Shown: positions 1 through 36,083 of the stretch, piece after piece | Layout: each line of letters starts with the position of its first letter | Position numbering within the stretch: position 1 is the first letter of the stretch | Origin: Candidatus Desulfatibia profunda | Lineage (GTDB): Bacteria > Desulfobacterota > Desulfobacteria > Desulfobacterales > UBA11574 | Length of the DNA stretch: 36,083 bases | Assembly: GCA_014382665.1 (NCBI GenBank) | Contig: JACNJH010000098.1 | Location: 1-36,083, forward strand | Direction of reading: 5' to 3' | Made by a program: the position numbers and the translations under genes | Notes under the pieces: model-generated | The model's database searches: none | The model's input: the letters and a program-made list of their open reading frames with translations, nothing else | What the model was told of the DNA's origin: nothing

Positions 1-183
1 AATATTTTCCTATTTTGTATCATGATGCACACCAAAAATCAAAGTTTATTCCTGAAATTGTTACTTCAACCTCGCTGTAGGATATCCGGTACTTACCATT
101 TTACGTTTATCTCTTTGGCGCTTTGTGTTCAATGGAGTACATCCTCATAAATGTGTTGATCGGACATAAAAACTTTTGATCAG

Positions 184-400
184 GATATTCTCGGGCTTAC
201 AATGATGGACAAGTGGCGGCATACAGGGTTCAACGTGTACTGCGGGCCGAGGATTTTGCCCTGGCACAGGAGGTCGATGGAGAACCTGGCCCGGTATACT
301 TGTCCGCCTCTGGAGGATTATCCGCGCATCTTTCTCCCAGGAGAGGATGACCTACCTGCGAGACTCCGGTCAGGTCGTGGAGCAGGCGAATAACAAATAA
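184..400 (+). pseudogene. IS91-family transposase remnant (frameshifted)
   Basis: Reading from 202, the frame gives KWRHTGFNVYCGPRI followed by MENLARY. After a frameshift between about 300 and 317, the +1 frame continues IIRASFSQERMTYL from 317 to a stop at 398-400. These strings resemble, from memory, the central part of IS91/IS801-type transposases (the Y2 HUH rolling-circle family), where the two pieces are contiguous. Only about 70 codons survive. The zinc-binding N-terminus, the catalytic tyrosines and the C-terminus are absent, so the element is dead. No terminal IS91 sequences were recognised around it. The assignment rests on remembered family motifs and is fairly secure; the exact outer limits are not. 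Confidence 0.7.
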
Positions 401-410
401 CCAATAACTT

Positions 411-434
411 CAATTGAGTGTTTTCGCTCAATTG
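411..434. repeat. Short perfect inverted repeat, possible terminator-like hairpin
   Basis: CAATTGAG and CTCAATTG form perfect 8-bp arms around an 8-nt loop. It lies just after the transposase remnant and just beyond the 3' end of the minus-strand kinase fragment. No clear T-tract follows on either strand, so terminator function is uncertain. Confidence 0.4.
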
Positions 435-450
435 GGGTCTGATCTTGATT

Positions 451-738
451 CTATTTACCGGCCCTAATCAATCTTAAATTGGCGTCAACCAATTGCAGGA
501 TCTTTATATTATAAAATTCTCTTAAAAATTTTACCTGAACAGCGTCGGGTGACTGTTTGAGCATGTAATAAGGGGTCCCTGAAATCTTGGGGCCGTCTTT
601 CGGATCTTCTTTTAAAAAGCGGCTGATACCGAAATCCATCAGTTTTACTTCACCCCTTTTGGTCAGCATGATGTTGGACGGATCGAAGGACGAAATTTCG
701 TATCGTCCCAGAGTTTTGATGTTGCCAGGGTGCCGCAT
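451..738 (-). pseudogene. Ser/Thr protein kinase fragment with internal deletions
   Basis: The 95-residue frame contains PSNIMLTKRGEVKLMDFGIS and then GTPYYM, which match the catalytic loop, the DFG magnesium-binding motif and the activation/P+1 region of Hanks-type (PknB-like) kinases. Near its start GRYEI resembles the entry to the N-lobe, but it runs directly into the catalytic-loop region. The glycine loop, the ATP-binding Lys, helix C and the HRD motif are therefore missing. After GTPYYM the expected PEQ is replaced by unrelated sequence. At least two internal deletions explain the structure, and the product could not be an active kinase. It lies on the same strand as, and downstream of, the FliL-like gene. 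Confidence 0.65.
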
Positions 739-788
739 GCAAAAATCTTTGATTGTCCGGCAGTTAAATCAGGATAAAAGGGGATCGG

Positions 789-1391
789 TTAAAACACCCT
801 GAGTTCTTTTAAAATTATTTTATCATTATAATTGTTTTTCAAACGATTGGTTACCTCGTTTTCAATATACGATTTCAGATTTTCCAGGTCACTTTCTTTG
901 ATCTTCTTTTTCATATCCGCCGAGGTAAGCAGCATCAAAATATCATCTCTTATTATCGGGTTCGCTGCAGAAATCTGTTTCGTTAATTCAGGGTCATTTT
1001 TAAACATTAAAGATATTTCGATATGCTTATTGGCGCCCAGGTTGGTAACGATCGGGTCGATGGTATGGTATGCAATTGATGTTACGGCACTGCCTTTTCC
1101 GTTCCCCGTCAAGAACGGCAGTTTTATAATTTTCTGATTCAAGAGGAAAAACAAGCCGGCGGCCAAAACGACGGCAGCTGTCGCCAAGATAACTTTAAAT
1201 CCGGGTTTCTTTGGGGATGGTCCTGCTTCAGATTCTACTTCATGTTCGATTTTGCCGAGATTTTCCAAAACCGCTGCTTTCCCGGTATCCACCGCTTTAG
1301 AAATCGGAGCAGGATCAATTTTGGGCACTTCAAGTTTATCCAACTCGATGCCAAGCTTGGAATCGTCAATATCATTATCTTTTTCAGTCAT
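789..1391 (-). CDS. fliL: FliL-like flagellar basal body-associated protein
   Basis: The 200-residue product has a charged cytoplasmic N-terminus of about 65 residues, one membrane segment at about 66-85 (VILATAAVVLAAGLFFLLN), and a periplasmic domain that starts with a strand of the type TIDPIVTNLG and ends in ILKELRVF. This layout and the conserved 'pivtNL...k.iei' strand fit the FliL family, which assists the flagellar stator at the inner membrane. The start at 1391 is supported by AGGA shortly upstream. No other flagellar genes are visible. The reading frame of a truncated upstream gene overlaps its start codon, so it was once translationally coupled to that gene. Family assignment is good; whether it serves flagella here is open. 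Confidence 0.7.
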   Translation of the reverse strand: MTEKDNDIDDSKLGIELDKLEVPKIDPAPISKAVDTGKAAVLENLGKIEHEVESEAGPSPKKPGFKVILATAAVVLAAGLFFLLNQKIIKLPFLTGNGKGSAVTSIAYHTIDPIVTNLGANKHIEISLMFKNDPELTKQISAANPIIRDDILMLLTSADMKKKIKESDLENLKSYIENEVTNRLKNNYNDKIILKELRVF

Positions 1392-1524
1392 TATTTCCTG
1401 CCGAAAGGATGGTTCGAAATCCGGGCCCTATCCGGTTGATAAATGTAACCATGGCCTCTTTGATCTTGTCAAGCGTATTTGCGGCAGCTTCAAAAATGAA
1501 GCCAGCCCGGCGAACGGACGGGTA
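1384..1524 (-). pseudogene. 3' end of a truncated gene that overlapped fliL
   Basis: On the minus strand an open frame of about 46 codons, lacking a plausible start, encodes a coding-like stretch including NTLDKIKEAMVTFINRIG and ends in GNND-stop. Its TGA at 1386-1384 lies 3 nt beyond the fliL ATG (1391-1389), an 8-bp overlap typical of bacterial operons. An in-frame stop at 1527-1525 closes it upstream. I do not recognise the protein. The overlap and amphipathic composition are the only evidence that it is a remnant of a real upstream partner of fliL. It could be chance. Confidence 0.35.
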
Positions 1525-1601
1525 TCAGGTCGGAACAAAAAACAAATTATACGCTCAAGATCGGGCCTTTTCTGTGGAATCCCCACCAGGGTTCGCCGGC
1601 A

Positions 1602-1710
1602 TGGTTATTCAATTTTGGGCAAGGGCTATTTTGTACAAGCACTTAAGCTTGAACCGGATTTTGAGGATGCCAAAGAAGTTCTGGACGCCATCGAGCTTGG
1701 TGCTTTTTGA
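1602..1710 (+). pseudogene. C-terminal fragment of a TPR protein
   Basis: The frame ending at 1710 finishes with YFVQALKLEPDFEDAKEVLD, which matches the second helix and linker of a tetratricopeptide repeat (ALKLEPDFEDA is close to the TPR consensus). Upstream in the same frame the translation has no recognisable structure, so only one repeat and the stop survive. It is convergent with the nrdJ gene, 15 bp from the nrdJ stop. The short length makes this a tentative call. Confidence 0.35.
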
Positions 1711-1725
1711 TGAAAAATTTGGGCG

Positions 1726-3888
1726 CTAGCATCGCGTCCAGCCGCATTCCGCATTTGAGCACACCATGCAGCCTTCGGCTCTGTGAACCATGGCGCCGCA
1801 ATCGGGACACGAAATGTTTTTGGCTTTCGGATTTATCTGCCCGTTAAAATATATGTCGGCATCCTCGATCCGTCTGGCAACTTCCCGATATACGTCCGCA
1901 TATTGCATGGCAACCTCAAGTCCTTTGCCCATTCCGGCGGGACAACTGTTTACCTCCACGTCTTTGCCGGCAGAGATCGCTTTGGTGCAGGCCGGACAAT
2001 GGATGGACTTCATGCTGCCGATAATCTTTTCCAGCGATATGCCGGCCCGCAGGCAGTAAGATATCAGCACACCCAGCGCCTTGGTATTGGCGGAACAACC
2101 ACCCCCGACCGTTCGGATAAAGACTTCAACCACGCCGTCGCTGTCAAAATGAGGATCGACATAGAGCTTGCCGCAGGCGGTTTTCATTTTCAGGCTGGGG
2201 CCGGTTGTCGCCCTGGGACGGTGTTTGAGTTCCCCCCGGCGCAGGGTATCTTTTATTTTGCCGTCCGATTGCTTCTCTTCGGTGTATAAGGCCTGGACAT
2301 CCCGCGAACCATTCCGGTAAAAGGTGATTCCCTTGCAGCCTGTTTTCCAAGCCAGGAAAAACGCTTCGGAGATCTGGTGCCTGTCGGTATCGTACGGCGC
2401 GTTGATGGTCTTGGAAACACCGGAGTCTACGCCGCCGGTCTGAAACGCGGCCTGAACCATAATGTGCTCCTCAATAGACACGTCCTGGGTCGTTACAAAG
2501 AAATCAGGCAGCGATTCGCCCCCATTTTTTTCCTGCCACTCCCGAACCACCGCGGGTATCATGTCTAATTTTTCGCCTCCCAGGCATTCCTTGGTGTAAT
2601 TGAAGGCAAAGTTCGGTTCACAGCCGGACGAACAATTCGCAATCAGCGAGAGCGTGCCGGTCGGAGCTACGGTGGTAAGGGTACCGTTGCGTCTTTTTGG
2701 ATTGGAAAGCTCAAACGCTTCATAAACGGGGGCCACCCCCTTTTCCGTGCCCAGTTCAATGGAAGTTTCGTTGGCGGTATCGTAGATAAAACCCATGATA
2801 TCCTTGGCCAGATCGATGGATTCCTTCGAACCGTATCGAATGTGCAGCTTGATACACATATCGGCGAAACCCATGATCCCCAGGCCGATCTGTCTTGTTT
2901 TTCTGGTCATTTCCTCGATTTCAGGAATCGAAAACCGGTTCACTGAAATCACGGAATCGAGAAAACGCACGGCGATCTGAACGGTTTTGTGCAGTTTTTC
3001 CCGGTCAACCTGGGCGCGGCCAGCCACCCACTCCCCCTTGATCATCTGAGAAAGATTTATCGATCCCAGATTGCAGGAACTGTAAGGCAAAAGCGGCTGT
3101 TCTCCGCAGGGATTGGTGGCCTCGATATCACCCAGAGGCTGCAGCGGGTTGTTGCGGTTGATCGTGTCCAAAAATACGATCCCGGGCTCTCCGTTTTTCC
3201 AGGCACCGGCAACGATGGTTTCCCAGACATCCCGGGCTGCAAGCGTTTTGTAAACCCGGCCTTTAAAAACCAGATCATAGTCCTGGTCTTTCTCCACGGC
3301 ATTCATAAATGCATCGGTGATGCCCACCGATATATTGAAATTTTTCAGTTCGCCCTCTTTGGTTTTGGCGGATATGAACTCCTCGATATCGGGGTGATCG
3401 ACCCTTAGAATCCCCATATTGGCGCCGCTGCGAGTGCCGCCCTGCTTGATGACATCCCCGATCGTAATATCAAAGATCTTCATGAAAGAGACGGGGCCGG
3501 AGGCTTTTCCTCCCGTGGAAGTCACGCGGTCACCTTTGGGGCGAAGATTTGAAAAGCTCATGCCGGTTCCACCGCCGTATGCCTGGACATCGACGGCATC
3601 GGACAGGGTTTTAAAAATGCTCTTGCGACTGTCATCCACCGGCAGCACAAAACAGGCACTGCCGCAGCCATCGTTGCGCCCGAAGTTGCGAAGCGTCGGG
3701 CTGTTCGGCAGAAAGTCGAGGTTCAGCATGATATTCTTATAACGTTCTTTCCAGGCAGCACGATCCGCGGCGCCGGTTTCATCGCCGGCAACTTTGTGCG
3801 CAACCCGGTCGCACAGATCTTCCCAGGTCTCACCGGAAGCGAAATATCTTTTTTTTAAAATTTTTAATGCATTATCAGCTATTTTCAT
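1726..3888 (-). CDS. nrdJ: Adenosylcobalamin-dependent ribonucleotide reductase (class II)
   Basis: This 720-residue enzyme reduces ribonucleotides to deoxyribonucleotides with adenosylcobalamin as radical generator, so it works with or without oxygen. Visible motifs are GCGSACFVLPV near residue 75 (first active-site cysteine), AYGGGTGMSFSNLRP, the catalytic-loop string NPCGEQPLLPYSSCNLGSIN near residue 260, APTGTLSLIANCSSGCEP, and a cysteine-rich C-terminus with two CxxC-type pairs (CPDCGAMVHRAEGCMVC) ending in a terminal Cys. The N-terminus starts directly at the catalytic domain, with no ATP cone. The start at 3888 has GGGAG upstream. The gene stands alone; its leader carries three consecutive hairpins. 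Neither a B12 riboswitch core nor an NrdR box was recognised in the leader. Confidence 0.95.
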   Translation of the reverse strand: MKIADNALKILKKRYFASGETWEDLCDRVAHKVAGDETGAADRAAWKERYKNIMLNLDFLPNSPTLRNFGRNDGCGSACFVLPVDDSRKSIFKTLSDAVDVQAYGGGTGMSFSNLRPKGDRVTSTGGKASGPVSFMKIFDITIGDVIKQGGTRSGANMGILRVDHPDIEEFISAKTKEGELKNFNISVGITDAFMNAVEKDQDYDLVFKGRVYKTLAARDVWETIVAGAWKNGEPGIVFLDTINRNNPLQPLGDIEATNPCGEQPLLPYSSCNLGSINLSQMIKGEWVAGRAQVDREKLHKTVQIAVRFLDSVISVNRFSIPEIEEMTRKTRQIGLGIMGFADMCIKLHIRYGSKESIDLAKDIMGFIYDTANETSIELGTEKGVAPVYEAFELSNPKRRNGTLTTVAPTGTLSLIANCSSGCEPNFAFNYTKECLGGEKLDMIPAVVREWQEKNGGESLPDFFVTTQDVSIEEHIMVQAAFQTGGVDSGVSKTINAPYDTDRHQISEAFFLAWKTGCKGITFYRNGSRDVQALYTEEKQSDGKIKDTLRRGELKHRPRATTGPSLKMKTACGKLYVDPHFDSDGVVEVFIRTVGGGCSANTKALGVLISYCLRAGISLEKIIGSMKSIHCPACTKAISAGKDVEVNSCPAGMGKGLEVAMQYADVYREVARRIEDADIYFNGQINPKAKNISCPDCGAMVHRAEGCMVCSNAECGWTRC

Positions 3889-3908
3889 CGTGCCATTTCT
3901 CCCTGGTT

Positions 3909-3979
3909 ATAAAATCGCCTCGCGATTTTATCTAACGTCCCAAAAGCGTTCGGGACTTTTAAAAGGATATCTTTATCCT
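3909..3979 (-). promoter_or_regulatory. Three consecutive hairpins in the nrdJ leader
   Basis: Between about 20 and 95 bp upstream of the nrdJ start lie three perfect inverted repeats: ATAAAATCGC/GCGATTTTAT (3909-3931, 3-nt loop), GTCCC/GGGAC (3937-3956, 10-nt loop) and AGGATA/TATCCT (3964-3979, 4-nt loop). The first hairpin is only about 20 nt from the start codon and could affect translation. A near-identical ATAAAATCG hairpin recurs at 22765-22787, so part of this may be a dispersed repeat rather than a control element. Function is inferred only. Confidence 0.4.
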
Positions 3980-4236
3980 CTTACCTAAGTGGATTGAAAG
4001 TTGTTTGTTATCCGTTATTCGTTATTGAGAATCTCGTTAAATGGTCGATTAAACGAATAACGCCCAATAGAGTTTTGACTCAATTTAGGAATAATAGCAG
4101 AAAGACACTTGTGGTGCAATTACTATTCATACCCATGATTTTGTGGTCGAAGGCATAAGAAAGGCACCAAAAAGGGATGGAATAATCTGAACCGTACCTG
4201 CACAGGATATCGAGGCACTTGACGCTTACGATTCCT
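3980..4236. other. Intergenic spacer between nrdJ and the UPF0016 gene
   Basis: I see no convincing gene here. A perfect 11-bp inverted repeat (CGTTATTCGTT at 4013-4023 and AACGAATAACG at 4052-4062) is embedded in direct repeats of the type GTTATTCGTTATT, which looks like simple intergenic repeat DNA. A 68-codon minus-strand frame running from 4286 into this spacer overlaps the UPF0016 gene and shows no family features. Confidence 0.4.
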
Positions 4237-4524
4237 TTATGCGACGATCGCCCTGGCGGCGGAAATGATGAACCACGCGCCCACAATCACAAAAAACAGG
4301 CCGGCGGCAATTTTAATGTAACCGGCCGGGACAAAGCGGCTGAAGGCTTCCCCGCAAAGGACCGCGATCAGCGAACTTAAAACCAGGGCACCGGCAGACC
4401 CCAAAAAGACGGAAAGCTTCGAATCGCAGTCCGCTGAAAGGCAAAAGGTGGCCAGTTGAGTCTTATCTCCCAGTTCGGCCAGCAATACCATGCCGAAAGT
4501 AGTCATTAACATTTTAAAGTCCAT
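4237..4524 (-). CDS. UPF0016/GDT1-family membrane transporter (single-repeat form)
   Basis: The 95-residue product carries the family signature E17-LGDKT (AELGDKTQLATF) in its first membrane segment, followed by two further hydrophobic segments (about 40-60 and 70-90). Members (yeast Gdt1, human TMEM165, bacterial MneA) move Mn2+ or Ca2+ and usually contain two copies of this about 85-residue unit. Here there is one copy, so the protein presumably dimerises or pairs with a second half encoded elsewhere. The start at 4524 has GAGGA upstream. It lies downstream of transketolase on the same strand but is separated from it by a strong hairpin, so it is probably transcribed alone. The ion specificity is not visible from the sequence. 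Confidence 0.85.
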   Translation of the reverse strand: MDFKMLMTTFGMVLLAELGDKTQLATFCLSADCDSKLSVFLGSAGALVLSSLIAVLCGEAFSRFVPAGYIKIAAGLFFVIVGAWFIISAARAIVA

Positions 4525-4588
4525 AAACGTCCTCTTTTTTATTTAACCGCAGACACACTCAGACAACCACTGACAAATTTCATTTGGG

Positions 4589-4648
4589 CAGCCGAAACGG
4601 CTGACTAAAAACGCTTCACCATTTTCTCTGCCGATTCGGCAGAGAAAA
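4589..4648 (-). terminator. Hairpin pair after transketolase
   Basis: A perfect 12-bp stem with a 3-nt loop (TTTTCTCTGCCG, att, CGGCAGAGAAAA; 4622-4648) lies about 50 bp beyond the tkt stop. A second 6-bp stem (CAGCCG/CGGCTG, 4589-4603) lies further on. The minus-strand transcript ends the large stem in a short U-run built from its own arm, so it can act as an intrinsic terminator in either direction. Confidence 0.6.
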
Positions 4649-4685
4649 CGATCTGCGTTTATCTGCATGAATCTGCGGTTATTTT
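4649..4685. repeat. Intergenic repeat of the ATCTGCGTTTATCTGC type
   Basis: The stretch repeats the theme ATCTGCGTTTATCTGC / AATCTGCGGTTATTTTC, and a partial reverse copy (AACCGCAGACACACTCAGAC) lies at about 4544-4564. I recall such units as common in intergenic DNA of several environmental bacteria; the identification is from memory. No gene is implied. Confidence 0.35.
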
Positions 4686-4699
4686 CTGTAAAATTAGGG

Positions 4700-6718
4700 C
4701 TATCGCTTCAGAAGTTCCAGCGCTTTTTGAACGACATTTTCGGGTGTAAAACCGAATTTCTCCATAACGAAATTTCCCGGCGCGGAAGCACCGAAACCGG
4801 TCATGCCGATGACGGCACCGCCGCTGCCGACATAACGCTCCCATCCCATGGGTATTCCGGCTTCGATGGCGATGCGCGCGGTAACCTCCGGCAATAGTAC
4901 CCGATCCTTATATTCCTGTGGGGTTTTTTCAAACAGTTCCCAACTCGGCATGCTCACCACGCGGGCACCGACACCCTTTTGGGCCAATTCTTTTTGGGCT
5001 TTCAGGGCAATATGCACTTCCGACCCGGCGGCAATCAGGATAATGTCGGGTTTGCCGTCGGAATCCGCCAGGACGTAAGCACCGCTTGCCAGGCCGTATT
5101 CGCATCCGCTTTTGTCGAGTATCGGGAGTTTCTGGCGGCTCAGCACCAATGCAACCGGACCGTTTGTGGTTTTTAGGGCCTGACGCCAGGCAGCCGCGGT
5201 TTCGGTTGCATCGGCCGGACGGATAACAGTAATGCCCGGAAGGGACCTCAGATTGGCCAGGTGCTCGACCGGCTGGTGGGTTGGTCCGTCCTCGCCGACG
5301 GCAATGCTGTCGTGAGTAAAAATATAAATGACCGGCAGTTTCATCAGGCAGGCAACACGCAATGCCGGTTTCAGATAGTCTAAAAACACCAGAAATGTTC
5401 CGCCGTATGGCCGCAGCCCGTTATGCAGGAACATGCCGGACATGATGGCGCCCATGGCATGCTCCCTGACGCCGAAGCGGATATTGCGGCCGTCGTACGC
5501 ATTTTTCTGAAATTCATGGGAACAATTCAAATAGGTTTTGTTGGAAGGCGCCAAATCCGCCGATCCGCCGATCAGGGTGGGCAGATTTTTGGCAATCGCG
5601 TTCAGAACCTTGCCGGACGCAGCCCGGGTTGCCATGGGGCCGTCGGATGGGGAAAATTCGGGAATTTCGGCATCCCATCCGCGGGGCAGATAACCGCTCA
5701 CGGCGTCGACCCACTGCGCGGCCAGATCCGGGTATGTTTTGGAGTAAACCTTAAATTTTTCCAGCCAGGCCTCTTCGGAAACTTGGCCTTTATCCAGGCA
5801 TTTTCTAAATTTTTTCAACACCTGGTCCGGCACGCAAAATTCAATATCAGGCGGACAGCCCAGGCATTCTTTTGTCAGACAGACCTCTTCTTGACCCAAA
5901 GGGGCTCCGTGGGCATCGGCCGTATCCTGTTTGTTAGGGCTTCCATAGGCGATATGAGTTCGTAGAATGATCAAAGACGGGCGTTCGGTGTCGGCTTGGG
6001 CGGTTTGAAGGGCATTAAAGATGGCTTCGGTGTCATTGCCGTCGGCAACCTTTTGGACATGCCAGTGATAGGCCTGAAAGCGCAGGGCCACATCTTCCGT
6101 AAAAGTTATTTCCGTGCTGCCTTCAATGGAAATTTTATTGTCATCGTATATGCAGATCAAGCGTCCAAGGCCCAGATGACCGGCCAGGGAAGCCGCTTCG
6201 GAGGCAACACCTTCCATCATATCGCCGTCACCGCAAAACATGTAGGTGTAATGATCGACAATGTCGTGCCCCGGTCGGTTAAAACGGGCCGCAAGGTGCC
6301 TTTCGGCCATGGCCATGCCCACGGCGTTGGCAAAACCCTGACCCAGGGGACCGGTGGTTGTCTCCACGCCCGGCGTGTGTCCGTATTCCGGATGCCCGGG
6401 GGTCTTGCTTTGCCACTGCCGGAAGTTTTTGATGTCATCAAGACTCAAATCATAGCCGGTCAGATAGAGCAGACTATACAGCAACATGGAGGCATGACCG
6501 CCGGAAAGCACAAAACGATCGCGGTCGAGCCAGCCGGGATTTTTAGGATTGTGATTCATGATCCGGGTCCAAAGCACATAGCCGGCCGGGGCCAGTCCCA
6601 TGGGGGCACCGGGATGGCCGGAGTTGGCCTTTTGAATGGCATCCATGGAAAGGGTGCGAATGGTATTGATACAAAGCTGATCGATTGCTGCCTGGCTTTC
6701 AGCAAAGCCTGTGTTCAT
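4700..6718 (-). CDS. tkt: Transketolase
   Basis: This 672-residue thiamine-diphosphate enzyme of the non-oxidative pentose phosphate pathway transfers two-carbon ketol units. It is full length for bacterial transketolase. Visible features in order are [13 protein letters not shown] near residue 35, [18 protein letters not shown] near 75, [14 protein letters not shown] near 120, and the diphosphate-binding GDGDMMEG near 160. The pyrimidine-domain signature follows ([16 protein letters not shown], with the catalytic Glu, near 420), then [18 protein letters not shown]. The start at 6718 is preceded by AAAGGAG at good spacing. The gene stands between two hairpins, so it looks monocistronic. In an anaerobe like this it would supply ribose and erythrose phosphates. 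Confidence 0.96.
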
Positions 6719-6766
6719 GATATGTTTCTCCTTTCCTGCTGTTTTTTATGGGTTCTCATAATTGGG

Positions 6767-6782
6767 GCGGCCGACAGGCCGC
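6767..6782 (-). terminator. Small GC hairpin after the radical SAM gene
   Basis: GCGGCC and GGCCGC form a perfect 6-bp stem with a 4-nt loop, 8 bp beyond the stop of the minus-strand radical SAM gene and upstream of tkt. No U-run follows on the minus strand, although TTTT follows on the plus strand, so termination is plausible rather than certain. Confidence 0.4.
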
Positions 6783-6789
6783 TTTTAGG

Positions 6790-7659
6790 TTACAGGGCAC
6801 GCAGATATTCGGGTTTAAGCGCCACCTTCCCTGCCAGAGCCTTATCGATGAGTTGAATCGTCGCTTCCTTTTCTTTCGGCAGCCTGGCCTTGATGGGAAG
6901 ATAGTTCGAAGCGTGATTGGCATGGAAAAGGCCCTTGGAAAGGTTGGTTGCAGCGATCATGGTTTTTAGTTCCGCCAGCATTTCATGAGACTCTAGCAGG
7001 GGAAATTCACCTGATGCATAATCCTGATACAACGGCGTGCCGGGGATGAGCATCAGGCTCAAGGCTCCCACATATTCAGGGTCTATGGCGGAAAGGACCC
7101 GGCCGGTTTCCCGGGCGTGAATCCCGGAGCGCGCCCGGCCGGCAATTCCCAACAGGACGGTAATGGAAAGCTTGATTCCGGACGCCCTGGCCTTTTGGCC
7201 CATTTGAATCATGTCGTCGGCCGTCGCCCCCTTGTTGATATTTTTCAAGGTCACGTCGTCGCCGGTTTCAAGACCCATGTAGGCGATACCGAGCCCGTGG
7301 TCCTTCAGAACCTTGAGTTCTTCAAGGGTTTTCATTTCCAGGCTTTTGACATTGGCATAAACGCCCACGCGGGTTACCCAGGAAAGCTGTTTTTCAATTT
7401 CCTGCAAAATGTTCAGTAGCCTTTTTTGCGGTACGATCAAGGCGTCTCCGTCGCAAATAAACACGCGGCGCTGGCGCCGGCAGTACTTGGCCGCAAAAGC
7501 GATATCCTCCAGAATAATGGAATCCGGCTTGATGCGAAAGCGTTCTCCCCTGTAAGTCCCGCAAAAGGTACACTTGTTGCGCGAGCACCCAACCGTGACC
7601 TGCAGCAGAATGCTGTTAGCCTCGCTGGGCGGCCGGATGATATTTCCTTCGTAATGCAT
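6790..7659 (-). CDS. Radical SAM protein of unknown function
   Basis: The product (about 289 residues from this start) opens with MHYEGNIIRPPSEANSILLQ and then GCSRNKCTFCGTYRGERFR, the cluster-binding loop of a radical SAM enzyme. The first and second cysteines are four residues apart (CX4CX2C), not the usual three. Downstream are GLETGDD and a GxxGR motif typical of Elp3/coproporphyrinogen-oxidase-like radical SAM barrels. I chose the ATG at 7659 because GGAG lies 8 nt upstream; a longer frame from 7704 exists but has no ribosome binding site. The substrate is unknown. It precedes tkt on the same strand without obvious functional linkage. Confidence 0.8.
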   Translation of the reverse strand: MHYEGNIIRPPSEANSILLQVTVGCSRNKCTFCGTYRGERFRIKPDSIILEDIAFAAKYCRRQRRVFICDGDALIVPQKRLLNILQEIEKQLSWVTRVGVYANVKSLEMKTLEELKVLKDHGLGIAYMGLETGDDVTLKNINKGATADDMIQMGQKARASGIKLSITVLLGIAGRARSGIHARETGRVLSAIDPEYVGALSLMLIPGTPLYQDYASGEFPLLESHEMLAELKTMIAATNLSKGLFHANHASNYLPIKARLPKEKEATIQLIDKALAGKVALKPEYLRAL

Positions 7660-7725
7660 GCAGGCATCTCCAACTATCCCGGACATTTCACGAAAATTTT
7701 TCATCAGAATTAATTTTTACAATAA

Positions 7726-7968
7726 AATATTATGGTTAAGACTAATATGGTGTACAATTCCCAAGGTACACTTTGTCCCCATAATTTTTTATCCTTATTT
7801 GCTGAAAAATTTTCGTCCTTCGGATGCGATCTGAGGCGCCCATTTGCTGCGTTATCAGGAATTTGCGGTAGATATACTACAGCTGCGTCCCTGAATGCCT
7901 TGCAAATGAACGCCTCAGATGCATGAAATTTCCGGGCTTGGCATCTTTCAAAAAGCTCGTATTTTGTA
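7726..7968. repeat. Palindromic intergenic element (MITE-like)
   Basis: The spacer between two minus-strand genes holds an imperfect inverted repeat: ATCTGAGGCGCCCATTTGC (7829-7847) against GCAAATGAACGCCTCAGAT (7902-7920), 17 of 19 positions paired, around 54 nt. A second perfect inverted repeat, GTGTAC/GTACAC (7750-7771), lies to the left. A 101-codon minus-strand frame spans it (7710-8015), but its translation resembles no family I know. I recall similar text from other Desulfobacterales intergenic regions, which suggests a dispersed repeat. The ends are approximate. Confidence 0.45.
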
Positions 7969-8033
7969 ACCCAATCCGAAATGTTTATGCAACCATTTTC
8001 CCAAAGTTGGTCCAACCATCATCCGCAAAAGAC

Positions 8034-8516
8034 TCACTTATTCATCGGTTTCCATTGCTCCGAGACAATTTTCCAGGTGTTATTTACTTTTATCAATTTA
8101 ATATGTTTTTCACCAACTTCCGAAAGGTAAGCGTCGGAATATTCTTGAACAAAATCGGCTTTGGCATCTTCTCCCTCAATCGAAATCAGCAGATTGGATA
8201 TCTTTAAAGAAATGTCACCTGGTCTTTTAAAAAGATCGGATTTTTTTGCCCGCCAATCGTTGTAATCAAGTTTTTCCGATCGGAATTGGGGGCTATAATA
8301 CGACATATAATTATCGAAATTCTTACTTTCCCGGGCTTGAATCCAGGCATAAATCATGCCCCTGACAGCATGGATGTCATTAAGGCTGCTCGTTTCCCAA
8401 GAACTGCCTTTATCATCGGAATCGGCCCGCGCAACATTAATATTGACGATTGTAAAGATGACTGCCAGGGCAAAAACAGCCGAATATAAAAGTAAAGTAA
8501 CCGCATTCCTGGGCAT
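8034..8516 (-). CDS. Secreted NTF2-like domain protein
   Basis: The 160-residue product begins with a signal-peptide-like segment (LLLYSAVFALAVIFTIVNI, about residues 8-26) and a likely signal peptidase site after ARA. The mature part reads YAWIQARESKNFDNYMSYYS, then SLKISNLLISIEG and WKIVSEQW, the helix-plus-curved-sheet pattern of NTF2/SnoaL-like domains (also seen in Cds6-type L,D-transpeptidase partners). It is therefore probably a periplasmic or exported small-ligand or protein-binding domain. No catalytic residues can be assigned. It stands alone, and the start at 8516 has GGAGG nearby on the minus strand. Confidence 0.7.
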   Translation of the reverse strand: MPRNAVTLLLYSAVFALAVIFTIVNINVARADSDDKGSSWETSSLNDIHAVRGMIYAWIQARESKNFDNYMSYYSPQFRSEKLDYNDWRAKKSDLFKRPGDISLKISNLLISIEGEDAKADFVQEYSDAYLSEVGEKHIKLIKVNNTWKIVSEQWKPMNK

Positions 8517-8851
8517 GAAATACCTCCACCGTGTTTCTTTCGATATAATTTTCTTTATGAAGAACTTGGACTAAATGCCGGTTTAGGCTAAATGAATTGC
8601 AGTCCCGGTCTTTCTGTGTTATTGAAAATCTTTGAAGCCCCGGTAAAGGATAAAATTCATCCGGAGAGCTTCACTACTGTTTCGGTAACAAATTGTACCT
8701 AAAATCTCAACATTATTCCTTGGAATGACAGCTTTATTTTGTAGATATTTCGAACTTTTCCCACATGACTTGTGAAGTGTTCGGATCCGGCAAATAGTGC
8801 TGAACCTTTGACAAGTTCATATAACTTTAATCTGATAGAGAGTATAGCCAT
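8517..8851. other. Divergent intergenic region without a recognisable gene
   Basis: This 335-bp AT-rich spacer separates the minus-strand NTF2-like gene from plus-strand cheY and must hold promoters for both. I found no convincing sigma-54, FliA or sigma-70 element, no strong hairpin and no coding frame. A TTGACA at 8808-8813 has no good -10 partner. Confidence 0.4.
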
Positions 8852-9229
8852 ATGGATTTAAAAATGAAAGTGCTCATCGTTGATGATTTTGCCACCATGA
8901 GAAGAATTTTACGAAATATCCTCAAACAGCTCGGCTTTACAAATATCACTGAGGCCGATAACGGCAAGGCGGCCCTGAAAGAACTGAAAAAGGAAAAATT
9001 TGATCTGATACTGTGTGACTGGAACATGCCGGAAATGCCGGGCATAGAGCTGCTGAACACGGTCAGAGCCGATGACGCCTTAAAGCACATACCGTTTGTC
9101 ATGGTTACGGCCGAAGCCCAGAAAGATAATATTATTGAAGCTGTCAAAGCAGGCGTAAGCAGTTATATTGTGAAACCGTTTACGGCCGAAACCGTGAGCG
9201 AGAAACTCAACAAATTATTTGGTCGTTAA
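8852..9229 (+). CDS. cheY: CheY-type single-domain response regulator
   Basis: The 125-residue protein is a stand-alone receiver domain. The acidic pair D11-D12, phosphorylation site D56 (LCDWNMP), T86, Y105 and K108 (YIVKPF) are all in the CheY positions, and no output domain follows. Phospho-CheY proteins bind the flagellar switch FliM, or act on pili or other motility machines. The next gene is cheX, a phosphatase that removes the phosphate from CheY, so the two form a signalling pair. The start at 8852 is supported by AGAG upstream; an in-frame ATG four codons on is also possible. Confidence 0.93.
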   Translation: MDLKMKVLIVDDFATMRRILRNILKQLGFTNITEADNGKAALKELKKEKFDLILCDWNMPEMPGIELLNTVRADDALKHIPFVMVTAEAQKDNIIEAVKAGVSSYIVKPFTAETVSEKLNKLFGR

Positions 9230-9321
9230 TTACCTGTTTCGCCCTCGAAAAACCGATGACGAGAAACCATATGCATGGGACAATTAAAAGACCCCAGTTA
9301 TAGCGCAAAGGAGAATGGACA

Positions 9322-9783
9322 ATGGATGCAAGGCTTATCAATCCATTTATCAATGCGACGCTGAATGTACTTGAAACCATGGCATTTACTAAATCTGAAG
9401 CCGGCAAGCCTTACCTCAAAAAAGACGATGTCGCCCAGGGAGATGTTTCCGGTATTATCGGGTTTACCGGCGAAAAAAATGGAACGATTGCCGTTACCTT
9501 TGATGAAGCCTGCATCCTGAAAATCGTTTCCAACATGTTTGGTGAAAAAATGACCAAAATCAATAATGAAATTGCCGATGCGGTTGGTGAAATAACCAAT
9601 ATGATCTCCGGTCAGGCCAGAAAAGAACTGGAGGAAATCGGCAAAAAATTTATTGGTGCCATCCCCACGGTGATTACCGGTAAGAACCATAAGGTTAACA
9701 CGATGACCAAGGGTCCCAAAATTGCCATTCCTTTTAAAACCGAGGCCGGAAATTTTATAATCGAAGTATGTCTGGAAAGTTGA
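9322..9783 (+). CDS. cheX: CheX-type CheY-P phosphatase
   Basis: The 153-residue product matches the CheC/CheX/FliY phosphatase fold. The catalytic signature ExxN is present as E90-I-T-N93 within DAVGEITNMISGQARKEL. It is a single-signature protein, as in CheX, which dimerises, rather than the double-signature CheC. Its target is most likely the CheY encoded 92 bp upstream. GGAG at proper spacing supports the start at 9322. No receptor, CheA or CheW lies nearby, so the pair must respond to a kinase encoded elsewhere. Confidence 0.88.
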   Translation: MDARLINPFINATLNVLETMAFTKSEAGKPYLKKDDVAQGDVSGIIGFTGEKNGTIAVTFDEACILKIVSNMFGEKMTKINNEIADAVGEITNMISGQARKELEEIGKKFIGAIPTVITGKNHKVNTMTKGPKIAIPFKTEAGNFIIEVCLES

Positions 9784-9911
9784 ACCGATAAAATAGCCTT
9801 TCTCAAACCTTGCTCGTTTTATGACCGACAAAGAATACACAACGAAAAAGGTCCCCGCATCAGGCTTTGATCCTTTTCCGGTAAGCGGCTTCCGTCAGCC
9901 GGGGTAAAACA

Positions 9912-11534
9912 GTGGTAGACATTCTGCTCATCCAGCCGCCGATCAGGGACTTTTATCTAACCGTCAAAAGAACCATCCCGTACGGGCTGGCCTGTATTGC
10001 TGCGGCCCTTTTGGAAGAAGGCTTTGCGGTAAACATCTTTGACGGACTCGCTGTTTCCAAATCCCGAATTATCGACCTGCCTGCAGAAATGAAATATGTC
10101 CGCGAATATTACGGCAAGCCGGACCAATCTCCTTTCGGGCTGTTTTATCATTATCGCCACTTTGGGTACAGCTTCGAACATATCGGGCAGGTTGCAAGGG
10201 ATTCCGGGGCGTATCTGGTGGGAATTTCGGCCCTGTTTACACCCTATTTCCAGGAGGCTCTAAAAGTTGCCGAAGCTGTTAAAAAATTTCATCCGGAATG
10301 CAAAATCGTACTGGGCGGGCACCACCCCACGGCCCTGCCTCTTAGCGTCATGGAGAACCATGCAATCGATTTTATCCTCAGGGGAGAAGGCGAAGTATCC
10401 ACGCCCTTGCTTGCCAGGGCCCTTAAAACCGGCACCGGCCTTGCTTCGATACCGGGCATCGTCTTTAGAAAGCCGGATGGAAGCATTCACGTCGATAACC
10501 CTGCCTGGATAGTGAATCCGGATCGATTTCCCCTGCCGGCAGCCCATCTTTTAAGGCAAAAGTTTTATCAAAGAAAAAACAAAGCCAGCGCGGTGATCAC
10601 CACCAGCCGGGGCTGCCCCTTAAAATGCACTTACTGCAGCCTGGGAGCATCGTCCGATCTGCCCTACCGGCGCAGAAACGTGGCATCTGTGATTAAGGAG
10701 ATTGCAACGGCCGTAACCCAATATGATGCCGGATTCATAGACTTTGAAGATGAAAATCTATCCCTGGATAAAAAATGGTTCCTGAACCTTTTAAATCAAA
10801 TTAACGTACGGTTTAACGGCGCCGGCTTGGAATTTAGGGCCATGAACGGACTGTTGCCGTCGTCCCTGGATGACGAGACGGTTTGCGCCATGCAAGCTGT
10901 TGGATTTAAGTCCCTGAACCTTTCGCTGGGCTCGGCTTCCCGGGACCAGCTTGAACGTTTCAAGCGTCCCGATGTCCGGGAGTCCTTTGACCGCGCGCTT
11001 CAGCTTGCCGAAACATACGGCCTGACCGCCGTCGGCTACGTGATTGTCGGCGCACCCTATCAAAACGCGCAGGAATCTTTATCCGATCTTTTTTTCCTGG
11101 CCGCCAGAAGGGTTCTTGCCGGCATTTCCATTTTTTATCCGGCTCCGGGCAGCAGGGATTTTGAGCTGTGTAAGGCCGCCAACATCCTTCCCGACACATT
11201 TTCTCTGATGCGTTCCAGCACGCTGCCCTTATCCCACACCACCACCCGCACAGAAGCGGTGACGCTTCTCAGGCTCGGCAGAATCCTTAATTTCATGAAA
11301 TATTTAAAGGATCTTGAGTCGGCCGCTTCCGGTGTTTCAAGGCGACATGCCAGCATCAGGAAACCGGACGATCGGCTCGAAACCGGCATGAAACTTCTTG
11401 AAATGTTTCTTGACGACGGCAAGATCAGAGGCATCACCCCGGATGGTGAGATTTTCGAACACAACATTTCAACCGAATTGACCCGCAGGTTTCTTGGAGA
11501 ACTGAAAAATATCCCTATCCGGGGAACCTGGTAA
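9912..11534 (+). CDS. B12-binding domain radical SAM protein
   Basis: The 540-residue product has an N-terminal cobalamin-binding-like Rossmann domain (VDILLIQPPIRDFY, then IPYGLACIAAALLEEGFAVN and a GGHHPTALP loop near residue 135). A radical SAM barrel follows with the canonical CX3CX2C in TTSRGCPLKCTYCSLG near residue 230. A C-terminal region of about 130 residues has no motif I know. This is the arrangement of class B radical SAM methyltransferases and related lipid or tetrapyrrole enzymes; the substrate cannot be told. Translation probably starts at GTG 9912, with only a weak ribosome site. Neighbours (cheX upstream, a PilZ-like fragment opposite) give no clue to function. Confidence 0.85.
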   Translation: MVDILLIQPPIRDFYLTVKRTIPYGLACIAAALLEEGFAVNIFDGLAVSKSRIIDLPAEMKYVREYYGKPDQSPFGLFYHYRHFGYSFEHIGQVARDSGAYLVGISALFTPYFQEALKVAEAVKKFHPECKIVLGGHHPTALPLSVMENHAIDFILRGEGEVSTPLLARALKTGTGLASIPGIVFRKPDGSIHVDNPAWIVNPDRFPLPAAHLLRQKFYQRKNKASAVITTSRGCPLKCTYCSLGASSDLPYRRRNVASVIKEIATAVTQYDAGFIDFEDENLSLDKKWFLNLLNQINVRFNGAGLEFRAMNGLLPSSLDDETVCAMQAVGFKSLNLSLGSASRDQLERFKRPDVRESFDRALQLAETYGLTAVGYVIVGAPYQNAQESLSDLFFLAARRVLAGISIFYPAPGSRDFELCKAANILPDTFSLMRSSTLPLSHTTTRTEAVTLLRLGRILNFMKYLKDLESAASGVSRRHASIRKPDDRLETGMKLLEMFLDDGKIRGITPDGEIFEHNISTELTRRFLGELKNIPIRGTW

Positions 11535-11579
11535 AAAAGTCAGCCCCGGTTATAAAGATATTTTCCAAATTTCGAAACC

Positions 11580-11894
11580 CTAAGCTTCGCCTGAGGTGTG
11601 GTTTAAAAGAAAATAATCCAGCCTGGAGGTCTGTTCGGGGGTCAAATTCTGAAATTGCACGCCATACCGTCTAAATAGCAGCGTGCTGAATGGTGATCTT
11701 TCAGCCAGTGCAGTGTCTGAAGCGGTCTTGAAAGGAATTCCGTCAATTGTGAAGTTGCCGCCGGCCAGAAATATTCCCAGTTCGGAATAATCTCGTTTTT
11801 TCTCTTCATTTGCAATTTTTTCTTGACTTAAAGAATATAGGATGTCCTCGTCATCTTCCACATATGCGGTATTTTCTGCTTGCCATTTCTTCAA
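11580..11894 (-). CDS. PilZ-like domain protein, probably N-terminally truncated
   Basis: The 104-residue frame contains GGNFTIDGIPFKT and ends RRYGVQFQNLTPEQTSRLDYFLLNHTSGEA-like sequence (longest quoted part: YGVQFQNLTPEQTSRLDYFL). This matches, from memory, the C-terminal half of PilZ proteins common in sulfate reducers. The cyclic-di-GMP motif RxxxR that should precede it is missing, and the frame can only begin at TTG 11894 without a ribosome binding site. It is therefore probably a truncated gene or fragment and not expected to bind c-di-GMP. The first 40 residues are acidic and unrelated to PilZ. Confidence 0.5.
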   Translation of the reverse strand: MKKWQAENTAYVEDDEDILYSLSQEKIANEEKKRDYSELGIFLAGGNFTIDGIPFKTASDTALAERSPFSTLLFRRYGVQFQNLTPEQTSRLDYFLLNHTSGEA

Positions 11895-12058
11895 TGAATC
11901 GGTAGGTTGAAATTAGGCTATCTCTTGTTCATCTCTATGCTGATAATGTTAAGTTTCCGACTCGTTTGACAATTCTGAACCTCGCCAGATTTTATCGGAT
12001 TGGGCTAGAGTCCAAAATATTTACAGCACCTTTCACTTTATTTTATGAGGAACTCACA

Positions 12059-13756
12059 ATGCAAGATGAAGGAAAGACAAGAAAGCAACTCATGAAAGAT
12101 TTGGAGGAATTGCGCCAACAAGTCTTTGAACTGGAGTTGCTGAAAAAGGAGCGCAAGAACGTTGATGACTCTTTGCAGAAAGCTCACGATAAATTGGAAC
12201 GACGGGTGAAAAAGCGTACCGCAGAATTGCCAAAGGTAAACGAACGACTTAAGTACGGCATTGAAGAGCGCAGACAGGCTGAACTTGAGCTCAAAAGGAC
12301 CAAGGAGTATTTGGAGAATGTGATCGATAACTCCGTAGATGCAATCGGCATTGTCGATAAGCATGGGGAGTTTATCCTATGGAACAGGAGAGCCGCAGAA
12401 ATTTATGGCTACAAATTTGATGAGCTGGCTGGTAAGACGGCCTTTGATCTGTATGCGGATTCTGAACAATTGGACAGAATGCTTGCCAGACTTCGTAGGG
12501 ATGAGGTGGTGCGAGAATATGAAATTCTGATGAAAAAGAAGGACGGGAACATAGTTCCGATGGATATATCCATCAGTTTGTTAAAGGATGATTATGGCGA
12601 CACCAGTGGCAGTGTATGTGTCGCCCGGGATCTCTCCGAAAGAAAAAAGGCCGAAATTGCCCTCAAACTCGCTAAAGAACAGCTAAGTCGCTACTCCAAG
12701 GATCTCGAGCGTCAGGTAAGAGAAAGAACAAGAGAGATAACCAGTATTCTCAGAAATACGCCCGCCGTGGTCTATATAAAAAACAAAGACGGATGTTACA
12801 GGTTGGTCAACGCACGGTACGAAAAGCTGTTTGGTATAAGTGATGAGGAAATCCGAGGCAAATCAGACTATGATATCTTTCCCAAGGAGATCGCCGACCA
12901 ATTTCGAGCCACAGATCTGCAAGTATTTCGGGAAAAACGCCCCTGTCAGGTGGAGGAACGGATTCCTCAGGCAGATGGCACCCATATTTATCTTTCAGTC
13001 AAATTTCCCCTATATGACGGACATGGTTTAGCGAACGGTATCTGCGGCATCTCCACGGATATCACTGAACTCAAAAGCGCCCAAGATCAACTGAGGCGCC
13101 TCTCGGGCAGTATTATGGCCGGTCAGGAAAAAGAGCGCGCCTCCATTGCTCGTGAACTGCATGATGAACTGGGTCAGGTTCTTACCGCCCTCCGGATGGA
13201 CGCAGTATGGCTGCGGGAAAGGTTAAACCGAAAAGATGCCAAAGCCGCGGAGCGAGCCTCAACAATGTGTGATCTGATTGACGCTACCATTGATGAGGTT
13301 CGAGGTATGGCCTTGAGACTGCGCCCGAAAATCCTGGATGATCTGGGACTTATTGATGCATTGGAATGGCACACCACTGATTTTGAGAAGCGCACGGGGA
13401 TTGTTTGCATTTTCCGTCACGACGGTGTGACCCGAATAAGCGATCTGGTGGCGACAGCAGCATATCGTATAGCTCAGGAGGCCTTGACCAACGTTGCACG
13501 TCACTCTCGTGCCACCCATGCGGATGTTACCCTGCGAGTAGAAGTAGAAGGGGGTATGTTGACCCTGACGGTGGTGGATACCGGATGCGGCTTCGAAACC
13601 CATAAAATAGCGGACGGAGAGTGTTTGGGGATGGCAGGCATGCGCGAGCGAGCCAGCCTTGTTGGTGGTAATTTGGAAGTCAGATCCCAGTCGGGAAAGG
13701 GCACTTGCGTGTGCTTCAGGTTACCCATTGATAGCAATATCGGTGCAGCCCCATGA
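12059..13756 (+). CDS. Soluble double-PAS sensor histidine kinase (NarL/HisKA_3 type)
   Basis: From ATG 12059 (GAGGA 8 nt upstream; the longer frame to 11966 lacks a site) the protein has 565 residues. An N-terminal coiled coil (about 1-80) is followed by PAS1 (about 86-195), PAS2 (about 228-345), a HisKA_3 dimerisation domain with phospho-acceptor H368 in ARELHDELGQ, and an HATPase_c domain (about 465-560). The ATPase motifs are EALTNVARHS, DTGCGF and GMAGMRERA. There is no membrane segment, so it senses a cytoplasmic cue, possibly redox or a PAS-bound cofactor. It overlaps the response regulator gene by 4 bp and is surely its partner. The signal is unknown. Confidence 0.9.
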   Translation: MQDEGKTRKQLMKDLEELRQQVFELELLKKERKNVDDSLQKAHDKLERRVKKRTAELPKVNERLKYGIEERRQAELELKRTKEYLENVIDNSVDAIGIVDKHGEFILWNRRAAEIYGYKFDELAGKTAFDLYADSEQLDRMLARLRRDEVVREYEILMKKKDGNIVPMDISISLLKDDYGDTSGSVCVARDLSERKKAEIALKLAKEQLSRYSKDLERQVRERTREITSILRNTPAVVYIKNKDGCYRLVNARYEKLFGISDEEIRGKSDYDIFPKEIADQFRATDLQVFREKRPCQVEERIPQADGTHIYLSVKFPLYDGHGLANGICGISTDITELKSAQDQLRRLSGSIMAGQEKERASIARELHDELGQVLTALRMDAVWLRERLNRKDAKAAERASTMCDLIDATIDEVRGMALRLRPKILDDLGLIDALEWHTTDFEKRTGIVCIFRHDGVTRISDLVATAAYRIAQEALTNVARHSRATHADVTLRVEVEGGMLTLTVVDTGCGFETHKIADGECLGMAGMRERASLVGGNLEVRSQSGKGTCVCFRLPIDSNIGAAP

Positions 13757-14391
13757 TCAAGGTACTGTTGGCAGACGACCACAATATTGTTCGAGCTGGT
13801 CTACGGCGTATTGTGGAGGAGGCCGGCGACATTGAGGTAGTTGCAGAAGCAGCTGACGGCCGAGAGGCAATTCGACAGGTTCGTAAGACACTGCCTGATG
13901 TGGCGGTTATTGATATTTCCATGCCAGGTCTTGACGGCCTGGAAGTTATCAGCCAACTTCACACCTATTATCCAAAGATTCCCATTCTGGTGTTGACCAT
14001 GCACGAGGAGGAACAGTACGTTGTTCGGGCTATCGGTGCGGGGGCGATGGGATATATCACCAAAAGATCAGTACCAGAGCAACTCGTAAAGGCCATCCGC
14101 AAGGTGCACGCGGGCGGCCGCTATCTTACCGATGAAGCAGCCGAAGCCTTGGCTGTGCGCATGGCAAGTGGAATGGTTGGCCGCTCAATTTTGGACGGCC
14201 TGTCTAATAGAGAAATCCAGGTGTTGAGACGGTTGGCATCAGGTCAGACCAATCGCGAGATTGCGGAGGTCTATCACATCAGTGTCAAGACTGTAGACAC
14301 TTATCGGTTCCGCTTGCTGAAGAAACTCAACCTGCGAAACAATGCAGAACTGTCGCGATTTGCCATTCAAACCGGAGTAATTGAACCATAA
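13753..14391 (+). CDS. NarL/LuxR-family response regulator
   Basis: The 212-residue protein has a receiver domain with D8-D9, phosphorylation site D54 (VIDISMPG), T82 and K104. A LuxR-type helix-turn-helix follows at about 145-205 (LSNREIQVLRRLASGQTNRE, then VKTVDTYRFRLLKKL). It overlaps the kinase gene by ATGA, so the two are translationally coupled. It should bind DNA as a dimer when phosphorylated by the adjacent HisKA_3 kinase. The nearest downstream target candidates are the oxidoreductase genes starting at 14599, but no binding site is identified. Confidence 0.92.
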   Translation: MIKVLLADDHNIVRAGLRRIVEEAGDIEVVAEAADGREAIRQVRKTLPDVAVIDISMPGLDGLEVISQLHTYYPKIPILVLTMHEEEQYVVRAIGAGAMGYITKRSVPEQLVKAIRKVHAGGRYLTDEAAEALAVRMASGMVGRSILDGLSNREIQVLRRLASGQTNREIAEVYHISVKTVDTYRFRLLKKLNLRNNAELSRFAIQTGVIEP

Positions 14392-14436
14392 TTCCTGCCA
14401 ATAGAAAGCGCTTTTTATAAGAAAATTTCTTACATA

Positions 14437-14459
14437 AAAATCAGACATTCTCTGATTTT
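14437..14459 (+). terminator. Likely terminator after the two-component operon
   Basis: AAAATCAGA and TCTGATTTT form a perfect 9-bp stem with a 5-nt loop, 45 bp after the regulator stop. The right arm supplies a T-run. It separates the two-component genes from the oxidoreductase operon. Confidence 0.6.
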
Positions 14460-14598
14460 CAGCCCTTTTCTAATCTGCTATTCTTTTTTTGAAGACTCTA
14501 AACTTTCTTTTGTTTTGCAGGGAGAAAGATTCTTGTAAACTGGCCCGAGCCGGCAGATGGAGCTGAAGGGCTGTTCCAAAAATAACAAAGGTGGTTAA

Positions 14599-15882
14599 AT
14601 GGTAGAAACGTTAAAAATCAACCTGGGAAGAATGGGAATCACTGGCAACCAGGCAATTGCACGAGGAGCGATAGAAGCAGGGGTGCAAATTACATGTGCA
14701 TATCCAGGTGCGCCTATTTCAGACCTGCAAAATACATTTGAATCTTTAGCTAATAAACCAGGATTTCCGAGGAATAATCCATTCACCTTGAAACTCGGCG
14801 AGTCTCTGGACAAAGCCGGCTACGAGCTAGTTGCCAAGTGGGGTGAAATGACCAACGAGCCCAATGCACTATCTTTTGCTTTAGGCAGTTTAATGTGCAA
14901 GGGGGATAAAAAGCCTCGCGAATACATCACCCCCGAGGAATACGGCACTATCTTTGGGGATACACTTTTTGCAAAGAAAAATCTCTTGACCGCGGACGAG
15001 ATTCCGGTAGGGTTGAGAGTTATGTGCTCAGTCAAGCATCTTGGCGGCAGCACAATGGCTGACGTGGCCAGGACATTAATGAACATCATCCCCTACCCAG
15101 GTGGCCTTTGCATAGCAAGCGGAGATGACCGTCAGGGTGTTGCTTCCCAGACAATGCAGGACAACAAGGTATTGTTTGCTTGGCATTTTAGAATGCCTAC
15201 CTTTGAAGTTCATAATCCGGCCAATGCTCATGTAACAGTTAGAAACGCCTACAAGCTGTGCGAGGAGCTTGGCGTGGCCTTTGCAGTTATTGAGAATTAT
15301 AGTCAATCCTATCGAGAAGTTACCGCTGATGTGAATTTTGAAATAGATATGACGGCCAATAAGAGGAAGAAGGGATTCACTTCAGATCCATATAACCTCG
15401 TTACGATCGGACCTCACATAAGACCTAAAGAAAAGAGGCACTGGGAAAAAATAATCCCCCTTATGAAAAAGAAATTTTCCGAGAACTTTGAGTTCCTCAA
15501 TAACGAGGTTATTCGCTACTCCGAGGAACCAACGAAGATGATCATCGTTAATGGGCCTTTCAGAGAGGACCTAAACTATATAAGAAGCAATGAAGCAAAA
15601 GAAAGGGAATTCAAGCGAAGATATAAAGACCCGATAGTGATTGCCAGCGACCTAGTCTGGCCTTTACCTACCTTATTATACAAGCAAATCTTCGAGGAGA
15701 GTCGTATCGATGAAGTCTATGTCTTCGAAGAAGGCTATAGTAGATTGATGTACTTTGAGACGCTCGACTTCATAAATACCAATGGATTCAATGCCAGGGT
15801 GATAAACGCGGGCATTCCATATGAACCCAGAATGTATGAAAGATTCTCATACGCCAGCCATATAATGGCAAGCGCAAGCTAA
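14599..15882 (+). CDS. 2-oxoacid:ferredoxin oxidoreductase alpha subunit, IorA-like (split)
   Basis: The 427-residue product aligns by eye with the N-terminal half of indolepyruvate ferredoxin oxidoreductase IorA. It shows the GNQAIARGAIEAGVQITCAY and PGAPISDLQ opening of the pyrimidine (POR_N) domain, the NEPNALSFALG region with the cofactor-activating Glu, SVKHLGGSTMA (compare MKHVG), and a C-terminal transketolase-C-like domain (about 300-427). Unlike IorA it stops before the TPP domain, which is the next gene. AAAGGTGG supports the start. The gene is rich in AGA/AGG and ATA codons, unlike the mmd/por genes, suggesting acquisition. Substrate is unknown; aryl-2-oxoacids are a guess from IorA. 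Confidence 0.75.
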   Translation: MVETLKINLGRMGITGNQAIARGAIEAGVQITCAYPGAPISDLQNTFESLANKPGFPRNNPFTLKLGESLDKAGYELVAKWGEMTNEPNALSFALGSLMCKGDKKPREYITPEEYGTIFGDTLFAKKNLLTADEIPVGLRVMCSVKHLGGSTMADVARTLMNIIPYPGGLCIASGDDRQGVASQTMQDNKVLFAWHFRMPTFEVHNPANAHVTVRNAYKLCEELGVAFAVIENYSQSYREVTADVNFEIDMTANKRKKGFTSDPYNLVTIGPHIRPKEKRHWEKIIPLMKKKFSENFEFLNNEVIRYSEEPTKMIIVNGPFREDLNYIRSNEAKEREFKRRYKDPIVIASDLVWPLPTLLYKQIFEESRIDEVYVFEEGYSRLMYFETLDFINTNGFNARVINAGIPYEPRMYERFSYASHIMASAS

Positions 15883-15896
15883 CGAGGTGAAAAGGT

Positions 15897-16823
15897 ATGA
15901 CAGCAATGGCAATACCAAAACCTGAGGAGCGAACGATCAAAAGGCCGGTAGCAAACTGCGCCGGCTGCGGTGCGACCAAAGTATCGATGGCACTGAAAGA
16001 AGGTCTGAAGAGATATAACAAGCAAAATAAAACCAAATTCAAGTTGATCTACGTAGCTGATAGAGGCTGCGGCAATCTTCAGGGATGGCATGAATACGGC
16101 ATAGTCGATGCAATTTTCAACATGGGCATGGCGCCAATGGTGGCATTGGGCGCTAGATATTCGTCCGGAGGGGTGGAGAATGGCTACATAGTTGTTTGTG
16201 CAAGCGGTGATGGGGCCTATAACTTCAATATAAATGGGATGAAGATCGCAGCGCAAGACCTACCGAGCATGTATATAATTTACGACAACTATGCAATCCG
16301 CATGACCGGTGGACAGATAGGCTTGGTTAACGAGTATGCAGTAGAGGGCAAAGCCCTAGGCTTCGATACTTACTTTATCAATCCTTATCGATATGAGGAA
16401 AACGCAGAGGTCTTCAAAGATCTCATCGGTGAATATCTGAAGAAGAAGGCCATCATGGTCGTTGCCGACGGCACCTGCGCTCGAGACTTGAAAGGCCAAC
16501 TCAGAGCGCAAGGGGTGAAACTCGGGACATTCAGCAGGAAAGAAGATTGTAAAAACCTTGTCTATCTCAAGAAAAGAGAAGAAATCGCCAAAAAGAACCC
16601 TCAAAAGGCCAAAGAAATGCCGCCATTTAAGTGCAGGCTCTGCGCAATTATTTTGCGCTGTCAAGCTCTGGCTGAAAACGACCCAAGTCGCTGCTTCGGC
16701 TGCGGAACCTGTGCACACTTCGGATGTGAATATTTAACCTGTGCCGGACCAAATCTGGCAATGGTAACCGCGCACCCGAAGAAGTACATTGAAGTTTTAA
16801 CAGGTAGGCAGGGAGATCATTGA
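15897..16823 (+). CDS. 2-oxoacid:ferredoxin oxidoreductase beta (TPP) subunit with Cys-rich tail
   Basis: The 308-residue protein starts with NCAGCGATK (C21, C24, a proximal-cluster CxxC), has the TPP/Mg motif SGDGAYNFN near residue 105 and YDNYAIRMTGGQ near 130, and ends in a cysteine-rich tail of eight cysteines (CRLC, LRC, CFGCGTC, FGC, LTC; about 243-283). The tail resembles the C-terminal ferredoxin domain of IorA but is not two clean CxxCxxCxxxCP sets. In classical IorA the alpha and TPP parts are one chain; here they are separate genes 14 bp apart. It would catalyse oxidative decarboxylation of a 2-oxoacid and pass electrons to ferredoxin. Codon use is like that of the alpha gene. Confidence 0.75.
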   Translation: MTAMAIPKPEERTIKRPVANCAGCGATKVSMALKEGLKRYNKQNKTKFKLIYVADRGCGNLQGWHEYGIVDAIFNMGMAPMVALGARYSSGGVENGYIVVCASGDGAYNFNINGMKIAAQDLPSMYIIYDNYAIRMTGGQIGLVNEYAVEGKALGFDTYFINPYRYEENAEVFKDLIGEYLKKKAIMVVADGTCARDLKGQLRAQGVKLGTFSRKEDCKNLVYLKKREEIAKKNPQKAKEMPPFKCRLCAIILRCQALAENDPSRCFGCGTCAHFGCEYLTCAGPNLAMVTAHPKKYIEVLTGRQGDH

Positions 16824-16824
16824 A

Positions 16825-17505
16825 ATGAAACGAGATCTGGTAATCACCAACCCCTCACTGGGCGGTTCTGGATATCTGACCCTTGTAGGATCAATGGCAA
16901 ATGCAGCCATCAAGGCGGGATATTATTCAACAACATATCAATGCAGAGGCTTAGCTCAAGCAGAAGGACCCATGTGCCTCGATATCTGGATAAGCGAAAA
17001 AGAGATCTACGGCGCCGTGCCACAGGAGATCAACTACATGAATGGTTATGACATGACCGAAATATGGCGCATGTTTATAGAGGCGGGCAGTCAAGCGGAG
17101 AAAGTATATTCAAAAGACCTCACATTGATAATGGATTACAGAGTTATTGAGCCAATCGCGGTAACGACAAGCATGAAAGGACCCAGGTACTACTCCAGAG
17201 AGGAGTTGCTCGAAGTCCTTAAAAAATATAAAATCGCGGGTGATACGCTAAGGTTAATTGTGTATGACTTTTCGAAGTACAAACAATATGCTTCGGTCTT
17301 GAAAGGCCCATATTCCTTTGGCGTAATTGTGGCTGATCTGGAGAAGCGCAACGACATTGTCAAAATTCCGAGGAAAGAAGCAGAATCAGCGGTCCGTGAA
17401 GGCGCACCTCAAAGTGGAAAGATACCTCAGCTGAACGTTGAAGCCTTTCAGAGGGGATACAAAGATCGAAGCGAGGCAAATGAAGGCAAAGTGCTTATGA
17501 TTTGA
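16825..17505 (+). CDS. 2-oxoacid:ferredoxin oxidoreductase gamma subunit, IorB-like
   Basis: The 226-residue product resembles IorB/POR gamma: SLGGSGYLTLVGSMANAAIK takes the place of the family's GxGGQGxxxAxxxLAxAA loop, and RGLAQAEGPM that of GMAQRGG. It begins 1 bp after the beta stop with GGGAG upstream, so alpha, beta and gamma form one operon. The family's GGQG glutamine is Ser here. The last 50 residues are charged and not conserved in what I remember of IorB. The presence of all three domains supports a functional complex. Confidence 0.7.
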   Translation: MKRDLVITNPSLGGSGYLTLVGSMANAAIKAGYYSTTYQCRGLAQAEGPMCLDIWISEKEIYGAVPQEINYMNGYDMTEIWRMFIEAGSQAEKVYSKDLTLIMDYRVIEPIAVTTSMKGPRYYSREELLEVLKKYKIAGDTLRLIVYDFSKYKQYASVLKGPYSFGVIVADLEKRNDIVKIPRKEAESAVREGAPQSGKIPQLNVEAFQRGYKDRSEANEGKVLMI

Positions 17506-17616
17506 TATGTTAGACAGTAAACCGCGGCACGTAATTTCTTCAATCTCAAATACCAGATACCTTGCCAAAAAATCAAATATCTTAGCAGAACCCTTTTCCG
17601 AAAGATGAAAACTTAC

Positions 17617-17713
17617 GGGATTTCATAATCCCAAATTGGGACAGATATTTCTCATTAACAGTATTTTCAGCGAATAACCCCCTAGTTGCTTTTTTTTGGG
17701 ACATTTACGTCCC
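17617..17713 (+). promoter_or_regulatory. Upstream palindromes GGGAY-N6-RTCCC (putative activator sites)
   Basis: Two perfect palindromes with 5-bp arms and 6-bp spacers are present: GGGATTTCATAATCCC (17617-17632) and GGGACATTTACGTCCC (17698-17713). A degenerate third copy, GGGACAGATATTTCTC (17638-17653), begins exactly 21 bp after the first. The distal-to-proximal layout ends 105 bp upstream of the -24 GG of a sigma-54 promoter. The same motif and layout recur at 31836-31942 before porCAB, where the distance is 106 bp. They fit enhancer-binding-protein sites; the protein is not identified. Confidence 0.65.
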
Positions 17714-17801
17714 TTTTGTCAGAATAGTGTTCCCATAAACCAGGACGTATCTGTCTTTGTTTTATCCCTGGATTTCAAGCTCTTATTCCTATTTCATTTT
17801 C

Positions 17802-17816
17802 TGGCACAGCGCTTGC
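17802..17816 (+). promoter_or_regulatory. Sigma-54 promoter for the methylmalonyl-CoA operon
   Basis: CTGGCACAGCGCTTGC matches the -24/-12 consensus TGGCAC-N5-TTGC, with the GG (17803) and GC (17815) the required 12 bp apart. Transcription would start near 17828, giving a leader of about 420 nt before the mutase gene. No other gene on this strand lies between. Sigma-54 promoters need an AAA+ activator, consistent with the palindromes upstream. Confidence 0.7.
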
Positions 17817-17829
17817 GAGAGGAGACCGG

Positions 17830-18245
17830 TTTAGGGAGTTATGGAACAGGCCCTATTTTGAGTGATAAAAAGAGCAGAATCTGGCATCTTCCTTGAGCGA
17901 TGGCCCTGAATGTTACGATAACGCTATGAAAAAGTTTGACTTCGCCTAAAATACATAGCAAAACAAATATTAAAACCCCTAACCCGGACAAGCCGGAACC
18001 AAACAAGATCTTTGAAAAATTCTGTAAGCCGAAGATAAATCAACTTACCTCAATGGGTTGGGCCGGTTGGCCTGTTAGCCCGTTGAGCCCGTAATGACTT
18101 CATCCGACCAAAACGGGCAAACCGGCAAACTGGCGCACGGGCAAACTTTAGCCGTTCGAAGTGCGGCGACTCGTTTAAAAGATTTTTTGTCACAAAAACC
18201 GCAAAAATTGCAATTAAAGGACTCAAAAAACCAAAGGAGTATATC
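17830..18245 (+). other. Long leader before methylmalonyl-CoA mutase
   Basis: No coding frame is convincing here. It contains AT-rich sequence followed at about 18060-18095 by a run of repeated GGCC/GCCCGTTG words that looks like simple intergenic repeat DNA. The ribosome site AAAGGAG lies just before the mutase ATG. No riboswitch was recognised. Confidence 0.35.
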
Positions 18246-20363
18246 ATGGCAGAGCATGCGCACAAACAGAAATGGATCGAGCTGGCCAGCAAGCAGCTCA
18301 AGGGCCAACCGCTTAAGGATCTTGAGTGGGAGACCCCTGAAGGCATCAGGGTAAAGCCGCTGTATTTGGCCGAGGATCTTGAAGGGATGGAACATCTCAA
18401 CACGCTGCCCGGGTTTCCCCCTTATGTGCGGGGGCCCATGGCCACCATGTACGCCGGGCGTCCCTGGACCGTGCGCCAGTACGCCGGTTTTTCCACGGCC
18501 AGGGAATCGAATGCGTTTTACCGCCGGAATTTGGCGGCCGGGCAGACCGGGCTGTCGGTGGCCTTTGATCTGGCGACCCACCGGGGGTATGATTCGGATC
18601 ATCCCCGGGTGGTGGGCGATATCGGCAAAGCCGGGGTGGCCGTAGATTCGGTCGAGGACATGAAGATTTTGTTCGACCAGATTCCCTTAGACAAGGTGAC
18701 GGTATCCATGACCATGAACGGCGCGGTGTTGCCGGTGATGGCCGGCTACATCGTGGCGGCCGAAGAGCAGGGCGTCGGCCAGCAGCAGTTGGGCGGCACC
18801 ATTCAGAACGACATTTTAAAGGAGTACCTGACCCGCAACACGTACATTTATCCGCCGGAGCCGTCCATGCGGATTGTTTCCGATATCATCGGGTACTGTT
18901 CGGAGCACATGCCCAAGTACAACACGGTGAGCATCAGCGGCTATCACATGATGGAGGCCGGGGCCGACTCGGTGCTGCAGACCGCCTTTACGCTGGCGGA
19001 CGGGCTCGATTATGTTCGCGCCGCCTTAAAGGCCGGGCTTGATATCGACACCTTTGCCCCGCGGTTGTCGTTTTTCTTTGGGGTGGGGATGAACTTTTTC
19101 ATGGAGATCGCCATGCTGCGGGCGGCGCGTTTTCTGTGGCATGAAATTGTCAGCCGCTTTGATCCCAAGGATTCGCGCTCGACGACGCTCAGGACTCATG
19201 TGCAGACCTCGGGCTGGAGCCTGACCGCGCAGGATCCGTATAACAACATCATCCGGACCACGATCGAGTGTCTGGCGGCGGCCCTGGGCGGCACCCAGTC
19301 GATGCACACCAATTCCTTTGACGAGGCCGTGGGCTTGCCCACGGACTTTTCGGCCCGGATTGCCCGCAACACCCAGTTGGTGGTGCAGCACGAGTCCCAG
19401 ATTTGCCGGGTGATCGACCCGCTGGCGGGCTCGTATTACGTCGAGGCTTTGACGGACGGCATCATCAAAGAATCCCGCAAGATCATGGCCGAGATTGAGA
19501 AGATGGGCGGGATGGCCAAGGCCATTGAGACCGGCATGCCCAAGATGCGCATCGAGGAAGCGGCCGCCCGCAAGCAGGCCCGCATCGATCAGGGTCTGGA
19601 CATCATTGTGGGCGTCAACAAGTATCAGATCGAGCAGGCGCCGCTGGAAGAGTATCTGGAAGTTTCCGAGGCGGTGCGCGCGGAGCAGATCGCCCGGCTC
19701 AAACAGATCCGGCAGAAGCGCGACGAGGCTGCCGTGTGCCAGGCGCTTGAGGCCGTCACCAAGGTTGCCGGGGGCGCCGGCAATCTTTTGGAGGTCTGTA
19801 TTGCGGCGGTGCGGGCGCGGGCCACCGTGGGCGAGATTTCCGACGCCATGGAAAAGGTGTTCAACCGCTATGTGGCCACGACCCAGTGCATCTCGGGGGC
19901 CTATGCCGCCGAGTACGGTGACAGTGAAATCTTTGCCGCCATCCGCAAGCGCACCGACGATTTTCTGGCCAAAGAGGGCCGCCGGCCGCGGATTCTGGTG
20001 ATCAAGATGGGCCAGGACGGTCACGACCGGGGCATCAAGGTGATTGCCACCGCCTTTGCGGACCTGGGGTTTGATGTGGATATCGGTCCCATGTTCCAGA
20101 CCCCGGAAGAAGCGGCCCAGATGGCGGTGGAGAACGATGTGCATGTGGTCGGGGTATCCAGCCTGGCGGCCGGACACCGCTCCCTGGTTCCCCAGCTGAT
20201 CACTGCGCTCAAAGCCAAGGGCGGCCAGGATATCCAGGTGGTGGTGGGCGGGGTCATTCCCCCGGCCGATTATGACAGCCTGCTCAGTGCCGGCGCCAAG
20301 GCCGTTTTCGGCCCCGGCACCGTGGTCACCGATGCGGCCAACAAAGTGCTGAATCTCCTTTAA
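18246..20363 (+). CDS. mutB: Methylmalonyl-CoA mutase (single-chain, catalytic plus B12 domain)
   Basis: This 705-residue adenosylcobalamin enzyme isomerises (R)-methylmalonyl-CoA and succinyl-CoA. The catalytic barrel (about 1-540) contains [28 protein letters not shown] (with the substrate-contacting Tyr), [15 protein letters not shown] and [16 protein letters not shown]. The C-terminal B12 domain (about 570-705) carries the base-off motif GQDGHDRG near residue 594, with [10 protein letters not shown] and VVVGGVIPP. The start has AAAGGAG. It heads the operon under the sigma-54 promoter. No MeaB-type chaperone or epimerase follows within the window. It is visibly GC-richer at third positions than the upstream genes, which creates long antisense shadow frames. 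Confidence 0.97.
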
Positions 20364-20415
20364 TAAAAGTCTTAAAACTGAATATGGTTATTATTCAACA
20401 GAAAGGGGTTTTTAA

Positions 20416-20703
20416 ATGGCTATTAAAGTATTCATTAAACGGGCAGTGCCGGAAAATACAGCGCAAGCGTTAAAGCCTCTCCTGAAAAAGCTGAGAAACC
20501 TGGCCATGGAGCAACCCGGCTACGTTTCCGGGGAAACATACAAAAGAATCGACCGCCCCGGTGAAAATCTGGCCATCAGCACCTGGCAGTCCATGGACGA
20601 TTGGAGGAAATGGGTGCTTAGCGAAGAAAGAGCCGAAATCCAGACAAAAATTGATTATTTGCTCGGGGAAAAAACCGAGTACGAAATCTATACGTTCGAT
20701 TAA
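20416..20703 (+). CDS. ABM-domain (antibiotic biosynthesis monooxygenase-like) small protein
   Basis: The 95-residue product has the ferredoxin-like ABM fold pattern: an opening strand IKVFIKRAVPE, a helix, GYVSGETYKR, an ISTWQSMDDWRKW stretch, and a final helix/strand. Members include quinol monooxygenases, haem-degrading enzymes and many small dimeric proteins of unknown role. No haem or metal ligand set is obvious. It starts 52 bp after the mutase with AAAGGGG upstream and sits between the mutase and the carboxyltransferase, so it is transcribed with them. Its job in propionate metabolism is unknown. Confidence 0.75.
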   Translation: MAIKVFIKRAVPENTAQALKPLLKKLRNLAMEQPGYVSGETYKRIDRPGENLAISTWQSMDDWRKWVLSEERAEIQTKIDYLLGEKTEYEIYTFD

Positions 20704-20714
20704 ACTTCAGCATC

Positions 20715-20749
20715 TTGATCTGATTGAGTTTCAACTCAATTAAGATCAA
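20715..20749 (+). repeat. Long imperfect hairpin after the ABM gene
   Basis: TTGATCTGATTGAGTT and AACTCAATTAAGATCAA form a nearly perfect stem with a 2-nt loop, 11 bp after the ABM stop. No T-run follows, so it may be an RNA-processing or stability element rather than a terminator. The remaining spacer to 20920 holds GTAAAAAGTC / TTTTACGAGG repeat words and no gene. Confidence 0.5.
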
Positions 20750-20920
20750 CGGCAAAGAATTCGTAAAAAGTCGAATTCATCGCCTTTTAGGATTTAATAA
20801 ACCTAAGACTTATTAAGCATTGCCGCGAAGCACTGACGAATGTCAGAACCTCTGCCCCTTTAGGGCGGACAGCTTCACATTTTACGAGGCCGTCAACGTT
20901 AATTAAAAGGATATGGTGTA

Positions 20921-22474
20921 ATGGGTATTATTGAAGATAGGATAAAAGATCTAAAGAACCGCGAAGCCAAGGCTTTGGAGATGGGTGGTGAAAAAGCGGT
21001 TGCCAAGCAGCGTGAGAGCGGCAAGCTGACCGCCCGGGAGCGTTTGAATGTTTTGTTCGATCCGGAAACATTTCGAGAAGTCGACATGTTTGTCAGCCAC
21101 CGCTGTGTCAATTTCGACATGGAAAAGATCGACATTCCCTCCGACGGCGTCATCACGGGCCATGGCCAAGTGGACGGACGGCCGGTTTTTGCTTTTGCCC
21201 AGGATTTTACGGCCAGGGCCGGCACCCTGGGTGAAATGCATGCCAAGAAGATCTGTAAAATCATGGGCCTGGCCTTAAAGGCCGGGGTTCCGCTAGTCGG
21301 CCTGAACGACTCCGGGGGGGCCCGGATTCAGGAGGGTGTGGATGCCCTTTCGGGATACGGTCAGATCTTTTACCGCAATTCGCTGTCCAGCGGGGTCATC
21401 CCGCAGATTTCGGCGATCATGGGACCGACGGCCGGAGGCGCGGTCTATTCTCCGGCCATGACCGACTGGGTGTTTATGGTCAAAAACACCAGCTACATGT
21501 TCATTACCGGCCCGGACGTGATCAAGTCGGTCACCGGCGAAGAGATCTCTTTTGAGGACCTCGGCGGCGCCATGACCCACAACGAAAAAAGCGGTGTGGC
21601 CCAGTTTGCCTGTGAGAGTGATGAGGACGCTATCAATCAGATCAGAATACTCCTGTCATATCTGCCGTCCAACAACATGGAAGATCCGCCCATCGTTCCC
21701 ACCGGCGATGATCCCAGGCGGACGGATCCGGCACTTGATACCATCATTCCGGACAACCCCAACCAGGCCTATGACATGAAGGAAGTGATTCGCAGCATCG
21801 TGGATAACGGCGAGATGTTCGAGCCTCACCAGTACTATGCCCGCAATATTATCGTTTGTTTTGCCAGGCTCAACGGCAGAAGCATCGGCATCATCGCCAA
21901 TCAGCCCCAGGTTCTGGCCGGCTGTCTTGATATTGACGCTTCGGACAAGGCCACCCGCTTTATCCGCTTCTGCGACGCCTTTAACATTCCGATGTTGACC
22001 ATCGCGGACGTTCCCGGATATTTGCCCGGAAGCCAGCAGGAATGGAGCGGGATCATCCGGCACGGCGCCAAGCTCCTGTGGTGCTATTCGGAGGCGACGG
22101 TTCCCAAATTGCTGCTGGTAACGCGCAAGGACTACGGCGGGTCTTACCTGGCGATGTGCTCCAAGGATCTGGGCGCCGACATGGCCTTTGCCTGGCCCAG
22201 CGCCGAGATTGCGGTGATGGGCGCTGCGGGAGCCTGCAATATCATTCATCGCCGGGAAATCAAGGCGGCCGAGGATCCTGCCGCCAAGCGCAAGGAACTG
22301 GTCAAGGAATACGAGGATTTGTTTTCGAATCCATATTGCGCCGCCAGCCGGGGGTATATTGACGCCGTGATTGTGCCCAGCGAGACACGGCCGCGCCTGA
22401 TCGACGCCCTGGAGATCATGTGCAGCAAACGAGAGACGCTCCCACCGAAGAAGCACGGGAACATACCGCTATAA
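20921..22474 (+). CDS. mmdA: Acyl-CoA carboxyltransferase subunit (methylmalonyl-CoA transcarboxylase 12S-like)
   Basis: The 517-residue product is the biotin-dependent carboxyltransferase that moves CO2 between carboxybiotin and propionyl-CoA. It shows KLTARERLNVLFDPE near residue 37, the N-lobe oxyanion region NDSGGARIQEG near 128, GPTAGGAVYSPAMTD near 168, and a C-lobe with DVPGYLPG and GAAGACNIIHRRE. Length and motifs fit MmdA, PccB and the 12S transcarboxylase subunit. The neighbouring 5S-biotin fusion points to transcarboxylase use: propionyl-CoA plus oxaloacetate to methylmalonyl-CoA plus pyruvate. No biotin carboxylase and no membrane decarboxylase beta subunit are in the operon. Confidence 0.93.
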   Translation: MGIIEDRIKDLKNREAKALEMGGEKAVAKQRESGKLTARERLNVLFDPETFREVDMFVSHRCVNFDMEKIDIPSDGVITGHGQVDGRPVFAFAQDFTARAGTLGEMHAKKICKIMGLALKAGVPLVGLNDSGGARIQEGVDALSGYGQIFYRNSLSSGVIPQISAIMGPTAGGAVYSPAMTDWVFMVKNTSYMFITGPDVIKSVTGEEISFEDLGGAMTHNEKSGVAQFACESDEDAINQIRILLSYLPSNNMEDPPIVPTGDDPRRTDPALDTIIPDNPNQAYDMKEVIRSIVDNGEMFEPHQYYARNIIVCFARLNGRSIGIIANQPQVLAGCLDIDASDKATRFIRFCDAFNIPMLTIADVPGYLPGSQQEWSGIIRHGAKLLWCYSEATVPKLLLVTRKDYGGSYLAMCSKDLGADMAFAWPSAEIAVMGAAGACNIIHRREIKAAEDPAAKRKELVKEYEDLFSNPYCAASRGYIDAVIVPSETRPRLIDALEIMCSKRETLPPKKHGNIPL

Positions 22475-22487
22475 CTGATGGTTGCGC

Positions 22488-22548
22488 GTTTCGTGTTCCG
22501 GGTTGCAAGTTGGATATCACCCGTAACCCGCAACGCGGAACCCGAAAC
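22488..22548. repeat. GTTTCGGGTTCCGGGTTGC-type inverted repeat
   Basis: The spacer between mmdA and the small downstream gene holds GTTTCGTGTTCCGGGTTGCAAG (22488-22509) and its imperfect reverse complement (22525-22548), 20 of 24 positions paired over the full arms. This self-similar intergenic repeat occurs, as I recall, in many environmental genomes. An upstream in-frame ATG at 22478 would make the repeat part of the protein, so I rejected that start. Confidence 0.55.
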
Positions 22549-22564
22549 TCGTAAGGATGACCAA

Positions 22565-22768
22565 ATGAATAACCGCAAGAAGCAGGCCGCGGCAATTGCT
22601 GCGGTGCTGAAATACCTTAAGGCCGAACAAGAGGCGATCGCGATACGGGCCATGGCTTTACCGGCATTAACTGCCCGGGCAGTACCGCCATTGAAAGTGT
22701 GGGGACTCGGCGGCCGCCAGGCGCAGATGCAGATGCGCACCTTGATGCAGATGAAAACCTTTAAATAA
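22565..22768 (+). CDS. Small carboxylase-associated subunit (MmdE/epsilon-like, putative)
   Basis: The 67-residue product starts MNNRKKQAAAIAAVLKYLKA, has a proline-containing linker, and ends with VWGLGGRQAQMQMRTLMQMK. Short proteins with an N-terminal helix and a terminal W-x3-GRQ-xM motif accompany biotin-dependent methylmalonyl-CoA and acyl-CoA decarboxylases or carboxylases (delta/epsilon-type subunits). I infer it stabilises the carboxyltransferase complex. It lies between the 12S-like gene and the 5S-biotin fusion. AAGGA 8 nt upstream of ATG 22565 supports this start over 22478. No membrane segment is present, so it is not an OadG-type anchor. Confidence 0.6.
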   Translation: MNNRKKQAAAIAAVLKYLKAEQEAIAIRAMALPALTARAVPPLKVWGLGGRQAQMQMRTLMQMKTFK

Positions 22769-22805
22769 AATCGTTGCACGATTTTATATAGCGCGGCTTC
22801 GCCGC
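22765..22805. repeat. ATAAAATCG hairpin followed by a GCGGC hairpin
   Basis: ATAAAATCG-ttgca-CGATTTTAT (22765-22787) is a perfect 9-bp stem nearly identical to the one in the nrdJ leader at 3909-3931. GCGGC-ttc-GCCGC (22793-22805) follows. The first stem overlaps the stop of the small gene. It is probably a dispersed repeat; the T-rich right arm could also attenuate transcription. Confidence 0.5.
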
Positions 22806-22854
22806 TTTACAAGAGGGCTATAAAAGTTAATATATACCATAGGAGAACTTAACA

Positions 22855-24843
22855 ATGAGCAAGCATGATCAAGTCAAAATGACCACCATGGACTACAGCC
22901 CGGACAGACCCAAGGCGAAAAATCCGCTGAAGGTGATGGACCTTTCCTTTCGCGACGGCCATCAATCCCTGTTTGCCACCAGGGGACGGACCGAAGACAT
23001 GATCCCGGTTGCCGAGATGATGGATGAGGTCGGTTTCTGGGCGCTCGAAACCTGGGGCGGTGCCACCTTTGATACCATGCACCGCTTCTTGAATGAAGAT
23101 CCATGGGAACGGATCCGGACTTTGAAACGCTATATCAAAAAAACACCGTTTTCCATGCTGCTGCGGGCCCAGAACCTGGTGGGATACCGCAATTATGCCG
23201 ACGATCTCGCCCGGGCCTTTGTGGAGCGGGCGGCGGCCAACGGTATGGATATCTTCAGGACCTTTGACGCCTTGAACGACTTCCGCAACTTTGAAACGGT
23301 TGTTGCCGTGATTAAAGCCTGCGGCAAACATTTTCAGGGGTGTATCTGTTATACCATGACCGAGCCCCGGCTGGGCGGAGACGTTTACGATATCGACTAC
23401 TTCGTCAGCAAGGCCAAGGACCTGGAGGCCATGGGCGCCGACAGTATCTGCGTCAAGGACATGGCAGGTCTGATTGCACCTTATGATGCCTATCAAGTCA
23501 TCAAGGCCCTAAAGGCCGCCGTGAAAGCACCCATTCACCTGCACAGCCATTTCACTTCCGGCATGTCTCCCATGAGCCATTTGAAGGCCATCGAGGCCGG
23601 CGTCGATATCATTGACACCTGCATGTCGCCCTATGCCTACCGGACATCCCACGCCGCCGTCGAACCGCTGGTGATGACGCTTCTGGGGACCAACCGGGAC
23701 ACCGGCTTCGATATCAGGCACCTGGCGAAGATAAACGAGATCCTTGAAAAGAAAGTGCTGCCCAAGTACAAGCATCTTCTGGATGATTCAAAAATGTCGA
23801 TCATCGATATTAGTGTTCTGCTGCATCAGACACCGGGAGGGATGCTCTCCAACCTGGTGAACCAGTTAAGGGAATTGGACGCCCTGCATAAGATCGACGA
23901 GGTTTACAAAGAACTCCCCAGAGTCAGAAAAGAACTCGGGCAGATCCCGCTGGTAACCCCCACCAGCCAGATCGTCGGAATCCAGACCGTCAACAATGTT
24001 CTCTTTGACGATCAATATGAACGCTATAAGATGATTACGGATCAGGTCAAAGATCTTTGCTACGGTTTATATGGTAAAACCGCCGTCCCCATAGATCCTG
24101 AAGTTCAAAAGAAAGCACTCAAAGGGTACAAACGGGGGGAAGAACCGATTACCTGTCGACCGGCCGAAGTGCTGGCACCCGAGCTTGAACAGGCCAAAAA
24201 AGATGTCGAGGGTCTGGGCGAAGACATCGACGACGTGATTACATATGCGCTTTATCCCATCACCGGCAAACGGTTTTTGAAGTGGAAATACGGTAAACAG
24301 GATCCGCCCCAGGAAGTTAAACCCAGGACCCTGGAAGAGATTAAAGCGGAAGAGGAGCGGGTAAAACTGGCCCGGCTGGGGCTGCTGGTTCCAAAGGTGG
24401 AAAAAGCGGCTCCTCCCAAAAGCCCGTTTGTTCGAACGTTTAATGTATTCGTTGATAATGAATACTTTGAAGTGGAAGTAGATGATATCGGCGGGATGCC
24501 GATGGCCGGCTATATGCCGCAAATACCGGCGGCCGCCCCCTCCAGAGTTGCACCGGCTGCCCGGCCTTCTGCGGCAGCACCCGCGGCGGCCCCGGCGGCC
24601 CCGGCAGCCCCGGCGGCTGAAAAGGTTGACGGCACCCCCCTGACCGCGCCGATGCCCGGTATGATCGTTCGCTATGCAAAACAGGTGGGAGATTCGGTTG
24701 CCAAAGGGGATACCGTCGTGGTACTGGAAGCCATGAAGATGGAAAACGCTCTTCCGGCCCCGGCCGGCGGCACGATCAAGAGTATTCATTTTAATAGCGG
24801 CGATTCGGTTTCCAAGGGTGCTGTACTGTGTATAATTGCATAA
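22855..24843 (+). CDS. pycB: Transcarboxylase 5S/biotin carrier fusion (PycB/OadA type)
   Basis: The 662-residue chain joins a carboxyltransferase TIM barrel (HMGL-like, about 22-300), a conserved PYC_OADA domain (about 310-500), an Ala/Pro linker (about 555-590) and a biotinyl domain. The metal and substrate motifs are SFRDGHQSL and HLHSHFTSGM (His pair), with the carbamylated-Lys region in VKDMAG. The biotin site is K628 in EAMKMENAL, 34 residues from the end. It transfers CO2 between oxaloacetate/pyruvate and biotin. Placed after a 12S-like carboxyltransferase and with no OadB-like membrane partner, it best fits a transcarboxylase half rather than a sodium pump or ATP-driven pyruvate carboxylase. 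Confidence 0.93.
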   Translation: MSKHDQVKMTTMDYSPDRPKAKNPLKVMDLSFRDGHQSLFATRGRTEDMIPVAEMMDEVGFWALETWGGATFDTMHRFLNEDPWERIRTLKRYIKKTPFSMLLRAQNLVGYRNYADDLARAFVERAAANGMDIFRTFDALNDFRNFETVVAVIKACGKHFQGCICYTMTEPRLGGDVYDIDYFVSKAKDLEAMGADSICVKDMAGLIAPYDAYQVIKALKAAVKAPIHLHSHFTSGMSPMSHLKAIEAGVDIIDTCMSPYAYRTSHAAVEPLVMTLLGTNRDTGFDIRHLAKINEILEKKVLPKYKHLLDDSKMSIIDISVLLHQTPGGMLSNLVNQLRELDALHKIDEVYKELPRVRKELGQIPLVTPTSQIVGIQTVNNVLFDDQYERYKMITDQVKDLCYGLYGKTAVPIDPEVQKKALKGYKRGEEPITCRPAEVLAPELEQAKKDVEGLGEDIDDVITYALYPITGKRFLKWKYGKQDPPQEVKPRTLEEIKAEEERVKLARLGLLVPKVEKAAPPKSPFVRTFNVFVDNEYFEVEVDDIGGMPMAGYMPQIPAAAPSRVAPAARPSAAAPAAAPAAPAAPAAEKVDGTPLTAPMPGMIVRYAKQVGDSVAKGDTVVVLEAMKMENALPAPAGGTIKSIHFNSGDSVSKGAVLCIIA

Positions 24844-24861
24844 AAAAGGAGCGACAGGATC

Positions 24862-26025
24862 ATGAAGATCCACGAATATCAGGCCAAGGATCTGTTCAAA
24901 AAATACAACATTCCCATTCCAGACGGCGGGGTGGCCTTAAATCCGGATGAAGCCGCAGGGATCGCCGCAAGGCTGGGCGCCTTCCCGGTAGTGGTCAAAG
25001 CTCAGATTCATGCCGGCGGTCGGGGCAAAGGCGGCGGGGTCAAACTGGCCAAATCAAAAGCTGAAGTTCAGCGCATGGCCGCGGACATCCTCGGGATGAA
25101 GCTGGTGACTCACCAGACCGGCCCGCAAGGGAAAACGGTCAATAAGGTTCTGGTTGAGCAGGGGCTCAATATCGCCAAGGAGCTATACTTAAGCATTATT
25201 CCGGACCGGGCCACGGCCAAGATCGTGGTGATGGCCAGCGAAGCCGGCGGAATGGATATCGAAGAAGTAGCGGCCGCAACTCCGGAAAAGATCATCAAGG
25301 TTTACATCAACCCGCTGACGGGGATCCAGCCCTATCACTGCCGGCAGGCCGCCTACGGTCTGAACCTGGCGCCGGCGGTAATCAAGCCGTTTACAGCCAT
25401 GCTGGCAAATTTATACCGGTTGCTGGTCGACTACGACTGCTCACTGGTGGAAATCAATCCGCTGGTAATTACCGCCGAGGAAGCGGTAATTGCCCTGGAT
25501 GCCAAGATCGATTTTGACGACAACAGCCTGTACCGTCACAAGGACATCCTCCAATTGCGCGATGTTGATGAGGAAGATCCCCTGGAGGTCGAGGCTTCCA
25601 AATTCAATCTCAACTATATCAATCTGGACGGAAACGTGGGAAACATGGTTAACGGTGCAGGTCTGGCCATGGCGACCATGGACATCATCAAGCTGGCCGG
25701 TGCCGAGCCGGCCAACTTCCTGGATGTGGGCGGCGGCGCCAGTGCCGAGATGGTTGAAAACGGCTTCCGGATTATCTTGAGTGATAAAAACGTCAAGGCG
25801 ATTTTGATCAATATTTTCGGCGGAATCCTGCGCTGCGACGTTCTGGCCGAAGGTGTGGTGCAGGCGGCCAAAACAACCGGCATCGACGTTCCCGTGGTGG
25901 TCCGGATGGAAGGGACCAATGTGGAGGAAGGCCGCCGGATACTGTCCGAGTCCGGTCTGAACCTGATTACGGCCGCCGATCTTAAGGCTGCGGCCCAAAA
26001 AATTGCAGAGTTGGTCAGCGGTTAG
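24862..26025 (+). CDS. sucC: Succinyl-CoA synthetase beta subunit
   Basis: The 387-residue product has the ATP-grasp domain (about 1-235: MKIHEYQAKDLFKKY, QIHAGGRGKGGGVKLAKS) and the C-terminal CoA-ligase domain (about 245-387: NGAGLAMATMD, FLDVGGGAS, INIFGGILRCDVLAEGV). With SucD it converts succinyl-CoA, ADP (or GDP) and phosphate to succinate, CoA and ATP (or GTP), the substrate-level phosphorylation step of propionate oxidation. It begins 18 bp after the biotin-carrier fusion with AGGAG upstream, so co-transcription is clear. The partner sucD is unusually far away, behind a repeat-filled 296-bp spacer. Confidence 0.97.
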   Translation: MKIHEYQAKDLFKKYNIPIPDGGVALNPDEAAGIAARLGAFPVVVKAQIHAGGRGKGGGVKLAKSKAEVQRMAADILGMKLVTHQTGPQGKTVNKVLVEQGLNIAKELYLSIIPDRATAKIVVMASEAGGMDIEEVAAATPEKIIKVYINPLTGIQPYHCRQAAYGLNLAPAVIKPFTAMLANLYRLLVDYDCSLVEINPLVITAEEAVIALDAKIDFDDNSLYRHKDILQLRDVDEEDPLEVEASKFNLNYINLDGNVGNMVNGAGLAMATMDIIKLAGAEPANFLDVGGGASAEMVENGFRIILSDKNVKAILINIFGGILRCDVLAEGVVQAAKTTGIDVPVVVRMEGTNVEEGRRILSESGLNLITAADLKAAAQKIAELVSG

Positions 26026-26035
26026 AGCCATTACT

Positions 26036-26243
26036 GTAAACATTCGGGTCCAGAGGACCCGACTTTGGTTTACCCATGGAAGGGGTTGCTTTTCTGAAAA
26101 TAGACAAGTTCAAAGTGCCTTAAGTGAGCTAAAGTGCCTAAAGTTATGGAGTCGCTGCGCTCCACTAATTTATATGATTGCCAGAATTCCTTAACTTTAG
26201 AGCACTTTAGCTCACTTCAAACTTTAGGCACTTTTAAGAGCCT
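26036..26243. repeat. Palindromic repeat, copy 1 (sucC-sucD spacer)
   Basis: The unit opens with nested inverted repeats GTAAAC...CGGGTCC-aga-GGACCCG...GTTTAC (26036-26072). A second long palindrome follows: AAGTGCC...GTGAGCTAAAGTGCCTAAAGTT on the left (about 26112-26146) and AACTTTAGAGCACTTTAGCTCA...AGGCACTT on the right (about 26191-26233). A clearly homologous, diverged unit lies at 27191-27396 in the next spacer. No coding frame is convincing. The rest of the spacer to 26321 holds the sucD ribosome site. Confidence 0.75.
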
Positions 26244-26321
26244 TTGGGTTTTTTGCGTCAATGCGGTAAGCCATGATATTTTCTTATCTTAAGTCAATGA
26301 CAAAAAAGCGAGGAATGAACA

Positions 26322-27194
26322 GTGAGTGTATTTGTTGACAAGCATACGCGTCTGGTGGTTCAGGGAATTACAGGCAAAGAAGGGCAGTTTCATACCCGCC
26401 AGTGTATGGCCTACGGCACCAAGGTAGTGGCCGGGGTTACACCGGGCAAAGGTGGCCAGAAGATGGACGATGTACCGGTATTCAATACCGTTCAAGCGGC
26501 GGTGAAGCAGGCCGGTGCAAACTGCAGCATGATTTTTGTACCGCCGGCCTTTGCCGCCGATGCCGTTATGGAGGCTGCCGACGCCGGGATCGAGTTGATT
26601 GTCGCCATCACCGAAGGTATCCCGGTGATGGACATGCTGAAAGTCAAGAATTACCTGGAGGGCAAATCATCCCGGCTGATCGGTCCCAATTGTCCGGGGA
26701 TCATCACGCCGGGTGAGTGCAAGGTGGGCATTATGCCGGGCCCGATCCACAAGCCCGGAGGCCCCATCGGAGTTGTTTCCCGATCCGGAACACTGACCTA
26801 CGAAGTCGTCCACCAGTTGACAATGCAAGGCATCGGCCAGACAACCTGTATCGGGATCGGCGGCGATCCGGTCAACGGCACCAATTTTATCGACTGCCTG
26901 GCGGCCTTTGAAAAGGATCCCGAGACCAAAGGAATCGTTCTGGTGGGTGAAATCGGCGGTATGGCCGAAGAGGACGCCGCTGAATTCATCGCTGCGCATG
27001 TCAGCAAGCCGGTGGTCGGATTTATAGCCGGTCTGACCGCGCCTCCGGGCCGACGCATGGGGCATGCCGGCGCCATTATCAGCGGCAAAAGCGGCACGGC
27101 CCAAGGAAAGATCGAGGCCATGAAGGCCGGCGGCATCCACGTTTGTGAAAATCTCGGCACCTTCGGGGAAATGTGTGCCGAAGTATTTAAGTAA
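26322..27194 (+). CDS. sucD: Succinyl-CoA synthetase alpha subunit
   Basis: The 290-residue product has the CoA-binding Rossmann domain ([29 protein letters not shown]) and the ligase domain with the phosphohistidine in [12 protein letters not shown] near residue 247. SRSGTLTYE and [12 protein letters not shown] are also conserved. Translation begins at GTG 26322, supported by GAGGA; no ATG fits as well. It pairs with SucC for succinyl-CoA/succinate interconversion. It is flanked on both sides by copies of the same palindromic repeat. Confidence 0.97.
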
Positions 27195-27396
27195 ACATCC
27201 GGTCCAAAGGACCCGGATTGGTTTACCCCTGGTAGGAGCTGTTTTCCTTAAAGCCAGACAAGTTAAAAGTGCCTAAAGTGATCTAAAGTGTCTAAAGTTA
27301 TGGGGTCGCTTTGCTCCGCTAAATTTAATTGATAGAATACCTTAACTTTAGCTCACTTTAGCTCACTTAAAACTTAAGGCACTCTTTAGGGGCTTT
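27191..27396. repeat. Palindromic repeat, copy 2 (sucD-mdh spacer)
   Basis: This unit is co-linear with copy 1: GTAAACATCCGG...CCGGAT...GTTTACCCC, then AAGTTAAAAGTGCCTAAAGTG, TAAAGTTATGGGGTCGCTTTGC, and AACTTTAGCTCACTTTAGCTC followed by AAGGCACT. It begins inside the sucD stop region (27191), just as copy 1 begins about 10 bp after sucC. Differences are scattered, and both copies keep the inverted-repeat pairing potential. It contains no gene. Confidence 0.75.
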
Positions 27397-27467
27397 GTCA
27401 AACCAGTTAACTCTGACCTGACCCATAGGACCAGGTTTTATAGGACTTAACAAACAAGGAGAAAGCT

Positions 27468-28397
27468 ATGGACAAAAAAGTGACCGTAATCGGGGCTGGA
27501 AATGTGGGCGCGACAGCCGCCCAGCGTCTGGCTGAAAAAGAGTTGTGTGATGTTGTCTTGATTGACATCATTGAAGGTGTTCCCCAGGGAAAGGCCCTTG
27601 ACCTTGCCGAGGCCGCGCCCATTGAAAAGCACGATGCCCGCCTTATCGGTGCCAACAATTATGATGTCTCCGAAGGATCCGATATTGTCATTATCACCGC
27701 GGGCATTCCGCGAAAACCCGGCATGAGCCGTGACGACCTTCTAAAAACCAATGCCAGCATAATGAAAGACGTTACGGGCAAGGTGGCCGAACGTTCTCCC
27801 AAAGCCGTCCTTATTATTGTGAGCAATCCTCTGGATGCCATGTGTCATGTTGCCTATGAAACCAGCGGCTTTCCGAAGAACCGAGTCCTCGGCATGGCGG
27901 GCGTCCTCGATTCGGCCCGCTTCAGAACTTTTATATCCATGGAGCTTGACGTTTCGGTTGAAAGTACCCATGCATTTGTTCTTGGCGGCCACGGCGATAC
28001 CATGGTGCCGCTGCCGCGCTACTCTACGGTAGCCGGCATACCGATTACCGAGTTGATGTCGCCAGAACGGATTGATGCCCTGGTAAAAAGGACGGCAACC
28101 GGCGGGGCCGAAATCGTCAGCTTGCTGAAAACCGGAAGCGCCTACTATGCACCGGCATCTGCGGCCGTGGAGATGGCCGAGTCGATTCTGAAAGATAAAA
28201 AGAAAATTCTTCCGTGCGCAGCCTATCTTGAGGGCGAATACGGCATCAACGATCTTTTTATCGGTGTTCCGGTTAAACTGGGCGCCAAAGGAATCGAGGA
28301 GATCATCCAGATCTCCCTTACGGACCAAGAGCAGGCCGCTCTAGAAAAGTCTGCCGCCGCGGTTCGGGAATTGGTTGAAGCTTTAAAAAAACTGTAA
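27468..28397 (+). CDS. mdh: Malate dehydrogenase (LDH-like family)
   Basis: The 309-residue protein oxidises malate to oxaloacetate with NAD. It has the dinucleotide loop [10 protein letters not shown] (residues 8-17) with an acidic residue in VLIDI. The loop [12 protein letters not shown] carries the Arg that selects malate over lactate, SNPLDAM follows, and the catalytic His is H175 in LGGHGD. It belongs to the LDH-like MDH branch found in many anaerobes. AAGGAGAAAGCT precedes ATG 27468. It regenerates the oxaloacetate consumed by the transcarboxylase. Fumarase, needed to supply malate, is not in the window. Confidence 0.95.
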
Positions 28398-28413
28398 TTA
28401 AAAAGAGGAAAAG

Positions 28414-29055
28414 ATGAACTGGCTTATCGATAATTTCCGGACTTCCATTGGCAAAAAACTGCTGATGGCCGTCACCGGGTTTTGCTTTTGCTGTTTTTTG
28501 AGCTTGCATCTAGCCGGCAATTTGACCATTTACGGCGGCAAAGATTTTTTTAACGCCTATGCCGGGCACCTGCATTCCTTGGGACCGCTCCTCACCGTCG
28601 CTGAATGGATCCTTTTGACTCTGGCTGTCATTCACGTGCTGACAGGCGCAACACTTTTTTATCAAAATTTCAGATCGCAACCGGTCGGATATTCGGTCAA
28701 AAAACGTGCCGGCGGCCGCAGTCTGGGTTCGGCCACCATGCCGTACACCGGTTTTATCATTCTGGCGTTTGTTATTTTTCACCTTTTAAATTTTCATTTT
28801 GCCGACAAGCGCAATACCACGATCTATCAAATCGTCTCCAGTGCCTTCGCCGATCCGGTATATGTAAGCATTTATTTTGCAGCCATGATCGTAGTAGCGG
28901 TTCACGTCAGCCACGGCTTCTGGAGTCTGTTTCAGACCATCGGTGCCAATCACCCCAAATACATGCCTCTGATTATGGGAACAGGCATTGCCTTCAGCCT
29001 GATTGTCGGAATCGGTTTTGGTTTTATCCCAATCTATTTTGTGCTGATGGCCTGA
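28414..29055 (+). CDS. sdhC: Succinate dehydrogenase/fumarate reductase cytochrome b subunit
   Basis: The 213-residue integral membrane protein has five hydrophobic segments (about 15-35, 62-83, 110-130, 150-175, 185-210) and histidines placed for two haems: H32, H74, H123 and H164. This is the single-subunit diheme (type B) anchor that links SdhA/B to menaquinone. The residue two before H164 is Ala (A162), whereas I recall Wolinella FrdC having the E-pathway Glu just before the equivalent His. That would fit a succinate-oxidising enzyme driven by membrane potential. AGAGG precedes the start, 16 bp after mdh. Confidence 0.9.
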   Translation: MNWLIDNFRTSIGKKLLMAVTGFCFCCFLSLHLAGNLTIYGGKDFFNAYAGHLHSLGPLLTVAEWILLTLAVIHVLTGATLFYQNFRSQPVGYSVKKRAGGRSLGSATMPYTGFIILAFVIFHLLNFHFADKRNTTIYQIVSSAFADPVYVSIYFAAMIVVAVHVSHGFWSLFQTIGANHPKYMPLIMGTGIAFSLIVGIGFGFIPIYFVLMA

Positions 29056-29144
29056 TCAGGAAAAGGCAAAAGCAAGAACACTATAGTGAAAATTGGCTGC
29101 TGAAAAAATACGAAATGCTGAACCAAGATATCTGGAGATAACTC

Positions 29145-31054
<1,910 letters not shown>

Positions 31055-31058
<4 letters not shown>

Positions 31059-31819
31059 CCAAAGCCATCAATTTAACTCTAAAAATCTGGCGTCAAAAAA
31101 ACTCGGATGTTAAGGGCGCCTTTGAAACCTATCATGCCGACAATATTTCCACCGACATGTCCTTTCTAGAGATGCTTGATGTGGTCAACGAACAATTGAC
31201 CTTGGACGGCAAAGATCCGATTTCCTTTGACCATGACTGCCGGGAAGGCATCTGCGGGATGTGCGGCACCGTGGTCAACGGTCGCGCCCACGGCTCCGAA
31301 AAAGGGACGACCCTGTGTCAGCTTCACATGCGGCATTTTTTAAACGGAGACACCATTGTGATTGAACCCTGGCGCTCGCGGGCATTTCCGGTCATCAAAG
31401 ATCTGGCGGTGAATCGTAGCGCTTTTGATAAAATCATTCAGGCCGGCGGGTACATTTCCGTCAACACCGGCGCGGCACCGGAAGCCAATACCATTCCCGT
31501 ACCCCAGGACATTGCCGAAAAAGCCATGGATGCCGCCGCCTGTATCGGCTGCGGGGCCTGTGTCGCCGCCTGCCCCAATGCGGCCGCCATGCTTTTTGTC
31601 GGCGCCAAGATCTCTCAACTGGCCCTGCTGCCCCAGGGGAAACCCGAAGGCGCCCGGCGGGCCTTGTCCATGGTCCGGAAAATGGACGCGCTGGGTTTCG
31701 GCAACTGCACCAACGAAAGAGAGTGTGAAGCCGAATGCCCCAAAGAAATATCGATCGCCAATATCGCCCGCATGAATCGTGAGTTTATAAAAGCCGGGTT
31801 TTTATCCGCTGAAAAATAA
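31055..31819 (+). CDS. sdhB: Succinate dehydrogenase/fumarate reductase iron-sulfur subunit
   Basis: The 254-residue protein carries three cluster sites: [2Fe-2S] at C62, C67, C70 and C88 ([10 protein letters not shown]...TLC), [4Fe-4S] starting CIGCGAC (C163, C166, C169, with C228), and [3Fe-4S] with C173, C218 and C224. It conducts electrons from SdhA to the haem subunit. It starts at GTG 31055, overlapping sdhA by GTGA, with GAGGAG upstream. It is the last gene of the propionate operon. No obvious intrinsic terminator follows, but the next 515 bp hold the por promoter. Confidence 0.96.
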
Positions 31820-31835
31820 GGATTTTTGCCGTGAT

Positions 31836-31942
31836 GGGACATATTAATCCCAAATCAGGATACAGTTGTCCCAGAAGCGATATGTTTTGTATTTTCAAAA
31901 AGTAATTTTATTTTCGGACCGCATATGGGACTTTTTCGTCCC
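31836..31942 (+). promoter_or_regulatory. Upstream palindromes GGGAY-N6-RTCCC before porCAB
   Basis: Three copies of the motif are seen: GGGACATATTAATCCC (31836-31851, one arm mismatch), AGGATACAGTTGTCCC (31857-31872, exactly 21 bp later) and the perfect GGGACTTTTTCGTCCC (31927-31942). The last begins 106 bp upstream of the -24 GG. Motif, spacer length, 21-bp offset and distance repeat those before the mutase operon at 17617-17713. Confidence 0.65.
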
Positions 31943-32031
31943 CTTTTCCGGAGTCGCGGTTACATCACGTCAAGTTCACATGCGTGACAATGCTCCGTTA
32001 TTTCCGGCAGTTACATCTTTTTACTTTTTGT

Positions 32032-32046
32032 TGGCACGGTTACTGC
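32032..32046 (+). promoter_or_regulatory. Sigma-54 promoter for porCAB
   Basis: TTGGCACGGTTACTGC fits the -24/-12 consensus (TGGCACG-N4-TTGC with one change in the -12 box), with GG at 32033 and GC at 32045, 12 bp apart. The start would be near 32058, about 275 nt before porC. The leader between contains no gene I can support. Confidence 0.7.
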
Positions 32047-32334
32047 GTAACCTACAACCTGTAATTAAGGTCAGCTTTTTCAGGCTTAACCCCTAAAACT
32101 GCTTTTTTTGAAGAACAATAGCCAATAGGGAAGTCTCTTGCAGCTTGAAATTTCTTGACAATCTAAAATAATCTTTTATTGTAAAGAAAGGTTTTTTATT
32201 AATTCCGATGCATTTTCTAAAAAACAGGCCGTTTATAGCACTACGGCTGCCCGGCGGCATTCATTTAAAAAGCAAGTTAAGTCTACAACAACTCTTAACA
32301 CATCCAAACAACATGTTATCCGAAGGTGAAACCT

Positions 32335-32889
32335 ATGATTGAAATCAGAATTCATGGTCGCGGAGGCCAGGGAAATGTTGTCGCCGCTGAACTGCTTTCC
32401 ATTGCCGCGTTCAAGAGTGGAAAATATGCTCAGGCCTTTCCTTCGTTCGGAGCCGAACGGATCGGCGCCCCTGTCATGGCTTTCGTGAGAATCGATGACA
32501 AAAAAATTCGTACACGCGAGGAGGTGCTGAATCCGGGCTACTTGATTGTCCAGGATTATCACCTGATGGACACGGTCCCGGTGCTCGACGGGTTAAAACC
32601 GGACGGCCTCATCCTGATAAATGCAGAAAAATCCCCGGAGGAATTGCAGCTCAAGACATCCGCCACCGTCGTAACCATCCCGGCTACGGAGATTGCCCTT
32701 GAAATCATCGGCAGGCCCATCCCCAATGCGATCATGATCGGGGCTTTTTGTGCGATTACCGGTCTGGTGGGCCTGGATGCGGTACAGGATGCCATTATGG
32801 ATAAATTTCCTGGCAAAGTTGGTGAAAATAATATCGCGGCTTTAGAAAGGGCCGTTGAAATCATGCAAAAGAGGGAGATCCATGCTTAA
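32335..32889 (+). CDS. porC: Pyruvate:ferredoxin oxidoreductase gamma subunit
   Basis: The product (184 residues) begins IEIRIHGRGGQGNVVAAELL, the RGGQG loop of the POR gamma domain, followed by KYAQAFPSFGAERIGAPVMA, a signature of the pyruvate/2-oxovalerate gamma chains. I placed the start at ATG 32335 with AAGGTG 8 nt upstream; an in-frame GTG at 32326 is less likely. It overlaps porA by 8 bp. The subunit order gamma-alpha-beta, with no separate delta ferredoxin gene between, is notable. Confidence 0.93.
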   Translation: MIEIRIHGRGGQGNVVAAELLSIAAFKSGKYAQAFPSFGAERIGAPVMAFVRIDDKKIRTREEVLNPGYLIVQDYHLMDTVPVLDGLKPDGLILINAEKSPEELQLKTSATVVTIPATEIALEIIGRPIPNAIMIGAFCAITGLVGLDAVQDAIMDKFPGKVGENNIAALERAVEIMQKREIHA

Positions 32890-34057
32890 ACAAATTGAAG
32901 GATCGCATGCTGTAGCGGATGTGGTGGCCAAGTGCCGCCCCAATGTCATCTCCGCCTATCCGATTACACCGCAAACTCATATTGTGGAAGAACTGGCCGT
33001 GATTGTCGGCCAGGGAAAACTGGATGCCGAATTTGTGAATGTGGAAAGTGAATTTTCCGCTGCATCCGTTGTTCTGGGAGCAAGCGCCGCCGGCGCCCGA
33101 ACCTATACGGCGACCTCCTCGCAAGGGTTGCTGCTCATGAGCGAAGTGGTCTACTGTATTGCCGGAATGCGGTTGCCGATTGTAATGACCTGTGCCAACC
33201 GCGCCATCTCCGCGCCGTTGAGTATCTGGAACGATCAGCAGGACTCCATGGCCTTAAGGGATGCGGGCTGGATTCAGCTCCATGCCGAAGACAATCAGGA
33301 AGCTGCGGATCTGCACATCCAGGCCTATAAGATTGCGGAGCAAACCTATTTGCCCGTAATGGTCTGCATGGACGGTTTTATCCTGACCCATGCCTTCGAG
33401 CCGGTTGATATTCCCGACCAAAAGAGTGTCGATAATTTTCTGCCGCCGTTTCAGCCCAAAAATATTGTCGATCCCCGCTGGCCGAGAGGTATCGGTCTTT
33501 TTGCGGATCCGCGCTTTTATCACGAAACCCGTTACATCCTGCACCGGGCCCTGGAAAAATCCGAAGCTGCCATCAAGGCCGTCAGCGCGGATTTTGCCAA
33601 AACATTCGGACGGGACAACGGCGGTTTTATCAAGACCTACAAGCTGAAAGATGCCGACACGGTCATCGTCTCCATGGGGTCCATCGTCGGTACGATCAAG
33701 GATCTCATCGACCAGCTTGAAGAAAAAGGCAAGAAGGTCGGCTTGCTGCAAATCTGCTCCTACCGTCCGTTCCCGCGCACCGAAATATACAACGCGCTCA
33801 AAGACAAAATGAACATCGTGGTACTCGAAAAATCGATTTCACTGGGAAGAGGCGGCATTCTGGCCAGCGATGTGCGCTGGTCTTTTCCGCGCGCCGAGAA
33901 AAAAGACCGCAACATCAGCAGCTTTATTGCCGGCCTGGGCGGCCGCAATATCACCAAGGCCGATTTGCAATACATGGTCGAAAAGGTCGAAAAAGAACCG
34001 GTGGAGTTGGAATTTTTGGGGCTTAAAAAGGAACTTATAGCGGAGAAAGATTTATAA
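32882..34057 (+). CDS. porA: Pyruvate:ferredoxin oxidoreductase alpha subunit
   Basis: The 391-residue chain contains the pyrimidine-binding domain with VISAYPITPQTHIVEEL near residue 20, EFVNVESEFSAASVVLGA (cofactor-activating Glu), ATSSQGLLLM, and the POR signature SAPLSIWNDQQDSMALRDAG. A transketolase-C-like domain follows at about 250-370. I chose ATG 32882, preceded by GAGGGAG, over the longer frame from 32855. Together with porB and porC it oxidises pyruvate and CoA to acetyl-CoA, CO2 and reduced ferredoxin, removing the pyruvate released by the transcarboxylase. Confidence 0.94.
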   Translation: MLKQIEGSHAVADVVAKCRPNVISAYPITPQTHIVEELAVIVGQGKLDAEFVNVESEFSAASVVLGASAAGARTYTATSSQGLLLMSEVVYCIAGMRLPIVMTCANRAISAPLSIWNDQQDSMALRDAGWIQLHAEDNQEAADLHIQAYKIAEQTYLPVMVCMDGFILTHAFEPVDIPDQKSVDNFLPPFQPKNIVDPRWPRGIGLFADPRFYHETRYILHRALEKSEAAIKAVSADFAKTFGRDNGGFIKTYKLKDADTVIVSMGSIVGTIKDLIDQLEEKGKKVGLLQICSYRPFPRTEIYNALKDKMNIVVLEKSISLGRGGILASDVRWSFPRAEKKDRNISSFIAGLGGRNITKADLQYMVEKVEKEPVELEFLGLKKELIAEKDL

Positions 34058-34059
34058 TC

Positions 34060-34950
34060 ATGAAACCAATAGCCGAAGAACTCGATAAAATCGAAAAAAA
34101 AGACCTGTTTGGCAGCGGGCATCGGGCCTGCGGCGGCTGCGGCCAGGCCCTGGCCGCCCGTCTGGTAGCAGATGCTGCCGGAGAAAATACGATTGCCTGC
34201 GTTGCCACCGGCTGCCTGGAAGTGTTCAGCTCACCCTATCCGGATCCGGCCTGGCGCATTCCTTTTTTACACAGCCTTTTTGAAAACGCCTCGGCCGTTG
34301 CTTCCGGCGTGGAAGCTGCTTATAAGGCGCTCAAAAAAGGGCCGGTCAACATCATCGCCCAGGGCGGCGACGGCAGTACCGCCGATATCGGTTTTCAGAG
34401 CATCAGCGGTATGTTTGAGCGCGGGCACAATGTCCTTTATGTCTGCTACGATAATGAAGCCTATATGAATACCGGTGTTCAACGTTCAAGCTTTACCCCT
34501 CTGGGTGCCAGGACGTCCACAACACCCATGGGAAATAGAACCCGCAAGAAAAACATGCCGTTGATTGCCGCTGATCATGGTATTCCCTATGTGGCCACCG
34601 CCACGGTCGATGATTTCAGAGACTTGCAGCGCAAGGTAAAATTCGCCCTTTCCATCGAGGGGCCCAAATACATTCATGTCCTGGCTCCCTGCCCGCTGGG
34701 CTGGGGCCATCACGGAGAGCTTACCGTGCAGGTCTGCCGGCTGGCCAAAGATACGGGCCTGTTTCCGATATATGAAGTCATTAACGGCAAGATATCCAAT
34801 GTCCGCAAAATTCCGGTCAAAGTTCCGGTGCAAGAGTACCTGAAAGTGCAGGGTCGCTTCAGTCATCTGTTTAAAAAAGGTGCGCCGCCGGAAATCATCG
34901 CCGAAATTCAAGCAATCGCCAACCATACTATAGAGAGGTTTAATTTATAA
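34060..34950 (+). CDS. porB: Pyruvate:ferredoxin oxidoreductase beta subunit
   Basis: The 296-residue protein is the TPP-binding subunit. It has a proximal [4Fe-4S] site in HRACGGCGQA (C24, C27), C52 in ATGCLEV, and a late Cys in APCPLGWGHHGE. The TPP/Mg loop is QGGDGSTADIGFQ near residue 108, with CYDNEAYMNTGVQRS near 130. The ARTSTTPMG and KNMPLIAADHGIPYVATA strings are typical of pyruvate enzymes rather than 2-oxoglutarate ones. It starts 2 bp after porA with GGAGA upstream, and its stop overlaps the start of the next gene (TAATG). Confidence 0.94.
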   Translation: MKPIAEELDKIEKKDLFGSGHRACGGCGQALAARLVADAAGENTIACVATGCLEVFSSPYPDPAWRIPFLHSLFENASAVASGVEAAYKALKKGPVNIIAQGGDGSTADIGFQSISGMFERGHNVLYVCYDNEAYMNTGVQRSSFTPLGARTSTTPMGNRTRKKNMPLIAADHGIPYVATATVDDFRDLQRKVKFALSIEGPKYIHVLAPCPLGWGHHGELTVQVCRLAKDTGLFPIYEVINGKISNVRKIPVKVPVQEYLKVQGRFSHLFKKGAPPEIIAEIQAIANHTIERFNL

Positions 34951-36083
34951 TGGAAAAGCTGCCTTTAGGATTAGTCCTGGATTTACGCAAAGTGGTTCCT
35001 TATAAAACCGGGTCCTGGCGGACCCTGATGCCCGCCAACCTGACGCAGATGCCGCCCTGTACCAATACCTGTCCGGCCGGAAATGACGTCCGCGGTTTCT
35101 TGAGGACCCTGGCGGAAAAGAAAGATTATGAACAGGCATGGCATGTTTTAACCCGGACCAATCCCTTGCCGGCCACCATCGGCAGGGTTTGCCCCCATCC
35201 CTGCGAGGGGGGGTGCAACCGGCGGGACTTTGACACCGCCGTGGCCATTAACAGCGCGGAGCGTTGTGTCGGCGATTACGGCCTGGAAAAAAACCTGGGC
35301 CATAAAAAACTGATTGCCGCCCGTAAAGAAAAAGTGGTGGTGGTCGGTTCCGGCCCGGCCGGGCTGTCGTGTGCCTTTCATTTGGCCAAGCGGGGATTCA
35401 AGGTCAAAATCTTTGAGGCCGCCGGTGAGCCCGGCGGCATGATGCGTTACGGCATCCCTTCCTACCGTTTGCCGAATTATATTTTGAAAAAAGAAATCGA
35501 TGCCATCTTGAATCTGGGTATTGATCTGGAATGCAACGTCAAGGTGGGTGTCAATATTCCCATGGATCAGTTGACCGGCACCTATGACGCGGTCTTTTTG
35601 GGCCTCGGCGCCCAGCAAGGGGTTGCCATCGATGTTCCCGGTAATAACGCCAAAAACGTATTTACCGGGGTGGACTTCTTAAAACAGGTCAACAACGGCA
35701 AATGGGTGGAGGTCGGCAAGGATGTGGTGGTAATCGGCGGCGGCAATACCGCCATGGACTGTGCCCGGGTGGCCAAACGCCTGGGCGCCAACGTCAGCGT
35801 GGTCTATCGGCGCACGCGAACGGAAATGCCTGCGATTACGGCCGAAATTGACGAGGCCATGGAAGAGCGCATCATGTTCCGTTACCATACCAACCCGGTC
35901 AAAATCATCACCGACGAAGGTCGGGTTGTCGGGCTTTTGTGTGTCCAGATGGAACTCAAGGAACCCGATGCCAGCGGCCGGGCCCGGCCGGTTCCCATCT
36001 CCGGATCGGAATCGGTGATTCCGGCCGATACGGTCATCATGGCCACCGGCCAGGCGGTCGATTATGACGGCATTGACGTTCAA
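34950..36083 (+). CDS. GltD-like FAD/NAD(P)H oxidoreductase, partial at window edge
   Basis: The frame runs open for 378 codons to the last base. It begins with a PorD-like phrase YKTGSWRTLMP (about 18-28), then a Fer4_20-type N-terminal cluster domain with C37, C41, C81, C85 and C89 (CTNTCPAG...CPHPCEGGC). FAD motif GSGPAGLS (133-140), EPGGMMRYGIPSYRLP and the NAD(P)H motif GGGNTAMD near residue 264 follow. This is the layout of glutamate synthase small subunits and NfnB-like flavoproteins. TAATG coupling to porB suggests it takes electrons from POR ferredoxin to NAD(P). The C-terminus, possibly with a ferredoxin domain, is outside the window. Confidence 0.88.
   Translation, partial: MEKLPLGLVLDLRKVVPYKTGSWRTLMPANLTQMPPCTNTCPAGNDVRGFLRTLAEKKDYEQAWHVLTRTNPLPATIGRVCPHPCEGGCNRRDFDTAVAINSAERCVGDYGLEKNLGHKKLIAARKEKVVVVGSGPAGLSCAFHLAKRGFKVKIFEAAGEPGGMMRYGIPSYRLPNYILKKEIDAILNLGIDLECNVKVGVNIPMDQLTGTYDAVFLGLGAQQGVAIDVPGNNAKNVFTGVDFLKQVNNGKWVEVGKDVVVIGGGNTAMDCARVAKRLGANVSVVYRRTRTEMPAITAEIDEAMEERIMFRYHTNPVKIITDEGRVVGLLCVQMELKEPDASGRARPVPISGSESVIPADTVIMATGQAVDYDGIDVQ

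Follow-up and report, generated by a model that had tools for sequence, protein, structure and literature searches.

PrpR (TIGR02329), the sigma-54 activator of propionate catabolism, is linked to the methylcitrate cycle. In Desulfovibrio vulgaris, the lactate/por operon is controlled by the sigma-54 activator LurR (DVU3023), which is encoded beside its operon, with three 16-bp sites and a -24/-12 element upstream of por (PMC6456213, PMC3333781). The sigma-54 regulome of the same species follows the same logic, with an activator beside its operon, a palindrome upstream of a -24/-12 element and pyruvate genes among the targets; these targets are pyruvate formate-lyases with other sites, and no GGGAC/GTCCC string occurs in the text of that report (PMC4641369). 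In the propionate oxidizer Syntrophobacter fumaroxidans, a sigma-54 regulator, Sfum_3934, lies beside a propionyl-CoA:acetate CoA-transferase cluster, and the excerpted account describes no site or regulon for it (PMC3570798). A literature search with the exact motif of our locus gave no useful match, and a limited search of the open-access literature found no regulon described for propionate oxidation in this group. The module described below is of a known kind, and its regulon is apparently undescribed.

The window analyzed here, 36,083 nucleotides in length, is one whole contig (G000:C98) of a metagenome-assembled genome (MAG) of Candidatus Desulfatibia profunda (3.85 Mb, 98% complete, 293 contigs), and its genes were identified with Pfam and NCBIfam. 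From the methylmalonyl-CoA mutase gene onward, all genes run in the same direction, in the order mutase, ABM-domain protein, carboxyltransferase, oxaloacetate decarboxylase type, sucC, sucD, mdh, sdhCAB, a second regulatory array and porCAB (Table 1). At positions 32875-32889, the porC stop codon TAG of relatives is GAG, leaving porC four codons longer and overlapping the porA start. The genome encodes sigma-54 itself (rpoN; PF04552, E 1.5e-61; full gene on contig C61), which supports the predicted sigma-54 dependence of these operons. Besides the full rpoN, G000:C85:5915-6322 gave a shorter match to the DNA-binding domain of sigma-54, and a multi-PAS sigma-54 activator at G000:C213:17503-21006 is in two frames, apparently frameshifted.

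Table 1. Positions of the regulatory elements and genes of the mutase and por regions within the window
Feature	Position	Strand	Remark
Activator gene remnant, RTLFRKMKTYGIS and stop	17587..17628	+	13 codons + stop = last 14; tblastn/blastn against G278 activator
Mutase array site 1	17617..17632	.	2 mismatches; overlaps stop codon of activator remnant
Mutase array site 2	17638..17653	.	2 mismatches; 21 bp from site 1
Mutase array site 3	17698..17713	.	perfect
Mutase operon sigma-54 -24/-12 element, TGGCACAGCGCTTGC	17802..17816	+	perfect match to TGGCAC-N5-TTGC
Methylmalonyl-CoA mutase	18246..20363	+	
ABM-domain small protein	20416..20703	+	first gene after array in G278 and G202
Carboxyltransferase (acyl-CoA carboxylase/decarboxylase alpha type)	20921..22474	+	G202 counterpart mmdA-like
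Oxaloacetate decarboxylase / pyruvate carboxylase B type, biotinyl	22855..24843	+	
sucC	24862..26025	+	
sucD	26322..27194	+	
Malate dehydrogenase	27468..28397	+	
sdhCAB-type succinate dehydrogenase/fumarate reductase	28414..31819	+	three genes
por array site 1 (distal), GGGACATATTAATCCC	31836..31851	.	1 of 10 specified bases off; -197 from -24 T
por array site 2, AGGATACAGTTGTCCC	31857..31872	.	2 mismatches; 21 bp from site 1
por array site 3, GGGACTTTTTCGTCCC	31927..31942	.	perfect GGGAC-N6-GTCCC
por sigma-54 -24/-12 element, TGGCACGGTTACTGC	32032..32046	+	CTGC for TTGC; kept in G278 as TTGGCACAGCTATTGCG
Candidate second por promoter, sigma-70 type, TTGACA-16-TATTGT	32155..32182	+	TTGACA kept in G278 by eye
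porC	32335..32889	+	ATG 32335 likelier start; GTG 32326 in ORF list
porA	32882..34057	+	ATG 32882 likelier than TTG 32855
porB	34060..34950	+	

Both arrays, which lie 14 kb apart, are built from the same site type, a 16-bp palindrome of the form GGGAC-N6-GTCCC, and in both, three such sites precede a -24/-12 element. The first-pass annotation had claimed three copies and a second sigma-54 element before porCAB, as a duplicate of the module before the mutase gene, with offsets too well matched to be expected by chance, and each of these claims was borne out. The perfect site begins 106 bp before the GG of the -24 box at por and 105 bp before it at the mutase operon, and the two copies differ in the distance from the middle to the proximal site (70 bp at por versus 60 bp at the mutase operon). 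A perfect site 100 to 110 bp before a perfect -24/-12 element was observed twice in the window, and so were three sites upstream of one -24/-12 element, while neither arrangement appeared in 1,000 Markov-1 shuffles of the window. Single degenerate copies carry no weight as evidence, as palindromes with two or fewer mismatches are no commoner in the window than expected by chance (13 versus 15.8). The whole MAG contains only four perfect palindromes, i.e., those at por and the mutase operon, one within a fabF-like gene and one other. A relaxed composite pattern found no further targets in this genome; this pattern requires a terminal A that is absent from the genome's own two proximal sites, and it is thus blind even to these. 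Between array and promoter, only scattered near-matches to integration host factor (IHF) sites were found.

Across the order, 21 arrays from 17 genomes were aligned. With a single exception, the arrays outside the window are found directly 3' of genes that belong to one family of PAS-AAA+-Fis sigma-54 activators. The module is laid out with its sites at approximately -197/-176/-106 from the -24 box: sites 1 and 2 are 21 bp apart in 20 of the 21 arrays (the search for site 1 was confined to 20 to 22 bp, and an open scan gives the same spacing), sites 2 and 3 are 67 to 71 bp apart in 18, and site 3 stands 100 to 114 bp before the T of the -24 box, whose GG, like the GC of the -12 box, is invariant in all 21. 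The proximal site has a mean of 2.4 mismatches of 12, compared to 6.5 in shuffled sequences (lowest of 500, 5.8). Most columns of the palindrome arms hold about 1 to 2 bits and the spacer a mean of 0.29 bit, so the motif is conserved above its spacer background, as the first reading of the locus had led us to look for. With 5-base arms and a 6-base center, the half-site centers are about one helical turn apart, a distance that would fit a dimer with Fis-type helix-turn-helix (HTH) domains. Site 1 overlaps the last codons of the activator gene in relatives, and conservation there could therefore be coding; at por in this genome, however, site 1 is noncoding and yet the better match, with one mismatch, which favors a real third site.

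Orthologues of the activator were collected with a query covering the AAA+ and HTH portion of the protein from G016 (below 1e-120). They were found in approximately 20 genomes of the order, including four (G278, G202, G284, and G255) from the window's own family. Under strict criteria, the array was present in 11 of 20 activator neighborhoods, compared to 1 of 60 shuffled versions; under looser criteria it was also present at the first copy in G202 and in G255, with weaker cases in G008, G069, and G181. No array was found at the loci of the present genome's own PF00158 matches (0/30). The linked activators of G278, G202, G016, and G274 combine PF00158 (Sigma54_activat) with HTH_8, and the GAFTGA loop was read in their sequences; those of G278 and G016 carry PAS domains and no receiver. 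The linkage of the array to this one activator family is a direct observation, as are its geometry and conservation, and we propose that the cognate activator is a member of the family. The activator copies of G284, G202, and G255 stand with GGGGC/T-N6-GCCCC-type sites and TGGCAT promoters, and their HTH reads RKTLFRK versus RRTLFRK in most others; a change of specificity is possible.

In comparison with the described regulators, the linked activator scored 257 bits against the PrpR model, for which the cut-off is 499.2, and is not assigned to PrpR on this score; it has a PAS input and stands with the methylmalonyl-CoA pathway, por, and PrpE-like genes. An assignment to PrdR was likewise not supported (338.6 bits versus a cut-off of 795). 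LurR is a two-component response regulator for lactate use, unlike the PAS-type activators of G278 and G016, and its sites lie at approximately -253/-214/-114 from its promoter, as we computed from the values -389, -350, -250, and -136 in PMC6456213, versus -197/-176/-106 here; in this comparison of spacing and domains, the two are set apart.

The motif was also searched for independently of the activator. A composite of a perfect palindrome, 75 to 105 bp and a -24/-12 element gave five matches in four of 291 genomes of the order (two in this genome and one each in G016, G274, and G127, the last GC-rich), and the reversed pattern gave none. The G274 and G016 matches lie directly 3' of PAS-type sigma-54 activator genes and precede a gene for either an acetate uptake transporter or a sodium:solute symporter, with the gene of a propionate/acetate-CoA ligase coming next; the best-scoring models for this ligase are those of PrpE (776 and 757 bits), whose cut-offs it does not reach, so that its substrate is putative. 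At 1e-100, no PrpE-like ligase was found in this genome and six family relatives. A relaxed, gene-blind census of the motif gave 9 matches in the 291 genomes versus 1 in the control, and 6 of these were situated no more than about 100 bp downstream of activator genes that the protein search had found independently.

In a scan of 84,980 species, the palindrome also appeared at a similar distance from a -24/-12 element before other genes in unrelated bacteria, chiefly Verrucomicrobia, and the sequence of the site alone therefore cannot identify one activator. In many Verrucomicrobia and in Zobellella, the latter with two sites 33 bp apart, GGGAC-N6-GTCCC lies about 118 bp before TGGCAC-N5-TTGC and in front of unrelated genes; in two Desulfobacteraceae MAGs, the composite stands about 50 bp before an lpxC-like gene. 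These cases, mostly with no activator gene within the 8-kb loci, rule out the palindrome as a signature unique to one activator, and the composites of Verrucomicrobia and Zobellella probably belong to other activators with similar sites.

The genes behind the arrays share a theme, namely how propionate, pyruvate, and 2-oxoacids are taken up, activated, and oxidized. Some targets serve to take up and activate propionate/acetate, some encode 2-oxoacid oxidoreductases, and others make up the pathway from carboxyltransferase to por. In G202, a single cluster holds the activator gene, the array, and the ABM-domain, carboxyltransferase, oxaloacetate decarboxylase (oadA) type, sucC, sucD, mdh, and porCAB genes. 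In G278, an array lies between the activator gene and ABM-carboxyltransferase and another between mdh and porC, the latter with sites at -195, -175, and -106. Compared to G278, the window keeps both array places, with the mutase gene inserted between the first array and the ABM gene and with sdhCAB now separating mdh from the second array. The place of this second array beside por has thus been kept although its upstream neighbors are different. Both G202 and G284 have a second activator copy with an array before a 2-oxoacid oxidoreductase operon.

Most close relatives lack the module at both operons, an outcome that the first-pass annotation had named as speaking against its proposal. Among 19 relatives with por orthologues of at least 78% identity, 18 had enough upstream sequence and only G278 had the array (1/18); of 13 relatives with a full-length mutase, 11 could be tested and none had it (0/11). 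This scarcity fits the absence of the activator from those genomes as well, since among the family genomes sampled an activator orthologue was reported only in G278, G202, G284, and G255, and the array lies behind the activator gene in all four. The link to the mutase gene is peculiar to this genome, and the array at the same position in G278 and G202 would drive ABM-carboxyltransferase instead. Joint mutase and por regulation as such is therefore predicted for this genome in particular, while in relatives it is the carboxyltransferase pathway that appears to be regulated together with por, in G278 and, by clustering, in G202.

Directly before the mutase array lies the tail of an activator gene (Table 1), which differs by one substitution from the C-terminus of the G278 activator (RTLFRKMKSYGIS followed by the stop). 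In a blastn comparison with G278, 138 bp spanning the tail and the array aligned at 76% (E 9e-24), and of the five nucleotides that differ within the tail, four are synonymous changes, so that selection probably acted on the gene until recently. The assembly yielded neither a further fragment of this gene nor an orthologue; the best of the genome's own activators are approximately 40 to 50% identical in the AAA+ and C-terminal part only, and none of its roughly 27 sigma-54 activators is orthologous. Against the HTH of the G278 activator, their HTHs score 98 at most, versus 127 to 175 for orthologues from relatives. Upstream, the remnant adjoins an operon of three genes (14599-17505) resembling an indolepyruvate-type 2-oxoacid oxidoreductase (IOR-like; alpha split in two, beta), the third of which has homologues of 45 to 47% in eight relatives; in G202 and G284, this operon lies behind the array of another activator, and its first gene is 56% identical to the G284 gene in that position. 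The earlier claim that one activator co-regulates the two operons is supported for the co-regulation and for an AAA+ gene family that co-occurs with the motif, but the activator gene itself survives in this assembly only as its 3' end.

The body of the gene may have been lost, the contig may be misjoined here, or the gene may lie elsewhere in an unassembled stretch. That it is intact in the organism, because the contig carries a false join or an internal deletion immediately before 17587 or because assembly missed the gene, falls somewhat short of an even chance in our estimate: the MAG is split into 293 contigs, the remnant is in frame with the pattern of differences expected of a gene selected until very recently, and the gene occupies exactly this place in G278 and G202, but the assembly contains no second fragment of it, and in the 80 bp preceding 17587 the gene may continue in decayed form, which would not be a clean join. 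Alternatively, the array is real and is now bound by another of the genome's own sigma-54 activators, the cognate gene having been lost except for its tail. We regard such a replacement as rather unlikely; the low HTH scores and the lack of an array at the locus of any own activator speak against it, while a 14-codon remnant with no orthologue in the assembly, two perfect sites without decay, and a few own HTHs whose recognition helices show partial similarity (20/43 and 18/41 identities at best) would fit it.

Other readings concern the DNA elements themselves. The por leader contains a sigma-70-like promoter approximately 110 bp downstream of the -24/-12 element, with its TTGACA at the same place in G278, and it may add constitutive expression. 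That por is expressed mainly from this promoter, the sigma-54 element being a relic, seems improbable to us, as sigma-70 matches in the leader are not above background (2 versus 1.3 in shuffles) and the -24/-12 element and the perfect palindrome are intact, with the same geometry in G278. Since the palindromes are inverted repeats just after stop codons, they might also fold into RNA hairpins and serve sdhB and the activator gene as intrinsic terminators; we consider this very improbable, given that the single terminator called lies at 32246 and none was called at the palindromes, that site 3 has no long T-run after it in most arrays, and that this reading leaves unexplained why three copies keep a fixed helical spacing and are tied to a -24/-12 element.

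Altogether, the results make it likely that the palindromes bind dimers of a PAS-AAA+-Fis sigma-54 activator which opens the promoter at 32032-32046, and the promoter of the mutase operon likewise, a reading based on comparison of sequences. From the same comparison we infer binding, promoter activity, activation, the signal, and the growth condition. The activator, a bacterial enhancer-binding protein, would dock on the array at approximately -197/-176/-106; its PAS domains would receive a signal, probably related to propionate or 2-oxoacids, upon which it would oligomerize. Looping of the DNA over about 105 bp would bring it into contact with the sigma-54 polymerase, and ATP hydrolysis together with the GAFTGA loop would open the promoter. 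With the same array starting the mutase-carboxyltransferase operon, both segments of the route from propionyl-CoA via pyruvate to acetyl-CoA would rise together, and co-regulation of the propionyl-CoA/oxaloacetate pathway with por appears well supported by the sequence data. In this genome, the activator may act from an unassembled copy, may have been lost recently, or may have been replaced.

A bolder scenario, which we hold tentatively and think more doubtful than not, is that one PAS-type activator family governs the catabolism of C3 acids (propionate, pyruvate, and 2-oxoacids) across the order and that the array spreads as a promoter cassette from the 3' end of the activator gene. A copy of the cassette would have reached por in an ancestor shared by two genera, and the cassette would have captured the mutase gene here; the activator gene would have been cut to a 14-codon stub, and both arrays, now orphans, would be served from another place. 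If the assembly is right, the locus shows clearly how a promoter module can outlast the activator gene beside it.

In anaerobic carbon turnover, propionate oxidation is widely regarded as a bottleneck. If the proposed regulation is right, it names the control switch of an anaerobic pathway from propionate to acetyl-CoA in uncultured bacteria, and the rule of three sites at -197/-176/-106 beside one activator family would find its targets in other genomes.
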